A program made the position numbers and the translations under genes. A DNA stretch of 64,000 nucleotides, taken from contig NZ_CP038033.1 of the NCBI RefSeq assembly GCF_004421105.1, forward strand, positions 3,305,659 through 3,369,658, in the 5' to 3' direction. This stretch comes from Nitrosococcus wardiae. GTDB taxonomy: Bacteria; Pseudomonadota; Gammaproteobacteria; Nitrosococcales; Nitrosococcaceae. How positions within the stretch are numbered: the first letter of the stretch is position 1; every line of letters begins with the position of its first letter. Of the stretch, positions 1 through 64,000 are shown one piece after another. The notes under the pieces were generated by a model. The model was not told the origin of the DNA, did not search any database, and saw nothing but the letters and a program-made list of their open reading frames with translations.

Positions 1-210
1 GACTTGGTTAAACGTTCTGCCATAACCCCCCCTTTTGCTCTTGAGTTTTGCTCTTCAACAGTTGAAAAATTCCTTTAATTCTAGAGTGAATGAAGAAATT
101 GTTGGAGAAGCCCTTGATGGGTGGATTGAGTGCAGCGACCGATTCGCCGCGGCTTCCCTATTCTATTTCGACGGTGAACCGAGGCCATCACCACTGACGA
201 CCACCCCCAC

Positions 211-1935
211 TCAAAAACGGGAAGCGGTTAAGGTCACGTCGGCATATTGCCAAGCTTCTTCAAAGCGCTTTTGCACCTCTGCCGCCGCTTCAGTTTGGCC
301 CTGTTCACGGAGGCTTTGCGCCAGCCCAAAGAGGGACCAACCATTATGGGGATATTGTTTCAAATCTTCCCGGTAAACGGCTTCCGCCTCTGCTGCCCGA
401 CCCGCTTCCAGCAATACCGCGCCAAGATGATGGCGTACCGGGTAATACCAAGCTGGCGGTTCGACATATCTTAGATTATCCTGAATTCCCACGGCTTCCT
501 GGAGCTGAGCGATCATCTCCTCAGTCTGGCCTCGCTCGCCCGCTAATTCTCCCGCCAGAATATGGGCCGCAATCTCCAGCAGGGTTGACCCGGATGAAAA
601 AGACCAGAAAACCAATTGGGCCATGGCTGGAGTCTGCCCGATCTCAGTGAGTTGTTCATATTCCTGGGTCGCCGAATCAAGCTGGCCCAGCTTGGTAAAA
701 GCCATTCCCCGGGCCCAGTGCCACATTCCCCTGGTGTACTGAAGTGGGGCAGCCGGCTTGGGCTCACGGAGAATCTCAGCCCATTTTCCAAACCGCACCA
801 AAGCATAAAGGGGCATGGGCCTGAACTCCTCCAATTGGGGGAAGGTTTGATAGGTTTCCTCTGGGACGCTAGCCACCAGTTTGCGTGCCGCATCCAAAGC
901 CAACTGGCCATTGCCTTCCATCTGCGCGGCGGCAAAGAGAAAGTGGATGTTGTGGGGGTAATAACCGAGGCGGTACAAACCCTGGGCACCCCGGTCAGGG
1001 ATATATTGTTCATCCGTATGAATAGCATGTTCATTGGCCACCACCGCCTTATGGTAACGCCCCACCCGCCAGTAGATATGGGCCGGCATATGGACCAAAT
1101 GGCCGGCACCCGGCGCTAATTGCCCTAACCGCTCCGCACTGGGAAGTGCCCGCTCCGGCTCCGGTGAAGCCTCAACACTGTGAATATAATAATGATTGGC
1201 ACCAATATGGTTAGGATCGCGCTCTAATACCGATTCCAAGGTAGCCACAATCTCCTTAGTGTAAGTGGTCGGCTGTCCCTCCGGAGTCCAGTACTCCCAG
1301 GGAGTAAGGTTCATGAGGGCCTCAGCAAACAGCACCGCCCCATCCAAATCATCGGGGTAACGGCGGGAAAGTTTCCTCATGGCATCGGCATAGGCCTGAT
1401 CCAGTGCTCCCCGGTCGGCAACGGGGGTGGGCCCATAACGTTGGGTCAATGCCTGGATATAGGCTTGCTCCGCTTGGCTGACCTTGGGCGCCAACGCCAG
1501 CGCCTTTTGAACCGCTTCATAAGCTTCTGGGACCGCCTCCGCCTCCATGGGGGCATTGATATTCGGCCCCAGAGCAAGGGCAATGCCCCAGTAACACATG
1601 GCGCAATCGGGATCGAGCTTAGTGGCGTCCTTAAAGGAACGAATGGCCTCGGCGTGGTTGAAGGCAAAAGTCAGGGTTAAGCCCTGATCAAAATAACCCT
1701 GGGCCAGGGAAGAGGAAGTGGTAATGGGATGATGGTGGTCACCTAAATTATCAAGAAGGGGAGCAACATCTGCAGGAGGCGTCTCCCCTACCTCCCCTGC
1801 CGCCATAACCGGGGTAGCAGCGGCGCTTTCCTGCGGAGTATTCTTAACCCTTGAGATCAAGGGTTGCTCGCAAGCCGCCAACAACAGGACGATAGCCGCC
1901 AGGGGCACCACTTTGTTTAATGATATGCGGTCCAC
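211..1935 (-). CDS. TPR-repeat lipoprotein
   Basis: The N-terminus is a lipoprotein signal: a basic start, a hydrophobic stretch and a lipobox (LLAAC, Cys about residue 22). The protein is therefore probably membrane-anchored and faces the periplasm. The 574-residue body has several tetratricopeptide-like helical pairs (around residues 75-130, 200-230, 400-440 and 500-560), typical of protein-protein scaffolds. No catalytic motif is visible. The start is a GTG with an AAGGA ribosome site about 8 bases upstream. The gene stands alone, separated by about 800 bases from the divergent GH65 gene. Partner and exact role are unknown. Confidence 0.8.
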   Translation of the reverse strand: MDRISLNKVVPLAAIVLLLAACEQPLISRVKNTPQESAAATPVMAAGEVGETPPADVAPLLDNLGDHHHPITTSSSLAQGYFDQGLTLTFAFNHAEAIRSFKDATKLDPDCAMCYWGIALALGPNINAPMEAEAVPEAYEAVQKALALAPKVSQAEQAYIQALTQRYGPTPVADRGALDQAYADAMRKLSRRYPDDLDGAVLFAEALMNLTPWEYWTPEGQPTTYTKEIVATLESVLERDPNHIGANHYYIHSVEASPEPERALPSAERLGQLAPGAGHLVHMPAHIYWRVGRYHKAVVANEHAIHTDEQYIPDRGAQGLYRLGYYPHNIHFLFAAAQMEGNGQLALDAARKLVASVPEETYQTFPQLEEFRPMPLYALVRFGKWAEILREPKPAAPLQYTRGMWHWARGMAFTKLGQLDSATQEYEQLTEIGQTPAMAQLVFWSFSSGSTLLEIAAHILAGELAGERGQTEEMIAQLQEAVGIQDNLRYVEPPAWYYPVRHHLGAVLLEAGRAAEAEAVYREDLKQYPHNGWSLFGLAQSLREQGQTEAAAEVQKRFEEAWQYADVTLTASRF

Positions 1936-2747
1936 TTTTTGGTTTCCTTATTTATATAAGTTTAGACCAATCCTATATCACATCACTCCCCCCGGGGAAA
2001 TGTTCTTTAAAGAGCGGGAAATTGAAGTTAAGCTCAGGGGAATAGGCAGGTAGATAGTAGAGAAAAAGCCCTGCTTTTTCCCATTGTGGAATACGTCCTT
2101 TAAAAGCCTGGCTGGCTCTTAAGCACTTGATAACTTCCTGCCCTATTGATAAAGGGTCTTCAAAGAAGACCCGTGCCGAGAGCCGACCTATGTTATCGTC
2201 TACATGTTCGAGTGTTCTCCGCGATCGCCGAATATAAGGGGTCAGATATCAAATTTTTGAGTTAAGTTACCTATTAAACAGCGAAGTAATGATCGCATTA
2301 ATTTGCAGTATTGTTTCTCGGTCGTGTTTTATTGGAAGAATTTAGCAAATTAATGCTAGGCTAAGCTTATATGAATTTGGGGTACAAATATAAACTTTGG
2401 AATCTCCAGATCTGGAATACTACCATTTGAAAATGACCAATGAACGGACACTTTATCCCTAGCGAACGAGACGCGCTCGCGAACGAAGACGACCACCAAA
2501 AATTTTACCGGGGCTGGAAAATGTTCCAGCTAGGCGAAGAAATCAGGCGGGAAGCACTGGGAGGGTACGCGCCGTTTATCCACACTGTATCCAGGATAGA
2601 CGCGGCTCTCCTCATGTCCTCCGATAAACCTTGGGCCTTGAGAAGCGGCAAAACACACCTGAGTACTCAGGCCTATACCAAACCCAAAAGAGCAAACCCG
2701 CAGAGCAGTGATAATGATAACTTAAACCTGCGAATGTGGACCTTCCT
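1936..2747. other. intergenic region, no convincing gene
   Basis: This gap separates two divergent genes. An open frame at 2440-2751 on the plus strand could encode 103 residues, but it lacks a ribosome site, resembles nothing I know and overlaps the next start. The AT-rich part around 2240-2430 may carry promoters. A short phrase near 2240 (AAGGGGTCAG) recurs in inverted form near 59265-59290 and looks like part of a dispersed repeat. Confidence 0.5.
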
Positions 2748-5700
2748 ATGACTGTCACTGGCGCAATCATCAGGCTCTCGCCGCGGGATTATGACGCGGT
2801 TTTATTCGATCTTGACGGCGTATTGACCCAAACTGCAAGCGTACACGCGGCTGCCTGGAAAAGGCTCTTTGACGCCTTCCTCAAGCGTCGCGCCGCGCAA
2901 ACCGGTGAAGCATTCAAGCCCTTTGACATTGAGCATGACTACCGGCGTTATGTGGACGGCAAGCCCCGTTACGATGGTGTGGCCACCTTTCTCGAATCGC
3001 GCGGGATCGATTTGCCTTTCGGCTCACCCGAAGACAGTCTTGAGGCCCAAACCGTGCAGGCGTTGGGCAGGCTGAAAGATCAGTACTTCAAACAGCATCT
3101 CGAGCAGCACGGCGTCGAAGTCTATGACGCGGCGATCACGCTCGTGAGAATACTCCGGGCACAGGAGATCAGGACAGCAGTGGTATCTTCAAGCAACAAC
3201 TGCGCAGCGGTGCTCGAGGCAACGGGCATAGCACAGCTCTTTGATACGCGCGTGGACGGGAGGGATATTACCCGCCTGCATCTTAAAGGTAAGCCTGCGC
3301 CCGACGCCTTCTTGGAGGCGGCGCGACGCTTAAAGGTGGAACCCTCGCGTGCGGTCGTTGTAGAGGACGCGATCGCCGGGGTCGAGGCCGGGCGCGCCGG
3401 CCTTTTCGGTGGCGTCATTGGCGTCGATCGCATCTGCCAGTCGCAGTCCTTGCGCGAAGCGGGCGCCGATATCGTGGTGACCAACCTGGCGCAGGTCCAG
3501 GTGGCCGTGGAGCCCCCTTCCGCCTGGTCGCTGGTGTACGAGGACTTCGATCCAGCGCGCGTGGGTACCCGGGAGGCGCTGTGCGCCCTCGGGAACGGCT
3601 ATTTCACCACCCGCGGGGCCGCTGCTTGGACTCGGGCAGATGGCACCCATTATCCCGGCACGTATCTGGTAGGCGGATATAATCGACTGCGCACTGATAT
3701 CGCTGGCCGGGTGGTTGAAAATGAGGACCTCGTCAATTTCCCCAATTGGCTCACCCTTACATTTCGCATCGCAAACGAGGATTGGTTCGATGAGAGCACA
3801 GTCACCCTTCTTTCTTACCGCCAGGAACTCGACCTGCGGCGGGGCATGTTACTGCGGGAGTTGCGCTTCGAGGACAGCCAGGGACGCCGCAGTACCCTAA
3901 AAGAGCGTCGCCTGGTCTCGATGGCCGACATGCACCTTGGTGCGCTTGAGCTTAGCCTGACCGCAGAAAACTGGTCCGGGAACATCACCATCTGCTCGGC
4001 GCTCGATGGCCGTATCGTCAATGGGGGCGCAAAACTATATAAAAGATTCAATAATAGACACCTGCAACCTGTAGCAGGCGAAATCATTGGCGAAGACGGG
4101 GTGCATCTGCTCGTGCGCACGAATCAGTCGCATATTCATGTGGCCCAGGCGGCACGAACGCGTGCCTTTCTCGGAAGCGAGATTCTTAAAGCGCCGCGGC
4201 GGCTGTTACACGAGCCGGGCTATATCGGGCAGGAGTTTGATGTGGCGCTCGGACAGGGCGAAACGCTCGTACTAGAGAAACTCGCCTTTCTTTATACTTC
4301 GCGCGATCAGGCCATCTCCGAGCCTGGTCTGGCGGCGCATAAAGCCATCGCCCGTGCCGGCTGTTTCAGGGCAGCCGCGGCGGAGCACATGTTGGCCTGG
4401 AAGCATCTCTGGCGTCGCTTCGATGTGCATCTGCGGCCAGCGGGCGACGGGTTTCAATTGAACGTTCCTATGCTGCTCCGGTTAAATATGTTTCAGCTCC
4501 TACAGGCAACCTCACTGAACTCCATCGGATTGGACATTGGCGTGCCAGCGCGCGGTTGGACCGGGGAGGCCTACCAGGGCCACATCTTTTGGGACGAGTT
4601 GTTCATCTTCCCCACTCTCAACTTCCGGGCGCCCGAGATCACCCGCTCGCTTCTCTTGTATCGCTACCGCCGCCTGGATGAGGCGCGCGCCGCGGCTCGA
4701 TGTGCGGGATACCAGGGCGCCATGTTCCCCTGGCAAAGCGGCAGCAATGGGCAGGAGGAAACGCAGGAGCTCAATCTAAATCCATGGTCGGAGCGCTGGG
4801 TACCCGATAACACCTACTTACAGCGCCACGTCGGCAGCGCTATCGCCTGGAACGTCTGGCAATACTTTCAGGTCACCGGCGATATGGAGTTCCTGCAGTT
4901 CTACGGCGCTGAGCTCATTCTTGAGATCGCCCGCTTCTGGTCGAGCATCGCCACTTTTAACGAGGCGCGCAAGCGCTACGAGATCCGGGGCGTAGTCGGT
5001 CCTGATGAGTTTCACGAGGGCTATCCGGATTCACCGAGCCCTGGGGTTAACAACAATGCCTACACCAATATCATGGCAGTGTGGGTATGCCGCCGAGCGC
5101 TAGACGTGCTCGATCTGCTTCCCGATATTCGCCGCGCCGAGTTCATAGCACGGCTGGGCTTATCCCCGGAGGAGACCGCCCGCTGGGACAACATCAGCCG
5201 CCAGATGTTCGTGCCATTTCACGGAGCCGGGATCATCAGCCAGTTCGAGGGCTATGAGCAACTCGCCGAACTCGATTGGGAAGGTTATCGGAGTCGGTAT
5301 GGCAATATCCAGCGGCTGGAGCTTATCCTTGAAGCAGAAAACGACAGCGCAAATCGCTATAAGGCCTCAAAGCAAGCCGATGTGTTAATGCTGTTTTATC
5401 TATTCTCCGCCGATGAGTTGCGTGAGCTGTTTGCCCACCTTGGATATTCCTTGCCACCTGAGGCTATTCCGCGCAATGTGGCTTATTATGATGACCGCTC
5501 GTCCCACGGGTCCACCCTGTCCCGTGTGGTGCATGCGTGGGTGCTAGCGCGATCGAACCGGCCACGCTCAATGGCCTACTACGCAGAGGCGCTGCAGAGC
5601 GATGTGAACGATATCCAGCAGGGGACGACGGCCGAGGGCGTGCATCTCGGTGCAATGGCAGGAACGGTTGATCTGGTACAGCGCGTCTCGACGGGAATCG

Positions 5701-5933
5701 AGGTCACAGGCGATGTCCTGCGGCTCAATCCGCAATTACCCAAGGAATTGGATCGCCTTGATATGCGCATCCGCTACCGGGGGCATACGCTCGATCTGCG
5801 GCTTACCCGCGACACGCTCACCGTGCACGGACGCGAACCTGGGGCTGCACCGATTAACCTAGCATTCAGGGATACGGTGTATAAGTTCGTGGGCGGTAGC
5901 ATACGTGTTTTTAAGCTCGGCAGGGCAGCATAG
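2748..5933 (+). CDS. HAD beta-phosphoglucomutase-like / GH65 glycoside phosphorylase fusion
   Basis: Two enzymes sit in one chain of about 1061 residues. The first ~240 residues are a HAD phosphatase/mutase with the nucleophile motif LFDLDGV and a later KPAPDAF and VVEDAIAG, as in beta-phosphoglucomutase. Residues ~260-1060 are a family 65 glycoside phosphorylase with the general acid in GPDEFHEG, then KQADVLML and HGSTLSR, the latter pair forming the phosphate-binding signature. The family phosphorolyses alpha-glucosides such as trehalose, maltose or kojibiose to beta-glucose-1-phosphate, which the HAD domain would isomerise to glucose-6-phosphate. The real substrate cannot be read from sequence. 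A GTG at 2736 is an alternative start; neither start has a clear ribosome site. The gene has no operon partner. Confidence 0.88.
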   Translation: MTVTGAIIRLSPRDYDAVLFDLDGVLTQTASVHAAAWKRLFDAFLKRRAAQTGEAFKPFDIEHDYRRYVDGKPRYDGVATFLESRGIDLPFGSPEDSLEAQTVQALGRLKDQYFKQHLEQHGVEVYDAAITLVRILRAQEIRTAVVSSSNNCAAVLEATGIAQLFDTRVDGRDITRLHLKGKPAPDAFLEAARRLKVEPSRAVVVEDAIAGVEAGRAGLFGGVIGVDRICQSQSLREAGADIVVTNLAQVQVAVEPPSAWSLVYEDFDPARVGTREALCALGNGYFTTRGAAAWTRADGTHYPGTYLVGGYNRLRTDIAGRVVENEDLVNFPNWLTLTFRIANEDWFDESTVTLLSYRQELDLRRGMLLRELRFEDSQGRRSTLKERRLVSMADMHLGALELSLTAENWSGNITICSALDGRIVNGGAKLYKRFNNRHLQPVAGEIIGEDGVHLLVRTNQSHIHVAQAARTRAFLGSEILKAPRRLLHEPGYIGQEFDVALGQGETLVLEKLAFLYTSRDQAISEPGLAAHKAIARAGCFRAAAAEHMLAWKHLWRRFDVHLRPAGDGFQLNVPMLLRLNMFQLLQATSLNSIGLDIGVPARGWTGEAYQGHIFWDELFIFPTLNFRAPEITRSLLLYRYRRLDEARAAARCAGYQGAMFPWQSGSNGQEETQELNLNPWSERWVPDNTYLQRHVGSAIAWNVWQYFQVTGDMEFLQFYGAELILEIARFWSSIATFNEARKRYEIRGVVGPDEFHEGYPDSPSPGVNNNAYTNIMAVWVCRRALDVLDLLPDIRRAEFIARLGLSPEETARWDNISRQMFVPFHGAGIISQFEGYEQLAELDWEGYRSRYGNIQRLELILEAENDSANRYKASKQADVLMLFYLFSADELRELFAHLGYSLPPEAIPRNVAYYDDRSSHGSTLSRVVHAWVLARSNRPRSMAYYAEALQSDVNDIQQGTTAEGVHLGAMAGTVDLVQRVSTGIEVTGDVLRLNPQLPKELDRLDMRIRYRGHTLDLRLTRDTLTVHGREPGAAPINLAFRDTVYKFVGGSIRVFKLGRAA

Positions 5934-6018
5934 AGGTCAGGCATCCCGCAACATCTTGATATCAATCCGTTGTTCTTTGGCCACACCCTTGCCCGCAAGC
6001 GGATGGTTGGCCATGGTG

Positions 6019-6369
6019 TTACCTCTTCTCCTGCCAGGGCCAGCGACCGGTCAATTCTACCTCCAACGTAAAGCTAAGAAACGTACGGATAAGCACGATG
6101 ATGGCGAGTGTGCCTACAGTTTTGAATGTTAACTCCACCGCGACGGTATGGATGATGTCTGCCGCAACGAGAAACTCCAAGCCAAGTAGAATGCCGCGCC
6201 CAAGGCGTTGACGGACCTTGGAAAAGATTGTTTCAGTTTTATCCTGCTTAAGCAGCCGAATCGCCGCAAAAATTAAGGTGTGGAGTGCAAACGCAGTGAT
6301 AATACAGACACCAAGCGCCTCAACAATCGCCGCAAACCACTCCGCGATGGGTTTTATAATCTCAGACAC
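6019..6369 (-). CDS. DUF1622-type small membrane protein
   Basis: A protein of about 116 residues with three hydrophobic segments (roughly residues 10-35, 55-75 and 78-100) and a charged loop between them. It fits the DUF1622 family, whose function is unknown. I chose the GTG at 6367-6369 as start because GGGGAGG lies a few bases upstream; a longer frame begins at 6393. Located between the GH65 fusion and the hydrogenase operon with no obvious link to either. Confidence 0.7.
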   Translation of the reverse strand: MSEIIKPIAEWFAAIVEALGVCIITAFALHTLIFAAIRLLKQDKTETIFSKVRQRLGRGILLGLEFLVAADIIHTVAVELTFKTVGTLAIIVLIRTFLSFTLEVELTGRWPWQEKR

Positions 6370-6715
6370 ATAACCTCCCCTTAGGGCATACACCTACCAA
6401 AGCCGGCCCAAATTGAGCGCCTTATTCGTTCTTAAGGGACCTCTGCGGCTCAAGACCTGGAGCGCGCTTCACCTCTATGAAAACCCGCGCTACACTGACC
6501 TTGTAGAGCAGCTATAAAAAAATTTTAGACAATAAACCTCAACATACAGACAAGAACTCCACTGAGCTTCAGACCGACCTAATCCCCGCTCGCTAAAAGC
6601 GGAGGCGAACCGCCAGTTAAGTAAAAATGTAGCTCACCTCTGCACGGGACAATTTGGAGAGGTCTATGCTTATCAACGACCCTGCCCAAAAAGGGGAAGC
6701 TAGAAGAGAGAAGCG
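6370..6715. other. gap upstream of hydrogenase operon
   Basis: No gene is seen. It must hold the promoters of the divergent DUF1622 gene and the hydrogenase operon. A small hairpin (CCGCT at 6586-6590 pairing with AGCGG at 6598-6602) and an AT-rich stretch near 6510-6535 are the only visible landmarks. Confidence 0.4.
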
Positions 6716-7834
6716 ATGCAATCCAAAAAATTAGCCAAGACGGCATTAGATACGCTGATCCAGGTCCTGAAAGAACAAGGCTATCAAGTCTTAGGCCCAC
6801 AAATTCGTGCCGATGCGGTTATTTTCGATGAACTTGCCAGCGCGGAAGATCTGCCTCGGGGGATCAAAAGCGTACAGGAACCGGGAAGTTATCGCTTGAT
6901 CGATGAGGGGGACGAACGCCTATTCGATTTTGTCCATGGTCCCGAATCCCTAAAACGTTTGCTCTTTGCCCCGGAGGAAACCCTATGGACCGTTTCCACC
7001 AACGGAGAAGTCCGCTTTAATGACACCCTGTCCGAGGCTCCGCCCGTAGCCGTCATTGGAGCCCGAGCCTGCGATATTGCCGGCATGCAGGTACAAGACC
7101 GCACTTTTCTCCAGGGAAGCTATGCCCAATATACCGATCCCTACTATGCCACTCGCCGTGACAATCTATTTTTAGTCGCTGTCAACTGTACCCGTTCCGC
7201 AGCCACCTGTTTTTGCACTTCCATGGACACTGGCCCTCGGGCACGGGAGGGCTTTGATCTGGCCCTGACCGAGTTAGAAAATGAGTTTTTAGTAGAAATC
7301 GGCAGCGCTGCGGGCAAGGCGGTCGCCGCCAAGCTCCCCCTGAAAGCGGTCACTCAACAGGATACCCAAACAGCGGCAGAGGCGATTCAATCGGCAGCCG
7401 ACAGTCAGGTGCGCCGCTTGGATACGACCCATATTTACGAACTCCTCTTTGATAACTTGGAGCATCCCCGCTGGGACGATGTGGCTTCCCGCTGCCTTTC
7501 CTGCGCTAACTGCGTCATGGTGTGCCCCACCTGTTTTTGCCACCGGGAATATGACGAGATGTCTTTAGAGGGCAATCACAGCCAACATAAACGGCAGTGG
7601 GATGCCTGCTTTACCCTAGAACATGGTTCAGTTCACGGCGGGCATCTTCGTCCTCAAATTAAACAACGTTACCGGCAATGGCTGACCCACAAACTCGGCG
7701 CTTGGATTGAGCAATTTGGGGTTTCAGGGTGTGTCGGCTGCGGCCGCTGTATCACCTGGTGTCCCACCGGGATTGATCTCACCGAAGAAGTTGCCGCCAT
7801 TCGCCACCAGCCAGGGCTTAAATCCCATGACTAA
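6716..7834 (+). CDS. hydB: group 3b [NiFe] hydrogenase beta subunit (iron-sulfur)
   Basis: A 372-residue electron-transfer subunit of a cytoplasmic bidirectional hydrogenase/sulfhydrogenase. The C-terminal third has two ferredoxin-type clusters, [12 protein letters not shown] and [12 protein letters not shown], and an extra Cys-containing segment (CFCTSMDTG) follows residue 160. Together with the next subunit it would carry electrons between the [NiFe] site and NAD(P). It is the first gene of a tight four-gene operon in the order beta-gamma-delta-alpha, the order known from archaeal sulfhydrogenase. A purine-rich ribosome site precedes the ATG. The stop overlaps the start of the gamma gene. 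Confidence 0.88.
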
Positions 7835-8675
7835 AACTCCCTCTTCCAATCCTTATCTCCCCCTAGCCGCCGAGGTGGTAGAGCGTATTGACGAAGCCCC
7901 TGGAATTTTTACCCTTCGCTTGCGGCTACGGGATCCCAAAGCGCGGGCGGCTTATCAATTCCAGCCAGGTCAATTCAATATGCTTTATCTATTCGGGATT
8001 GGCGAAGTGGCCATTTCCATTGTCTCTGACCCCAAGGATCCGGAAATCATCGACCATACCATTCGCGCCGTGGGTCGGGTGACCAAGGGCTTGGTCCGCC
8101 TTGGGCCTGGCGCTACCCTGGGGCTGCGGGGACCTTTTGGCCGTGGTTGGCCCGTGGCAGAGGCCAAAGGCAAAGGGCTCTTAATGGTCACCGGTGGAGT
8201 GGGCTGTGCTCCTACCGCCTCGGCCATCCAATACGCCATCCAACGGCGGGAGGATTATGGCCCCTTGGCTATCGCCCATGGTGTTAAGCGCCCGAGCGAG
8301 CTTATCTACACCGAACGGTTTCGCTCTTGGGAATCTGCCCCCCAAACCCAGGTCCTATTGGCGGCGGGCCACGCTGAACCAGGATGGCAAGGCAAAGTAG
8401 GTTTAGTCACCGAAGTGCTCGATGACGTGGCTCCTGAGGCGTTGCAAGGCATTGCCATGATGTGTGGACCGGAGGTCATGCTCCAGGCGGTAGCGGAGAA
8501 TCTCATGGAACGGGGCGCTGCCATTGAAAACATCTACGTTTCCATGGAACGCAACATGCAATGTGCCCTTGGCCATTGTGGCAATTGTCAATTCGGAAAA
8601 GAATTCCTGTGTAAGGACGGTCCTGTGTTTCCCTATGCCAAGGTCCAAAAGCTGTTGTCCGTAAAAGGATATTAA
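7827..8675 (+). CDS. hydG: group 3b [NiFe] hydrogenase gamma subunit (FAD/NAD(P)-binding)
   Basis: A 282-residue ferredoxin-reductase-like flavoprotein. An N-terminal FAD-binding barrel (around QPGQFNMLY) is followed by a nucleotide-binding fold ([14 protein letters not shown]). The C-terminal cysteines ([12 protein letters not shown] and a later FLCKDG) fit a [2Fe-2S] cluster, as in PyrK/HydG-type subunits. It links the hydrogenase to NAD(P)H. The start is set at the ATG at 7827, which overlaps the end of hydB, and not at the longer open frame from 7707. This symbol follows sulfhydrogenase nomenclature and is unrelated to the [FeFe]-hydrogenase maturase of the same name. Confidence 0.88.
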
Positions 8676-8678
8676 TCC

Positions 8679-9500
8679 ATGAGCAAGTTGCGCATCGCGG
8701 TCCATAAATTCGCCTCCTGTGATGGCTGCCAACTCCAGTTTCTCAACCTGGAGCAAGAGTTATTAACTTTGGCGGAGCGGGTCGACATTGCCCACTTTAT
8801 AGAGGCTTCCAGCGACTTGGGGGAAGGCCCCTATGATGTCTCCTTTGTGGAGGGCTCGGTCTCTACCCCCGAAGAAATCAAACGTATCCGGCAAATCCGT
8901 CAACAAAGTCGGCAGGTCATTGCCATAGGCGCCTGCGCCACCGGCGGCGGCATCCAGGCCTTACGAAACTGGGGCCAACATGAGGCCTTTCTCAAAGCGG
9001 TCTACGCCAGCCCTGAATATATCGACAGCCTGGAACATTCTACCCCCTTTTCCGATCATATCCGTCTTGATGCCGAGCTTTGGGGTTGTCCTCCCGACCA
9101 GGGGCAGCTCAAACGGATGTTGGCCGATCTGATGGCGGGAGTGACTCCTTTTGTGCCGGGGGAATCGGTTTGCCTGCAATGCAAGCGCCAGGGTAACGTA
9201 TGCGTGCTAGTGGCCAAGGGAGAACCTTGTTTGGGGCCAGTGACCCGGACCGGTTGCGGTGCCCTTTGCCCCTACCAGGAGCGTGATTGTTACGGCTGCT
9301 TCGGTCCTCAGGCCGGCGGCAATACCACCGCCCTGGGCCGCCGTTTTCTGGGGCTAGGCCTCTCGCCGGAGGCCATTAAGCACCGTTACCGCTTTATTTA
9401 TAACTGGGCTCCTGCCTTCCGGGAAGCTTCCCAGGAATGGGAGAGCAAGGATATTACCTATACCCCTCTACCTTCCAAAAAAGAGGGAGAATGGTCATGA
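8679..9500 (+). CDS. hydD: group 3b [NiFe] hydrogenase small (delta) subunit
   Basis: A 273-residue small subunit. The proximal-cluster motif CDGCQLQFL lies near residue 15, followed by GACATGGG and GCPPDQ. The cysteine-rich C-terminal half (CLQCKRQGNVC, CGALCPYQERDCYGCFGP) would hold further [4Fe-4S] clusters. There is no twin-arginine signal, so it is a cytoplasmic enzyme. It starts three bases after hydG, and its stop overlaps the hydA start in an ATGA arrangement, implying translational coupling. Confidence 0.9.
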   Translation: MSKLRIAVHKFASCDGCQLQFLNLEQELLTLAERVDIAHFIEASSDLGEGPYDVSFVEGSVSTPEEIKRIRQIRQQSRQVIAIGACATGGGIQALRNWGQHEAFLKAVYASPEYIDSLEHSTPFSDHIRLDAELWGCPPDQGQLKRMLADLMAGVTPFVPGESVCLQCKRQGNVCVLVAKGEPCLGPVTRTGCGALCPYQERDCYGCFGPQAGGNTTALGRRFLGLGLSPEAIKHRYRFIYNWAPAFREASQEWESKDITYTPLPSKKEGEWS

Positions 9501-10783
9501 ACACCCGCCGCATTGAAGTTCCAGTACTCACCCGCGTGGAAGGGGAAGGTGCCCTTTATGCGCGTATTGAAAAAAAACAGGTTACGGATCTGCGTCTGCG
9601 GATTTTTGAACCGCCGCGCTTTTTTGAAAAATTCCTGCAAGGCAGAAGCTGGAAAGAAGTCCCGGATATTGTGGCCCGCATCTGCGGCATCTGCCCAGTG
9701 GCCTATCAAATGAGCGCCACCCATGCCATTGAAAACGCCTTTAAGGCCACGATTACCCCAGAGATTCGGGCTCTGCGCCGCCTCTATTACTGCGGTGAGT
9801 GGATGGAAAGCCACAGTTTGCATATTCATCTACTGGCCGCCCCGGATTTCCTAGGTTATCCCAGCGCCATGGCCATGGCAAAGGATCACCCCGAGGTGGT
9901 CAAACGGGGGATGCACTTGCAAGGACTAGGCAACCGAATTTTGAAAATCTTTGGCGGCCGTCCGGTCAATCCGGTGGGCGTGCGGGTGGGCGGCTTCTAT
10001 CGCGCCCCGAGTCGACAAGAGGCCAGGGAGCTGCTGGAACTGCTCCAATCTGCGCTACCCAGCGCCGAAGCCCTGGTACGTTGGACTGCCAACTTAAAGC
10101 TGCCGGAAGTCAACCGGCCTGCCCCCTTTGTCTCCCTGCGCCACCCTAACGAATATCCCATGAATGAAGGCCGTCTCGTTTCCAGTCAAGGCCTAAACAT
10201 TGGGGCGGCAGAATTTGAACACCACATGATCGAATATCAAGTTCCCCACTCCACCGCCCTGCATGCTCACCTTCAGGGTCAGCCCTATTGGGTCGGTCCC
10301 CTGGCGCGCCTGAATAATAATCTGGATCGCCTACCCCCAGAAACGGCCACCCTGCTCCAGGAAACCGGGATCAGCTGGCCCAGCACCAATCCCTATCACA
10401 GTATCATTGCCCGCGCCTTAGAAGTCCATTTAGCCTTGCTCGAAGCCGTTCATCTCCTAAAGCACTATCACCGTCCTCGCCAGGCTTATGTAGCTATCGA
10501 ACCCCGCGCCGGTATCGGGATGGCCGCCACAGAGGCCCCGCGAGGAACGCTTTGGCACCGCTACGAATTGGACGCCGAGGGCTTTGTGCGCCAGGCTCGG
10601 ATTGTGCCACCGACCAGCCAGAACCAAGCCCAAATGGAAGCGGATATGCGGGCCAGCATCCTAGAATCCCTAGATTTTGATGACGAGGCATTACGGCTGC
10701 GGCTGGAATCTGGTATCCGCAATTATGATCCTTGTATTTCTTGTTCTACCCACTTTCTCCGGCTAGAGATAGAGCGGGCATAA
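9497..10783 (+). CDS. hydA: group 3b [NiFe] hydrogenase large (alpha) subunit
   Basis: The catalytic subunit, 428 residues. The two nickel-binding Cys pairs are intact: RICGICP near residue 60 and DPCISCSTH near the C-terminus. About nine residues follow the final His, so the protein should need a C-terminal maturation protease. It would oxidise or produce H2 with NAD(P) as partner; family members may also reduce sulfur. The ATG at 9497 was chosen because GAGGGAG sits at proper spacing there but abuts the ATG at 9491. No hyp maturation or protease genes are in the window. Confidence 0.92.
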   Translation: MNTRRIEVPVLTRVEGEGALYARIEKKQVTDLRLRIFEPPRFFEKFLQGRSWKEVPDIVARICGICPVAYQMSATHAIENAFKATITPEIRALRRLYYCGEWMESHSLHIHLLAAPDFLGYPSAMAMAKDHPEVVKRGMHLQGLGNRILKIFGGRPVNPVGVRVGGFYRAPSRQEARELLELLQSALPSAEALVRWTANLKLPEVNRPAPFVSLRHPNEYPMNEGRLVSSQGLNIGAAEFEHHMIEYQVPHSTALHAHLQGQPYWVGPLARLNNNLDRLPPETATLLQETGISWPSTNPYHSIIARALEVHLALLEAVHLLKHYHRPRQAYVAIEPRAGIGMAATEAPRGTLWHRYELDAEGFVRQARIVPPTSQNQAQMEADMRASILESLDFDDEALRLRLESGIRNYDPCISCSTHFLRLEIERA

Positions 10784-10834
10784 CTGAAGTTTAACCAAAC
10801 CACCAGAGAGCATGCCCTGGAAGGACTGATCCTA

Positions 10835-11623
10835 ATGAAAATAGCCGTTACTATCACCCTAGCGCTCGCCCTCTTGGTTGGGCTAACAATTGGCGCATTG
10901 GGTGGGGGAGGATCCGTCCTAACATTGCCTATCTTCGTGTATCTACTAGGGATCCCTGCCCAACAGGCCATACCCATGTCAATGCTGATAGTAGGGAGCA
11001 CCAGTTTCCTAGGAGCGCTCCTCCACTACTATTATGGGCACTTTCATACTAAAGCAACCCTATTATTTGCAGTAACAGGAATGATGGGAGCTTTCCTCGG
11101 TTCATTCCTCACCAATAAGGTCTCGCAACCATTACTCATGCTTATCTTCGCCACTCTAATGCTGACGGCGGGCATCGCTATGCTCCGAACGCGCGGGGCA
11201 TCACAAGGCCAACAGAAGTGCCATGTCGTCCGTTGTCTGGCAATTGGTGCCGGCGTAGGCACTCTCACTGGCTTTCTTGGCATCGGCGGGGGCTTTATGA
11301 TTGTACCTGCCCTGGTGTTATTCGCTGGCATACCAACTAAAAACGCCATGGGAGTGTCATTGGCGGTCATCACACTAAACTCAGCGGCAGGATTGATGGG
11401 CCTTATTCAGCATACTTCAATCAATTGGAAACTAACCCTCAGCTTTTTGGGGCTAGCCCTCATAGGAATGCTCGCTGGCATTGTCATTAAAAAAAGTTCG
11501 CGGGCAACACCTTCGCAAAGGATTCGGCTGGATTATCATTGTGCTAGCCTTAGTCATAGCAGGTGTCAATCTCTTGGGTTTCTCGAAGCCCTTCGGCCAA
11601 TAGCCTGGATATTTCACCACTAA
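10835..11623 (+). CDS. TauE/SafE-family anion exporter, apparent C-terminal frameshift
   Basis: A multi-pass permease with an N-terminal GALGGGGSVLTLP and an internal repeat GFLGIGGGFMIVPAL, the two glycine-rich motifs of TauE/SafE sulfite or organosulfonate exporters. After VIKK the reading frame turns to non-hydrophobic sequence. Removing one A from the run of seven at about 11489-11495 restores a typical last transmembrane helix (RKGFGWIIIVLALVIAG) ending in TAG at 11601-11603. This is therefore a frameshift or an assembly error. The stop in the corrected frame falls at the edge of a palindromic repeat. The gene sits 50 bases after hydA, perhaps in the same transcript. Confidence 0.8.
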   Translation: MKIAVTITLALALLVGLTIGALGGGGSVLTLPIFVYLLGIPAQQAIPMSMLIVGSTSFLGALLHYYYGHFHTKATLLFAVTGMMGAFLGSFLTNKVSQPLLMLIFATLMLTAGIAMLRTRGASQGQQKCHVVRCLAIGAGVGTLTGFLGIGGGFMIVPALVLFAGIPTKNAMGVSLAVITLNSAAGLMGLIQHTSINWKLTLSFLGLALIGMLAGIVIKKSSRATPSQRIRLDYHCASLSHSRCQSLGFLEALRPIAWIFHH

Positions 11624-11796
11624 GACACAAAGAGCACGAAGGTGAAGGGATCTTAGTCAGTTAAGAGAGATTGATGGAGTTGGGCGTTGCTCATGAACCC
11701 AACAGCTTTACCAATATATTTAATTTAATGTGTTTAAGCTTTTAATTTCTTTGTGTTCTTCGTGCCTTTGTGGTGAGTTCATGAATTATCCAGGCT
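11602..11796. repeat. 195-bp palindromic MITE-like element
   Basis: It has perfect 10-base terminal inverted repeats, AGCCTGGATA at 11602-11611 and TATCCAGGCT at 11787-11796. The next ~30 bases of each arm are related too (CACAAAGAGCACGAAG on the left, CTTCGTGCCTTTGTG on the right). It contains no open frame of note. The right arm recurs near 29213-29268 and 45169-45220, so it belongs to a dispersed family, probably non-autonomous or a hairpin-type intergenic repeat. Confidence 0.75.
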
Positions 11797-11832
11797 AATC
11801 TGCTGCTGCCAAAAGAGACTTAATCTTCACTA

Positions 11833-13110
11833 GTGGAGTTGTTCTATATACTGCTGGTTCTGTTGCTGGCAACACGCCTGTTCGGTGAACTCGCCAAGCG
11901 AGTAGGACAGCCCCCTCTCATTGGCGAAGTGGTGGCCGGGATCGTACTGAGCGCTCTTGCGGCTGAGTTTCCTGATATCTTTCCCGAACCGGCCGACCTC
12001 ATCGAGGATCCAGTCTTCACTGCTCTCACCGATCTTGCCATTTTCTTTCTGATGTTATTGGCGGGAATGCATTTACGTCTGCATGAGCTGGCTAAAGCCT
12101 CCGGTAATGCTTTTTTCATCGCCGTGGGCGGAATGGCGGTACCCATGGCTGTAGGAGTGGGGCTAGGATGGCTGCTTGTCCCCGACTCCGATTATAAACA
12201 GGCCCACACCCTATTTCTTGCCACTACCCTTTCCATCACAGCGCTCCCCGTCTCGGTGCGCATCCTTATGGATTTGGGTAGGCTTCATTCACGGATAGGC
12301 CAGGTTATCGTCTTGGCAGCCTTCATCAATGAAGTTCTGGGTTTGTTCCTCCTCGCAGTGCTAATGGCCATGATCAATACGGGTGAACTCCCCGACGTCG
12401 CCTCGTTCATGTATTTGCTCGGTCAGGCCCTGCTCTTCTTTATGGTAACTGGCGTGGTGGGTTATTTCACGCTCCCCTTCATCGGTAAATTCATCACCCT
12501 GTTTCGCCTTGATGAGATTAACTTCAGCGGCCTGCTCATCATTGCGCTGGCCAATTCTGTGCTCGCTGAAGTGCTGGGCATGCACTTTATCCTCGGCGCT
12601 TTTATTACCGGTGTGCTCTTCACTCCAAGCACTATCGACGAGACTGCCTATGAAGAGATTAGACGCAGGCTCAGTGGAATCAGCGAGGGCTTTCTCGCCC
12701 CCCTATTCTTCGCTTCCATTGGCCTGCACATCGATTTGAATGCTCTCGTCAAAGATCCCATATTCATCATCTATTTCATCTACGCCGCTTTCGCCTGCAA
12801 GTTCCTTGGAGCCGGACTGCCCGCTTATTGGATGGGATTTTCCTCCCGTGACGCCGCCGCTATAGGAGTAGGCATGAGCGCCCGTGGCGCCGTTGAACTC
12901 ATCATTGCCAACATCGCCTTGCGGGCGGGGTTATTCCAACGACCGGAACCCACTCCCCCTTTCATAGAAAACTTATTCTCAGCCATTGTCATCATGGCCC
13001 TAGTGACCACATTGGTGACACCGATTGTCCTCAAGAGATTACTAGGAGCGGGAAAAGAGGCAGATAAGGAGTCCAATAACTCTGCCTCTACTCACGCCGA
13101 TTCAAAGTAA
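11833..13110 (+). CDS. cation:proton antiporter (CPA2 family)
   Basis: A 425-residue integral membrane protein with about 12 hydrophobic segments, matching the Na+/H+ exchanger domain. N-terminal GQPPLIGEVVAGI and a later FITGVLF and SARGAVELIIA are typical of CPA2 (KefB/NapA-like) antiporters. There is no RCK/TrkA-N regulatory tail, only a short hydrophilic C-terminus. It exchanges Na+ or K+ for H+ in ion or pH homeostasis. The start is the GTG at 11833 with a weak ribosome site. It converges on the UPF0182 gene with 12 bases between stops. Confidence 0.88.
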   Translation: MELFYILLVLLLATRLFGELAKRVGQPPLIGEVVAGIVLSALAAEFPDIFPEPADLIEDPVFTALTDLAIFFLMLLAGMHLRLHELAKASGNAFFIAVGGMAVPMAVGVGLGWLLVPDSDYKQAHTLFLATTLSITALPVSVRILMDLGRLHSRIGQVIVLAAFINEVLGLFLLAVLMAMINTGELPDVASFMYLLGQALLFFMVTGVVGYFTLPFIGKFITLFRLDEINFSGLLIIALANSVLAEVLGMHFILGAFITGVLFTPSTIDETAYEEIRRRLSGISEGFLAPLFFASIGLHIDLNALVKDPIFIIYFIYAAFACKFLGAGLPAYWMGFSSRDAAAIGVGMSARGAVELIIANIALRAGLFQRPEPTPPFIENLFSAIVIMALVTTLVTPIVLKRLLGAGKEADKESNNSASTHADSK

Positions 13111-13122
13111 CCCAAGAATCTA

Positions 13123-15852
13123 CTACTGGAGGGGAGGTACCTCTGCTTCTATTGGAGGTGCCTCTGTTTCTATGGCTGTTTCTATACGCTCTTTAAGTGT
13201 GGTATAGGCTTCCTCCAGGGTGGGTTCCATCACCACAAAGTGGCCATCACTGATAATAATGCGCTGCAACCGGGGAATCTTTACCCTACCTTTGAAAGAG
13301 AGGAAGACGGGTTGAATATAGAGAACAACCTGGCCCACCGGCATAATGATCATATCGCCCAAAACAACATCAGAGCCATTTTGGCTCCATAGCGTAAACG
13401 AAGCAGCAACCTCTGGATCTATACTAATCAACGTTTGGATTTGGGAAGGTCCAAATACCAATTCTCCTTTGGGGAAGCTATAGACAATGAGCCTGCCATA
13501 ATAGGGCTCATCACTGCCGGCCACGAGCATGACCCGCATATTATCCCGTCCTTTGGCTAGCATGGGCAAAAACAATAGAAAATCAAGCCTGTCTTCTTCG
13601 ATTAAATCCAGCGTCAAATAATAAGCTTCCAGGCGACTTTCTGATCCTCGAGTATATTTTTCAACAGAAAGCCTTTTATCTTTCTTCTTATCAGAGGCTT
13701 CTAGGTCAGTTTGGGGGTATTTGGCAAAAGACCACATATCTTCCTGTTGATAAAAGGTTTCTACGTCAGTTTGGTGGTACTTGGCATAGATTCCCATTTG
13801 TATCTCGAATAAATCCTTAGGATAACGGACATGAGCACGAATATCAGGGGGCATCTGCTCTTTTGTTTTAAAAAGACTGGGATAGATCCTGCTATAGGCT
13901 TGGATGATGGGATCGCTAGAATCAAAGATATAATAGTTAACCGTGCCGTTATAAGCATCCACCGCGATTTTTACTGAATTGCGAATGTAATTTAATTTCC
14001 CTTTCCCTCTAGCCCTCATAGAGGAATCGAAATTCATTACCCCCCGACTGTCCTCCGCATAAGGATACCAGCTTGAAACCGTATAGGCGTCCTGAATCCA
14101 ATAAAGCCCCTTGGAGGTAAGCACCAAGTAGGGAAAAGAATCCAAGAGAAGATAGGGAGTCAGTGTATTGATCCGTTGGATAATATTACGTCGAAAAAGT
14201 AATCTGCTCTGGCTATGGGTTTGAGTAGTAAAAAATATATTTCTATTATTAAAATAAAAAGAAAAGATCAACTTCTTAAATAATGAAGAGAGAGGGAATC
14301 CTCCTTCTCTTAGAGGAACTCCTCCTTCTCCTCGATAATTAATCATTACATTAGAGGACCCTTTCGGGTAATGGAATTCCCCATTTTCATTAGGCGCGAT
14401 AGCATAACGATAGGACCCCAGGCCATAGTAGATACTGGGCTGTTCAATACTAAAATCATCGACGGATTCCGGTGGAACTCCCCGAATAAACCAATCCATA
14501 CCCGCCTCACCCTGTCCTTGACTAGCCGAGGTCATAGCAGCGCCATAGCCATGAGTATATATTAAATGTTCGTTTACCCACCTCCGAGCACCCCTTGGAA
14601 TTTCTTCGTAATCCAATTCCCGAGCCGCCAAAAGAACTTGTTGTTTATCCCCGTTGACCAGGTACCGATCAACATTTATCGCCGGGAAGTGATAATAGGT
14701 GCGCAACCGTTGAAGTTGGAGATAAACTTGGTTAACGAGTTCCCTATGCCAAAGTGGAACATTGCGAATGAAATCCTGCACTTTAGTGTTAGCAACACTT
14801 ACTGGAATTTTTCTTCTTTGATAGTCTCTGACTTCTACATCCTTGAGTTTATAGGCATCCAAAGTGGCTTGAATACTGTTGTCTATAAAAGGTTTTTCCA
14901 AGGAAAGCTCATTGGGATCAACGATATGTTCTTGGATAACCCCGTGCAAAAATTGAGAATGGCGGGCCCCTAGAGAGAGGACAAAGAATAAGAAAAAAAC
15001 CGTAAGCAATTTTAATCCCTTGCGCTTATGGATAAAGAATATAACTGAAAAGGCAATTCCCAATAAAAAAAACAGAGACAACCAAATCAAGGGCAGGACA
15101 ATGCGCATTTCAATGAAGCCAGGACCAAAAAACAAGGGTTGATGGGCCTCGCTATAAACCAGTGCATTGCGCTGTAAAACAAAATCCCATATTTCGATAA
15201 GAAATACTATCAATATCAAAATGCTCAAATGCCGTTTGGCCTCGACTGGCAAACGCTTACCGTGTTGAGAGAGTAAACGATTTTCGATCCAATAGAGCAA
15301 CGTCAACCCGATTAGGAGCAGCAGAAAAGCGATTGACAGACGTTGCACGATAAGCGTAAAAATGGGAAAAGAAAAAAGATAATAAGAGACATCCTTACCA
15401 TAAACTGGATCTTGAATGCCCATATCGGGAGCGACTAGATAAAGTAGAAAAGCTTCCCACTGCTGGAAAAGAGGCCAGGCAATAAGAATGCTTAGGATAA
15501 CGGAAAAAGGCGTATAGACCCAGAGTGAACCCGCTTGAAACTGATTAAATAAACGCTTAAAGCTTTTTCTGGGCGTACCTGGTGGAACCTCAGAAGGGCG
15601 TTCTGTCCCCAAGTAATGGGAGGCAACCCAAAAATTAATAAAGAAAATAAGAAAAAAAATAATACTTAATTGTATGAAAACAACAAATTGATAAAGCATC
15701 CGTTGCCAAAAATATAAACCATAATCCTGGGCATCAAACCACCAGAGATTTACTAAAAAAGGGACACCTTCAAATCCAGCAAAAATCAATAAAATAAAAA
15801 AGACGATGATGCTGAAACCGAGAACAAATAATCTGCGCTTCCAACGGGGCAT
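13123..15852 (-). CDS. UPF0182 family large membrane protein
   Basis: A 909-residue protein. The first ~300 residues hold about seven hydrophobic helices, followed by a large hydrophilic domain (residues ~310-880) probably outside the membrane. Size, layout and motifs such as HGYGAAMTSAS and WFIRGVP match UPF0182 (COG1615), a family of unknown function. The C-terminal ~20 residues are Glu/Pro rich. The coding DNA is more AT-rich than its neighbours. It is transcribed alone; the upstream 80-base gap to the ycjF stop is AT-rich. Confidence 0.9.
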   Translation of the reverse strand: MPRWKRRLFVLGFSIIVFFILLIFAGFEGVPFLVNLWWFDAQDYGLYFWQRMLYQFVVFIQLSIIFFLIFFINFWVASHYLGTERPSEVPPGTPRKSFKRLFNQFQAGSLWVYTPFSVILSILIAWPLFQQWEAFLLYLVAPDMGIQDPVYGKDVSYYLFSFPIFTLIVQRLSIAFLLLLIGLTLLYWIENRLLSQHGKRLPVEAKRHLSILILIVFLIEIWDFVLQRNALVYSEAHQPLFFGPGFIEMRIVLPLIWLSLFFLLGIAFSVIFFIHKRKGLKLLTVFFLFFVLSLGARHSQFLHGVIQEHIVDPNELSLEKPFIDNSIQATLDAYKLKDVEVRDYQRRKIPVSVANTKVQDFIRNVPLWHRELVNQVYLQLQRLRTYYHFPAINVDRYLVNGDKQQVLLAARELDYEEIPRGARRWVNEHLIYTHGYGAAMTSASQGQGEAGMDWFIRGVPPESVDDFSIEQPSIYYGLGSYRYAIAPNENGEFHYPKGSSNVMINYRGEGGVPLREGGFPLSSLFKKLIFSFYFNNRNIFFTTQTHSQSRLLFRRNIIQRINTLTPYLLLDSFPYLVLTSKGLYWIQDAYTVSSWYPYAEDSRGVMNFDSSMRARGKGKLNYIRNSVKIAVDAYNGTVNYYIFDSSDPIIQAYSRIYPSLFKTKEQMPPDIRAHVRYPKDLFEIQMGIYAKYHQTDVETFYQQEDMWSFAKYPQTDLEASDKKKDKRLSVEKYTRGSESRLEAYYLTLDLIEEDRLDFLLFLPMLAKGRDNMRVMLVAGSDEPYYGRLIVYSFPKGELVFGPSQIQTLISIDPEVAASFTLWSQNGSDVVLGDMIIMPVGQVVLYIQPVFLSFKGRVKIPRLQRIIISDGHFVVMEPTLEEAYTTLKERIETAIETEAPPIEAEVPPLQ

Positions 15853-15933
15853 ATTTTTTCCTTTTTAGTGGCTAAAATATTTAATCTTTTTTACATCTAA
15901 TAGATTTCTATTTTAAGTCATTAGCTCTTCTTA

Positions 15934-17046
15934 TCAACTCCCTGGACGTGGCTGTCTCTCAGCCCTGCTTCCGCTTGCCATGGCCTCACGCACTGCCTTG
16001 ATCACTTGTTTTCGAATCCGAGCTAGATAAGGCCGATCTTCTCCACTAAAAGGAATCGGTCGGCATAAACGCATAGTAATGATTCCCACTCGTGCCGTAT
16101 AAATTCCCATCGTAGCACCTTGCCCTGCCTGGGCTGATAAAGATGCCAGGAAAGTGCCTCCCAAAGTTTCAGCACCCGTATCCGCGACGACTTCTGAAAC
16201 ACCAGCAAGTGCAAGATTTCCTAGTACCCCTCGAATTAAAACAAAGGATCCGGCAAATCCAGGGCGCCCTCCATAGAGTATCGCGATCTCTCGCACCATG
16301 CGTACATTCCGCCATAGGCTAAGGACCGCATCAAATAAGACTAAAGGCGAGATAATTGTGATTAATGCAGTCTGCGAAGCATACTTTACGATGACTCTAT
16401 AGGCGCGCTCATCAAGAGAACGCAAAACTTGCTTAGCGAACAACTCTAATACTTCAGCATCACTATGAGCATCGGTCACCATGGAATGAAAAACTTCAAT
16501 TCCTGGATCTAAATCTGAACGTCTCGAGTAAAGGGTCTCAATACGGGCAACTAAATTTGTGGCAGCACCATGCCCCCCCTTTTCAGTCAGGTGTTTTGCT
16601 TCCTCTTGGAAAGCAGAGATATCTTGCATACGCCAGATATCTCGCACCTGCTCCCGCACCCACATTACGATGGCCACAATGAGCATGCCAAAGAGAATCG
16701 TAAAGAAAAGACCAAGCAAAAGGCTACGTTCAAACATAGCACCGAGGAAGGTCACCGTATCAAGCACGATAACACTCACTAGCAAAGCAACGGCGGCTCT
16801 TAAAAACCAGCGGAAGGCACGATGTCGCTGTCGTAAGGTTTGCTGCTTTAGCTGCTCGATATCCCTTTCCAAGGGAAGGCTTTTTTCTCTCTCTGTAAAC
16901 TCGCTCTTGCTAAGATAATCTAAAAAAGCGCGCTCACCTTCCTCTGCAAGCACTCGCGGGGAGGGAGACCTACGTTTTTCTTTGTCCCTCACCTGCTTTG
17001 GCTCAGATTCAATTTCCACGGGTGGAATCCAATGTTTATGACTCAT
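15934..17046 (-). CDS. ycjF: YcjF-like DUF697 membrane protein
   Basis: A 370-residue protein with a charged N-terminus (~100 residues), two adjacent transmembrane helices (about 85-145) and a DUF697 C-terminal domain with further hydrophobic segments (about 225-330). It is the usual partner of YcjX; family members are linked to envelope stress. Its ATG overlaps the ycjX stop, so translation is coupled. The exact biochemical function is unknown. Confidence 0.88.
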   Translation of the reverse strand: MSHKHWIPPVEIESEPKQVRDKEKRRSPSPRVLAEEGERAFLDYLSKSEFTEREKSLPLERDIEQLKQQTLRQRHRAFRWFLRAAVALLVSVIVLDTVTFLGAMFERSLLLGLFFTILFGMLIVAIVMWVREQVRDIWRMQDISAFQEEAKHLTEKGGHGAATNLVARIETLYSRRSDLDPGIEVFHSMVTDAHSDAEVLELFAKQVLRSLDERAYRVIVKYASQTALITIISPLVLFDAVLSLWRNVRMVREIAILYGGRPGFAGSFVLIRGVLGNLALAGVSEVVADTGAETLGGTFLASLSAQAGQGATMGIYTARVGIITMRLCRPIPFSGEDRPYLARIRKQVIKAVREAMASGSRAERQPRPGS

Positions 17047-18458
17047 CTCAATTTGTCCCCCAGAAGAAACTCTAAGGCTTGATCCAAGCGGATATGAGGC
17101 AGCATCCTAGAAGGGGATTCAGGAATAGGAGGGGGATGAAAAGAAAGAAAACGGAAACGGTCCTCAACCCAGTCTTCAGGAGTAGGGATAGTTTCTGGAA
17201 TTTCGCCAGGGAACAACAATACCTCACGTTCTCGCCCCTCAGGCATACCCTTGACACAAGAAAGCTTGCCTCCTTCATAATCTGTGACGACAGTCTCTGT
17301 CGATTTAACAGAAGACAGTGTCATCGTATCCATTTCCACACCACTAAAGCGGACTTCTTTTGCACCTTCCAAGATTAGCTGTTCTAGCAAAAGCCGAAGA
17401 TTGTGATGCTGATTGGCAGCTACATGATCCGCCTTGGTTGCAGCAAATAAAACCCGATCAATGCGAGGTTTAAAGAGACGGCGAATTAGACCCGAACGAC
17501 CATAAGAAAAACTTTCCAATGTTAACGCCAGCGTTTCCCTCATGTCATGAAAACACCCATAACCCCGATTGAGAATATTGAATAGATCTACCAGCACAAT
17601 CTGCCGATCAAAGCGCGAGAAATGTTCTTGATAGAACCGTTTGACAACACGCTCTTTATAAGCTTCATAGCGCTGACTCATGATGCTATAGAAACTCCTC
17701 TCCGGCGGCGCTACTACCGGGGGAAGGGGGCAAAAGCCAAGAATAGGCGTCCCTTTCAAGTCCCCTGGCATGGTAAAACGCCCCGGCTGAAGGAGGGTCA
17801 GTCCCGCTGCCTTACAACGATTAAGAAACTCGCTGTAAAATTCTGCGGCTTGCCGCATAGTTTCTTCTTCAGCGGTCTTAATCAGGTCCAAGTTGTTGAG
17901 AAAACTAAGCCACTCTTTCGATAATGAAGCTCGGGGCTCCTGTTTACAAAGCTCAAACACCTGCTGAGACCAGTCCTCAAAAGACTTTTCTAAAAGTGTC
18001 AGATCTAGGAGCCATTCCCCCGGATAGTCAATGATATCTAAATACAGAGTACTCAATGAGGTCATTCGCCGCCGCAGCATAGTCCCTGGGCGATAACGGA
18101 TAGCTAGGCGGATTTCACTGATCTGATCCGTAGGCTCCGGCCAGGAAGGAGGCTTACTGGCTAACTTCTCAACAAACGCCTTATAACGAAACTCCGGTAG
18201 TTCGCTCTCTGCCCGGGGGATAATCTTAGCCCCCGCAAGACGGCCTTCATTGGCGATTTTAAAAAAAGGTAACTGGGAGCCATGGGACAAATGATGAATT
18301 AAAGAAGTAATAAAAACTGTTTTTCCACTCTTATTAAGTCCTGTCACTGCCAGCCGAACAGAACGATCAAGTGCTCGATGAGCGAGATCACTCACACTGC
18401 TGCTGAACCGTCGTCTAAATGCCTCTATGTCGGCACGGTCGAGGCCAATATCTGCCAT
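17043..18458 (-). CDS. ycjX: YcjX family P-loop ATPase/GTPase (DUF463)
   Basis: A protein of about 471 residues with a Walker A motif near residue 35 (GLNKSGKT) and long conserved blocks such as YLDIIDYPGEWLLDL and VLFAATKADHV, which fit the DUF463/YcjX family. It binds nucleotide and acts with YcjF at the inner membrane, with a proposed role in stress. I set the start at the ATG at 18458; an open frame extends to 18569, but that part overlaps the upstream gene and lacks a ribosome site. Confidence 0.9.
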   Translation of the reverse strand: MADIGLDRADIEAFRRRFSSSVSDLAHRALDRSVRLAVTGLNKSGKTVFITSLIHHLSHGSQLPFFKIANEGRLAGAKIIPRAESELPEFRYKAFVEKLASKPPSWPEPTDQISEIRLAIRYRPGTMLRRRMTSLSTLYLDIIDYPGEWLLDLTLLEKSFEDWSQQVFELCKQEPRASLSKEWLSFLNNLDLIKTAEEETMRQAAEFYSEFLNRCKAAGLTLLQPGRFTMPGDLKGTPILGFCPLPPVVAPPERSFYSIMSQRYEAYKERVVKRFYQEHFSRFDRQIVLVDLFNILNRGYGCFHDMRETLALTLESFSYGRSGLIRRLFKPRIDRVLFAATKADHVAANQHHNLRLLLEQLILEGAKEVRFSGVEMDTMTLSSVKSTETVVTDYEGGKLSCVKGMPEGREREVLLFPGEIPETIPTPEDWVEDRFRFLSFHPPPIPESPSRMLPHIRLDQALEFLLGDKLR

Positions 18459-18501
18459 TGGGTTTCTTCCAGTATCAGTGAATATCCTATTTTTTAGCGA
18501 T

Positions 18502-19470
18502 CTAAGCAACGGACGAGCCACTCTCTGCGGCCACAAAGGCTTGAACCACAGCACACCACGCTTTCGCAAGATTATCTAGGTTATAACCCCCTCCACCTAA
18601 ACCAAGAATGCGCCCTGCACAATATTTCTCTGCAATGGCGCATAAACTTTTTGCAGCATGGGCATGGGCTTCTCGGCTATACCCCAGGTGGGTAATCGGG
18701 TCAGCAGCCAGACTATCTGCACCGCACTGAAACAAAATAAATTCCGGCCGACCCTGCTGCAGAAATGCTTCCGCCTGTTCCCAGGACTCTAAAAATTGCC
18801 TATCTGTAGCCCTGGGCGGCATAGGAAGGTTTAGCTTAGTGCCCACAGCAGAGCCTATACCCGTTTCATCGGCGGACCCGGTCCCCGGATAAAGATAACG
18901 CCCATCCTCATGGAGATCGACAATAATGACATTGGGATCTTCCTCAAAACCGTAAAACACCCCGTCCCCGTGATGGGCATCAATATCCACATACCCTATC
19001 CGCTGCACTCCGTACTGCCGCCGTAATGCTTCAATGGCCACGCCACAGTCATTAAAAACACAAAAGCCAGCGGCAGCATTACGCCGAGCATGATGCAACC
19101 CGGCAATAGGTATAAAAGCTCGGCGGCAAGACCCAGTGATAATGGCCTCCACAGCTTTTAGCACGGTCCCCACAACCGCAGCGGCAGCCTCATAAACACC
19201 TGGGAAAGCAGGGGTATCACCATAATCCAGGCAACCTCCACCCGCCAGGGAGAGGCGTTTAACTCTTTCGACATAGGCAGGGGTATGAAACCATTCAATA
19301 CTTTCTTGGGTAGCCATAACCGGCTCCCCTATCACCACTTCTCCATCAAGCCCCTGACGATGAAATTCATCGACAAAAGCACCTTGCCGAAGGGGACCAA
19401 AAGGGTGCCCTCCACCAAAATTATAGCGCTGCAGTAATTCCCCAATATAAACACAAACCTCTTTATCCAT
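18502..19470 (-). CDS. histone-deacetylase-family amidohydrolase
   Basis: A 322-residue class II-like deacetylase fold. The zinc site and charge-relay residues are present: HHARRNAAAGFC, DIDAHHGDG, and the later CGADSLAADP and GGGGYNLDN. Bacterial members deacetylate acetylated lysine, acetylpolyamines or related amides (AcuC, AphA types); the substrate here is unknown. It lies upstream of ycjX on the same strand with about 40 bases between. A second NAD-dependent deacetylase (27630-28481) occurs in the same window. Confidence 0.9.
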   Translation of the reverse strand: MDKEVCVYIGELLQRYNFGGGHPFGPLRQGAFVDEFHRQGLDGEVVIGEPVMATQESIEWFHTPAYVERVKRLSLAGGGCLDYGDTPAFPGVYEAAAAVVGTVLKAVEAIITGSCRRAFIPIAGLHHARRNAAAGFCVFNDCGVAIEALRRQYGVQRIGYVDIDAHHGDGVFYGFEEDPNVIIVDLHEDGRYLYPGTGSADETGIGSAVGTKLNLPMPPRATDRQFLESWEQAEAFLQQGRPEFILFQCGADSLAADPITHLGYSREAHAHAAKSLCAIAEKYCAGRILGLGGGGYNLDNLAKAWCAVVQAFVAAESGSSVA

Positions 19471-19511
19471 CAGGCACCACTCGAAATTTAGAAATTCATC
19501 TTTAAGAAAAC

Positions 19512-19802
19512 TTATCTTACCCGACCAAAAAGAGAATCAATCCGCCGTCCAATATCATCAAAGATCGCTAGAAACCCCGCCCGGAAATCTTCATCCAGCC
19601 ACGACTCGGCCTTCTCGAGCCGAGCTTTTTCCAGTCGTTCCTCGGCATACCGGCGCCGCTGTCTGATAGCTTCCAATTGAGGGCGGAGATCTTCTTTAAG
19701 CTTTTGATTACCCTTTTCTATCTCCATCTCCAATTGACCCATTTCCTGATTAAACTTTATCAGCCTACTTGCTAAGTTTTGGATCTCTTCTTCCATATTC
19801 AT
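19512..19802 (-). CDS. small coiled-coil protein
   Basis: A 96-residue, highly charged, almost fully helical protein with heptad-like spacing over residues 3-70 and a short tail. It has no signal peptide and no enzymatic motif. A purine-rich ribosome site (AGGAG) precedes the ATG. It is the first gene of a minus-strand run with the deacetylase, ycjX and ycjF. Function unknown. Confidence 0.6.
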   Translation of the reverse strand: MNMEEEIQNLASRLIKFNQEMGQLEMEIEKGNQKLKEDLRPQLEAIRQRRRYAEERLEKARLEKAESWLDEDFRAGFLAIFDDIGRRIDSLFGRVR

Positions 19803-20402
19803 AATCCCTTTCTCCTCTCATCCCAACGGAAAACGCCTATCTATAACAATAGCTTAGATTCTATGTTTAATAAACGAAAGCAAAGCATCAGTTTCTATAA
19901 TCCTCACCAAGGAGCATAAAAAAATATAGTGCAAAAAATCATTTTCTCTGCTAGAGAATTAAAGTAAGGTATCTTCTAAGTGATAGGAAGTTTATTCGAA
20001 TTATCTTCTATAACTTTTTGTTTTATATAGATTTGATTTATTTGCCCTGGTTGATCTGGCTATTTTTAAACAATGAAAATGGGGGAATGGAGCCAAGTTG
20101 GGCCATCTATAATGGTTCCCATTTAGATAGAGCCTATTGAACTCGGGGTCAGCGTGACCGGACCGTCGGCGGCAGGGGTAAGCTGGGACCATGGGTCCAC
20201 TGGACCCACGCAGATGGGTGAACGCCCGCCCCAGGAAGGGACAGGCTGGACTTGCAGGAAAGCCTGGCGTGGCAAGCCGATCGAGCTTCCAGGAATGGGT
20301 TGACAGCGTGTCTGATCACCTCTGACCCAAGCGTCTTAGGTCTCATTTAAACAAGAAATGCTATAAATGAGATGGGTTTACCTCTCTAGTGAGGGAAAGC
20401 AG
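19803..20402. other. intergenic region with short palindromes
   Basis: No convincing gene is seen. The first half (to ~20090) is AT-rich and probably holds the minus-strand promoter. The second half is GC-richer and contains the near-perfect palindrome TGGGTCCA-c-TGGACCCA around 20191-20207. Frames of 63 and 65 codons on the minus strand here show no ribosome site and no family resemblance. Confidence 0.4.
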
Positions 20403-20591
20403 ATGACCTTCATTATAGATATCTTTTTCGCTTTTGGAATCTTCCTTGCCAAATCCTGGGTTATTGTTGCTCACCTCCCCATTAAGCTAGCTTTGGAGAC
20501 GATCACGCGGATACCAACGTCCCCTTCGTATGCCAAGAAGAGAGATCCTGATATCAAAGCTTGGGGAAATGGGAAAAAAAGAAACTGGTGA
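20403..20591 (+). CDS. possible small membrane protein
   Basis: A 62-residue frame with a hydrophobic N-terminal segment (residues ~3-30) and a basic tail. GAGGG sits about 7 bases before the ATG. There is no homology I can recognise, and it may be a chance frame. Confidence 0.35.
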   Translation: MTFIIDIFFAFGIFLAKSWVIVAHLPIKLALETITRIPTSPSYAKKRDPDIKAWGNGKKRNW

Positions 20592-20688
20592 CTGGTTCAA
20601 GGGCGTATCCCTTACGCCATAAATGACAATCTATGTTGAGTCGTCGCCTAACTAATTCTCTAAGTTCGTCCTGAACTTTTCGAATGAG

Positions 20689-21009
20689 TTGGTTGGCTCA
20701 ACCAGCCTCAGCCCTTTGGGGCTACGTTTGAGTCGGCATCTACAGTATGTGCGTGGCGGTTCAAGCGCACTTAAAGGGAAACGGGTACCCTATGAAAGGG
20801 AAGGTAAGCTTGGAGTTCTAGTCTTTCACCGGCCCTATCGGGCCGAGGCGTTCATCAGTTATTTAAAGACTCAAGCGCCTTCCCTACGTTTGGATTGGTT
20901 CCATATTGGACTAAACCGTTTTCGCGTCGTCTTGCTCTACCGGGATCGGACAGAGCTCAGCAAGGGTAAGCAGTTACTGCAAAACTTTGGGGTCAGTCTG
21001 AGCAGATGA
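20689..21009 (+). CDS. conserved-looking hypothetical protein
   Basis: About 106 residues, basic, with no signal peptide. It has a fold-like central part (VLVFHRPYRAEAF, RFRVVLLYRDR). The start is a TTG or a nearby codon and is uncertain. Its stop overlaps the ATG of the next gene (ATGA), so the two are translationally coupled and probably functionally linked. I do not recognise it. Confidence 0.5.
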   Translation: MVGSTSLSPLGLRLSRHLQYVRGGSSALKGKRVPYEREGKLGVLVFHRPYRAEAFISYLKTQAPSLRLDWFHIGLNRFRVVLLYRDRTELSKGKQLLQNFGVSLSR

Positions 21010-22676
21010 ACCTAGCCCTAATCCCTCTACTCTTTGGTGCGCTGATGGTTACCGCCTACACCTTAATCCCTCATGTTGGGAAGCAAGGGACGACTCCTGA
21101 GCTGACTCAATGGGTAGATACAGAATTGGTCCCCTACGTGGCAAGGCACCTTAGCCAACACCCCAAATTCAAGAACCAATCTTTTCTGGTGGTGAGCATA
21201 AAAGGGGACGATATTCAGCCAGAGATTGATGACCTCACCCGCTATGTCCGGGATCGGATGATGGGGGCCTTACTCAACACTCCTGGCGTCAACCCCCTTT
21301 GGCGCCCTGCCACTCGTCCTTGGCAGCATCCCCGCCGCCTAGCGGATCTTTCCTGTGGCGAGTTTAGCCAGGCCCGTTACTATATTGGCGTGGATATTCA
21401 TAGTTCGCCGCTAGATAAAACTGTAGAGGTTTCGGTGCGCGCCTTAGATGTGCACCAAAAACAATGGGTTTCAGGTTTTCATCAATCTTGGCGCGGTCAA
21501 CTTACCCGGTTGCAACAAGAAGCTTTAAGTCGTCGCCATAAAGACCTATATTTACGAGGACTCCGACCTCTGCCTTTTTCCGCTCACCAGCCTGATCTGT
21601 TGGCTTCCTATCTGGCCCATAACCTAAGTTGCCTGCTGCGCCATAGCCAACTCCCAGAAGAAGTGGTGATTTATGCCCCACCTCCACCGAACGAAAACCT
21701 GCCTTATTTTCGGACTGCCCTAGACTTGGTCGGCCATTACCTCGGCCGCTTCCACAAGGTACAGGTAGTCAGCGAGCCCCAACAAGCGACGGTTATTTTA
21801 GAAAGCCAAGTCTATTCTCTCCACCATAACCTTTACCAAGTCTGGGTAACGCTACGCCATGCCCAAGACCGGCGGTATCTCCCCGGCACCCAGACCAAAG
21901 CTTATGTGCACCTCTCACAACCCTCTATTACCCAAAAGCAAACGGCCCCGCCCCCACCGCCATCGACCTTCCCTTCCCCGCCACCTATTCAACCTTTACC
22001 TCCCTCAGAGGCAGAAACTCGAGCCATAAAACCTCAACCCCAGCAAGCAACACTTCAAAGGTCTGGGGCTTTGATTGACAGGATTCATCTTAGCTCTATT
22101 CCAAACTGGGTTGAGTGTGTGACCCAAAGCCGCTGGTTCGGGAAAAGATGGGTAGGGCTGCTCGGAGACGTTTTTGCTAAAACGCCTTGCCTCCTGGTGG
22201 AAGTAGCGGTCAATCATCCTGCTCGTCTTTTACTGGTCGGGCAAAATAGCCGAGGGCAATTAAGGTGGATGATTCCCCCTCCTTGCAAAGCCCTCCATCC
22301 CGTTGGTGTCCGCCTAAAAAGAGGGGAAATGTATCGCTCCCCCCTGCCTATAGAAAAAATACAGTTTTTAGAACTTGCCAAGATGACAGGACAGAGTTGG
22401 ATTTATGCCATTGCGATCGCAGAGCAGACCAGTGGTAAGCGACTGGATGATCAATGGATTCATGTCAGGCCAATGGTGGAAAAGAAATCCCTTCATGAGT
22501 CGCGCCAATATGCCAGCCTTGTTGCCAACCAGTTGGGACTGTGCAAAAACCAGTGGCTTAGCCGCCTCTCCCCTTCTTCCTGGCTAGAACGCCTAGAAGC
22601 TTTAACCGCAGAAAGTGGCCGGCGCGTAGAATGGAAAGGAATAAGACTTTGGCATATTCAACATAGCAGACATTAA
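21006..22676 (+). CDS. exported hypothetical protein with proline-rich linker
   Basis: A 556-residue protein. An N-terminal hydrophobic segment (residues 1-20) suggests export or an inner-membrane anchor. An N-domain (~30-310) is joined by a proline-rich linker (about 315-345) to a C-domain (~360-556) with beta-rich stretches such as RLLLVGQNSRGQL. The layout resembles envelope proteins that span the periplasm, but I cannot name a family. It is coupled to the 106-residue gene upstream. An AT-rich gap follows. Confidence 0.65.
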   Translation: MNLALIPLLFGALMVTAYTLIPHVGKQGTTPELTQWVDTELVPYVARHLSQHPKFKNQSFLVVSIKGDDIQPEIDDLTRYVRDRMMGALLNTPGVNPLWRPATRPWQHPRRLADLSCGEFSQARYYIGVDIHSSPLDKTVEVSVRALDVHQKQWVSGFHQSWRGQLTRLQQEALSRRHKDLYLRGLRPLPFSAHQPDLLASYLAHNLSCLLRHSQLPEEVVIYAPPPPNENLPYFRTALDLVGHYLGRFHKVQVVSEPQQATVILESQVYSLHHNLYQVWVTLRHAQDRRYLPGTQTKAYVHLSQPSITQKQTAPPPPPSTFPSPPPIQPLPPSEAETRAIKPQPQQATLQRSGALIDRIHLSSIPNWVECVTQSRWFGKRWVGLLGDVFAKTPCLLVEVAVNHPARLLLVGQNSRGQLRWMIPPPCKALHPVGVRLKRGEMYRSPLPIEKIQFLELAKMTGQSWIYAIAIAEQTSGKRLDDQWIHVRPMVEKKSLHESRQYASLVANQLGLCKNQWLSRLSPSSWLERLEALTAESGRRVEWKGIRLWHIQHSRH

Positions 22677-22841
22677 GTTTATTGTAATAGCCTACAGCTA
22701 GCGCAAGCACGCTAATGAACAGGTAAAAAAAGTTGCAGCGACGCTCCGACCCCGTTATGGTTTGAAAATGACGCTATACTGACACCCTTTCGAGCTACCG
22801 TTATTCTTTACTTATTAACTATCTGCACAGACCAAACACCT

Positions 22842-24128
22842 ATGAGATATATGAGAGACTGGATTATTACCCTTCTAATTTTTCTTTTTGCTCCCTACTC
22901 CATTCCCTATGCCGATACAGAAACCTATGGCTATCCAATCAGCAACCCTTATGAGGCCACTATAATTGGCACGCCTGGTCCATTACAAGCAGATCTCCCG
23001 GATAAAATCAATATCCAGCCCTTAGAACTCATCGTTTTCGAGGATCGGGAAATTCCAGAGATTCTTTGGTACACCAAAGGGTTAGAGTACTCACTGGCCT
23101 CTCAAGAACAGCCAGCTCCCCTCGTTTTTGCTATCTCCGGGACCGGCTCTAGCGCCAATGCTCCCGGCATGCAAATTTTACAGAAAGCTTTATTCCAAGC
23201 TGGTTTTCATGTGCTCTCATTACCCTCTCCTACCCATCCCGATTTTGTTACCTCAGCTTCGACCAACGCGGTACCTGGCCATATTGTTAAAGACTCCGCA
23301 GATTTGTACCGGGTCATGCAACTTGCCTGGAATCAGGTAAGAGACGATATTGAAGTCACCGATTTTTATCTCACAGGCTATAGCTTAGGAGGGGCTCAGG
23401 CCGCATTTGTGTCTCGATTAGATGATAAAAAGCAGATTTTTAATTTTAAAAAGGTCCTAATGATTAACCCTCCAGTCAACTTATATAATTCTGTCTCTAT
23501 TCTAGATAAGCTACTGGCCAATAATATTCCTGGAGGAATGGACAACCTGAATGATTTTATCAACAGAGTGATAGATCGGTTTACTGAAATCTATAGGACT
23601 GAGCAGCAAGTAGAATTCAATGATGAATTTCTCTATAAAGCTTATCAGAAGTACCAACCTAGCAAAGAAACCTTAGCCGCTGTCATTGGGTTGTCTTTTC
23701 GCTGGGCGGCGGCCAACATGATATTTGTCTCTGACGTCATCACCAATTCTGGCTATGTCAAACCCAAAAACTTAAAACTTTCACTCACCGACTCTCTCAC
23801 TAATTATTTCAAGGTCAGTCTCCGCATCGGTTTCCTTGATTATTTCAATGAATATCTTTTCCCTTTCTTTGAAGCACGTTATCCCGACCTAACACGAAAA
23901 CAACTTACCCATAGCCTCAGCCTTAAGAGCATTGAAGAATATCTCAGAGAAAGCGACACAATTGCTATGGTCACCAACGAAGACGATCCCATTCTTGCTC
24001 CAGGTGAACTCGAGTATCTGCGAGAAGTATTCCAATCCCGGGCCAAGATCTATCCCCGAGGGGGCCATCTGGGAAATATGGCTTATAAGGATAATGTGGC
24101 TTATATGGTGAATTTCTTTTTAAACTAA
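22842..24128 (+). CDS. exported alpha/beta-hydrolase
   Basis: A 428-residue protein with an N-terminal signal peptide ending near residue 25. The hydrolase nucleophile elbow GYSLGG (residue ~187) is preceded by an oxyanion-like FAISGTGSSAN and followed near the C-terminus by a plausible Asp and His (DDPILAPGE, RGGHLGN). It is probably a periplasmic esterase or lipase. It sits 16 bases upstream of the MlaA lipoprotein gene, which suggests work on envelope lipids; this is inference from context. Confidence 0.8.
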   Translation: MRYMRDWIITLLIFLFAPYSIPYADTETYGYPISNPYEATIIGTPGPLQADLPDKINIQPLELIVFEDREIPEILWYTKGLEYSLASQEQPAPLVFAISGTGSSANAPGMQILQKALFQAGFHVLSLPSPTHPDFVTSASTNAVPGHIVKDSADLYRVMQLAWNQVRDDIEVTDFYLTGYSLGGAQAAFVSRLDDKKQIFNFKKVLMINPPVNLYNSVSILDKLLANNIPGGMDNLNDFINRVIDRFTEIYRTEQQVEFNDEFLYKAYQKYQPSKETLAAVIGLSFRWAAANMIFVSDVITNSGYVKPKNLKLSLTDSLTNYFKVSLRIGFLDYFNEYLFPFFEARYPDLTRKQLTHSLSLKSIEEYLRESDTIAMVTNEDDPILAPGELEYLREVFQSRAKIYPRGGHLGNMAYKDNVAYMVNFFLN

Positions 24129-24144
24129 CCAAGGATAAATCTCA

Positions 24145-24900
24145 ATGATGCGGCGCTCTACACTAATAAAAATAGTATTTGTTCTGCTGCTGGGTATCAT
24201 TTTTCAGGGATGTGCATCTCAACCCCGCCAAGAAAAGATTATACCTCCTGAATATTCACTAAGCGAAATCCCAGAATCAAAAGAACTTCCCATACTCGAT
24301 ATTTACGATCCCCTAGAGCCTTTTAACCGGGCGGTATACTTATTCAATTACCAATTTGACAAGTATATTTTCCTGCCTGTGGTCAACACTTATGAGTTTA
24401 TAACACCGGATCTTATTGAAAAGGGTATTTCAAATTTCTTTTCCAATATTGGAGAAATCAGCAATTTTACCAATACGCTACTGCAGTTAAAATTCTTAAG
24501 AGCTTTAAAGACCGCAACTCGTTTTGTAGTGAACTCCACTGTAGGTATCGCCGGCATCTGGGATCCTGCCACTCGCCTGGGATTTTTTCAGCACCGAGAA
24601 GATTTCGGCCAAACGCTCGGTTATTATGGTTTAGGATCAGGACCATACCTCGTACTTCCTATTGTCGGGCCTTCTAATTTACGCGATACCACCGGCTTAT
24701 TCGCCGATTCGCTGGTTTTTAATACCATTGCTTTTGACCTTTGGGAGATTAGTGAATTTCAACCACCCTTTTATTTTGTACGGACAATCGATCAACGTCA
24801 TCGCGCCAGCTTCCGCTACTACGAGACGGGTTCACCGTTTGAATATGATCTCATCCGCCTTTTATATCTAAAAGTAAGGGAAGCTGAGATTTCCAAGTAA
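24145..24900 (+). CDS. mlaA: MlaA (VacJ) family outer-membrane lipoprotein
   Basis: A 251-residue lipoprotein with a signal peptide and lipobox (FQGC, Cys about residue 23). The family block DPLEPFNRAVYLFN occurs near residue 50, followed by helices and VNSTVGIAGIWDPAT, DFGQTLGYYG and YLVLPIVGPS, all typical of MlaA. MlaA removes mislocated phospholipids from the outer leaflet of the outer membrane and passes them to MlaC and the MlaFEDB transporter; those genes are not in this window. It lies between a lipase-like hydrolase and a glycosyltransferase on the same strand. Confidence 0.93.
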   Translation: MMRRSTLIKIVFVLLLGIIFQGCASQPRQEKIIPPEYSLSEIPESKELPILDIYDPLEPFNRAVYLFNYQFDKYIFLPVVNTYEFITPDLIEKGISNFFSNIGEISNFTNTLLQLKFLRALKTATRFVVNSTVGIAGIWDPATRLGFFQHREDFGQTLGYYGLGSGPYLVLPIVGPSNLRDTTGLFADSLVFNTIAFDLWEISEFQPPFYFVRTIDQRHRASFRYYETGSPFEYDLIRLLYLKVREAEISK

Positions 24901-24922
24901 TTAAAAGTAGATCGTTACTAAA

Positions 24923-26065
24923 GTGCTATACCTCGCTGTACTGTTATTTGCTTTTTACCTCTGGCAGCTCTTTACCTTGCTCAGTGGACAACGCCAGTTA
25001 TATCAACTTCCCCCTGAGCCCCAAGCCCCTCACCAGGGTTGGCCTAAAGTATCCGTTATTATCTCCGCAAGAGATGAAGAAGCAGAAATCGAGCAGGCTC
25101 TGCAGTCAGTTTTAGAAATGGACTATCCAAATTTTGAAATTATTGTGGTCAATGATCGCTCACGAGATCGCACTGGTATTATTCTGAACCAAATTAAAGA
25201 ACGATATCCCCTATTACAAATCGTCACAATTGAGCAATTGCCAGATCAATGGCTAGGGAAAAATTATGCATTACATACTGGCGCCGCAATAGCCAGCGGC
25301 GAGCTTTTGTTATTTACGGATGCCGATATTCATTTTTCCACCTCTGCGCTGAAGAAAGCGGTAGGCGTATTGGAAAAACACAACCTTGATCATTTAACTT
25401 TAGCTCCTAGAGTCTATTCGCCCAGTTCTTTGGTAAATCTGCTAGTCGCTCTTTTTGCTAAAAGCCTTTCTTTACATGCCAAACCGTGGCTCGCCCGTAA
25501 TCCCAATTCCTCCCATTTTATTGGATTTGGAGCCTTCAACTTGGTACGTCGTTCCGTTTATGAGCAGATCGGAGGGCACAGTAAAATTCCACTCCGCCCT
25601 GATGACGACATGATGTTCGGAAAGCTCATTAAACAAAGCGGCTATCGGCAGGATTGTTGGTCTGCCTTTGATGATTTGCGCCTGGCTTGGTATCCATCGT
25701 TCAAGGCCTTTATGCAAGGCCTGGAGAAAAATATTCTAGCTGGCGTAGATTATCAAGCAGGAAAGCTATTTTTGGGTTTATTATTTATTACCACCCTGGG
25801 CTTGTTGCCTTGGGGCATTTTGCTTGTAGGGGATTCGATTGCAAAATGTATTGCACTGGCCACGATCGGAGCTTCCATGTGGGGGTTTGGCCTCTTCTTT
25901 AGGGCCGCCAGTTGCCCTTTCTATCAGGTCCTGTTTGAACCGGTAATCCTCTTGCTCTATGTTTTTACACTGGCACGGTCAGCATTTCTCACTCTTGTTC
26001 GCGGCGGCATTTACTGGCGCGATACTTTCTATCCGCTTAGCCTGTTGCGAAAGAATAAGGTTTGA
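24923..26065 (+). CDS. family 2 glycosyltransferase, membrane-bound
   Basis: A 380-residue protein with an N-terminal transmembrane helix (1-20), a GT2 catalytic domain (SVIISARDEE near residue 45, DADIHF near 137, and a late DDDMMFGKLIKQ) and 2-3 C-terminal membrane helices. Length and layout resemble hopanoid- or carotenoid-associated glycosyltransferases (HpnB/CrtQ types). The acceptor cannot be read from sequence. The start is a GTG at 24923, 22 bases after mlaA, suggesting a three-gene envelope operon. Confidence 0.8.
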   Translation: MLYLAVLLFAFYLWQLFTLLSGQRQLYQLPPEPQAPHQGWPKVSVIISARDEEAEIEQALQSVLEMDYPNFEIIVVNDRSRDRTGIILNQIKERYPLLQIVTIEQLPDQWLGKNYALHTGAAIASGELLLFTDADIHFSTSALKKAVGVLEKHNLDHLTLAPRVYSPSSLVNLLVALFAKSLSLHAKPWLARNPNSSHFIGFGAFNLVRRSVYEQIGGHSKIPLRPDDDMMFGKLIKQSGYRQDCWSAFDDLRLAWYPSFKAFMQGLEKNILAGVDYQAGKLFLGLLFITTLGLLPWGILLVGDSIAKCIALATIGASMWGFGLFFRAASCPFYQVLFEPVILLLYVFTLARSAFLTLVRGGIYWRDTFYPLSLLRKNKV

Positions 26066-26140
26066 ACGGCTATTGCCAGGACATCTCAAATCAATACCTG
26101 CAAATTGGTCAAGCATGGCTAGGTAAAACCGGTCAAGATA

Positions 26141-27544
26141 TTAAGTCTCCTGACGGGTAGCTTGCCATTTGCCAATTGGAATCTTTTCCAGAGCAGCGAC
26201 TCCCAGATAAGCCAAAGCCGCCCCTGCTAGGGAGAGCAAATAAGGCGTCGTCCAACCCGCAAAATACTCGCCCACAAACCACAAGACAGAGCCAGCAATA
26301 AGGGCTGCCAAGGCACTGGGGGTGCCTCCAATTCGGGTAAATAGACCCAATACGCCTACTACAAATACCCCAGCGGTACCGAAAGCTACGGCGGTCTCGA
26401 TAAGTTCGTAGACCCCATTGGCCCGTATTGCCAACACATAAGCCAGTATCCCCAGCAGTACCACACAGAGACGAGCAGAACGGATTTTGGCCCGTTCACT
26501 CATGCTCCCTCTTAAGGGGACCACAACATTGTGAGAAATCAGCGATGCCGCCGCAAGCAGCGCGCTATCCACTGTGGAAAGGATAGCGGATATCAGTGCC
26601 CCCGCGAACAGCACGTAAAAAAGGGTAGGAAGATACTGTTGAGCAAGTTGAGGAATGATCTGCTCGGCATCTTCTAGACCGGGAAGCAGCCCTGGCCCAA
26701 TAAGTCCAATGAATACGGGAATACAACCTATGGCTAAGTAGAGGGTCCCACCCAGTACCGAAGCCAAGCGAGCAGTCTCGGCGGAGTGGGCGGCTAGAAT
26801 ACGGGCGATGACTTCTGCCGCTAAGGTGGCACCGCAGATGGGTATGGCCCATGCCTCCACCACCTCAAGGAAAGACTTTTCCAAAGCACCGAAGAGCTGC
26901 AGCCTTTCTGGCTCAACTAGGGCAAGTGCAGGTTCTACCCCACCGGCAGCATTCAAAACAGCAAAAAAGAGAAGCCCCAAACCCAGCATGAGTGCTAGCC
27001 CCTGGACCAGATCGGTGACTGCAGTGGCTAATAGCCCACCGGCTACGGTATAAATAATCACGAATGCCGCTGCTGCAGTAATGGCCACCGTCACATCAAG
27101 ATCAGAGATAGTGCTCACCACCTGCCCGAAGGCACGGATTTGTGCGGCGGCCCAAAGCGTAGAGCTTGGCACCACCAATAATACAAAAAATTTCTCTACT
27201 CCCGATGAATAGCGCTGCCGAAAAAAATCCCCAAAAGTAGTATAGCGCCGCCGCCAGAGGGGAACAGCAAACACCAAGCCCAACAGAATTAGGCAAATGG
27301 CGTACCCAAAAGGATCGCCCGAACCGCCTGACAGTCCATTCTCATAAATATTACCGGCGGCACCGACTACCGTCTCCGCGCCAAACCAAGTTGCAAATAC
27401 GGTAAAGGCAGTGAGTCCCACGCCCAAACGCCGCCCAGCGAGCAAATAATCATCCTCACTCTTATTTCTCCGTGACACCCACACGCCAATTGCAAATTGA
27501 ATGACCATATAAGCCATGACGCCGAGCAGTACCACATCCACCAA
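26141..27544 (-). CDS. sodium:solute symporter (SSS family)
   Basis: A 467-residue carrier with about 13 hydrophobic helices. Motifs include TVFATWFGAETVVGAAG near residue 50 and an SAILSTVDSALLAAASL block near 320, which carry the Na+-coupling residues of this family. The substrate (proline, pantothenate, acetate, sialate and others are known) is not determinable. It is divergent from the sirtuin gene with an 85-base promoter gap. Confidence 0.9.
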   Translation of the reverse strand: MVDVVLLGVMAYMVIQFAIGVWVSRRNKSEDDYLLAGRRLGVGLTAFTVFATWFGAETVVGAAGNIYENGLSGGSGDPFGYAICLILLGLVFAVPLWRRRYTTFGDFFRQRYSSGVEKFFVLLVVPSSTLWAAAQIRAFGQVVSTISDLDVTVAITAAAAFVIIYTVAGGLLATAVTDLVQGLALMLGLGLLFFAVLNAAGGVEPALALVEPERLQLFGALEKSFLEVVEAWAIPICGATLAAEVIARILAAHSAETARLASVLGGTLYLAIGCIPVFIGLIGPGLLPGLEDAEQIIPQLAQQYLPTLFYVLFAGALISAILSTVDSALLAAASLISHNVVVPLRGSMSERAKIRSARLCVVLLGILAYVLAIRANGVYELIETAVAFGTAGVFVVGVLGLFTRIGGTPSALAALIAGSVLWFVGEYFAGWTTPYLLSLAGAALAYLGVAALEKIPIGKWQATRQET

Positions 27545-27629
27545 AGCTCTCTCCTAAAACATCTTGGTTTAGCCAGTCCAAAGGCCACCAAAAGCTACAA
27601 AATAATAGCAAATAAAGTAAAATTCTCGT

Positions 27630-28481
27630 ATGTTAACTTTTTCCCCTATCATTCCCCCTCCACCAATGGATGAGCTGGTCAATTTTGTTGCCCAGCGTAA
27701 ACGCCTATTCGTTCTCACTGGAGCAGGTTGCAGTACCGAATCAGGGATTCCCGATTATCGGGATGCCGAGGGGGAATGGAAGCATAAGCGGCCGCTGCAA
27801 TATCAGGATTTTATCCGCAGTAAAAATGTCCGAAAGCGTTACTGGGCACGCAGTTTATTGGGCTGGCAACGCATTGCCCTGGCCCAACCCAACCCGGCCC
27901 ACATTGCGCTCGCTTGCCTGGAAAGGGCGGGTTGGATCGACCAACTCGTCACTCAAAATGTGGATGGTTTGCATCAGAAGGCGGGCAACCGGCGAGTCCT
28001 GGATCTCCATGGCCGGCTCGATACCGTGGAATGTCTCGATTGCCCATGGCAGTGGCCCCGAGAGACTTTCCAACAGAGACTTGAGGAGAGAAATCCAGAT
28101 TTTAAAAACTTTTCAGCGGCAACTGCCCCCGATGGGGATGCCCTCTTGGAAGACATTGACTTTAGCCAATTCCAGATCCCTCCCTGTGAGCAGTGTGCTG
28201 GCATCCTAAAGCCTAGTGTGACTTTCTTTGGAGAAGGCGTTCCCCCCCAAAAGGTCAAACAGGCCTATGCTTATCTAGAGGATGCCGATGGGCTACTGGT
28301 CGTGGGCTCCTCTTTGATGGTGTACTCCGGCTATCGTTTTTGCCGCGCCGCCTGGGAACAACGCAAACCCATCACAGCAATCAACCTAGGCCGCACCCGC
28401 GCTGATGATAAATTCTTTCTCAAAATAGCCGCCCCTTGTAGCCAAGTATTACCCGCCCTCGTTACCCAGCTAGGTATTTAG
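27630..28481 (+). CDS. Sir2-family NAD-dependent protein deacylase
   Basis: A 283-residue sirtuin. It has the NAD-binding motif GAGCSTESGIPDYR (residue ~31), the catalytic TQNVDGLHQKAG with the active-site His in the following LHGRL, and the zinc Cys pairs CLDC and CEQC. GSSLMVYSG and a late AINLG complete the Rossmann fold. It removes acetyl or other acyl groups from lysine using NAD. The insertion between the Cys pairs is fairly long, as in the SIR2 subgroup found in proteobacteria. Confidence 0.93.
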   Translation: MLTFSPIIPPPPMDELVNFVAQRKRLFVLTGAGCSTESGIPDYRDAEGEWKHKRPLQYQDFIRSKNVRKRYWARSLLGWQRIALAQPNPAHIALACLERAGWIDQLVTQNVDGLHQKAGNRRVLDLHGRLDTVECLDCPWQWPRETFQQRLEERNPDFKNFSAATAPDGDALLEDIDFSQFQIPPCEQCAGILKPSVTFFGEGVPPQKVKQAYAYLEDADGLLVVGSSLMVYSGYRFCRAAWEQRKPITAINLGRTRADDKFFLKIAAPCSQVLPALVTQLGI

Positions 28482-28578
28482 CACTCTCCAAAAATTAACG
28501 GCCTGAGCCAGAGGACATATAATTAAGGGTAGGTGTATCTAAACAATGAGCCATTAAGTCAGAGGAGGTAAAGTAGCC

Positions 28579-29049
28579 ATGCCAACGCAAAGCCCCCCAG
28601 AAACCAAAGCACGCGCTTTAGGAATCAACCATGTGGCCTTGGAAGTAGATGACGTCAATGCTGCCTTGGATTTTTACAGCCAGATCGTCGAGTTTAGCTT
28701 GCGTGGGCGACACGAAAGCATGGCTTTCATCGACTTAGGCGATCAATTTATTGCACTAATGGAAAAACGTACTCAAAGCCCAGATAAACACCGACACTTT
28801 GGTTTGGTTGTCGATGACAAAAACACGGTCAAAAAAACCCTTGAAGCACTTAATGTTAAGCTCTTACCCGGTGAATTTCTCGATTTCATCGACCCCTGGG
28901 GCAATCGGGTACAAATCGTCCAGTACAGTGATATTCAGTTTACCAAAGCTCCCCATGTATTACGTGGTATGGGCTTCAAACAGCTTGACAAATCTGACGA
29001 AGCAGTACAAGCCCTTGCTGACAAAGGAATGGCCCCAGAAAAAATTTAG
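28579..29049 (+). CDS. VOC-fold (glyoxalase/dioxygenase-like) protein
   Basis: A single-module vicinal-oxygen-chelate protein of 156 residues: INHVALEVDDVNAALDFY near residue 15, HFGLVVDD near 72, and DPWGNRVQIVQY near 107. One His per half and a Glu are placed as metal ligands. The substrate is unknown. A strong AGGAGG ribosome site precedes the ATG. It stands alone after the sirtuin. Confidence 0.85.
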   Translation: MPTQSPPETKARALGINHVALEVDDVNAALDFYSQIVEFSLRGRHESMAFIDLGDQFIALMEKRTQSPDKHRHFGLVVDDKNTVKKTLEALNVKLLPGEFLDFIDPWGNRVQIVQYSDIQFTKAPHVLRGMGFKQLDKSDEAVQALADKGMAPEKI

Positions 29050-29104
29050 GCCAATAATTCAATACTCAAGATCAATCTGCAAGTAAATCTTGGAGGCCCA
29101 GACT

Positions 29105-29164
29105 ATGGCTGAATATACTGTCGATATTACTTGGCAGGGAATCTCAGCCAGTCGGGAGAATTGA
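29105..29164 (+). pseudogene. truncated gene start, 19 codons
   Basis: A well-placed ribosome site (GGAGG) precedes an ATG that opens a protein-like start (MAEYTVDITWQG) but stops after 19 codons, just where repeat-like sequence begins. The start is reminiscent of small OsmC-type proteins, but it is too short to be sure. I read it as the remnant of a gene interrupted by the repeat. Confidence 0.3.
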
Positions 29165-29212
29165 TGGATAGCTCATTGCTAACGAAGCAAATTATTTTAA
29201 TCTATTTAACTT

Positions 29213-29268
29213 TTTGATTTCTTTGTGCTCTTAGTGCCTTTGTGGTGATCTCATGAATTATCCAGATT
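29213..29268. repeat. dispersed repeat, copy 2
   Basis: About 56 bases closely matching the right arm of the element at 11602-11796 (CTTTGTG, then GTGCCTTTGTGGTGA, then CATGAATTATCCAG). No matching left arm is seen nearby, so it is a partial or diverged copy. Confidence 0.65.
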
Positions 29269-29276
29269 AGGGGTTT

Positions 29277-29403
29277 GCCGGAAACGCTCACACTTATTCC
29301 GGCCTACTGGAGAACTGCAAAAGGCTCAAAAAACCCAAGGGGGCTACCCATAATCTTGGGGCCAGAAGATAGGCCGGAATAAGGCCTTAGGACCGTTTCC
29401 GGC
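29277..29403. repeat. 127-bp palindromic element
   Basis: Nested inverted repeats: outer GCCGGAAACG (29277-29286) with CGTTTCCGGC (29394-29403), inner TTATTCCGGCCTA (29294-29306) with TAGGCCGGAATAA (29370-29382). It directly abuts the dispersed repeat at 29213-29268 and ends 9 bases before the next open frame. It could be a mobile miniature element or a transcribed hairpin. Confidence 0.65.
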
Positions 29404-29487
29404 GGGCGGGGTTTGCTGGAGAGACAATCGATTTTCATACTCCATAGAGTACAATACACCTACTCCATTAGCAGCCCAAAATTTAAT

Positions 29488-30333
29488 ATGAAACTTAGCG
29501 TTAAAGAATTCCAAGCCTGGGAAAATAAATGCATTACCCTTCTCGGAATGTCAGGCGTGGGCAAGACACGCCTGGCTTATATACTGCGTAAGCATAATTG
29601 GTTTCACTACTCTGGGGATTACCGTATTGGTACCCGCTACCTGGATGAGGCCATTCTGGACAATATCAAGCAACAGGCCATGCAGATTCCCTTTCTACGC
29701 GATCTGCTACGCTCTGATTCTATTTACATTTGCAACAACATTAATGTCGATAACCTAAAGCCGGTATCCAGCTTTCTCGGCAAACTTGGCAATCCAGAAC
29801 AAGGAGGATTAGGTCTAAAGGAATTCAAACGCCGACAGGAGCTGCATCGGCAGGCAGAAATTGCGGCCATGAAGGATGTGCCGGAGTTCATTCGCAAAGC
29901 CCGAGAAATCTACGGCTACCAGCACTTTGTCAACGATGCGGGCGGGAGTATTTCTGAGCTCGATGATCCCGAGGTACTTCAGATCCTCGATCAACACACC
30001 CTCATCCTCTATATCAAGGCCACCGAAAAAGACGAACAGGCACTTATTCAGCGGGCAGAAAAAGGCCCAAAGCCCCTCTATTACCGAGAGGCTTTCTTGG
30101 ATGAACAACTTATCCTCTATCAGAAAGAAAAAAACCTGTCCTATGTGGCCTTGATCGATCCCGATGAATTCGTCCGGTGGATGTTCCCTCGGCTCTTTTA
30201 CTCCCGACTTCCCCGTTACCAGGCCATTGCCGATAAGTACGGGTATACTATTACCACCGATGAACTCTCCCAGGTTCAGGACGAAGCTGATTTTCTAGAT
30301 TTGCTAGAAACGGTAGTCGGCAGAAAGCCTTAG
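29488..30333 (+). CDS. P-loop ATPase/kinase-like protein of unknown role
   Basis: About 281 residues. A Walker A motif GMSGVGKT lies near residue 20, preceded by beta-strand-like LSVKEF..CITLL. The remainder is helical with no recognisable Walker B or substrate motif. The kinase-like N-terminus (LGMSGVGKTRLA) recalls shikimate- or dephospho-CoA-kinase folds. I chose the ATG at 29488; the frame opens at 29413, directly after the palindromic element. It is 37 bases upstream of metA on the same strand. Confidence 0.65.
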   Translation: MKLSVKEFQAWENKCITLLGMSGVGKTRLAYILRKHNWFHYSGDYRIGTRYLDEAILDNIKQQAMQIPFLRDLLRSDSIYICNNINVDNLKPVSSFLGKLGNPEQGGLGLKEFKRRQELHRQAEIAAMKDVPEFIRKAREIYGYQHFVNDAGGSISELDDPEVLQILDQHTLILYIKATEKDEQALIQRAEKGPKPLYYREAFLDEQLILYQKEKNLSYVALIDPDEFVRWMFPRLFYSRLPRYQAIADKYGYTITTDELSQVQDEADFLDLLETVVGRKP

Positions 30334-30370
30334 TATTTTCATACCACCATAGAAAGCGGATAATTTACCC

Positions 30371-31447
30371 ATGCCGTTGGTTGCCAATTCTGACTTACCG
30401 GCCTTTGAGCGGCTGAAGCAGGAGGGTGAAACCGTCATCCCGAGGGATGTCGCACTCCATCAAGACATTCGCGAGATGCATATTGGCCTACTTAATATGA
30501 TGCCTGATGCCGCCCTGGCTGCGACCGAGCGCCAATTCTTTCGGCTGATTGGCGAGAGCAACCAGATTGCTCAATTTTACCTCCACCCCTTTACCCTGAA
30601 GGAAATCAAACGGAGTCCCGAAGCTACAGCCTATGTGGAACGATACTACGAAACCTTTGAGCAGCTTCAGACAGAAGGGCTCGATGCCCTAATTATCACG
30701 GGCGCCAATGTCACCCAACCCTGCCTTTCACTAGAGCCGTTCTGGGAACCGCTCATTGAAGTCATTGGCTGGGCCTACGAGAATGTGACCTCTACCCTTT
30801 GCTCCTGTCTTGCGACCCATGCTGTCCTTGAGTTCCGCTATGGTCAAAAGCGACAACGGTTGCCTGCTAAACGCTGGGGCGTGTATTCTCACCGGGTAGT
30901 CGATCGCTCCCATCCCTTAGTGCGGGGAGTTAATACCCGCTTTGATGTCCCCCACTCCCGCTTCAACGAGATTAGCCGCAATCAATTTGAAGCAGCTGGC
31001 CTTCATGTTCTGGTGGAAAGTGAACGGGGAGGAGTCCATTTGGCCGTCAGTGAGGACTTGTTCCGTATTGTGTTCTGCCAGGGGCATCCGGAATATGATA
31101 GCATCAGTCTGTTGAAAGAATATAAGCGGGAAGTCCTGCGCTTTGCCCAAGGACAGCGGACTCACTACCCTCCTTTCCCCGAAAACTACTTTTCCCTGAA
31201 AATCCAGGCCATATTGGAGGAGTATAAAGATCAAATGATTGAAGCCCAGAATAAAGGCTTACCCCTCCCAGAATTGCCAGAGCCGCTCATTATCAATTAC
31301 TTAGATAACACTTGGCATGATACCGCCGAGGCAGTGATCAACAATTGGATGGGAAATGTCTATCAGATTACCAATAATGACCGTCGACTGCCCTTTATGG
31401 AAGACGTTGACCCCAATGATCCACTAGGATTGCGGCGGCCGGTTTAG
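30371..31447 (+). CDS. metA: homoserine O-acyltransferase, MetA family
   Basis: A 358-residue protein of the MetA fold. The blocks LLNMMPDAALAATERQF, ITGANV, STLCSCLATHA (catalytic Cys) and FCQGHPEYD (catalytic His and Glu) are all present. MetA transfers an acyl group, usually succinyl from succinyl-CoA, to homoserine in methionine synthesis. MetA-fold enzymes can use acetyl-CoA, so the acyl donor is uncertain. It is longer than the E. coli enzyme by about 50 residues at the C-terminus. Confidence 0.9.
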   Translation: MPLVANSDLPAFERLKQEGETVIPRDVALHQDIREMHIGLLNMMPDAALAATERQFFRLIGESNQIAQFYLHPFTLKEIKRSPEATAYVERYYETFEQLQTEGLDALIITGANVTQPCLSLEPFWEPLIEVIGWAYENVTSTLCSCLATHAVLEFRYGQKRQRLPAKRWGVYSHRVVDRSHPLVRGVNTRFDVPHSRFNEISRNQFEAAGLHVLVESERGGVHLAVSEDLFRIVFCQGHPEYDSISLLKEYKREVLRFAQGQRTHYPPFPENYFSLKIQAILEEYKDQMIEAQNKGLPLPELPEPLIINYLDNTWHDTAEAVINNWMGNVYQITNNDRRLPFMEDVDPNDPLGLRRPV

Positions 31448-31828
31448 GGTAAATTATCTTAAAATACGGTACAAAACCGAAACATTATAAGTTTGGTCAA
31501 GTGCTTAAGGGATCGAGCACGTGAGCCATGCCGCTGTGATTATAGGCTTATTGCCAAAGAACGCTGGGTCAAGAGCGTTTTCATGGCGAAACGCAAGTAA
31601 GGCAGCCCTCGCGCTTGATGCTCCACAAGCTGCGCACCCTCGCTAGGGGGTCGGTCGTCGTGCGTCCATGCACTCCTTCGATGAACACAACGTATGTCCT
31701 CGCCCGAGAACTTAGCCATTTTTGTCCTGGCATCAAGCCCGAGTGGATTGTTTATCGCAACGGATAGTGGCCCTGATCCAAAAACTGATTTTACAGCTTT
31801 AAACTGCATCTGAACGGGGAGACTCCCG
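31448..31828. other. gap upstream of CheB/CheR hybrid
   Basis: No credible gene is seen. A 111-codon minus-strand frame overlaps the start of the next gene and resembles nothing. The sequence becomes GC-richer from about 31540 on, matching the following gene, so it may mark the boundary of a transferred block. Confidence 0.4.
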
Positions 31829-34800
31829 ATGACTGACCGAACACTCGATCCACCCTCGTTAACCATTGTCGGCATTGGCGCCTCGGCGGGCGGATTGGCG
31901 GCGCTAAAAGCGTTCTTTGCAAGCGTCCCCGAGGACAGTGGGCTTGCCTTTGTGGTGGTGATTCACCTCTCGCCTGAGCATAAAAGCCACCTTGCCGAAC
32001 TCCTGCAACCCCACATCCAGATGCCCGTCGAGCAGGTGACCGAGACCGTGCCACTGGAAGCTAATCACGTCTACGTCATCCCGCCCGGGCGCAACCTCAG
32101 CACCATCGACACCCATCTGCGCCTTACGCAGCTGGAAGAAAAACGGCGCGAGCGGATGCCTATCGACCACTTCTTCCGTACTCTCGCCCGCACCCACAAC
32201 GGCCACGCCATTGGCGTTATCCTGACCGGCACGGGTGCTGACGGGACCCTCGGTGTCAAGGAGCTCAAGGAAATGGGCGGCCTCACCCTCGTACAGGACC
32301 CCCTTGAGGCCGAGTTCGACGGCATGCCCCAAAGCGCCATTGCCACTGGCCTGATTGACCTTATCCTCCCTCTCCGGAAGATCCCCGAGGCCATCCTGCG
32401 CTTTGCCCACACTAAGCCGCACGTGGCGATGTCCGAAGAGGGGGAAGAGGTCAAGGCCGAGCAGCGTCAGCTCCTCCAGAAGATCTTCGCCCAGATCCGC
32501 GCCCGCACCGGCCGCGACTTCACCTACTATAAACGCTCCACGATCCTGCGGCGCATCAAGCGGCGCATGCAGCTGGCCCATATCGAGGAGCTCGCCGCTT
32601 ATATAGACTGCCTGCAGACCCAGCCTAATGAGGTGCGGACCCTGGCCGACGACCTCCTTATCACCGTGACCAACTTCTTCCGCGACCCGGAGGTGTTCGA
32701 GACGCTGGAGGAGGAAGTCATCCCCCGGCTCTTTGAGGGCAAGGGCCCCGATGGCGATATTCGCCTCTGGTCGGTGGGCTGCGCCACGGGCGAGGAGGCC
32801 TACTCGCTGGCGATCCTGCTGGAGGAGGCGGCGGCCCGCTATGAGGCGCAGCAGGGCGTGCGGCCCCGCCTGCAGGTCTTTGCCTCGGACCTGCACGAGC
32901 ACTCGCTCGAGAAAGCCCGCGATGGGTTCTACCCGGGCGATATCGCCGCAGACGTCAGCCCAGAGCGGCTGCGACGGTTCTTCCATCGGGAGAACGGGGG
33001 CTTTCGCGTAAAAAAGGAGGTGCGCGAGCGGGTCATCTTCGCACCGCATAACCTGCTCGGGGACCCGCCGTTTTCCCGGCTCGATCTGATTGCGTGCCGC
33101 AATATGCTGATTTACCTGCAGCGGGAGATGCAAAGGGACGTGTTCGAGCTGTTCCACTACGCCCTCAAGCCGGGGGGCTACCTGGTGCTGGGCATGAACG
33201 AGACGGTCGACCGTGCCGACCTTTTCCGCCTTAAGAACAAGCGGCATTGTCTTTACCGCAAGCGCAATGTGCCCACGCCCGAACCGCACCTGCCGGTCTT
33301 CCCCTTAGCGCGCGCCCAGAAGCTGGTGGCGCCGCCTCGACACGGGGCCGAGGCACCTGTCAATTACAGCGCCGTCTACCAGCACATGGTGGAGCGCTAC
33401 GGTCCACCGAGCCTGTTGGTGAGCCCGGACGACCAAGTGGTCCAACTCTCCGCACCGGCGAGCCGCTACCTCGCTCAGCCCGGTGGGGAGCCCACGCTGA
33501 ATGTGTTCAAGTACCTCCGCGAGGAGCTTCAACTCGAGCTGCGGGCGGCGCTCCATAGAGCGCGGGAGAAACGGCAGGTCACGCACACGAAGCCCGTCCC
33601 GGTTGCGCTGGGCGACGACACCCCCCACCCCGTCGTCCTCCACGTCCATCCGGCGCTGGAGTTAGCCCAGGAAGGATTCGTCCTCATCCTTTTCGATGAG
33701 CGCGCGCCGACGTTCGGCCCCAGCCAGACGCCGTCCGGGGAAGGCGAGGCGAGCGACGCCCGCACGGGCGCGCTTGAGGCGGAACTCGACCTGACGAGGC
33801 AGCGCTTGCAGGCCATCATTGAGGAGCATGAGACCAGCCAGGAGGAGATGAAGGCCGCGAACGAGGAGCTGCAAAGCGCCAATGAGGAGCTGCGCTCGAC
33901 GCTTGAGGAACTGGAGACGAGCAAAGAGGAACTCCAGTCGATGAATGAGGAGCTTCAGACCGTCAACCAGGAGAACCGGCATAAAGTCGAAGAGCTGGGC
34001 CAGCTCTCAGGCGACCTCCAGAATCTCATGGCCGCGACCGACATCGCCACGCTCTTCCTGGACCGGGACCTGCGGATTCTCCGGTTCACCCCCAAGGTGA
34101 GCGACCTTTTCAACGTGCGCCTGACGGATCGCGGCCGCCCGCTCTCGGACCTGACTCACCGCCTGGGCAGCGGCGATCTCATTGATGACGCCGTGGCGGT
34201 GCTACAGCAGCGAACGCAGGTCGAGCGCGAGCTCGAAGATAAAGCCGGCCACTGGTATCTGACACGCGTACTGCCCTACTGGAGCACAGCAGAGCGCATT
34301 GAGGGGGTGGTGATCACTTTTGTCGATATCACGAACCACAAGCACGCGGAGCAGGCAATCCGTAAAAGCGAGGAGCGGTTACGGCGGATGATCAATATCG
34401 AAGGCCTCGGGGTGATGATTTTCGACCAAAAGGGCACCATCATGGATGCCAACGAGACCTTTCTGCACATGTTCGGCTATAGCCGGGCCGAAGTCGAAGC
34501 CAAGGCCCTGACCGGGCGCACCCTGACTCCGGTAGCGTATATTGCTCGCAGTGAGCAGCAGCTTCAGGAGCTGGCGCAGACTGGCCGCATCGGACCTTAT
34601 GAGAAGGAGTATCTGTGCAAGGACGGCTCGCGCTCATGGATGCTGTTTGTCGGCGCCAGCCTGGGCGATGGCACGGTCATCGAATACTGTATTGATGTGA
34701 GTGACCGCAAACGGGCCGAGGCCGCGCTGCAAGAGACCTCCGCGCAACTTCGCCGCCAAACCGCGCAGCTCCAAGAAGAAGATCGCCACAAAAACGAATT

Positions 34801-35878
34801 TCTTGGCCTGCTCGGACACGAACTGCGCAATCCTCTGGCGATCATCAGCACCACCCTTGAACTGTTGCAGCGCACCACCGTCCCACCGGATGAGTATCAT
34901 CAGCGGATCGATCGCATCAAGCTTCAGGTAAAGCATCTACTGCGCTTGGTGGATGATCTTTTAAACATCACCCGCATCAGCCGCGGCCAAATCCACCTGA
35001 AGAAAGCCCCGCTGAACTGGATCGACAGCATCCTGGAGGCCGTGGATCAGGTCCGCCCCCAAATCGAGGCACACCACCATCGGTTAACACTCAATCTGCC
35101 AGAGCGGCCGATCCGGATGGAGGCGGACCAGGAGCGCCTCACTCAAATCGTCGCCAACCTGTTGAGCAATGCCGCTCACTACACTCCGGACGGGGGAGAA
35201 ATCACCCTGAAGCTCGCGCGGGCCAATGGGGAGGCTCTCCTTCGCGTGCGGGATAATGGCATCGGCATTGCCCTGGAAGACTTGCCGCACCTCTTCGAAC
35301 CCTTCCACCGCCTGGAAACCAGCACAGAACACTACCGGGGTGGCCTGGGCCTAGGTCTGGCCCTGGCCCGGCAACTGACCGAACTCCACGGCGGCCGCCT
35401 GGAGGCCTTCAGCGCCGGACACGGCGAGGGCAGTGAATTCACGGTGCGCCTGCCGGTCTTGCCCGAGGGGCCGTCCGTCGAGCCGGTTCCGCCACCGCCA
35501 GACCCCCAGACTGAAGTCCCAGTCCGGCGCATCCTGCTGGTCGAGGATAACCAAGACGCGGCCGAGTCGCTGGCCACGTTGCTTCAAGCCCAGGGCCATG
35601 CGGTGCAGATTGCTTCCCGGGGCAGCCAGACGGTCGAGGCCGTGCGGACATTCCATCCGCAGGTGGTGTTGCTGGACATCGGCTTGCCCGATATGAGCGG
35701 TTATGATGTGGCTCAGCGACTGCGTCAGGAACCCGGTTTGGAAACACTCCCCCTGGTGGCCCTGACCGGCTATGGTCGGGAAAAGGATCGGCAGCAGGCC
35801 CAAGCGGCCGGTTTCGATGGCCATTTGCTCAAGCCCGTGAGCCTGGAAACGCTGCAGGCGCTCCTGCAAGATCTTTAA
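31829..35878 (+). CDS. CheB-CheR-PAS-histidine kinase-receiver hybrid
   Basis: A 1349-residue signalling protein. In order: CheB methylesterase (1-190; GIGASAGG and a GADGT Asp) without its usual receiver; CheR methyltransferase (~205-475; VTNFFRDPEVF, SVGCATGEEAYS); a long Glu-rich coiled coil (~645-735); two PAS domains (~740-845, ~850-965); a histidine kinase with His in GHELRNP (~997), an N-box NLLSNAAHY and G-boxes DNGIG and GLGLGLAL; and a C-terminal receiver (~1230-1347) with the phospho-acceptor Asp in LLDIGLPD and Lys in LKPV. No membrane segment is present, so it senses in the cytoplasm. The DNA is clearly GC-richer than its flanks. GGGGAG lies before the ATG. No chemotaxis operon is nearby. 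Confidence 0.93.
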   Translation: MTDRTLDPPSLTIVGIGASAGGLAALKAFFASVPEDSGLAFVVVIHLSPEHKSHLAELLQPHIQMPVEQVTETVPLEANHVYVIPPGRNLSTIDTHLRLTQLEEKRRERMPIDHFFRTLARTHNGHAIGVILTGTGADGTLGVKELKEMGGLTLVQDPLEAEFDGMPQSAIATGLIDLILPLRKIPEAILRFAHTKPHVAMSEEGEEVKAEQRQLLQKIFAQIRARTGRDFTYYKRSTILRRIKRRMQLAHIEELAAYIDCLQTQPNEVRTLADDLLITVTNFFRDPEVFETLEEEVIPRLFEGKGPDGDIRLWSVGCATGEEAYSLAILLEEAAARYEAQQGVRPRLQVFASDLHEHSLEKARDGFYPGDIAADVSPERLRRFFHRENGGFRVKKEVRERVIFAPHNLLGDPPFSRLDLIACRNMLIYLQREMQRDVFELFHYALKPGGYLVLGMNETVDRADLFRLKNKRHCLYRKRNVPTPEPHLPVFPLARAQKLVAPPRHGAEAPVNYSAVYQHMVERYGPPSLLVSPDDQVVQLSAPASRYLAQPGGEPTLNVFKYLREELQLELRAALHRAREKRQVTHTKPVPVALGDDTPHPVVLHVHPALELAQEGFVLILFDERAPTFGPSQTPSGEGEASDARTGALEAELDLTRQRLQAIIEEHETSQEEMKAANEELQSANEELRSTLEELETSKEELQSMNEELQTVNQENRHKVEELGQLSGDLQNLMAATDIATLFLDRDLRILRFTPKVSDLFNVRLTDRGRPLSDLTHRLGSGDLIDDAVAVLQQRTQVERELEDKAGHWYLTRVLPYWSTAERIEGVVITFVDITNHKHAEQAIRKSEERLRRMINIEGLGVMIFDQKGTIMDANETFLHMFGYSRAEVEAKALTGRTLTPVAYIARSEQQLQELAQTGRIGPYEKEYLCKDGSRSWMLFVGASLGDGTVIEYCIDVSDRKRAEAALQETSAQLRRQTAQLQEEDRHKNEFLGLLGHELRNPLAIISTTLELLQRTTVPPDEYHQRIDRIKLQVKHLLRLVDDLLNITRISRGQIHLKKAPLNWIDSILEAVDQVRPQIEAHHHRLTLNLPERPIRMEADQERLTQIVANLLSNAAHYTPDGGEITLKLARANGEALLRVRDNGIGIALEDLPHLFEPFHRLETSTEHYRGGLGLGLALARQLTELHGGRLEAFSAGHGEGSEFTVRLPVLPEGPSVEPVPPPPDPQTEVPVRRILLVEDNQDAAESLATLLQAQGHAVQIASRGSQTVEAVRTFHPQVVLLDIGLPDMSGYDVAQRLRQEPGLETLPLVALTGYGREKDRQQAQAAGFDGHLLKPVSLETLQALLQDL

Positions 35879-36188
35879 ACTTCACGCTTATCGTTCTGAA
35901 GAGAACTCAACCGACCCGTGGGAGGGGCTTGGGTGGTGGCCTTGAATTGACGACGATGCATACCCCCTAAAGGGGTCTTCAATAAGGACGGAAGCGAGGT
36001 CAGAACCAAACCGCCAGAGAACATCTTTCATGCGACTAATAGGTACACCTTTACTCGAGCTGATGGTAAACGTAACCTAATGTTGGAACATGGCTTAGCC
36101 ACCATGGGCTCTAGATCAAGCCGGTAGATCAAACAAGCCGCTCCTTTTGCAGTATGAGAAGCGGTTCACTTTTTAGGAGGGGCAGACG
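35879..36188. other. gap before PEP-CTERM gene
   Basis: About 310 bases without a supported gene. The AGGAGG-type ribosome site of the next gene lies at its end (about 36175-36180). Nothing else stands out. Confidence 0.4.
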
Positions 36189-36968
36189 ATGCCAACTAAT
36201 TTTTTGCGCTGGCTGAGGATGATATTGGCAATGATGCTGGGCGCAACGCTCATCGCATTAGGTACAGTTAACGAAACACAGGCCACTGTGTTAATAGCCC
36301 CCAATGCTTTGGCAACAGAAGAGGGCAACGCAAATAACGCGGCACCATTTACATTTTCATCACGGTATCAGCAAGTTTTTGAGGCTTCCGAGTTTTCTTC
36401 CCTCTCTGGACTAGCACTCATTACTAAAATCTCTTTCCGTCCTGATGCGGTCTTTGGCCAAGCTTTCTCAGCGACAATCCCCAATATTCAGATCAGCTTT
36501 TCTACCACAAGTGCAGTACCTGATGAGTTAAATCCAATTTTTTCCAATAATACCGGGTCTGATAACAGGCTTGTTTTTAGTGGATCGCTGTTCCTATCGA
36601 GTGCATTTACTGGACCAGCAGCTGGACCCAAGGATTTTGATGTATCTGTTAATCTACAAAACTCATTCCTATATAACCCCGATGATGGCAACCTCCTGCT
36701 CGATGTAAAGAACTTTGCAAATAACTTCTCTGTAGCCGCTTTTGATGCTCATAACCTTGTCGGCGATTCTCTGTCACGCGTATGGAATGATAGTGATGTG
36801 AATTCAGACACTGCCTTTTTTGGAAGCGGAAATCCCAATGATTTTTCAAATTCACTCGGATTAGTAACGCAATTTACCTTTACTCCAGTCACCGAACCTG
36901 CCACCCTTGCGCTCTTCAGTATTGGTGTGCTTAGTCTACTCGGCTGGCGACGAAACCTAACTGCATAA
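36189..36968 (+). CDS. PEP-CTERM sorting-signal protein
   Basis: A 259-residue secreted protein. An N-terminal signal peptide (about 30 residues) is followed by an Asn/Ser/Phe-rich beta-type body. The C-terminus has the sorting signal TEPATLALFSIGVLSLLGWRR, i.e. the PEP-like motif, a hydrophobic helix and a basic end. The Pro of the usual PEP is replaced (TEP). Such proteins are processed by exosortase and linked to exopolysaccharide; no exosortase is in this window. The codon use is AT-richer than the preceding hybrid kinase gene. Confidence 0.85.
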   Translation: MPTNFLRWLRMILAMMLGATLIALGTVNETQATVLIAPNALATEEGNANNAAPFTFSSRYQQVFEASEFSSLSGLALITKISFRPDAVFGQAFSATIPNIQISFSTTSAVPDELNPIFSNNTGSDNRLVFSGSLFLSSAFTGPAAGPKDFDVSVNLQNSFLYNPDDGNLLLDVKNFANNFSVAAFDAHNLVGDSLSRVWNDSDVNSDTAFFGSGNPNDFSNSLGLVTQFTFTPVTEPATLALFSIGVLSLLGWRRNLTA

Positions 36969-37063
36969 GATGGCGTATTCACCAACTAAAAAGCCACTCA
37001 GAGGCGGCGTTTGGACGATCCTCAACACCGAAAAAGCGGTACGAATTATTGTTCTTTTTTTAT

Positions 37064-38011
37064 TTAGCTTGTTTGCCTCTCAAGCCAAACCGCCAATCCC
37101 TTTGCATTTAAGTTAATATCCATTCCAAGTAAAGCATCACGTTGACTGTCATCTTGGGGAAAACCATGGGCATCCAAACGATCCCACAGATAAGCGCGCA
37201 GTCTATCCTTAATGGCTGTTAGCCGATCGTCTTCTTCCACACAATCCCTTGTCAGGGTGACGAAGGCCTCAAGATCCCGGTGTAAATCTTCGGCTAGCCG
37301 CTTAAGATCGGTCACCTGACTGTAATGGGTCAGATAAATGGCTTCTGGCTCATATCCCATGAGACGATCAATGGAAGCATGGGCGGCGTCCGGATCAAAA
37401 TGGATGGGGGTGGTAGCGGGAAAAATAAACGCTCCCTGGGGAGTATCCAAATCCCGGTAGGAAATACCAAAGGTATCACCGGCGAATATGCTGTGGCTAT
37501 CCCCATCAATGACGCAGTAATGGTGTAAAGCATGCCCCGGAGTATGGATAAACTCCAAACGACTTTCCCCCAATTCCAGACATTCTCCCTCTGCTATCGC
37601 AATAATGCGGTCAGGGGGGATGGGGACAACCTCTCCGTATAAGCGCCTAAATACCTTGTCCCCATAAACGGCCCGGGTCCCTGCGATAAGTTTCTCAGGA
37701 TCAGCAAGGTGGGACGCCCCCCTGGGATGAACGACTACTTGAGCCTGGGGCAATTGCTGCACTAGTCCACCCGCACCCCCCGCATGGTCCAGATGAATAT
37801 GAGTCAGCAGCACATAATCGACCTGCTGGGGGGCAATTTGCAAAGCCGCCAACGCCTCCATGAGGCGGGGAATCGAGGGCGCTGGCCCGGTATCTACAAA
37901 AGCAGCCCGCCCTCCCCGGAGAATAACATGACTGGCATCCAGCTTGGGGCGCACAAAACCCGTATCAATAGCGGTGATGCCGTCAGGAAAAGGAGTAAGG
38001 TACGCTTTCAC
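37064..38011 (-). CDS. metallo-beta-lactamase-fold hydrolase
   Basis: An MBL-fold protein of about 315 residues. It has the zinc motif THIHLDHAG, further ligands in HTPGHALHH and FAGDTFG, and a late HYSQ. This is the general hydrolase set; the substrate is unknown. The C-terminal ~80 residues look helical. I prefer the GTG at 38011, which has AGGAA a few bases upstream, over an open frame starting at 38044 that overlaps the upstream gene. Confidence 0.85.
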   Translation of the reverse strand: MKAYLTPFPDGITAIDTGFVRPKLDASHVILRGGRAAFVDTGPAPSIPRLMEALAALQIAPQQVDYVLLTHIHLDHAGGAGGLVQQLPQAQVVVHPRGASHLADPEKLIAGTRAVYGDKVFRRLYGEVVPIPPDRIIAIAEGECLELGESRLEFIHTPGHALHHYCVIDGDSHSIFAGDTFGISYRDLDTPQGAFIFPATTPIHFDPDAAHASIDRLMGYEPEAIYLTHYSQVTDLKRLAEDLHRDLEAFVTLTRDCVEEDDRLTAIKDRLRAYLWDRLDAHGFPQDDSQRDALLGMDINLNAKGLAVWLERQTS

Positions 38012-38019
38012 CGGAGTTC

Positions 38020-38745
38020 CTAGTGTCCCGAGGTCAATTGCCACTCGTGGGTCAGCTTTATGGCCTTGGCAACTTGCGACGTATTCATATCCTTAGCCAG
38101 GGTGTCTCTAAACTTGGCTGCGTTTTTATCTCCTTGTTTCGCTGCTACGTTGAACCAGAAGTAAGCTTGTACATAGTCCTTTGGTACCCCTTGCCCTTCG
38201 CTATACATCACCCCAAGGTTATTTTGTGCCTCCACAATTCCTTGATTGGCAGCCTCCTCATACCATTTAATTGCCTCTTTTCGATCCTGGGCAACCCCAT
38301 AGCCATTATCGTAGATAAAACCTAGATTGAACTGAGCTTCGGGATCTCCTTCTTCCGCTGCCCTTTTAAACCAATAAACAGCTTTGGGGACATCTTGGGG
38401 CACCGATTTTCCTTGATAGTACATCACAGCCAGGTTGAACTTAGCACTCACATCCAGCTGTTCACTAAACTTTTCAAACCATCTTTGGGCTTCTTCCGGA
38501 TCTTGGGGCAAACCATATCCATTGGCGTACATCAGGCCCATATAGAACTGAGCATTCATATTTCCCTCTTCGGCAAGGGGCATGAATTCCCTCAGCGCGG
38601 TCTCATAATCTTGGTTATCATAAGCCTCCCTTCCGGCATCCACATCCGCCTGGGCCCCTTGAAATAAACCTAAAAGTAATACCGCCCCGACGAATTTCCA
38701 TACCCCGGTGGCATTTCGATAATGAACTCTAGTGTCTTGATTCAT
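38020..38745 (-). CDS. Sel1-repeat periplasmic protein
   Basis: About 241 residues: a signal peptide ending near residue 33 (GAQA), then at least four Sel1-type repeats with the AQFNLG.MY..G.GV.QD pattern. These form a helical solenoid used for protein contacts. The ATG at 38745 was chosen because GAGGAG lies six bases upstream; the frame extends to 38811 without one. It is adjacent to the MBL gene on the same strand. Confidence 0.88.
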   Translation of the reverse strand: MNQDTRVHYRNATGVWKFVGAVLLLGLFQGAQADVDAGREAYDNQDYETALREFMPLAEEGNMNAQFYMGLMYANGYGLPQDPEEAQRWFEKFSEQLDVSAKFNLAVMYYQGKSVPQDVPKAVYWFKRAAEEGDPEAQFNLGFIYDNGYGVAQDRKEAIKWYEEAANQGIVEAQNNLGVMYSEGQGVPKDYVQAYFWFNVAAKQGDKNAAKFRDTLAKDMNTSQVAKAIKLTHEWQLTSGH

Positions 38746-38776
38746 TGGTGACTCCTCTAACCCTATCGTCGTGTAT

Positions 38777-39106
38777 TCATGATTTGCCATGAACCATCCT
38801 GTTGTCGTCAAGCCATTCCATAAACCTGCTGTGCTTTCTCTCCAACGCTGGCCGTAGCGTAATATTCGCGGCAGTAGCGGCCTTCTTCGCCCGGCTGGGT
38901 ATCACCGGTATAACCTCATTTGCCCCCGGGCTCTTTGCTTTGTACTTGTACTCCCCTCTCCCGGCACGATATTTATATTCCCTTTTATGCTTTTTATCAC
39001 GTTCCTGCTTATAACTGTCATGGGAATCAGCGAACATCAGGCTAAAGGGGCCTAGAATTGTGGAAAAAACAGCAAATGAGAGCATTATTCGGCCGCAGAG
39101 TTCCAT
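38777..39106 (-). CDS. small exported basic protein
   Basis: A 109-residue frame with a signal-peptide-like N-terminus (residues 1-26, ending FADS) and a strongly basic, Tyr/Lys/Arg-rich mature part containing a repeated YKYKA/YKYRA motif. GGAGG precedes the ATG. I do not recognise the family. Confidence 0.6.
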   Translation of the reverse strand: MELCGRIMLSFAVFSTILGPFSLMFADSHDSYKQERDKKHKREYKYRAGRGEYKYKAKSPGANEVIPVIPSRAKKAATAANITLRPALERKHSRFMEWLDDNRMVHGKS

Positions 39107-39318
39107 TTAACCTCCAAATTTTGCTCAGGAGCAGCCAACCTCTTGCAATATTAGATTAATCTTTAAGCTGCAGATTAAGCTGGAGTGAGCTAAAACAGGA
39201 CTTGAAGAAGGTACTCCCACAATCAGTAAGCTTTTGCGTGTTGATAACAAGTTTGCTAAAAACTATCCGAAGTATTAATACATAAATTATCCAGGAGATC
39301 GCTAAAACGAGTACGAAT

Positions 39319-39717
39319 ATGAAAGAAAAAAGACTTTGGTATGGTTACCTTGATGCGGGCCAGAAGAGTACATTGGTCGTACTTGATCCTAGCCTCCAAA
39401 CAGGCAATGAACAAACGGTCTATTTATTCAACCTTGCGCGGGGAAAAATTTTGGAGTATCAACGCCAGATTGTCGAACCAAAGCTGCGGGAATTAAATTC
39501 CGAACAGGCAACAGCTACCAAGCAGCTTAAAACGGCTTATACCCAAGCCCGGCGTAATTTTAAGCCTCACGATAGTCGGGTAGTCCAATTTCCGGTACGT
39601 GGCTCATCGACTAAAGAGACCAAGGAGCAAGAAACGCTAGAAGAGTTGACCGAATTTATAGGAAGCAATAACGAGGAGTTTACCGAAACCGAGGATTGGT
39701 TCGACGAAAACTCATAG
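39319..39717 (+). CDS. hypothetical protein with acidic tail
   Basis: 132 residues. An N-terminal folded part (~1-55) is followed by a helical stretch and a strongly acidic C-terminus. It has no signal peptide and no known motif. Located between divergent and convergent neighbours with no operon partner. Confidence 0.6.
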   Translation: MKEKRLWYGYLDAGQKSTLVVLDPSLQTGNEQTVYLFNLARGKILEYQRQIVEPKLRELNSEQATATKQLKTAYTQARRNFKPHDSRVVQFPVRGSSTKETKEQETLEELTEFIGSNNEEFTETEDWFDENS

Positions 39718-39793
39718 CCTTCACTGACTTGAGCGTTAAGGCGTTGTTAGCAGCCTGGTGGCCCCCTTTGGGTCTATACACTAAGACAGCGCC

Positions 39794-40933
39794 TTATTCC
39801 CATTTAAGTATTAAGGTATGATGGCTTCCCTCTTTGACCTGGGTACCTAGCTTTTTCCCTTCCCTGGTGAGGGTCTCTTGCAGCCATTGCCGGTCCTCCC
39901 TAGAGGCCCGGTTGAGGCGAAAGTGTTTGATCTGAAGAGGCACCATCTCCAAATGGCACACCTTTCCCGTCCCTGCCTCCATGCTAACAAAATACATTAA
40001 GGTCAACTCACCCCGATACTTTTCGTAACCGCGAATACCTTCATAATCATTCAAAAAATCACCACACCCATACAGAATGGGGCTCTCTTGATAGATTTCG
40101 ATCCCTTTGGGATGATGAGAGGAATGACCATGAATAATATTCACGCCCGCTTTTTCAATCAGTTGGTGGGCAAATGCTCTTTGCTCCGGCGGGATGTAAT
40201 AGCCCCAGTTACTGCCCCAGTGAATAGAGGCGATGACAATATCTCCCGGCTGCTTTACCTCTCGGACACTTTCCGCAATAGCGCGGACCGTTTTCTCTGA
40301 AAAGCCCTCTAGTAGATTCACGCCGGCTTTGTTCTCCGAGGCAGCCCAATCTGGCGGTATACCGCTGGTCACCGACCCCAAGGAAAATACCAACATCCTG
40401 CCCTTCCCAGCCACCTCCATGATTGCTGCCGCTTCCGCCTGATCAAGGTTATCGCCTGCACCGGCAGTGCTTACCCCCGCCTTCTTCAGTGTTTCCAAGG
40501 TCTCTGCTAGTCCTGCATACCCCCAATCCAACACATGATTATTGGCTAGCACACAACAGTCTATCTTTGCCGCCGTAATGCAAGGGACATTCTTGGGATG
40601 CATTCTGTAATTGATACCCTTGGGAAGCCAATCTTCACTGGTGGTGATGCTGGTCTCCAAATTGATGATTCGTACATCAGGGGAGGCCAGCACCAACTCC
40701 TCAAGAGCATCGCCCCAAATGTAGGCAAAATCTACGGGTTTTGGGATCGGACCATTGACCTTTTCCGCAAATCTGACATAATCCGTCGCCGTCTCCATAT
40801 AGGGCTCATGGATAGCGGGAGGATTGGAGTAAGGCAATATCTGATCAATCCCTCTCCCCGTCATCACATCACCGCAAAGAAACAGAGTAATAAGGTTGGA
40901 ATTCCCTGGCGGTCCAGGTGCAGCAGGTTCCAT
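39794..40933 (-). CDS. CapA/PgsA-like metallophosphoesterase-fold protein
   Basis: About 379 residues. The family motifs are FLCGDVMTGRG near residue 20, LETSITTSEDW, LANNHVLDWGYAGL, SIHWGSNWG, and the metal-binding IHGHSSHHPKGIE. These match the CapA superfamily associated with poly-gamma-glutamate and capsule synthesis. There is no obvious signal peptide. I used the ATG at 40933; an open frame reaches back to a TTG at 40999. No cap partner genes are nearby. Confidence 0.85.
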   Translation of the reverse strand: MEPAAPGPPGNSNLITLFLCGDVMTGRGIDQILPYSNPPAIHEPYMETATDYVRFAEKVNGPIPKPVDFAYIWGDALEELVLASPDVRIINLETSITTSEDWLPKGINYRMHPKNVPCITAAKIDCCVLANNHVLDWGYAGLAETLETLKKAGVSTAGAGDNLDQAEAAAIMEVAGKGRMLVFSLGSVTSGIPPDWAASENKAGVNLLEGFSEKTVRAIAESVREVKQPGDIVIASIHWGSNWGYYIPPEQRAFAHQLIEKAGVNIIHGHSSHHPKGIEIYQESPILYGCGDFLNDYEGIRGYEKYRGELTLMYFVSMEAGTGKVCHLEMVPLQIKHFRLNRASREDRQWLQETLTREGKKLGTQVKEGSHHTLILKWE

Positions 40934-41154
40934 GATCTTGAAAGACAGCGTTTGTGGCAAAATAGGCGAGGCGTTTATCCTTTGGGGGTCGACACACAAA
41001 AAACAGAATGCTTTGTAAAGCGATCTATTTTTAATCTCTTCCCTCTCCGCTTTCCCCCCGGGGAAAAGCGTAAGATAGGCTGTTTATTCCCTGTGGCTAG
41101 CTCCCATTCCAACAAACAAGTCAAGCTATAAAATTTGCACTTGGTCGCTACCGT

Positions 41155-41370
41155 TCAGGCATAACCGAGCACAACCGCGCCCAAATAAACGGCACTCACC
41201 CCTGCTAGACTTCCCCCCATAAGGATGGCCCAAATTAACCCGGTGCGGATTCCCACAATGCAAATTCCGATACCCGCCAAAAGCGCATACAGGGCCGTTC
41301 CTACCAGCATCCCCTCATTGACCATGGGGGCACCTATTTCACCAGTTATAGCATCTTCTCGATAACGCAT
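41155..41370 (-). CDS. small membrane protein
   Basis: 71 residues with two hydrophobic helices (about 22-42 and 46-68) and a short hydrophilic N-terminus. Positioned after glgC on the same strand. Family unknown. Confidence 0.5.
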   Translation of the reverse strand: MRYREDAITGEIGAPMVNEGMLVGTALYALLAGIGICIVGIRTGLIWAILMGGSLAGVSAVYLGAVVLGYA

Positions 41371-41474
41371 GAAATCCTACTCCAAATTTGCAGGGGTCAA
41401 CAGGAAAAAACGAAACACCTTTAGGACTCCCCCTGACAATAGATGGACATAAGGTACGGCACTGCTTTCCAGTG

Positions 41475-42743
41475 CTATTCAGCATAACCCAGGCCTTTGC
41501 CGCGCGAATTACGGGCATAAAAACTGAGTTCGCCTCTAGGAACAACCACTATTCCTGAGGGGGAGACATGATATCGGCGGGTATCTTCTTCAACATCATA
41601 ACCAATCTGGGTATCCGGTTCAATAATGTTATGACGGTCAACGATAACCCGTCGCAGCCGGGCGCCGCGCTTGATTTTAGAATAATCCATAATGATGCAC
41701 TCCTCTAACTCTGCTCCTGCTTCCACCACGGCTTCCCGGCGGATGATACTGTTATGTATCCGAGCGCCTTTATGAACCACACTGGCAGCACCAAACACGC
41801 TATTCTCAATTTCACCTCCGAGAATCCGAGTTACCGGCCCCTGGTAGTTACTGGAGAATATAGGCCATTGGGGATCAAAAGCATTGAAACGAGGCTCCTC
41901 CCCTAGCACATCTTTATGGGCCTCAAAATAGGCGTCAATGGTTCCCACATCACGCCAGTAACCTACTTCCTCATAGGGCTTAATCCCTGGAACTTCATTG
42001 CGGGAAAAGTCATAGGCAAAGAGACGGTGGGTCTTCAGCAACCGGGGCAGAACATGATGCCCAAAGTCCGTTTCACCTAAGCGGTGGCTTTCCATCAGCG
42101 CCTCTACCAACACCCGGGTATTGAACAAGTAGTTCCCCATGGAAGCATAGGCCCGGTTGGAATCAGAAGGCATCGATTTAGGCTGCTGAGGCTTCTCCTG
42201 AAATTGGTGTATTCGACCATCCTCATCTGTGGCGAGAATTCCAAAATTGGGTGCTTGCTCCATCGGTACCGGCAGGGCGGCAATAGTGACATCGGCTTTT
42301 TGCTTCCAATGAAACCAAGCCATCTGCCGTACATCCATTCTGTACACATGATCGGCGCCAAATACGGCCACCAAATCCGGCCTATGGGGTTCAAGTAATC
42401 GGAGACTCTGATAAACCGCATCTGCCGTGCCTTTAAAAGTGAGTGTATCCTTGTGCATCTGGGGAGGCACTGCTGTGACGAACTGATCGGGGAGCAAGGG
42501 GGAAATCACCCACGCCCTACGAATATGCTCGATCAGGGACTGGGGTTTGTATTGCACCAAGAGGTAAATAGAGCGGATTTCAGAGTTAATCAAGTTACTC
42601 AGAACAAAATCCACGAGCCGGTAACGCGAGCCAAAAGGGACAGCGGGTTTGCAGCGTTCCGCAGTCAAAGGATAAAGACGCTTACCTTCCCCCCCCGCCA
42701 TCACAAAGGCAATGATTCGTCCCCCGTATCTTTTCTTCCTCAT
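41475..42743 (-). CDS. glgC: glucose-1-phosphate adenylyltransferase
   Basis: A 422-residue nucleotidyltransferase. The signature FVMAGGEGKRLYPLT lies near residue 13, followed by KPAVPFG, FGADHVYRMD and YWRDVGTIDAYFEAH, with a C-terminal left-handed beta-helix. It makes ADP-glucose for glycogen synthesis. It stands alone, without other glg genes in the window, but the GH65/HAD fusion at 2748-5933 would feed the same glucose-phosphate pool. Confidence 0.93.
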   Translation of the reverse strand: MRKKRYGGRIIAFVMAGGEGKRLYPLTAERCKPAVPFGSRYRLVDFVLSNLINSEIRSIYLLVQYKPQSLIEHIRRAWVISPLLPDQFVTAVPPQMHKDTLTFKGTADAVYQSLRLLEPHRPDLVAVFGADHVYRMDVRQMAWFHWKQKADVTIAALPVPMEQAPNFGILATDEDGRIHQFQEKPQQPKSMPSDSNRAYASMGNYLFNTRVLVEALMESHRLGETDFGHHVLPRLLKTHRLFAYDFSRNEVPGIKPYEEVGYWRDVGTIDAYFEAHKDVLGEEPRFNAFDPQWPIFSSNYQGPVTRILGGEIENSVFGAASVVHKGARIHNSIIRREAVVEAGAELEECIIMDYSKIKRGARLRRVIVDRHNIIEPDTQIGYDVEEDTRRYHVSPSGIVVVPRGELSFYARNSRGKGLGYAE

Positions 42744-42928
42744 CCCTCAACTCCTTGGTTTCTATCGGGGCTCGTGCGAAAAAACAGGGTCTGCATCCAC
42801 CGCCCATTCACACCCCTAGGCAATGGGCACAACCATCTATTGCTGTACTTTAATCACCAATGCACACCAATAAACGCCCATATTTATTTAAAACTATAGA
42901 TGATAGGGCTAGAGAGCGCTGAAAATAG

Positions 42929-45130
42929 CTAGCGCCTGGCAAGTCGTTCAGCCTCACGATGCACAACCTCATTGCCAAAGTGCAGTACCAAGGAACACAG
43001 GGCCCGGCGCAGGACTTCAATTACCTGAACCCGGCCTGAGAGGCCCAAGGCCGAGGCCGCTTCTTGCCAGCTTCTCTTCTGCAATACTTTGACGACTAAG
43101 GCGTTTCTCTCCGCTTCCCCCAGAAGTGCCTCGCTCTCAGGGTCTGCAAGTGCCCTCCAAGTGAGCTCCCAAATGGGGGCGATACAGACCTCATAGACAC
43201 GCCGACCAAAGGCAAAAGCCAACACATCAGACCAGTCCTGAGGGTCCAAGGGGAGTGGACTCGTTTGGGCCCCACGGCGCAAGAGGAGGGCGGCAAGATG
43301 GGGTTCCAACTCCCGTAGCGGATCGGCAAGTTGATGTGGCAGATGCACCAGGAAACGCTCCCGGGCCCTTTTGACTAGCGCCCGACCTGAACTGGATAAA
43401 GGGTACAGAACAATGGCAGAGTGGGCCCCGCTGGTGGCTCCCCGCTTCACGCTGAGGCGCACCGACTGAAAATCCAATCGTTCCCAAAAGCGAAGCAATT
43501 CGCCAGTCGCGCCGAAACTACTCCCCAGATAATCCCAGCCTTCAGCGCTTATCTCCTTGATGATCCTATCCACCAGGTGAGTCCCCAGACCTTGGCCCTG
43601 AACCGCGGGATGAACCGCAATACGCATGATCCGGGCACAGCGCAGCCTGGGTGCCTGCTCCAATCCCAAGTGGGCTGCCAGGGATTCCGGGAGTAAATGC
43701 CCATGGGGTCGAATGCGCCCTTCCCAAACCCCTCTAGCTGTTTCCTTATCGAAGCCGCCCTCTGCGGCAAGCAAGGCGGTAGCCACTACATGCCCCCGGT
43801 AGCGCGCTACATACACGGAAAGATTGGGACCATCGAGCAAATGGCGGAGATCGTAGGGCCGGGTCTGGTAGTGGGCCAGCACCAGCAAGCCGAAAAGTTC
43901 AGAAAGGGTGGTTTCATCTCTTACCAGGGCATCTCGATCCAACCGTTCAACCGCAACATTTCCGGGGCTTACCGACGCGACTGCCGAATCTGGCACCGCC
44001 GTAGCATCTAGCAGCAAGGCCCGAAAGACGAAATGCTCCAAGGGATCTCCGGATTTCCAGCGGATGGGCGTCTCCAGCCGCAGCCCTTTCCATCCCCGGG
44101 TCCGTTCATCCAGCAGTTTGTGAAAGCGAAGGGCGAAGCCCCGCCCAGTTCCCTCATAACCATGAACGGTAGTGGCAAAAGCAATTCGAGAGTAACGTTG
44201 GAGCAAGCGTTCCAACAAAGGGGTAGGGATGGTTGCCGCCTCATCCACTAACAGCAAATCCGCAGGTCGGGAAGTCCGGATAAGATCATCCGGGGGGGCG
44301 AATGCCATGACTGCCTCCGGGAGATGGAGCGCTGCTCGGGAAGCTATGGCTTGGGGCAATAGCCGTTGGGCATGGCGGAACACCGGCTCTACCGCATCCA
44401 ACCGCGGTCCCGTGACGATGATGTGCTTGAGCCCCCGCTGCAATAGCCGCGCCGCCGCAATCCCTAGGGCCGCCGATTTGCCCCGGCCCCGGTCCGAGGT
44501 TAACACCACAGGCCGCCGCCGCTGTCCAGTCACCACCTTGACAATCGCCTCCACCGCCCGCCGTTGATCCTCGGTGCGGCACGCCGAATCCGCTGGCCTA
44601 TCCGAGAGGTTTTGGTCGTTAGTTTCCCTAGTCCCTGAGGCAACCAACGGGATACTGGGGAACACTTTTCCTTGCTCGATGACGATCACCCCTTCGGCTT
44701 TGCGGAGAATACCCACCAAGCGTTCCAGAAAACGCCCCGTGACCTCTGTGACCTGATAGGGCGCCGTCACAATGCGGGCATGCTCGGGATCATTGAAGCT
44801 TGGCCATGCCGCCAGGGGCGGGGTGAGCAACAGCAGCAGCCCGCCGCCCCGGATGGCACCGGTGATGATGCCGAAGGCATCCAAGTCAAAACCGCTGTAG
44901 GCATCAAAGACGATGGCATCGACTTCTTGCCCCAGCGACCGGTGCGCCTTGGCTGCCTCCATCCTCCAGGCGTTTTCGGCAGCCTGGGCAGAGATCCACA
45001 GAACCGATTCCAGGGAAGTGTTAGCCAGACTGGCTTGCGCGGCTTGCAAACACCACGCCCAGTCCCCAGATAATACCAAAGCGCGCCGATGACCGCTCGC
45101 CTTGGCCGCCGTTACCAGGGAAGCAGTCAT
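42929..45130 (-). CDS. tmcA: tRNA(Met) cytidine acetyltransferase
   Basis: About 733 residues. The N-terminal DUF1726-type domain is followed by a helicase-like ATPase (TSDRGRGKSAALG, LLVDEAATIP), a GNAT acetyltransferase core (RIAVHPAVQGQGLGTHLVD) and a C-terminal tRNA-binding domain. The enzyme makes N4-acetylcytidine at the wobble base of elongator tRNA-Met. I chose the ATG at 45130. The open frame extends to 45205, but those 25 extra codons are a translation of the dispersed repeat at 45169-45220, so the longer start is an artefact. Confidence 0.93.
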   Translation of the reverse strand: MTASLVTAAKASGHRRALVLSGDWAWCLQAAQASLANTSLESVLWISAQAAENAWRMEAAKAHRSLGQEVDAIVFDAYSGFDLDAFGIITGAIRGGGLLLLLTPPLAAWPSFNDPEHARIVTAPYQVTEVTGRFLERLVGILRKAEGVIVIEQGKVFPSIPLVASGTRETNDQNLSDRPADSACRTEDQRRAVEAIVKVVTGQRRRPVVLTSDRGRGKSAALGIAAARLLQRGLKHIIVTGPRLDAVEPVFRHAQRLLPQAIASRAALHLPEAVMAFAPPDDLIRTSRPADLLLVDEAATIPTPLLERLLQRYSRIAFATTVHGYEGTGRGFALRFHKLLDERTRGWKGLRLETPIRWKSGDPLEHFVFRALLLDATAVPDSAVASVSPGNVAVERLDRDALVRDETTLSELFGLLVLAHYQTRPYDLRHLLDGPNLSVYVARYRGHVVATALLAAEGGFDKETARGVWEGRIRPHGHLLPESLAAHLGLEQAPRLRCARIMRIAVHPAVQGQGLGTHLVDRIIKEISAEGWDYLGSSFGATGELLRFWERLDFQSVRLSVKRGATSGAHSAIVLYPLSSSGRALVKRARERFLVHLPHQLADPLRELEPHLAALLLRRGAQTSPLPLDPQDWSDVLAFAFGRRVYEVCIAPIWELTWRALADPESEALLGEAERNALVVKVLQKRSWQEAASALGLSGRVQVIEVLRRALCSLVLHFGNEVVHREAERLARR

Positions 45131-45168
45131 TTTCCTGATATTATTCACGACTCGAGGGGAAAATTTGC

Positions 45169-45220
45169 TTTCTTTGTGCCCTTCGTGCCTTTGTGGTGAT
45201 CTCATGAATTATCCGGGCTA
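45169..45220. repeat. dispersed repeat, copy 3
   Basis: About 52 bases matching the right arm of the element at 11602-11796 and the copy at 29213-29268 (TTTCTTTGTG, CTTCGTGCCTTTGTGGTGA, CATGAATTATCC). It lies just upstream of tmcA, reading the same way as the other copies. Confidence 0.65.
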
Positions 45221-45269
45221 CGATCCCTGTTAATTATTCACAAACCCTTTAACATTTTAGTATTGAGCA

Positions 45270-46139
45270 ATGGCCAAAGTTCGGCAGGCAGCACAAGACA
45301 TGCACCAATCAACGCCTTCCCTATCCCCCCAGGATCTTATAGATCTTCGATGGGCGCACCGACACCTGGAACACCCTTCGTTTGCCGCACGCTTGAGCAA
45401 TGTCGTGGGCACGCCTATTGAGCAGGGGCTCAAACTCTTACCCAAAAGCTGGCACCAACATCTCCATGAGGCAGTGGAGTTTAGTATTCGTCGCGCTTTG
45501 GATATGACAATTAGCTCCATGGGGGGCATTCCTCCCTCCGCTGCTCATGACCACCTGCACAAATTTATGGCAATGGGCAGTGGCGCCATAGGCGGCCTCT
45601 TTGGCCCGCTTACTCTTCTAGCCGAATTGCCCATCACCACAGCCCTCATGCTGCGGTCTATCGCCGATATCGCTCATAGCCAGGGCGAAGACTTAAACAC
45701 CCTGGAAGCAAGGCTTGCCTGCATGGAGGTCTTTGCCCTGGGTGGCCGTACCAAAGAGGACGATGCTGCGGATACGGGCTACTATGGCATTCGCGCGACC
45801 CTCGCCTTCCACTTTTCTGGCTTGCTGGACTACCCCAGTACGGCGACCAAGCTACCTGCCGCCATTAATCTTATCCGAGCTACCGCGGCACGTTTCGGCG
45901 TGGTCATTCCCGATAAGGCGGCTGCCCAGATGATCCCTGCCGCCGGGGCAGTAAGTGGCGCCCTATTGAACTTGATCTTTATGCAGCATTTCCAGGACAT
46001 GGCCCGGGGCCATTTCATCGTCCGTCGGCTGGAGAGAAAATATGATCCTGAGACGGTGCGAGTTGCGTACCAACAATTAACTCAAGAAGAAGCTAAAGTG
46101 CGGCTGCGGGACCTAAAGGCTTCCCCTCCTGGTACCTAG
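45270..46139 (+). CDS. EcsC family protein
   Basis: A 289-residue protein with hydrophobic helices around residues 100-125 and 225-255. It contains the MGSGAIGGLFGPLTLLAELPITTALMLR-type segment seen in EcsC-family proteins (positions ~105-135). The family is named for a gene beside an ABC transporter in Bacillus; its function is unknown and no transporter lies here. It is divergent from tmcA. Confidence 0.8.
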   Translation: MAKVRQAAQDMHQSTPSLSPQDLIDLRWAHRHLEHPSFAARLSNVVGTPIEQGLKLLPKSWHQHLHEAVEFSIRRALDMTISSMGGIPPSAAHDHLHKFMAMGSGAIGGLFGPLTLLAELPITTALMLRSIADIAHSQGEDLNTLEARLACMEVFALGGRTKEDDAADTGYYGIRATLAFHFSGLLDYPSTATKLPAAINLIRATAARFGVVIPDKAAAQMIPAAGAVSGALLNLIFMQHFQDMARGHFIVRRLERKYDPETVRVAYQQLTQEEAKVRLRDLKASPPGT

Positions 46140-46158
46140 TACCCACAAGGTTCAGGGA

Positions 46159-46317
46159 TTACCCCTGGGCAAACTGAGTGGCTAAATAAACCACAAATAT
46201 CACCACCGCTAACAAAATTGCCCAGGTTAGGGAAACGATAAATCGACTCATATTCTCTAACAAGCGGTCCGAAAACCGCTTTTTCTGCGCCTTTTTTTCT
46301 TCCAGGGGTTTAGTCAT
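46159..46317 (-). CDS. small single-helix membrane protein
   Basis: About 52 residues: a basic N-terminus (KKAQKKRF) followed by one transmembrane helix (VSLTWAILLAVVIFVVYLA). An alternative GTG start at 46368 adds 17 residues. Convergent with the EcsC gene, 20 bases apart. Function unknown. Confidence 0.45.
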   Translation of the reverse strand: MTKPLEEKKAQKKRFSDRLLENMSRFIVSLTWAILLAVVIFVVYLATQFAQG

Positions 46318-46397
46318 TGCTCTGCCACTCGCAAACTTAGGGAATTGAATTATATTAATTTTACTCACTAGCCCTGTTGAGCGCCGAATTCTCTGGG

Positions 46398-46610
46398 ATG
46401 ATCATTACCACCCACCAGCCAATCTTCCTTCCTTGGCCAGGCTTTTTCTACAAGGGGCTACGGACCAATACCCTAGTACTTCTGGATCAAGCCTAATTTC
46501 CCCTGGGCTGAAGCTGGATGACCCGAAACCGGCTAAAAAGCGATCAGGGCGAACTCTGGCTCAGGGTCCCGGTGTGGAAAAAAGCATTAGATTTGCTCTT
46601 AAATTGTGGC
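46398..46610 (+). pseudogene. WbqC-like protein, broken by two in-frame stops
   Basis: From the ATG at 46398 the frame reads MIITTHQPIFLPWPGFFYK, then LVLLDQA, the start of the WbqC family. It meets TAA at 46494-46496 where the family has a Gln (DxVQF), reads on as FPLG, meets TGA at 46509-46511, then continues in the same frame as SWMTRNRLK and [11 protein letters not shown], again matching the family. Everything after residue ~65 is lost. WbqC-like proteins are linked to surface polysaccharide synthesis. The gene is dead unless the sequence holds errors. Confidence 0.65.
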
Positions 46611-46820
46611 CCCAAAAGTAGAGAATCCCACCTATGCCCAACCCACCGCCGGATCAAAGCCCGCAATGTGCGCAATTTCACCCGCCGCCTCCAGATACGG
46701 TGGCGGGACTATTGCGCCAACAAAATCAGCTTTGCTGAATTCGATGCCAGTGTCCAAGGATGGATTAATCATGTGCGTACGCCGATACCTGGAGATTACG
46801 GCGGCATCTCCTGGAGCGGC
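46611..46820 (+). pseudogene. C-terminal remnant of a bacterial reverse transcriptase
   Basis: In the same frame as the end of the WbqC remnant the sequence reads [18 protein letters not shown], then [15 protein letters not shown] and [10 protein letters not shown]. This matches the conserved thumb/C-terminal region of bacterial group-II-like reverse transcriptases (RRLxRxNVxxFxRRL, YxxGxIsxxE, SvqgWxgHa). None of the catalytic domain remains. It is a relic of an inserted RT element. Confidence 0.6.
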
Positions 46821-47211
46821 CCCTTAAGCGCTCGCTCGTCTAGCCTAACCTTAATCTGCAATGGCAGCTTTACCCCTTCCCCCCTTGCGGGGGAAGGCGG
46901 GGATGGGGGTAATTAAACTTGTTCATCATCCACAGTTACCGCCACTTTTTCACCAAGGGGGAGGAAATAGAAAACAAAGAATAAGGAGTTAATGGCCTTT
47001 ACCTACCCCTTATACCAATTTCATGAAAATTTGCATTGTATAAGTCTAATACAAACAAACACTTACAGCCTTAATAAATTGCATTCTTTTGTTAAATTGG
47101 TATTACTATGCGGGAAAGGGTTAAGAGGCGCGTTCCCCCCTTGCATCAGTTATATTTTTCCGTGGCGCCCTGGCCCACCGGGTACTCATGACATAAGGGA
47201 TGCTCCCCTGA
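46821..47211. other. gap with a GC hairpin
   Basis: No gene is seen. CCTTCCCCC (46875-46883) pairs with GGGGGAAGG (46889-46897) around a five-base loop, a common dispersed intergenic hairpin. The AT-rich stretch around 46920-47120 contains no supported frame. Confidence 0.45.
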
Positions 47212-47823
47212 TTATTTCGGCCGATTAAGTGCAATGATTTCACCGAATTTCATGTATTCATTGGCCCCCAGACGGCCGATGGGATTGAGCCCATCGGCAT
47301 GGACCTTGACCCTGCCTTCCTTGCTGCTGCAAATTGCATCATCGACATAGAGGGTACGGACACGGCCGAAAATCAAAGCTTGGGGGCCACTGCCGATTTC
47401 CTGAATCTCATAACACTCGCAGCCATAAGCCACTCGCGCTTCTTGAAGCCGTGGCAACCGCGACCCTGGAAAGGGAGTCACCGCCAGGCCAAGCTGCTCC
47501 ACTTCCGAGGCCTCAGCGGGCAAGGTCACAGAACTGGCGTTTAGTGCCTCCAACATTTCCAAATGGGCAATGTGGACCACAAAATCCCGGCGCTCCTCGA
47601 TATTCACCCAACTATCCTTACGGGTTCCATCGGTTTTTTTTCCCACTGAAATGAGAATCAGGGGCGGCTTGCTACAGACCGCGGTGAAATAGGAAAAAGG
47701 GGCCAGATTATAACTCCCGCCGGCGCTTTCCGATAACACCCAGGCAATGGGGCGAGGAATTAAGGTCTGGATGAGATTGAAATAAACTTCTTTCGGGCTC
47801 AGATTATCCAATTCGATATGCAT
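47212..47823 (-). CDS. flavin reductase-like (FMN-binding split barrel) protein
   Basis: A 203-residue protein that fits the flavin-reductase-like split-barrel family: RPIAWVLSES near the N-terminus, APFSYFTAVCSKPPLI, then GKKTDGTRKDSW and DFVVHIA. Such proteins bind FMN and reduce it or act as small oxidoreductases. No monooxygenase partner is adjacent. Confidence 0.85.
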   Translation of the reverse strand: MHIELDNLSPKEVYFNLIQTLIPRPIAWVLSESAGGSYNLAPFSYFTAVCSKPPLILISVGKKTDGTRKDSWVNIEERRDFVVHIAHLEMLEALNASSVTLPAEASEVEQLGLAVTPFPGSRLPRLQEARVAYGCECYEIQEIGSGPQALIFGRVRTLYVDDAICSSKEGRVKVHADGLNPIGRLGANEYMKFGEIIALNRPK

Positions 47824-47887
47824 GATTTTTTGACGCTATGGGCAATACATTTTGATGCGCGCCCCCTGAGGGCATCCTTCGGGTGTC

Positions 47888-47910
47888 CCGATTCGCTCCC
47901 GGCGAATCGG
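47888..47910. other. perfect stem-loop
   Basis: CCGATTCGC (47888-47896) and GCGAATCGG (47902-47910) form a nine-pair stem with a five-base loop, upstream of the flavin reductase gene and followed on the plus strand by an AT-rich stretch. It may be a terminator-like or intergenic repeat structure; no clear T-run follows directly. Confidence 0.45.
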
Positions 47911-48034
47911 TGACGAAGTAGATTTTTAAATTTATTAAAATTTTTGCCGAGATACTATACTGACCATGGAAAACTACACGATACCGGTACTAGGCCGCAA
48001 TCTCGGCCTTGCCAAGATAGTGGACTCCCCCAGG

Positions 48035-48491
48035 CTAACGCCCGCTTTTTATAGCCTCCCTGATGCGGTGAACATAACTATTCATCGCGTGATCCCTAAA
48101 AGCTTCCTGCCCCAGCTTATCTAGATCTCGGGTAGCACCTTGGAAACTATTCCGCAAACGCTTCCAAAGCGGCAGATCCGGGCTGAGCTTCCCCTCCGCA
48201 TCAATATAGATCAAGCGCTCGGTATGCCAATAGCGTAATCGAGGGCCGGGTAGAGGCACGTGGGGCACGATATCATTATTATTGATAAACCGGATCCCCC
48301 GCCCTTCAAATGCCTGATCAGCGATAGTGGTCAAACCCCCACTGTCTCACCATCGGCTCGATTATCGCCGAATCTTCGTAAGCCAAGTTGGAGGCACACG
48401 CAAGGCCCAGGGCATTGTGGGCATGATAGCTTTCGGCACGGGGTTGGAACGGCGTTTCGGTAGGGTCAAAAACATAGTCTCTAGCGTCCAT
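48035..48491 (-). pseudogene. class 3 lipase with core deleted
   Basis: The N-terminus (MDARDYVFDPTETPF, then NALGLACASNLAYED, QWGFD) and the C-terminus (IRFINNNDIVPHVPLPG, later HAMNSYV) both match class 3 lipases. The middle, including the GHSLGG serine and the rest of the catalytic core, is missing. The two parts join out of frame near 48320-48335, so the first frame stops after WGFDHYR. This is an internal deletion of a once complete lipase gene. Confidence 0.7.
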
Positions 48492-48555
48492 TGTTTTTAT
48501 TCCTCTTATGCTAAGCTTTCTAAGAATTAAGATTAGACCGATAGGCCAAAAAACC

Positions 48556-50490
48556 ATGGTCCAAAATGTCACCCAAAAGTTGATTGCTAATCACTTGATT
48601 TCCGGCGAGATGGAACCCGGCGCGGAAATCGCTTTGCGCATTGATCAAACCTTGACCCAGGATGCCACCGGCACACTCGTGATGCTGGAATTCGAAGCCA
48701 TGGGAATTCCCCGGGTCAAAACCGAACTCTCTGTCCAATACGTCGACCATAATCTCATCCAGGAAGACTTTAAAAATCCGGATGACCACCTGTTTCTGCG
48801 CAGTGCCTGCAAAAAGTTCGGCCTCTGGTACAGCCGTCCGGGTAATGGGGTCAGCCACCCCGTGCATATGGAGCGCTTCGGCGTCCCAGGCAAAACCTTG
48901 CTGGGCTCGGACAGCCATACCCCCGCCGCGGGCTCCCTGGGGATGCTGGCCATAGGCGCAGGGGGACTGGAAGTGGCCATGGCCATGGCCGGGGAGCCGT
49001 TTTATATGAAAATGCCCAAGGTGTGGGGCGTCAAACTGACGGGTCGGCTTCCCGATTGGGTGAGCGCCAAGGACGTCATCCTGGAAATGCTGCGCCGGCA
49101 CGATGTCGATGGGGGAAGAGGCAAAATCATCGAATACTACGGGCCGGGCTTGGCCAACCTGACCCCCATGGATCGTCACGTCATCGCCAATATGGGGGCC
49201 GAACTTGGCGCCACCACTACCGTCTTTCCCGCCGATGGGGCGGTAAAAGAGTTTCTCGAAACTCAAGATCGGGAGGAGGCCTGGGCGGAACTGGTGGCTG
49301 ACCCGAATGCCGACTACGACGAGCACGAGGAAATCAATCTCTCCGAACTAGAACCCCTGATTGCCCTCCCCAGCAGTCCGGGCAAGGTGGTTCCCGTACG
49401 GGAAGTGGCCGGCCGGGAGATTTATCAGACCTATATCGGCTCATCCGCTAATCCAGGCCTACGAGACTTTGCCATCGCGGCCCTGATTGTGGATGGCAAA
49501 CAAGTCCACGACCGGGTATCCTTCGACATTAATCCCACCTCGCGGCAAATCCTGGAAAACCTGATCTCCCTGGAACTGTTAGGAAAGCTCATCCACGCGG
49601 GAGCCCGCCTCCATCAAGCCGGCTGCAATGGCTGCATTGGCATGGGGCAGGCACCGGCCACCGGACGCATCAGTCTGCGCACCGTCCCTAGAAATTTTCC
49701 TGGACGCTCGGGCACCAAGGAAGATCAAGTCTATCTATGCAGCCCGGAGACGGCTGCCGCCTCGGCCTTGACCGGAGAAATTACCGATCCGCGCAGCCTG
49801 GCCATGGACTATCCCCCCTTCCGGGAACCGAAGTCCATCCGCATTAATATCAGCATGCTGTCCCCCCCGGCTGAGAAAGGAGAAGAAATCGCGCTGGAAA
49901 AAGGCCCCAACATCCAACCACTGCCCCCATTCGAGCCACTCCCTGATGATTTGGAAGGCCCGGTGCTGTTAAAGGTCGGTGACGATATCTCCACGGATGA
50001 AATCATGCCGGCTGGGGCCAGGGTACTGCCCTTTCGCAGCAATATCCCGGAGATCAGCAAATTTGTATTTGAACCCATTGACGAAAATTACTACCAGCGG
50101 GCCATGGAACATCAACAGCAGGGCTCCTGGGTCGTGGGTGGGGAGAATTACGGCCAGGGGTCGAGCCGGGAGCATGCGGCCCTGGCCCCCCGATACCTGG
50201 GTCTGAAGGCGGTGCTTGCCAAGAGTTTTGCCCGGATTCACTGGCAGAATCTGGTCAATTTCGGCATCTTACCGCTCACCTTCGTCAAACCGGATGACTG
50301 GGAACGCATTGAGCACAGCGACGTCCTCTACCTTGCCGATGTCCGCAATGCCATCCAAAGGGGAGAAAAACTGACAATCAGCAATAAGACCAAACAAGAA
50401 GACTACGAACTCAGGCATTCAATGAGCCCTCGGCAGGTGGAGATGATCCTGGAAGGCAGCCTTATTAACCTAATTCGTAAGAAACAATAG
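48556..50490 (+). CDS. aconitate hydratase
   Basis: About 644 residues. The iron-sulfur Cys pair and neighbouring blocks are seen in HQAGCNGCIGMGQAPATG, with LLGSDSHTPAAGSLGMLAIGAGG earlier and the swivel domain (VGDDISTDEIMPAGA, GENYGQGSSREHAA) at the end. This is the short aconitase/homoaconitase type and not the ~890-residue AcnA or AcnB. It interconverts citrate and isocitrate. The ATG at 48556 starts the conserved part; the frame opens at 48508. It is six bases from the next gene, in one operon. Confidence 0.88.
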   Translation: MVQNVTQKLIANHLISGEMEPGAEIALRIDQTLTQDATGTLVMLEFEAMGIPRVKTELSVQYVDHNLIQEDFKNPDDHLFLRSACKKFGLWYSRPGNGVSHPVHMERFGVPGKTLLGSDSHTPAAGSLGMLAIGAGGLEVAMAMAGEPFYMKMPKVWGVKLTGRLPDWVSAKDVILEMLRRHDVDGGRGKIIEYYGPGLANLTPMDRHVIANMGAELGATTTVFPADGAVKEFLETQDREEAWAELVADPNADYDEHEEINLSELEPLIALPSSPGKVVPVREVAGREIYQTYIGSSANPGLRDFAIAALIVDGKQVHDRVSFDINPTSRQILENLISLELLGKLIHAGARLHQAGCNGCIGMGQAPATGRISLRTVPRNFPGRSGTKEDQVYLCSPETAAASALTGEITDPRSLAMDYPPFREPKSIRINISMLSPPAEKGEEIALEKGPNIQPLPPFEPLPDDLEGPVLLKVGDDISTDEIMPAGARVLPFRSNIPEISKFVFEPIDENYYQRAMEHQQQGSWVVGGENYGQGSSREHAALAPRYLGLKAVLAKSFARIHWQNLVNFGILPLTFVKPDDWERIEHSDVLYLADVRNAIQRGEKLTISNKTKQEDYELRHSMSPRQVEMILEGSLINLIRKKQ

Positions 50491-50496
50491 CCGCCA

Positions 50497-51852
50497 GTGG
50501 ACAAAGGAAATAATTTTACCAATCGCCTGGTCATCATGGGGGCCGCCGGCCGTGATTTCCATAACTTCAATGTAGTCTATCGGGATGATCCCGGCAGCCA
50601 GGTCGTTGCCTTCACGGCCACTCAAATCCCGGAAATCGCCGGACGCCGTTATCCCCCTTCCCTGGCTGGCCCCTGCTATCGGGAGGGCATTCCCATTGTA
50701 GAGGAAGCCACCTTGGCCACCCTCTGCCGTCAAGAATGTATCGATCAAGTGGTTTTTGCCTACAGCGATGTGGACTATGCCCATGTCATGCACCAAGCCT
50801 CCATCGCCCTGGGCGCAGGGGCAGATTTTCTGCTCCTGGGTCCCGAACGCACCATGTTACAGACGGACGTGCCGGTCATCGCCATCTCGGCGGTGAGAAC
50901 CGGCTGCGGCAAATCCCAGACCAGCCGCTGGCTTTCCCAACTACTGAGAAAAAAAGGATTGCAGGTAGCAGTCATCCGCCATCCCATGCCCTATGGAAAC
51001 CTGGCGCAACAGGCGGTACAGCGCTTTGCCACTCCTGCGGATCTGGAATCAGCCCACTGTACCATTGAAGAACGGGAAGAATATGAGCCCCACCTGGCGG
51101 CGGGCAATGTGGTCTATGCAGGTATCGATTATGCCCAAATCCTGGCTCTGGCCGAAAGGGAAGCCGATTTAATCCTCTGGGAGGGGGGCAATAATGATTT
51201 TCCCTTCATCCGCCCTAACTTGCACATCGTGCTGGTGGACCCCTTACGTCCCGGAAGCGAAACCAGCCATCATCCAGGGGAGGCCGTACTGCGGATGGCG
51301 GATATCATTATCATCGCCAAAGTTAATTCAGCCGCCGAAGAAGATATAGGGCAGGTTACAGCTATGGCCCGCCAAATTAATTCCACCGCCACCCTGATCC
51401 ACGGCACCTCCCAGGTGCAACTGGATGATCCCGAAAGAGTGCGGGGAAAGCGAGTCCTGGTGGTGGAGGACGGCCCCACGATTACCCATGGGGGAATGCC
51501 CCATGGCGCCGGCTATGTGGCCGCCACCCAAGCCCAAGCGGCAGAGATTGTTGATCCCCGCCAGGTGGCGGTAGAGAAAATCGCTGCGGTTTATGCCCAA
51601 TACCCCCATATCGGGCCGGTACTCCCCGCCCTAGGTTACTATCCAGAACAACTCCAAGCCCTGAGGGAAACCCTCAATGCCGCCCAGGTGGATGTAGTGG
51701 TCTCAGCAACCCCCTGTGACCTAGACGCCCTAATTGACCTTAACAAACCTATCGTTCGGGTGCGTTATGAATTCGCAGAAGCCGGGGAAGCGGGGCTGGG
51801 CCACTGGATAGAAATATTCCTCCAGGAGCAAAAGTTAAGACCCAGGGATTAA
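50497..51852 (+). CDS. COG2403-type predicted GTPase (cyclic 2,3-diphosphoglycerate synthetase-like)
   Basis: A 451-residue protein of two domains. An N-terminal Rossmann-like part ([14 protein letters not shown]) is followed near residue 130-145 by a P-loop ([11 protein letters not shown]) and a nucleotide-binding C-half. This matches the COG2403 family, some members of which are annotated cyclic 2,3-diphosphoglycerate synthetase from archaeal homologs; the bacterial role is unclear. It starts with GTG six bases after aconitase. Its stop overlaps the end of the carbamate kinase gene on the other strand. Confidence 0.8.
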
Positions 51853-52757
51853 TCCCAAGCAATTACCGTTCCCGCCTCGCCGGCCAGGATGGCTTGGGCG
51901 TCCTGGAGCCGGCCAATGCCGGCAATGCCCCCCGTCTCTTCCACAAATTCACAAGCCGCTTGGACTTTGGGTCCCATGGAGCCAGGGGCAAAGGAAAATT
52001 GATGCAGGGTCGATGGTGAAATACGCCGAATAGGTCGGGCCTGGGGCTGTCCCCAGTCCTGCCACACGGCCTCCACATCAGTCAACATCAGGAAGGCATC
52101 CGCTCTCAATTCCCGCGCCAAAAGGGAACTGGCTAAATCCTTATCAATCACCGCCTCTATGCCCACCAGACGGCCCTCTTCTTGACGCACGGTGGGGATT
52201 CCACCACCGCCGGCGCAGATCACAACCACGCCTCGGCTCACCAATAGCTCAATCACGCTCAATTCCAGGATTCGCTGAGGGCGCGGGGACGGAACTACCC
52301 GGCGATATCCCTTGCCCTCCCGGACGATATGCCACCCCTGTTCCTGAGCCAGCCTTTGGGCCTCAGCTTCCTGGTAGACCGGACCAATGGGCTTGGTGGG
52401 GTTTTGAAATGCCGGATCACTGGGGTCGACCTGAATCTGAGTCAGCAGGGTCGCGCAGTGGCGGCCAGAAGGGAGTGCATTGCTCAATTCCTGCTCAATC
52501 AGATAGCCTATTTGACCTTCAGTTTCTGCATCCAGGATATCCAAGGGATAAATTTCATCGGGCTGATAGGCGGCGCCTTGGAGGGCCAGCAATCCTACCT
52601 GGGGACCGTTGCCATGGGTAATGACTAATAGATGCTGGCCAGCAATGGGTGCCAGGGCGTCGGCCGCAATCCTCACATTGCGACGCTGATTCTCCGCCGT
52701 CAAAGGCTCGCCGCGGCGAAGTAGGGCGTTACCTCCCAGGGCAATAACGACACGCAC
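51849..52757 (-). CDS. arcC: carbamate kinase
   Basis: A 302-residue amino-acid-kinase fold: [17 protein letters not shown] at the N-terminus, [29 protein letters not shown], and LMLTDV. It interconverts carbamoyl phosphate and carbamate with ADP/ATP. No arcA or arcB is in the window. It converges with the COG2403 gene, the two reading frames sharing 4 bases. Confidence 0.93.
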
Positions 52758-53145
52758 CGTTATTTACTGAAAATCAAGGGGAGAAAAAAGGCTGAAGGAG
52801 CCAATTGGGCTGGGCATATTCCACATGAGGATTCGCCTCCAATTCAAAGCATCAAAAACGGCAAAAGCCCACCCCTGTAGGCCGGTAAACCAATCGCTTT
52901 CTCGCCTAGAATTCCCATGCCCGTCTCCTTAAATATGCATTCATATTTATTTAAGATTTCCTGGTCTTACGCTGATAGCTCAAATGGTTTTATAGACCTC
53001 CCCCGGCTATTTCTCTACCTGATTTTTTCGAAAGAATCGAACAGGACAAGATTCTCGCCACCACCTCCCACTCGAAAAATCCGGGATGTTGTAAGATTCC
53101 GCAAAAATAACTTTGGATACGGAATAAAACTCGTCAAGAAACTCT
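52758..53145. other. gap upstream of the ATPase pair
   Basis: No supported gene. A 108-codon plus-strand frame here (from 52917) overlaps the next gene out of frame and resembles nothing. The promoters of arcC and of the winged-helix/ATPase pair must lie here. An ATTCCG/CGGAAT inverted repeat around 53096-53123 is a possible operator for the latter. Confidence 0.4.
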
Positions 53146-53775
53146 ATGAATTTTCAACTCAGCCCCCTACAAGCTTTAATTCTGTGGCGATTACTGACCA
53201 GCGAAGGGCAAGCCTACCTGGCCGATATCCGGCCCAAGCCTAAGCGGCGCGACCGAAAAGCCCTGCTAGAGGCTGGATTTATCGAAGAAGAATGGCGCCG
53301 CAAACCCCGCGGTGGCCGGGCGATCTATGTGCAGTTGACCGATAAGGCCTGGGCCTGGGCAGGAGACCATATGGATGCTAAACTCTCCCACCAGTCTCCC
53401 GCTGCCGGCCCTATTTTTCAGGCCTTTCTTACCCGATTACAACCAATCTTGAAGCGCCGTCAAATCACCCTGGCAGAGATCTTCAGTTCAACCCAAGAAC
53501 TTCCCCCTAGGGAAGCTCCAGAGCAGCAGTTACAGGAAGCCTATTTCCATCTCTCTGGCGGTAAAGGAAATGTTCGGGTCCGCCTGGCCCAACTCCGACA
53601 AAATTTAGAGACGATTCCCCGCTCTCAACTGGATGGGTTGCTGCTGAAGCTACAAGAGGAAGGAAAATTGGTGCTGTCACCTCTCGATGACTCCCGGGAA
53701 ATTTCAGCAGCGGACCAGGAGGCAGCCCTTAGCGTGGCTGGATTTAAACGACATATTGTCTACATGCAGAAGTGA
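53146..53775 (+). CDS. winged-helix-like protein partnered with a dual ATPase
   Basis: A 209-residue protein. The N-terminal ~75 residues look like a winged-helix DNA-binding unit (helices LSPLQALILWRLL and RDRKALLEAGFIEE, then a basic wing RRKPRGGRAIYVQLTD). The remainder is helical with a KGNVRVRLAQLR segment that may be a second winged helix. The stop is 4 bases from the next start, so the pair is a unit. I know no named family for it. Confidence 0.7.
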   Translation: MNFQLSPLQALILWRLLTSEGQAYLADIRPKPKRRDRKALLEAGFIEEEWRRKPRGGRAIYVQLTDKAWAWAGDHMDAKLSHQSPAAGPIFQAFLTRLQPILKRRQITLAEIFSSTQELPPREAPEQQLQEAYFHLSGGKGNVRVRLAQLRQNLETIPRSQLDGLLLKLQEEGKLVLSPLDDSREISAADQEAALSVAGFKRHIVYMQK

Positions 53776-53779
53776 ACTA

Positions 53780-56700
53780 ATGGATCAATGTAAGGCACTG
53801 AAGGCGGTTAATTTTGATTGGACCATGCAGTTGAAAAGTGTATGGGATGACTCGACGTTTCACACGCCTGGACTCCATCAAAACTTGCGAACTGAACTGA
53901 TTGAAATTTTGCACAACAGAGCGGGGGGCAATGGTCAGAATCCCCTCGGACAAGTCATTACCGGTCCGGCAGGGGCCGGAAAAACCCATTTCCTCGGTAC
54001 CCTGCGCCAGGAAGTCGCCACCCTCCCGGCCTGGTTCGTGTTGGTGGATATGACCGATGTCAAGGATTTTTGGGAAACAGTATTGCTGGGATATACCAAC
54101 TCCCTGCAGCAGGCGACATCAGGGAATCGCCCCCAATTCCATGACCTCCTGGAACATCTCCTCACCCCTGAGATTAAGGCCCCAAACCTCCGCCGCGCTC
54201 TCCATCGAGCCGGATCTCAACCGGCACCCTCCCCCGGCCTTGTGCAACGACTGCTCGCTTTCCTGCGGGGGAGCAAACCTCAGCACCGAGAAGCGGCAGA
54301 TACCCCCCTAACTCCTCGGCAAATCGCAGAATATGGGGATGAAGACCTGGCCAAAGTGATAAGGCACACCCTCAACCGTCTAAGTAAACGCTATCCCGAG
54401 GAGATCAGAGAGCACCAAGACGCTCTCCGCGCCTTGATGCTCCTTAATTCTAACGATCTGGAGCGGTCCAACGTGGGCTATAGCTGGCTTCAGGGAATGC
54501 CTATCGACCAGACGGACCGGCAACTCTTCGGCTTTTTATGGCCCCAGAGAGAGGCTTCCGAAATCGTAAAATCCTTGTCCTGGCTCATGAGTCTCTATCG
54601 GCCCACCCTGCTCGCCTTTGATCAACTCGATGCCATTGTGGCCCAGCACCATCTTACCGCCGGGGCTGAACCCACCACCCCGATGACAGCGGAACAGGGA
54701 GCTTCCCAAGCCATCATCGAAGGGATTGCGGACGGCTTCATGGCCATCCGGGATAGGGTTTACCGCACCCTTACGGTCCTGGCCTGCCTGGAGGCTAGCT
54801 GGGAAATACTGCGACAGGGGAGCCTGGCTTCGGCCACCGATCGGTTCGACTCCCCCCACACCCTGGCACCCATCAACAATGCCACCCTGGCTGAGGAAAT
54901 CGTCACTCTCCGCTTGGCTGAGGCCTACCGCGCTCAAGGTTTTACCCCTCCCTATGCGAGTTGGCCTTTCCAGCCCCAGGTCTTTGCCTGTGCCGCCACG
55001 CTCCTGCCCCGGGAATTACTAAAGCGTTGCGAGGAACACCGGGTTCAATGCCTGAAAAAGGGAAAAGTCATCGAGTTGACCGATTTCGAATCCCCACCAA
55101 ACTCCTTTGAAAATTCAGACAACCTTTCCACGGAGTCCGGGCTTGATCAGTCCTATGAAGAGTTCTGCCGCCAAGCCCCCCTACAGGAACTGCTGGCCGA
55201 GGAAGCGGAAGACCAAGCCCTGTGCGAGTTGCTACAGACAGTCTGCCGTTGTTTGCTGCGGGAAAATCCTCTACCAGATGACAGGGAGGCCGCGGTAGAC
55301 ACTGAATTTCCAGGAGATAAAAACTACCGTTCCCTTCATGCCCGGGTTCGGCTCATGGATGCTAGCCAGGGGGATCGGGAGCAACATTATTGTTTTCGGG
55401 CCTTACAGAAGACTCATGCCGTCGCCTATCAAAGTCGTCTCAATGCGGCTCTCACTGCTTCCGGGATCGATCCCCAGCTACCTTTCAGAAAACTAGTCAT
55501 ACTCCGCACCACGCCACTGCCCCCGGGCAAGGTTACCCAGGAAATCACCGACAAATTTCTCCAGGCGAAGGGCCAATTCGTTGCGCCTAATGAACAAGAT
55601 CTGCGGGCTATGTGGGCACTCTACCAGCTTGAGCAGCAAAATCTGCCTGACTTTGAGGCCTGGCTTTGCAAACACCGCCCGGCCACCCACCTCCAATGGG
55701 TGCAAGAAACCCAATTACCCCAGGATTTCCCTGAAAAATCGGCCCCCCAAGACACTCCGTTAGACCCAGGGGCAAACACAGAAGTCTGGACAGAATATCT
55801 GCCTTCTCGGCATGAAAGTCCCAAAGCCCCCACGCCCCTCTACCCATCCGCCCTCCCGGTGGGGCGAACCTTATCCAACCCCGCCGAATCAGTAGCCATC
55901 TCCTTGCCAATGCTCACCCAATATACTGGGGTTCTGGCTGGCAGCGGAGCAGGCAAAACCGTGCTTCTCAAACGACTGGTGGAAGAGGCGGCATTGCTGG
56001 GAATCTCCTCCATTGTAATAGACCATACCAATGGGCTCGCCTCTCTCGGGGATAGCTGGCCACAATATCCCGACTCTTGGACTCAGGAAGATAAGGAAAA
56101 AGCTGAGCGCTATCATGCCAAAGCCGAAGTCATCATCTGGACTCCCGGACAAGCCGCCGGCAACCCCCTGAAACTGGAACCACTGCCTGATCTTGCCTCT
56201 CTGGTAGAGCATCCAGAAGCGTTGGATCAAGCCCTTGAGATGGCCCAAGCGACCCTGAAAGACATCGTTGCCCCAGGAGAATCCGCCAGTTCCCATTATA
56301 AAATGGGGGTTCTCACTTCGGCCTTGAAATTTTTTGCTCTCCAGGGAGGTAAAACCCTGCCAGACCTTATCGCTATCCTCTCTAACTTACCGGCGGAAGT
56401 GAGTCAGGGTATCTCCAGCGCCTCTCGTTTCGGTAGCGAGATGGCCCAGCGCCTGCAAGCGGAGATAGAGAGTAATCCTTTATTCCACCAGGAAGGCCCG
56501 GCCCTCGATCCCAGCTTTCTCTTCGGGGACGCTGCCCTGAAACAACCGAGGGTTTCCGTCATCAACCTGGCTGGCTTACCTAGCCTCAGAATCCAGCAGC
56601 AGTTTCTCAATCAGCTGGCCATGACCCTCTTGAGCTGGATAAAACAACATCCAGCGCCCCCCTCTATGCCGGTGCAGGGATTTTTGGTGATGGACGAGGC

Positions 56701-57103
56701 CAAAGAGTTTATCCCTGATGAAAAATCCGTGCCCTGCAAAGAAAATCTGCTGCGAGTGGCAGACCATGCCCCTACCTGCGGCCTTGGATTGATTTTCGCC
56801 ACCCAGGCACCCCAAAATATCTACCAACCAATGATGGCCAACTGCTTCACCCAATTTTTTGGAAAAGCCAGTTCACCGGCTACTATCGAAGCGGTGCAGG
56901 AACAGCTCAAGGCACGCGGCGGAAAGGGTGACGATATTCCCACTCTAGAAGCCGGCCATTTTTATTTCTATACGGAAGGAATGCCGGCACCAGAAAAAAT
57001 CGCCGTCCCCTGGTGCCTTTCCTATCATCCGCCCAATCCTCTAGAGAAGACTGAAATTCTCCAACGGGCGGCGGCTTCCCGTCCCCATGCTAAAGATCCA
57101 TAA
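53780..57103 (+). CDS. large protein with two P-loop ATPase modules, HerA-like C-terminus
   Basis: About 1107 residues. The N-terminal module has Walker A GPAGAGKTHF (~62) and a Walker B-like LLAFDQLDA (~275), in the style of ORC/STAND AAA ATPases. A long central helical region follows (~330-680). The C-terminal module has Walker A AGSGAGKTVLLKRL (~718), Walker B FLVMDEAKEFIP (~968) and LIFATQAPQ (~1010), the HerA/FtsK/VirB4 pattern of DNA-pumping ATPases. No membrane helices are seen. With the winged-helix protein it makes a compact two-gene unit that resembles defence or DNA-conflict ATPases, but no nuclease partner is visible. I chose the ATG at 53780. Confidence 0.8.
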   Translation: MDQCKALKAVNFDWTMQLKSVWDDSTFHTPGLHQNLRTELIEILHNRAGGNGQNPLGQVITGPAGAGKTHFLGTLRQEVATLPAWFVLVDMTDVKDFWETVLLGYTNSLQQATSGNRPQFHDLLEHLLTPEIKAPNLRRALHRAGSQPAPSPGLVQRLLAFLRGSKPQHREAADTPLTPRQIAEYGDEDLAKVIRHTLNRLSKRYPEEIREHQDALRALMLLNSNDLERSNVGYSWLQGMPIDQTDRQLFGFLWPQREASEIVKSLSWLMSLYRPTLLAFDQLDAIVAQHHLTAGAEPTTPMTAEQGASQAIIEGIADGFMAIRDRVYRTLTVLACLEASWEILRQGSLASATDRFDSPHTLAPINNATLAEEIVTLRLAEAYRAQGFTPPYASWPFQPQVFACAATLLPRELLKRCEEHRVQCLKKGKVIELTDFESPPNSFENSDNLSTESGLDQSYEEFCRQAPLQELLAEEAEDQALCELLQTVCRCLLRENPLPDDREAAVDTEFPGDKNYRSLHARVRLMDASQGDREQHYCFRALQKTHAVAYQSRLNAALTASGIDPQLPFRKLVILRTTPLPPGKVTQEITDKFLQAKGQFVAPNEQDLRAMWALYQLEQQNLPDFEAWLCKHRPATHLQWVQETQLPQDFPEKSAPQDTPLDPGANTEVWTEYLPSRHESPKAPTPLYPSALPVGRTLSNPAESVAISLPMLTQYTGVLAGSGAGKTVLLKRLVEEAALLGISSIVIDHTNGLASLGDSWPQYPDSWTQEDKEKAERYHAKAEVIIWTPGQAAGNPLKLEPLPDLASLVEHPEALDQALEMAQATLKDIVAPGESASSHYKMGVLTSALKFFALQGGKTLPDLIAILSNLPAEVSQGISSASRFGSEMAQRLQAEIESNPLFHQEGPALDPSFLFGDAALKQPRVSVINLAGLPSLRIQQQFLNQLAMTLLSWIKQHPAPPSMPVQGFLVMDEAKEFIPDEKSVPCKENLLRVADHAPTCGLGLIFATQAPQNIYQPMMANCFTQFFGKASSPATIEAVQEQLKARGGKGDDIPTLEAGHFYFYTEGMPAPEKIAVPWCLSYHPPNPLEKTEILQRAAASRPHAKDP

Positions 57104-57288
57104 GACCCGTTCCCGGATATTCCTCTGGGGCTGGGTGTTTTTGAGAACTCGTTTACACATTCACCGAGGACCCTGTGAAAAAATTTGATTTTTTTTTCGA
57201 GAAAACTTGCAAAGTAAATACTTTTATTCTTTAATAAGAATTAAGAATACAGGTTTGAGGACAGAGACCTGAAAAAGGAGCATGAGGC

Positions 57289-57624
57289 ATGGTATTGCGG
57301 GTTACCGATTCAGCTTTAAAAGCTTCCATGAGTGGGGACGCGAAAGCCTTCCAATGGAGTAAGGAAAAGAGTGCTCTCTGCCAAAATACCTGGAAATGTG
57401 TTCTGTCCAACGGCCTTCGGGTCCTAGTATTGGGTCAAACCGAAATCGCCCTCCGAGCCTGCTACCCCCTGAGGGCTCACCAAATAAGCACGGGGGATAC
57501 CGAGCCTTTTGGCACGGTATGGCGTCCCGTAAACGGCGCTGATGTGGCATGGTATGTTGGACACCACGGCCATAAAGCCTCTGGGTTTGTTCAGAGGTTG
57601 TTTACGAGAGGTTCCCTTCGATAG
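57289..57624 (+). CDS. hypothetical small protein
   Basis: A 111-residue frame with a purine-rich stretch (AAAAAGGAG) upstream, AT-rich promoter-like DNA before it and a strong terminator after it. The product resembles nothing I know. The transcript could also be non-coding; the clean start and end argue for a real transcription unit. Confidence 0.4.
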   Translation: MVLRVTDSALKASMSGDAKAFQWSKEKSALCQNTWKCVLSNGLRVLVLGQTEIALRACYPLRAHQISTGDTEPFGTVWRPVNGADVAWYVGHHGHKASGFVQRLFTRGSLR

Positions 57625-57661
57625 CATCAAGCTGGCCCAAAGAGTATTTTCTTTGGCCTTT

Positions 57662-57693
57662 AGCCTCGAGATCATCTCTCGAGGCTTTTTTTT
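57662..57693 (+). terminator. intrinsic terminator
   Basis: AGCCTCGAGA (57662-57671) and TCTCGAGGCT (57677-57686) form a 10-pair stem with a five-base loop followed by eight T. It terminates plus-strand transcription, i.e. of the 57289-57624 unit. Confidence 0.9.
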
Positions 57694-57698
57694 CCCCA

Positions 57699-58457
57699 TC
57701 AAACGGCTACCGGCATGAAACCAGCTCGGTCTGGTGGCCCTTCCGTAAATAAAAACACGGGCTTATATCCAAAACCTGGGTAACGGGGCACAGCCAGGAG
57801 ATGACTGCAAACGGTACCAAAACCATGGGGGAAATCTAGATTCATGGCGGCATAGGGTCCATCCTCCTCTGGGTACAAGCGACTTGCCAGCAAGGATTGC
57901 CAAGCACTCCAGGTCCCCTGTACAGGGTCCGGCACCTGAGCGCTTCGGAAACGGGGCAGATAAACCCGGATGCGGGGGACCGAGGGATCATCCAGCTCAC
58001 GGGCGGTCAGCATATGCAGTCCCGGTGGAATCTCAAAGACTTCTACCTGTTCCTGCCGCTCGCCGCCCAGGTTGCGAAGCCAGAAACCAGAGACCGGATC
58101 CCCAATAAATAGATTGAAACCCCGATAGGCCCCTGGCGCCAAATCGGCAAGCGCCTTTGCCGCTTCCCCGGCTTCGGCATGATCTAAAGCTTCCAACACC
58201 AACTCCCCGCGGCTGCGCTTGTCTGTCGCCGGACCCAAGGTCCCCTCCCGGTTCATGACCGCCGCCACCACTCCATGGTCGTTGATCCCCAGCCAACTGC
58301 CGCCGGCCTGCCAATCCAGACCCGCCACCACTTCAGACCGATCTTCCCAGTGCCGGCCTGGAGGCGCCCAAGGCCGATCCCGCATCTCATCCCGGTTGCC
58401 TGCCACCAGCAAAGGCCATTCATGATTCGGCCGTCGGAGAATAACCAGCGTGCACAT
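57699..58457 (-). CDS. NRDE-family (TANGO2-like) protein
   Basis: A 252-residue protein that begins MCTLVILRRP and contains the family-naming NRDE at residue ~22 (GNRDEM), with GGSWLGIN and VMNREG following. In this family the Cys at position 2 is invariant. Bacterial function is unknown; eukaryotic TANGO2 has been tied to Golgi and heme or lipid handling. Its start overlaps the stop of arfB by one base. Confidence 0.88.
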   Translation of the reverse strand: MCTLVILRRPNHEWPLLVAGNRDEMRDRPWAPPGRHWEDRSEVVAGLDWQAGGSWLGINDHGVVAAVMNREGTLGPATDKRSRGELVLEALDHAEAGEAAKALADLAPGAYRGFNLFIGDPVSGFWLRNLGGERQEQVEVFEIPPGLHMLTARELDDPSVPRIRVYLPRFRSAQVPDPVQGTWSAWQSLLASRLYPEEDGPYAAMNLDFPHGFGTVCSHLLAVPRYPGFGYKPVFLFTEGPPDRAGFMPVAV

Positions 58458-58885
58458 CAGTCTGACAAGGGGGTTACCGGGCGCCGTGCTCGCTTCTGCT
58501 CCCCGCGACGCCGTTTCTTATCCAGGCGCCGTTGTTTAGCCGCCCGGGAAGGCTTTGTTATCCGTCGGCGTTTAGGCTTTTCTGCTGCCTTCTGCAGGAG
58601 TGCAACTAAGCGCTCAATAGCATCCTGACGATTGCGTTCCTGAGTGCGAAAGCGCTTGGCGGTGATCAGCAATTCGCCTTCCTTAGTCAGCCGATTTCCA
58701 GCTAACTTCAGCAGTCGACTCCGGACATCCTCTGGCAAAGAACGGGAATGAACCGCGTCAAAGCGCAACTGGACTGCGGTCGCCACCTTGTTTACATTTT
58801 GGCCACCAGGACCGGAAGCAAGGATGAATTGGAAATGCAGTTCATCCTCCTTAAGCTGAATTTGAGGGGTGACGCTAATCATCAT
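58457..58885 (-). CDS. arfB: alternative ribosome-rescue factor, ArfB (YaeJ)-like
   Basis: About 142 residues. The catalytic GGQ is in SGPGGQNVNKV (residue ~28), with a preceding LHFQF and a long basic C-terminal tail rich in KRRR that would enter the empty mRNA channel. This is the release-factor-like peptidyl-tRNA hydrolase that frees stalled ribosomes. I placed the start at the ATG at 58885 (or 58882), after which the family sequence begins; the frame runs to 59008. Confidence 0.9.
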   Translation of the reverse strand: MMISVTPQIQLKEDELHFQFILASGPGGQNVNKVATAVQLRFDAVHSRSLPEDVRSRLLKLAGNRLTKEGELLITAKRFRTQERNRQDAIERLVALLQKAAEKPKRRRITKPSRAAKQRRLDKKRRRGEQKRARRPVTPLSD

Positions 58886-59280
58886 CGAAAAAGTTGTTGT
58901 GCTACTCTGCGGACATAATGCGAGGACCCTTGGGCTCAGGCGCTGGATCATTGAACTCTTGGGCAATTCTATCCAGAGCCGGCCAGGCTCCTTAGCGTTA
59001 ATTCTCACGGCTTCTTAGTTACCTCCATGAACATACATTCTGGAAGCCCTGGAATTTCAGCCAAATATGCCTGATCTTCCGCTCTCTAATCTATGAGGGT
59101 TTTATGCTGAGCATTACTCCCCTCCAGTGATCTTATATTTTACAGGCATAGAACAGACTATGCCCAACTTAGATGACAAAGTATGCAGAGTATGCAGTGA
59201 TTTCATTTCGTAAAGCTTAGACCACGAATTGAATATTACCACAAATCTATAAATAGCAATATACAAGACCTGACCCCTTA
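58886..59280. other. gap between arfB and intron remnant
   Basis: No gene. A repeated phrase (CTGACCCCTTATG) occurs twice in tandem near 59268-59291, at the junction with the intron-derived sequence, and in inverted form near 2240. This suggests a dispersed repeat or an insertion scar. Confidence 0.5.
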
Positions 59281-59292
59281 TGCTGACCCCTT

Positions 59293-60000
59293 ATGTGCGC
59301 GATCGGCACGCAGCAAGGCGGGCTGCTCTCGCCGTTGCTCGCCAATATCCTGTTGGATGACCTCGACCGGGAACTGGAACGGCGCGGTCACCGCTTTGCG
59401 CGCTACGCCGATGACCTGGTGATCCTGGTCAGAAGCCAACGCGCCGGTGAACGGGTCAAGGCCAGCATCACGGCGTACCTGACCGGCACGCTCAAGCTGA
59501 CGGTCAACGAGCGCAAAAGCCGCGTGGTGAAAACCAACGACTGTACCTTCCTCGGATTTACTTTCTACGGGAGCAAGCTGCGTTGGTCGAACCAAGCCTT
59601 CGAGGATTTCCGGCACAACGTCCGAAAATTGACCGGTCGTAGCTGGGGCGTCTTGATGGCCTTTCGGCTTCACAGGCTCGCCCAATACATCAGAGGCTGG
59701 ATGGGTTACTTCGGCATCTCGGACTACTACCGGCCTGTTCCCGAACTTGATCAGTGGATACGCCGGCGTGTGCGCATGTGCTATTGGAAACAGTGGCGCT
59801 ATGCACGAACGAAAGTGCGTCATCTTTTGGCATTGGGAACGAGCAAACGTCATGCGATCTTGACGGCGATCAGTAGCAAAAGTTACTGGCGCCTCTCCAA
59901 AACGCTGGCCACACAAACCGGGATGACCAACCAATGGCTGAAAGACCAAGGGCTGATATCTGTGCGTGATCTGTGGATGAAGGCACATGGCTATGTTTGA
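59293..60000 (+). pseudogene. group II intron reverse transcriptase/maturase, N-terminally truncated
   Basis: About 235 residues remain. They begin just before RT domain 4 (TQQGGLLSPLLANILLDDLD), include the YADD active site (FARYADDLVIL) and run through the thumb and maturase X domain (TFLGFTFYG, RLAQYIRGWMGYFGI). The N-terminal RT domains are lost, so the product is inactive. The usual Pro-Gln-Gly is Gln-Gln-Gly here. No start signal suggests expression. Confidence 0.85.
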
Positions 60001-60026
60001 TTATTCTGGTGTGCTTCCCTTCTCAT

Positions 60027-60097
60027 GAACCGCCCTGTGCGGACCCGCATGCAGGGTGGTGTGGGGACCGGGAGTTAGAAGCTCCCGGTTACCCGAT
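60027..60097 (+). ncRNA. group II intron 3' domains V-VI
   Basis: Domain V-like hairpin at 60027-60060: GAACCGCCCTGTGCGG, four-base loop, CGCATGCAGGGTGGT. Domain VI follows with an ACCGGGAG stem pairing with CTCCCGGT (60067-60090), ending in CCCGAT. This resembles the 3' end of bacterial group II introns. Confidence 0.75.
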
Positions 60098-60117
60098 TAG
60101 CACTCAACGGCACACCC
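60098..60117 (-). other. partial attC boundary interrupted by the intron
   Basis: On the minus strand, downstream of the ATPase stop, the sequence reads GTTGAGTGCTAA before the intron starts. This is what an R'' end of an integron attC site (TAAC core) would look like if the intron had inserted inside it. It is too short to prove on its own. Confidence 0.4.
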
Positions 60118-61848
60118 TCACTGAATCGCCAATGAAGCGCAAAAGTTCGTTCTCAACTCCGTCAATCGGTCTTCTGCAATAGCGTTGGACGTCAGCGCCT
60201 TCATAATTTCAATAGGCTTCTTATCGTCTCGTGGAACCGGGAGGCCGAGGAATGCCTCAAGACAGTTCTGAAACTTGACTGGTGGCGCTAGCGAAAAAGC
60301 GTTGGAACTGTTTTCAACTAGGTCGTTCACGGCGCCATAAAACTCAACATGAGGCCCCGCATTGTTGTCGTCGTCGAGCATAACGCCATGGGGAATGCCG
60401 AACACGTCGAGTAAAGCCAAATATCTATGGAAATTGAACTTGCCGAGGACATCTATCACGCAGATTTTGTGCGTGCTCAAGTCATGCCAATCATTGGCAA
60501 GCAAGTAGTTAAACAAAGCACGCTCTGACGCCCCCTCCACCAGGAGGACCTTATCTGCAAAAAACATCGACGACCGCTCGCCATCCAGCCACAACTGGAA
60601 CCGAAAACGCTCTTCTTGGACGGCTATATCGGCTTGTGGTGGATCGGCAATCATGCGCCTCGCCCTAGCTTTCTTGTTGTCCGCGATGGCTGGATCAGCC
60701 TCAAACGCGGTGAGCGCAGCGAGCAACTCCCCACCGCGCTGGAACACCTGATCAACTTGATCCTTGGAGGGCTGGTAGATCTGCGTAGTGCCGTTGCTTC
60801 TGTCAACCCGAGCTATTTGCCCAATGCTTTCACCGGCTTTACCCGCAAAGATCGGAGAATGGGACGTGACGATTACTTGCTGGCCAAGCTCCGAACTCAA
60901 CCTTCGCAAGTGAAACGCCATACATTCCTGCTGGCTAGGATGAAGGAACGCTTCTGGCTCCTCGAAAAGCACCAAATGAAAATCGGGGTTGAACTCCTTT
61001 TCTTTAGGCTTTTTTTCTTCCCTAAACGTTGGAGCAAGTCGGATCAGCTCGTATATCACCGACCGCTGGAATCCATGGCCATACTTATCCAGATCGAATG
61101 CGGCATTACCCAACGTAGTATCCAGGAATGCAAATTTCACCAGAGACTTTGTAATGTCTTCTGGGGCGACGGGGTTTACGGATAAGTCAATCTTGATCTT
61201 CCAGGGCTCGATGGCAGAGTTGAGCGGGCGGGAAACTTCGTTCAAAAAGCCATTCTTCTGATTTGCCTCGATGTTCAATTCCTCGAACGCATCTGTAATC
61301 TTCGCAAATGCCGGGCTCTTAGCAACAACCTTCTTCAGTAGAAAGTTGAGCATGTTGCGCAATGGCGACGGGCCACTCATCTTTGTGTTCTCGGCAGGAG
61401 TACTCAGAGCCGGAACATAAAGAACTTCTCCAACCTTTGCGGAGCTTACGTTCTTTGCGCCATAGAAAAGATTGTCGAGAATCTTTCCGTCAACCACGCC
61501 GTAAATGTTGCTCTGGTTAGCCTTTACTCGGTCTTTTTCATTAGATTTGAAATACCGTCTAACCGTGAGAAATTTTCCGCCGGTAGCTGATTTGTACTCA
61601 TCTGCCAACCCGTCCCACTCATCATCTGTCAGTTCAAACTGCAATTGCACCCAAGACTCTGCGTCTTTGGCTCCAATCTTTGGAAAGTCATGGGACGACC
61701 ATTTCTCATCATAGAAAGCCCTAAGGGCGTTTAGAACTGTACTTTTACCTGCGTTGTTTGCACCAACTAGGAGCATGTAGTCATGGCCCCGAAGCTCCCC
61801 GTCGATGATTGATCGATAGTTGTGTATGCGGGCTTTTGTGAGCTTCAT
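60118..61848 (-). CDS. OLD-family ATPase with TOPRIM domain
   Basis: A 576-residue protein. The ABC-type ATPase head has Walker A GANNAGKST (29-37), a signature-like segment YGHGFQRS (256-263), Walker B LVLFEEPEAFLHP (293-303) and a switch TSHSP (328-332). A C-terminal TOPRIM nuclease domain follows, with LLVEGASE (Glu 438) and the acidic LDDDN (491-495). This is the OLD/COG3593 architecture found in Gabija-, OLD- and some retron-linked defence systems. AGGAGG lies just before the ATG. It is the gene of the second cassette on the minus strand, followed by the intron-interrupted attC-like end, with a folded element upstream. Confidence 0.88.
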   Translation of the reverse strand: MKLTKARIHNYRSIIDGELRGHDYMLLVGANNAGKSTVLNALRAFYDEKWSSHDFPKIGAKDAESWVQLQFELTDDEWDGLADEYKSATGGKFLTVRRYFKSNEKDRVKANQSNIYGVVDGKILDNLFYGAKNVSSAKVGEVLYVPALSTPAENTKMSGPSPLRNMLNFLLKKVVAKSPAFAKITDAFEELNIEANQKNGFLNEVSRPLNSAIEPWKIKIDLSVNPVAPEDITKSLVKFAFLDTTLGNAAFDLDKYGHGFQRSVIYELIRLAPTFREEKKPKEKEFNPDFHLVLFEEPEAFLHPSQQECMAFHLRRLSSELGQQVIVTSHSPIFAGKAGESIGQIARVDRSNGTTQIYQPSKDQVDQVFQRGGELLAALTAFEADPAIADNKKARARRMIADPPQADIAVQEERFRFQLWLDGERSSMFFADKVLLVEGASERALFNYLLANDWHDLSTHKICVIDVLGKFNFHRYLALLDVFGIPHGVMLDDDNNAGPHVEFYGAVNDLVENSSNAFSLAPPVKFQNCLEAFLGLPVPRDDKKPIEIMKALTSNAIAEDRLTELRTNFCASLAIQ

Positions 61849-61877
61849 TCTCCCTCCTATTGTTTTTATTGAGTGCT

Positions 61878-62016
61878 AATCGGGGAGTTGACTGGCGGGT
61901 TCTCCTGCATACATAGAGGCACAGCGTCTGATTATGCGGGAGGTTCTGCCAGTCGAACGGTTGTTCGCGACGCGAAGCGGCGCAGGCAACCGTTTGGCAC
62001 AGTCAACTCCCCGATT
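61878..62016 (-). ncRNA. candidate structured RNA or folded DNA, three-way junction
   Basis: A perfect 17-base inverted repeat (AATCGGGGAGTTGACTG at 61878-61894 with its complement at 62000-62016) encloses two hairpins. Hairpin A pairs 61902-61911 with 61933-61942 (10 pairs). Hairpin B pairs 61947-61951 and 61956-61963 with 61995-61999 and 61987-61994 (13 pairs, with a four-base bulge). The three helices meet at a small junction. It lies 29 bases before the ATPase start. The closing helix recalls retron a1/a2 arms, but no reverse transcriptase follows it directly; an unusual attC is an alternative. Confidence 0.5.
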
Positions 62017-62021
62017 CGCGG

Positions 62022-62121
62022 CGCGAACGCTTGGGCTCACCGGCAACCAAAAGCGGAGTGGCTTGTAGCGAAGCGGAAAGCCGCGTAGCTTTTGGCTGTC
62101 CGGTGTAGCCCATTGTTAGAT
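62022..62121 (-). other. attC recombination site of the RT cassette
   Basis: The left core ATCTAAC (on the minus strand at 62121-62115) fits RYYYAAC exactly and contains the RT gene stop codon. The arms GGGCT, CACCGG and CCAAAAGC are mirrored by GCTTTTGG, CCGGTG and AGCCC, with unpaired bases between, and the site ends in AAGCGTT. The final core GTTCGCG fits GTTRRRY only partly, so the downstream half may be diverged. Size (~100 bases) and imperfect symmetry fit an integron attC. Confidence 0.75.
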
Positions 62122-63759
62122 TTTATATTTGTCATCACTCAACACATCTTCAAGCTCAGGGATTGTTAGGCAACCGTTATTACCAGCCTCTTTTCTCGCT
62201 CCTTCCAGAGCAATTCCTACTACGCTAGACTTCGAATCAATGATTGGACCGCCACTATTTCCTTCGCGAATAAGTGCATTAATTTCGAATTTTCTAACCA
62301 AACTTTGTGTGTAAATTTTCGCAACCTTGGTATCGACCATAAAATAACTGTGTCCAGGTGCATATGCCGGAAAACCCAGAAGCTTAACATCCTGACCCAT
62401 TTCTACATTATTTGCAGACCTCGAAACACTGTGTTTAGGTGGTTCTTTTCCTTCTTCAACCAGCAATGAACATATCGCAATATCTCTATGCGAGCATATC
62501 CTTTCAACCCTCAACTTATATTTTACTGTTGAGTCGTCATGCTTGAATGCCTCAAGGTCTTCAAATATCTTGCCTTTTTCCGATACTACGTGAGCACAAG
62601 TTACAATTCCAATATCTTCTAATTGGAATCCACTCCCTTGTGGAACCATAGCTTCGCCTTCCTCATTGTCATAACAAGCTTCAATTACCCATAATGCATT
62701 TATTGCATTTTTCTCTGGGTCGCTAGGTACTTTAATTTTGAATTTGTGCTCATCCGTTACTAGGTCATTGAATTGAGTAGCCAATTTTATGTATATTGGA
62801 TCTCGTTCCGTTTTGACACTTCTTAGAAAGGCGAGCTTGCCTTTCACAACATGCAAAAATGACTTTGGTTTCCCGGAAGCTCTATATCTTGTATCATATT
62901 TTTCATTAAAATCCTTTTCTGCTAATTCATATCCATGCTTTCTCCACGCATGTAACATTGAAGACAATTGCCTAACATATTTTCGTCTTACATTTGTGAG
63001 TTCATTTACCGTAAGGCCTGTGACTTCCATTCTAGAAAGCCTGCTGCACAAGCGAACTTTGTCATAATTTATAAAAAATCCATTTTCTTCGATAATATGC
63101 GTTAAGGCATGACCAGGGGCTGCTTCGCCACCTCTTAATATAACTATTTCTTCTGGCAGCCTGCCTTTAGTGGTGGTAAATGAAAAGCTAATATCATCTG
63201 CATATCTCGTATACGTCCCATTTGTCATCTTCGCCAAACTTTGCAACTGCGTATCAAGCTTCCACGCGATCATGTTTGAAAGGATTGGTGAGGTTGGCGC
63301 ACCTTGTGGAAGTGAATTATCAAAACAACAGATTTGAGCGAGGATGGTCGCAATACTGTTATTAAAGTTGAAAGGCGATGACTTAAACAGGTTTCTTATT
63401 CTTCCGAAATGTATTGAACCAAAAAAGTTTGACAAATCAATATTGAATATGAATCTTTTATCTAAATGCCGTTCCGCGTTTGTGACGATACTTTTATTCT
63501 TGGCAAATCCATGTGCAGATGGTTTTGATGGATATATTTCGTAAAACAGCTCTTTTAATTCACTTTGAATTTTCTTTAATTTTTTTGAAGGAGAGGCAAT
63601 TTCCCTATGCCCGCCATTCTTTTTAGGTATTTGGAACTGATGGTATTTATATACGCCGTCAGTTTTATATATTATTTTAGTTAATTTGGCATAAGACATG
63701 CCAAACATACTGGCCAGCTCATTATGTGTAGTTATTTTTAGAAAATCTTCTTTATTCAT
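62116..63759 (-). CDS. retron-type reverse transcriptase fused to trypsin-like protease
   Basis: 547 residues. RT domain (1-~330): catalytic Asp in FNIDLSNFF (~108), NAERH (94-98, the retron NAxxH signature), PQGAPTSP (151-158), YADD (186-189), VTG (247-249, the retron region Y signature). A C-terminal serine protease (~350-545) has an intact triad: His 390 in TCAHVVS, Asp 426 in HRDIAI, Ser 502 in EGNSGGPI. The RT should make satellite msDNA from the RNA encoded just upstream (63768-63913); the protease is the likely effector. It is AT-richer than the chromosome and its stop lies within an attC core, so it is a gene cassette. Known retron classes, from memory, include RT-trypsin fusions. Confidence 0.9.
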   Translation of the reverse strand: MNKEDFLKITTHNELASMFGMSYAKLTKIIYKTDGVYKYHQFQIPKKNGGHREIASPSKKLKKIQSELKELFYEIYPSKPSAHGFAKNKSIVTNAERHLDKRFIFNIDLSNFFGSIHFGRIRNLFKSSPFNFNNSIATILAQICCFDNSLPQGAPTSPILSNMIAWKLDTQLQSLAKMTNGTYTRYADDISFSFTTTKGRLPEEIVILRGGEAAPGHALTHIIEENGFFINYDKVRLCSRLSRMEVTGLTVNELTNVRRKYVRQLSSMLHAWRKHGYELAEKDFNEKYDTRYRASGKPKSFLHVVKGKLAFLRSVKTERDPIYIKLATQFNDLVTDEHKFKIKVPSDPEKNAINALWVIEACYDNEEGEAMVPQGSGFQLEDIGIVTCAHVVSEKGKIFEDLEAFKHDDSTVKYKLRVERICSHRDIAICSLLVEEGKEPPKHSVSRSANNVEMGQDVKLLGFPAYAPGHSYFMVDTKVAKIYTQSLVRKFEINALIREGNSGGPIIDSKSSVVGIALEGARKEAGNNGCLTIPELEDVLSDDKYKI

Positions 63760-63767
63760 AATAGGGT

Positions 63768-63913
63768 GGAAGGAGGTCTGGTAATTTCTCTTCTAAAACT
63801 GAGCGCATCCAGAGAGTCACAGTAACCATGGGCTCACGGTAAGCGTATAAGAGACACCTTTATTTGACCGCCGCAGATAGTCAGCGGAAATTAATTCCTC
63901 CAAACCTCCTTCC
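63768..63913 (-). ncRNA. candidate retron msr-msd RNA
   Basis: A 146-base segment directly upstream of the RT gene is closed by an inverted repeat: GGAAGGAGGTTTGG (minus strand, 63913-63900) with CCAGACCTCCTTCC (63781-63768), 13 of 14 paired. A second complementary pair, TAATTTC and GAAATTA, lies just inside. An msr-like hairpin CCGC-loop-GCGG occurs at 63871-63887. The rest would be the msd template. The position (9 bases before the RT start), a1/a2-like arms and hairpin all fit a retron RNA. The branching guanosine is not identified with certainty. Confidence 0.72.
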
Positions 63914-63928
63914 ATAACTCTTTTTTAA

Positions 63929-64000
63929 ATCTAACGCCTAAGTAAGTGGCCGGCCGCTGTTTGTCCGGTCCAAGCGCGCTTTTTGCGCGTGCTTGACTGC
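63929..64000 (-). other. 3' part of an attC site from the preceding cassette
   Basis: On the minus strand the sequence ends TTAGGCGTTAGAT, a perfect GTTRRRY core (GTTAGAT, 63935-63929) where cassette recombination cuts. A GC-rich hairpin (GCGCGC, five-base loop, GCGCGT type) precedes it, as in the variable part of attC. Its other half lies beyond the window. It places the start of the RT cassette at about 63934. Confidence 0.65.

What the first reader, a model, noticed from the sequence alone, without database searches (positions are those of the whole stretch)
53146..57103. Unnamed two-gene system: winged-helix-like protein plus dual ATPase with HerA-like module
A tightly coupled pair (4-base spacing) codes a small DNA-binding-like protein and an 1107-residue protein that couples an ORC/STAND-like ATPase to a HerA/FtsK-like pump. 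The arrangement resembles DNA-conflict systems in which one module senses and the other translocates DNA, but there is no nuclease and no match to a system I can name. It lies next to a cassette array, in accessory DNA.
Basis: partly seen in the sequence, partly recalled or inferred. Interest (0 to 1): 0.65.

Follow-up and report, generated by a model that had tools for sequence, protein, structure and literature searches.

The report
ORC-HerA DNA pump missing its nuclease
Two adjacent genes encode a DNA-binding protein and a large two-motor ATPase that probably grips and pumps DNA; relatives in other phyla carry a third gene, a predicted DNA-cutting enzyme, which this lineage has most likely lost while keeping the pump working.

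Summary
In detail: two real genes, 4 bases apart, encode a 209-residue double winged-helix protein and an 1107-residue protein joining an ORC/Cdc6-type AAA+ ATPase to a HerA/FtsK motor. "No nuclease" is true only of this locus: 43 of 81 scored loci carry a DUF559 (REase-fold) nuclease gene upstream. The window copy nests among nuclease-bearing ones; in mycobacteria the gene is missing beside the same neighbour. Both ATPase sites are conserved in 84 of 84 proteins, with or without nuclease; the ORC-like Walker B reads D-Q-x-D in all 84, a natural Glu-to-Gln. All four genomes of the genus have the pair beside aconitase, under strong purifying selection, so it is not recent accessory DNA, and relatives' flanks show no defence-island signal. 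It resembles the predicted "HerA/FtsK capture" counter-invader systems (PMC10853773), but an active nuclease is absent here and the inactive-REase domain is unproven. I call it a nuclease-less variant of that kind; function untested.

The parts
53146..53775 (+). 209-aa DNA-binding-like partner with two winged-helix domains (about residues 6-76 and 125-207)
   Evidence: ORF; AF2 pLDDT 92.2; domain 1 matches MarR family, Z about 10 over about 73 residues; second domain read from AF2 secondary structure only
53776..53779 (+). 4-base spacer between the two genes; many relatives instead overlap by 1 or 4 bases
53780..57103 (+). 1107-aa protein: ORC/Cdc6-type AAA+ ATPase + REase-like middle domain + HerA/FtsK motor
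53780..55099 (+). ORC/Cdc6-type AAA+ module (residues 1-440)
   Evidence: AF2 pLDDT 85.7 for residues 1-690; 1w5t_C Z 15.9; Foldseek 1fnn_A E 4.9e-4
53963..53986 (+). Walker A of the ORC-like module (GPAGAGKT, residues 62-69)
   Evidence: G62, G65, G67, K68, T69 invariant in 84 of 84 proteins
54611..54631 (+). Walker B of the ORC-like module (residues 278-284, LAFDQLD): D281-Q282-x-D284, natural Glu-to-Gln
   Evidence: D281, Q282, D284 invariant in 84 of 84
55199..55582 (+). middle domain (residues 474-601), alpha-beta-beta-beta-alpha-beta order like a REase core but without a recognisable PD..ExK motif; invariant or near-invariant R522, H536, R540, R553, R570, R576
   Evidence: AF2 secondary structure; conservation; no Pfam or PDB sequence match worth trusting
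55715..55849 (+). fast-evolving, low-confidence linker (residues 646-690)
   Evidence: 29% identity to two genus genomes against about 71-72% for HerA; pLDDT under 50 at 653-680
55850..57103 (+). HerA/FtsK motor (residues 691-1107)
   Evidence: Pfam DUF87; PDB profile hits to HerA chains
55937..55960 (+). Walker A of the HerA motor (AGSGAGKT, residues 720-727)
   Evidence: K726 and T727 in 84 of 84
56681..56698 (+). Walker B of the HerA motor (residues 968-973, ending D972-E973)
   Evidence: D972 and E973 in 84 of 84
52758..53145 (+). site where relatives carry the DUF559 nuclease gene; no such gene and no detectable remnant here
   Evidence: profile built from the relatives' nucleases found nothing upstream in the window or in three genus genomes

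Best explanation
This is the core of a DNA-capture machine: a double winged-helix protein helps seat the ORC/Cdc6-like half on DNA, that half acts as an ATP-held clamp or sensor (its Walker B glutamate is naturally Gln), and the HerA half pumps the DNA. In the complete, ancestral form the pumped DNA is delivered to a separate DUF559 nuclease encoded just upstream, so the whole would act against incoming DNA. The window carries a derived, nuclease-less form kept under selection, which must act by clamping or pumping alone or by borrowing a nuclease from elsewhere. Shown here: domains, operon, distribution and loss pattern of the nuclease gene, intact motor motifs, selection. Inferred: ring assembly, DNA as substrate, clamp behaviour, and that the target is foreign DNA.
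For: Winged-helix gene upstream in 79 of 80 kept relatives (the other is cut by a contig end), in 3 of 3 plasmid-collection relatives and in the window. DUF559 nuclease gene upstream in 43 of 81 scored loci, with invariant D271, E282 and D284 of the REase core in 31 of 31 aligned and a PDB profile match to endonuclease-like 3hrl (1.1e-13). ORC/Cdc6 fold and HerA motor. Window grouped with two nuclease-bearing Desulfobacterota proteins (SH-aLRT 98); the label needs at least 10 changes on the tree. Same upstream neighbour gene at a 1115-bp gap (nuclease, 1 locus) or 115-263-bp gaps (none, 9 loci) in mycobacteria, and a remnant in L062. Motifs intact in 84 of 84. dN/dS 0.07-0.18 in the genus. Patchy distribution: 1 of 397 other genomes sampled from the phylum has a long relative. 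The domain set resembles a published prediction of counter-invader 'HerA/FtsK capture' systems (PMC10853773 section 22).
Against: No defence-island signal around 29 diverse or 12 mycobacterial loci. None in viral contigs or phages. The pair is vertically kept at one place in the window's genus, unusual for an arms-race system. No nuclease here. The inactive-REase reading of the middle domain rests on secondary structure only. Long branches and odd composition make the window's exact tree place uncertain (warnings).
Confidence: 0.5

Rival explanations
1. Domesticated genome-maintenance machine: the pair no longer fights invaders but helps organise, segregate or repair the host chromosome, using an ATP-held clamp and a DNA pump.
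For: Fixed position and purifying selection in the window's genus; shared flanking genes in mycobacterial two-gene loci (38 of 231 pairs share 3 or more) but hardly in the nuclease-bearing Methylobacterium-group loci (0 of 78); housekeeping flanks.
Against: Very patchy: in 368 other sampled genomes of the class only 9 HerA-half matches, and none in the two genomes of other genera of the family, which an essential maintenance function would not predict. Methylobacterium flanks may differ only because those genomes are plastic.
Confidence: 0.25
2. The two-gene form still restricts invaders, using a nuclease encoded elsewhere in the cell.
For: DUF559 matches exist elsewhere in 5 of 6 genomes of the family.
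Against: Those genes differ in size and place and match the operon's nuclease model only over its DUF559 part; the genus has no shared strong one, G372 having only a weak match.
Confidence: 0.15
3. A decaying relic of a three-gene defence operon.
For: Nuclease gene missing; a remnant is seen in one mycobacterial relative.
Against: Both frames open in 4 of 4 genomes and dN/dS 0.07-0.18; ATPase lysines and Walker B acids intact in 41 of 41 nuclease-less proteins.
Confidence: 0.04

Closest known systems
HerA/FtsK capture systems with Orc/CDC6 ATPase (predicted; PMC10853773, section 22)
   Same: Orc/CDC6-type ATPase, HerA/FtsK motor, winged-helix protein; in relatives a REase-fold nuclease; a REase-like domain seems to follow the AAA+ module
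   Different: Nuclease absent here; middle domain not proven to be the inactive REase; HerA clade not determined; DUF559, MTES and Vsr do not occur in that paper's main text; not mobile in this genus
SIR2-HerA and DUF4297-HerA two-gene anti-phage complexes (search listing and starts of abstracts only; details recalled)
   Same: A HerA motor paired with a nuclease or other effector
   Different: There HerA is a stand-alone protein; here it is fused behind an ORC-like ATPase and paired with a winged-helix protein and, in relatives, DUF559
BREX BrxC/PglY ATPase
   Same: ORC/Cdc6-clade ATPase; BrxC structures match at Z 12.5-12.8
   Different: No BREX partner seen among the neighbours scanned; the BrxC domains listed in PMC12839542 passages include no HerA half
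MADS component MAD8 (PADLOC)
   Same: PADLOC model mad8 matches the HerA half at 1.2e-19
   Different: The model is unspecific: another ATPase gene nearby scores 2.5e-20 with it; no other MADS match for the pair

Membership tests
HerA/FtsK capture system (Orc/CDC6 class) | Orc/CDC6-family AAA+ ATPase | tested here: met
   1w5t_C Z 15.9, 3.6 A over 269 residues; Foldseek 1fnn_A 4.9e-4
HerA/FtsK capture system (Orc/CDC6 class) | HerA/FtsK ATPase | tested here: met
   Pfam DUF87 over its cut-off; PDB profile hits; Walker A and DE intact
HerA/FtsK capture system (Orc/CDC6 class) | inactive REase inserted between AAA+ core and C-terminal wHTH | tested here: inconclusive
   alpha-beta-beta-beta-alpha-beta order at 474-601; no sequence match; not folded alone; following wHTH not resolved
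HerA/FtsK capture system (Orc/CDC6 class) | active REase in the neighbourhood | tested here: not met
   none upstream in the window or in three genus genomes; met in 43 of 81 loci scored
HerA/FtsK capture system (Orc/CDC6 class) | winged-helix component | tested here: met
HerA/FtsK capture system (Orc/CDC6 class) | mobile gene neighbourhood | tested here: not met
   fixed place in the window's genus; flanks differ in Methylobacterium relatives
HerA/FtsK capture system (Orc/CDC6 class) | HerA domain in clade 2, 4 or 5 of that paper's tree | not tested
   reference set not available here
MADS | mad1-mad8 operon | tested here: inconclusive
   of the pair and three neighbours scanned, the pair matched only mad8, and that model is unspecific; other neighbours not scanned
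BREX | PglZ and BrxC partner genes | tested here: inconclusive
   no BREX match shown for the pair; the rows shown for three neighbours hold none; whole window not scanned
DndFGH / SspBCD | DndF/G/H or Ssp components | tested here: inconclusive
   only 1 of 4 family members weakly matched DndH (0.024) and 1 SspF (0.054)

The most novel reading that the evidence does not exclude
A DNA-capture immune machine that repeatedly shed its nuclease and became a stand-alone, vertically kept clamp-and-pump. In this reading the ORC-like half is a naturally ATP-locked clamp (fixed Glu-to-Gln in Walker B in every member looked at), and DNA is controlled by gripping and pumping, not cutting.
Probability: 0.25. 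Interest if true: 0.7.

Novelty: new variant of a known kind. Interest (0 to 1): 0.5.

Why it matters
That allows a direct test of whether such DNA pumps defend cells only by cutting, or can also work by gripping and moving DNA. It also gives a case of a conflict-type machine that may have been domesticated, with intermediate stages preserved.

Tried and rejected
MADS link: dropped, because PADLOC mad8 also matches another ATPase gene nearby as strongly. Defence-island support: not found; limits are that 130 of 278 picked ORFs of set A were scanned (29 of 32 loci), that picking ORFs in high-GC DNA is rough, and that only 25 of 62 and 25 of 68 matching families were displayed. Phage or viral origin: no match. 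Nuclease remnant upstream of the window pair: none. Nuclease in trans: no conserved candidate. Middle domain as a relative of DUF559: no profile similarity; no Pfam or PDB match worth trusting. A DndG-like multiple wHTH protein was not listed among structural matches of the small protein, which shows nothing either way. Literature: searches found no paper holding all their terms (HerA, DUF559, winged helix, defense; DUF559, DUF87); some searches gave listings only; two papers (PMC10853773, PMC12839542) were read in passages and, for the first, one whole section. Rows dropped: L020 (truncated) from all counts except that of 80; L015 and L046 (contig edge) from the nuclease count; L002-L010 (HerA half only) from the family.

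Full report
What is there. The finding's coordinates are exact. A 209-residue gene (53146-53775, +) is followed after 4 bases by an 1107-residue gene (53780-57103, +). The genome has one copy.

Domains. AlphaFold2 on residues 1-690 with 43 relatives (pLDDT 85.7) gives an AAA+ module whose best solved matches are ORC/Cdc6 proteins (1w5t_C Z 15.9 over 269 residues; BrxC of BREX at Z 12.5-12.8). Residues 474-601 then run alpha-beta-beta-beta-alpha-beta, the order of a REase core, but lack a recognisable PD..ExK motif and have no trustworthy sequence match in Pfam or the PDB; the REase reading is an inference. A fast-evolving linker follows (29% identity to two genus genomes), then a HerA/FtsK motor (Pfam DUF87 2.8e-7; PDB profile 2.2e-10). 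The small protein has two winged-helix domains by AF2 (pLDDT 92.2); only the first was covered by structure comparison (MarR-like, Z about 10).

Relatives. None was found in phages or viral contigs. The winged-helix gene lies upstream in 79 of 80, the exception being cut by a contig end, in 3 of 3 plasmid-collection loci and in the window; most pairs overlap by 1 or 4 bases.

The missing third gene. In 40 of the 80 loci and 3 of 3 plasmid-collection loci a DUF559 protein of about 350 residues lies upstream of the winged-helix gene, mostly within 15 bases (farthest: 541 bases in L019). Pfam scores are above cut-off for the three tested, the acidic core residues are invariant in 31 of 31 aligned, and the profile matches an endonuclease-like structure. 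With L015 and L046 (contig edge) and L020 (truncated) set aside, 43 of 81 loci have it and 38 do not, the window among the latter. On a tree of 83 proteins the label needs at least 10 changes; the window groups with two nuclease-bearing Desulfobacterota proteins (SH-aLRT 98; the program warns about long branches and composition). In mycobacteria one upstream neighbour lies 1115 bp from the winged-helix gene where the nuclease is present (L089) and 115-263 bp where it is absent (9 loci); L062, sister to L077, holds a remnant. The simplest reading is repeated loss. In the window and three genus genomes no remnant is detectable.

Kept working. All four genomes of the genus, own included, carry the pair (71-92% identity); two genomes of other genera in the family do not. 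Aconitase is the shared neighbour in all four; carbamate kinase, NRDE-like and ArfB-like genes (names recalled) are shared with one genome only, and the OLD nuclease and RT-protease genes with none in the stretches read. dN/dS is 0.13-0.18 for the large gene and 0.07-0.14 for the small one, against 0.06-0.09 for aconitase and 0.14 for tmcA. Lysines, threonines and Walker B acids of both ATPase sites are the same in 84 of 84 proteins (43 with, 41 without nuclease). The ORC-like Walker B is D-Q-x-D in all 84, i.e. Gln where AAA+ proteins usually have the catalytic Glu; that a Glu-to-Gln change commonly traps ATP is established knowledge, and whether D284 substitutes is unknown.

Mobility. Among 13 nuclease-bearing Methylobacterium-group loci 0 of 78 pairs share three or more flanking genes; among 22 nuclease-less mycobacterial loci 38 of 231 do. 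Together with the fixed place in the window's genus this suggests that the nuclease-less form has settled down; genome plasticity of Methylobacterium is an untested confounder. In the class sample only the own genome had a full-length match (10 of 369 with any match, 9 of them HerA half only); in the phylum sample 1 of 397 others had a long match.

Defence islands. PADLOC on 130 flanking ORFs of 29 diverse loci gave one matching ORF for each of the families shown (two for mad3), and Pfam shows metabolic and housekeeping genes; 104 flanking ORFs of 12 mycobacterial loci gave a similar picture.

Comparison and verdict. PMC10853773 (section 22 read in full, other passages by search) predicts a class of counter-invader 'HerA/FtsK capture' systems made of an Orc/CDC6 ATPase, an inactive REase, an active REase, HerA/FtsK and a wHTH. 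The window meets three of these, fails one (active REase) and leaves one open (inactive REase), and is not mobile in its genus. I therefore do not file it as a member, but as something that works like one: a nuclease-less variant. The foreign-DNA target remains untested; a domesticated maintenance role is the main rival.

Noticed in passing
window 62116-63759 (-): Reverse transcriptase fused to a trypsin-like protease, PADLOC RT-Protease_XI 1.8e-179; absent from the stretches read in three other genus genomes.
   Followed up: partly
window 60118-61848 (-): OLD-family nuclease (PADLOC Old 9.5e-55), also absent from the stretches read in three other genus genomes.
   Followed up: partly
window 59293-60097 (+): C-terminal part of a group II intron maturase (recalled from its sequence) followed by an Rfam group II intron match at 60028-60097.
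   Followed up: no
window 61854-62025: About 170-bp stretch with a 20-nt inverted repeat (61875-61894 / 62000-62019), 93% like L099 1632-1806 in another genus genome: small repeat element between the OLD and RT genes.
   Followed up: no
L061 ORF of 731 aa ending 64 bp, and L065 ORF of 611 aa ending 11 bp, before the winged-helix gene: Two nuclease-less actinobacterial loci have a large repeat-like ORF just upstream where others have DUF559: possible replacement partner.
   Followed up: no
L102 15485-17161 (-): ATPase gene that scores with PADLOC mad3 (1.4e-53) and mad8 (2.5e-20): a sign that these models are unspecific.
   Followed up: partly
window 45270-46139 (+): Weak PADLOC PDC-S29 match (1.5e-6).
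   Followed up: no

Follow-up and report, generated by a model that had tools for sequence, protein, structure and literature searches.

Between a retron reverse transcriptase (RT) gene and an ATPase-TOPRIM gene of Nitrosococcus wardiae lies a strongly folded element, and the locus raises the question of what this element is and whether it belongs to either of its neighbors. We examined it within a 64,000-nucleotide stretch of the genome, referred to here as the window. An earlier note on this DNA had suggested a second RNA for the RT, a regulatory RNA of the ATPase, or an aberrant recombination site; the last of these fits our results, while the two RNA suggestions are unsupported. As set out below, the element is probably a copy of a miniature integron cassette that has no gene and forms a non-canonical attC-like site by folding of its bottom strand.

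A strongly folded element between two integron cassettes

The 139 bases at 61878-62016 have a minimum free energy (MFE) of -90.3 kcal/mol as RNA, compared with -46.5 +/- 3.6 for shuffled sequences (z = -12.3), and of -47.5 as DNA, compared with -21.6 for shuffles (z = -9.7); in both cases, none of 200 shuffles folded as well. A three-way junction is closed by two arms, AATCGGGGAGTTGACTG (61878-61894) and CAGTCAACTCCCCGATT (62000-62016), whose 17 bases are fully complementary. On the + strand, the 5' arm of the closing helix occupies 61878-61893 in the fold (the 17-base complementary arm extends to 61894), hairpin 1 spans ca. 61894-61950, hairpin 2 spans ca. 61952-61998, and the 3' arm lies at 62000-62016. 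The apex of hairpin 1, which has many G.U/G.T pairs on the + strand, differs among copies of the element. The gene-sense end of hairpin 2, ACAACCG|TTCGAC, is an attC-like inner edge at which shorter "B" copies start. Within the 55-64 kb region of the window, the element is the strongest local inverted repeat. The strong fold noticed earlier, with its 17-base perfect closing helix and two hairpins, is thus confirmed.

Read in gene sense (the minus strand of the window), the locus runs from a retron cassette through its canonical attC, which ends in G|, and a 148-bp gene-free unit to an ATPase cassette that starts with TT. The retron cassette (62028-63934) encodes a type XI RT fused to a trypsin-like protease (62116-63759, minus strand; Pfam, PADLOC). 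As judged from its sequence (ATCTAACAATGGG...CCCAAGCG|; 62028-62121, minus strand), the attC of this cassette begins with AAATCTAAC and closes with CCCAAGCG|, with an R'' box, AAATCTAA, that inversely repeats the start of the RT cassette, TTAGATTT; the type XI retron in the window is an integron cassette. Upstream of the RT, a 15-bp inverted repeat (63767-63781 / 63900-63914) likely marks the boundary of the retron RNA.

The unit (61880-62027, minus strand; TTCGCGCCGCGAATCGGGGAG...CTCCCCGA) has the edges G|TT and GA|TT and starts with a TTCGCG..CGCGAA palindrome, which is shortened here (62017-62027, minus strand) and is a 10-bp inverted repeat in most other copies. No open reading frame of at least 60 amino acids lies inside the unit; one of 71 amino acids on the + strand merely runs across it. 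The next cassette starts with TTAGCACTCAA at 61879 and encodes an OLD/GajA-like ATPase-TOPRIM protein (60118-61848, minus strand; Pfam, PADLOC). An inverse copy of this start (61869-61879), reading TTGAGTGCTAA in gene sense, is found at 60097-60107, so that the two mark the cassette's ends. Given this order, the element lies between two cassettes and is part of neither gene. Its earlier description as an intercassette leader holds for the placement, but not for a leader specific to the ATPase. Similarly, 61878-62016 is right for the fold, but the natural unit is 61880-62027: the two leftmost bases are part of the ATPase cassette, and the unit extends 11 bases further on the right.

At the other end of the ATPase cassette, a 5'-truncated group II intron (59290-60097, + strand), with the C-terminal part of its maturase and domain V/VI (Rfam RF00029), has inserted into the R'' box of the attC in the opposite orientation to the cassettes. 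CCCGA precedes both ends of the ATPase cassette (60092-60097 and 61878-61884), once as the 3' end of the intron and once in the gene-less unit, possibly by chance.

The edges of the unit are cassette junctions

The right edge was assessed in 39 usable copies by seeking, downstream, an inverse copy (plus C, as in an R'' box ...AAC) of the bases that follow CCCCGA. At the true junction, CCCCGA|TT, at least 7 nt were the inverse of a downstream attC R'' box in 20 copies, and at least 8 nt in 13, whereas shifted control positions gave only 0-4 copies with at least 7 nt. The exception was six copies at shift -12, which probably reflect the unit's own end recurring downstream. Similar cassettes that lack the unit begin with the same TT immediately after a canonical attC; for two cassettes compared over ca. 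350 bp, identity was 85.9-96.9% (with the unit, L040 10932, vs without it, L034 12161, 96.9%, and L035 12967, 87.8%; likewise L045 2243 vs L033 14336, 85.9%). The inverse-repeat control and the unit-less cassettes together identify CCCCGA|TT as a cassette boundary.

Of 17 full copies, 15 have G|TTCGCG as their left edge and two lack this standard edge; the copy in the window stands directly after CCCAAGCG|. Behind similar attCs, either the unit or, with nothing between, another cassette comes next (L041 7832 vs L035 3799; 92.9% over 70 nt). In 13 of the 15 edge-defined copies, the start of the unit forms an inverse repeat of 6-10 nt with the GGCGCGAA that follows it, as cassette ends do. The shorter B copies, which start with G|TTCGAC at the inner edge formed by hairpin 2, are also found behind attCs.

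An aberrant recombination site is an apt description in that the boundaries are cassette junctions and canonical attC features are missing. In place of the canonical core, RYYYAAC / G|TTRRRY, copies with intact ends have CGAATC / GA|TT, and an uninterrupted closing helix of 15-17 bp replaces the canonical extrahelical bases and unpaired central spacer. Thus, the unit is not a canonical attC in structure, but it behaves like one at its edges.

Two further observations concern such junctions. L003 10034-10076, in the window's genome, and L047 6947-6987, in a second genome of the genus (G001), have the same downstream cassette (98.3%) and on sequence grounds look orthologous; they differ by the presence or absence of exactly 29 bases (TTCGCGCCGCTTCGCGTCGCGAACAACCG) between both G|TT edges, a difference that slippage between GTTCG repeats could also have caused. 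In addition, a second repeated gene-less stretch, which is A+T-rich, occurs between cassettes and is often followed by the unit (L031 18100-18303, L041 15074-15215, L039 3163-3320, L043 5579-5723, and L033 7700-7840); it ends with AATAAATTG|TT or AATCAATAG|TT.

Copies occur across one genus and follow neither neighboring gene

The element was matched 51 times across four genomes of a single genus: 2 in G001, 23 in G002, 24 in G003, and the remainder in the window's genome (G000), where a second, partial copy lies ca. 1.1 kb from an intact integron integrase. Many of the matches are spaced like cassettes and many are partial; the other copies with both edges measure 147-161 bp. Two copies in G002, ca. 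4 kb apart, share an identical 138-base sequence within different flanks. A class-wide sample of 369 genomes, searched with stricter filters that could miss weak matches, contained the element in the window's genome and in none of the other 368, and neither the plasmid and phage collections nor the viral contigs gave a match. In a collection of genome contigs that seems not to include the window's own genus, a single exact-arm match was found (L061 1495-1620, Coriobacteriales); it has the same 11-base arms, but the palindrome between them is unrelated, and we rejected it as a relative.

This distribution bears directly on the two RNA suggestions. At E <= 1e-10, neither G002 nor G003, which together have 47 of the 51 copies, contains a match to the RT; G000 has a second retron-like RT, and G001 a distant one. 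G000 is the only genome of the genus with the ATPase; G001-G003, where 49 of the copies lie, gave no match to it. The earlier note had tied the ATPase idea to transcription of the element and to its presence upstream of homologous ATPases. The latter was not found: the ATPase has relatives in four other genera (four genomes of the class-wide sample), all in genomes without the element, and none in the viral contigs. The best-folding strand is opposite to both genes, and the element neither regularly accompanies the RT nor folds best on its strand, as a retron ncRNA (msr-msd) should. The element is thus specific to neither the ATPase nor the RT, and is not tied to the neighboring defense genes.

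Full-length integron integrases were matched in G000, where an intact one lies near 1.03 Mb, in G001, and in G002, whereas G003, despite having the most copies (24), has broken integrase genes only. Because all integrases in G003 are broken, movement of the unit there may be past. Broken integrases (in-frame stop or split frames) are located at G000:C1:3601991-3602932 and at G003:C2:85919-86660 and 1201782-1202622, and those in G003 adjoin arrays that carry the unit. The window's own array has no integrase nearby.

The bottom strand folds better than the gene strand

Recombination of attC sites by the integrase IntI uses the folded, single-stranded bottom strand (PMC2727003), which corresponds to the + strand of the window. 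Among 16 aligned copies, this strand folds with -65 to -97 kcal/mol, compared with -50 to -75 for the gene strand, and it is favored in all 16; DNA parameters give the same direction. An RNAalifold consensus of the gene strand was poor in structure. The + strand folds better because of G.U/G.T pairing: the aligned copies have 163 such pairs on the + strand vs 17 on the gene strand, and the hairpins alone account for 158 vs 16 wobble cells. By column pairs in the hairpins, 26 have G.T on the + strand and 7 the opposite (p = 0.001, with columns treated as independent though the copies are related), whereas the closing helix has no wobble bias. A set of canonical-looking attCs from the same arrays, which includes some false sites, had 169 vs 159 wobble pairs and thus no clear bottom-strand bias. 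The bias is therefore not a general attC trait and is no proof of attC function, but the fold of the + strand is probably what matters.

Proposed explanation and its alternatives

The unit most likely moves by the integron's own recombination enzyme. We read this from where its edges fall, from loci that occur both with and without it, from the inverse repeat that its start forms, and from IntI genes found in the genomes. According to this scheme, the ca. 150-bp unit, which is too short for a gene, would fold on its bottom strand as single-stranded DNA into the closing helix and two hairpins, and this structure would act as a degenerate attC. IntI would attach the unit behind the G of an attC (G|TTCGCG), and the next gene cassette would be received at the unit's far edge (CCCCGA|TT). 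We infer that the fold is an IntI substrate and that the main effect of the unit would be its own spread, with at most a secondary influence on the downstream cassette.

By known rules, the A|TT in place of a GTT core, together with the missing extrahelical bases and unpaired central spacer, would make the unit a poor IntI substrate. A bolder version of the scheme, which we offer only tentatively, is that the unit is a miniature integron parasite: a three-way-junction ssDNA substrate with an A|TT core, accepted by IntI against the attC rules and spread genus-wide. If IntI does take a branched substrate that has neither extrahelical bases nor a GTT core, then attC recognition is broader than the accepted rules allow, and cassettes will escape attC finders that apply these rules.

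We also considered whether the three-way junction is transcribed, acting as a small RNA or as a 5' leader that regulates the cassette behind it, which we regard as unlikely. The very strong fold, G.U-rich on one strand, and the position of the unit just upstream of many cassette gene starts are what such an RNA would have, and there is precedent for an sRNA from an ORF-less cassette (sRNA-Xcc1, cited in PMC6557892). However, a leader would be made of the worse-folding strand, because the cassette genes lie antisense to the strand that folds well. The upstream flank of the + strand is a different cassette each time and thus provides no common promoter, and no sigma-70-like site was found in three copies. 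An Rfam scan of the unit gave nothing above the curated threshold, the only hit being a sub-threshold, 25-bit microRNA match. Compensatory covariation on the bottom strand amounted to one pair with five cells, which is not above shuffles, and no RNA-type covariation is therefore claimed.

Since the unit stands directly before many different cassette genes, it could affect their expression, and it might be kept as a promoter or insulator that sets the expression of the downstream cassette, as gene-less cassettes do in Vibrio. In both Vibrio and Treponema, gene-less cassettes are reported to have promoter activity (PMC11014356, PMC6557892). As the main explanation this is distinctly unlikely, because a sigma-70-like promoter was seen on neither strand of the three copies scanned, and because the ca. 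150-bp unit consists almost entirely of folded arms, whereas the Vibrio examples measure 491-666 bp. Promoter and terminator scans gave nothing in the window copy and one terminator-like palindrome in L046. In silico prediction is said to fail, and a role of their high A+T content is discussed for Vibrio (PMC11014356). A promoter role is compatible with the gene-less cassette as a second role.

More doubtful still is a miniature inverted-repeat transposon whose unknown transposase would target attC/cassette junctions. The multiple copies and the near-perfect terminal inverted repeats of 15-17 bp would suit such an element, and the flanking TTs could represent a 2-bp duplication; IntI would leave such flanks too. 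Against it, G|TT edges of the IntI type are exactly where both the TTCGCG..CGCGAA palindrome and the shorter B copies begin, and nearly all full copies are inserted at attC junctions. Non-exhaustive searches found neither a parent element with these ends nor a link to a transposase.

Finally, the idea that the element is a second template RNA used by the retron RT, or a regulator dedicated to the ATPase, has only the location between the two genes in its favor and is highly improbable, being already contradicted by copies that mostly lie in genomes without a match to the RT (G002, G003) or the ATPase (G001-G003) and by ATPase relatives of other genera in genomes without the element.

Comparison with known systems

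Gene-less integron cassettes are already known; the unit described here is much smaller and consists nearly wholly of folded site. Like the ORF-less cassettes of Vibrio and Treponema (PMC11014356, PMC6557892), the unit is gene-free, has attC-type junctions, and lies in arrays before gene cassettes. The cassettes chosen for the Vibrio study, however, are 491-666 bp long and have a separate attC of 101-127 bp (PMC11014356), whereas the unit measures 147-161 bp and consists almost only of the folded site. It also differs from the Vibrio cassettes in having many copies per genome and neither canonical attC features nor a visible promoter. The ORF-less Xanthomonas cassette RNA sRNA-Xcc1 (PMC6557892) is likewise non-coding and located in an integron cassette. 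The unit shows no sign of a promoter, and an Rfam scan at E <= 1 gave no match to this RNA.

The unit shares with integron attCs (PMC2727003) a palindromic sequence, location at a cassette junction, a better-folding bottom strand, a putative crossover point beside TT, and inverse cassette ends. It differs from them in its three-way junction, in having A|TT for G|TT, in the lack of an extrahelical base and of an unpaired central spacer, and in its length of ca. 148 bp, compared with the known range of 57-142 (PMC2727003). MITE-type elements are similarly short and multi-copy, with terminal inverted repeats, but the edges of the unit coincide with integron crossover points. A multi-copy, gene-free cassette of this kind would be the integron's counterpart of a MITE.
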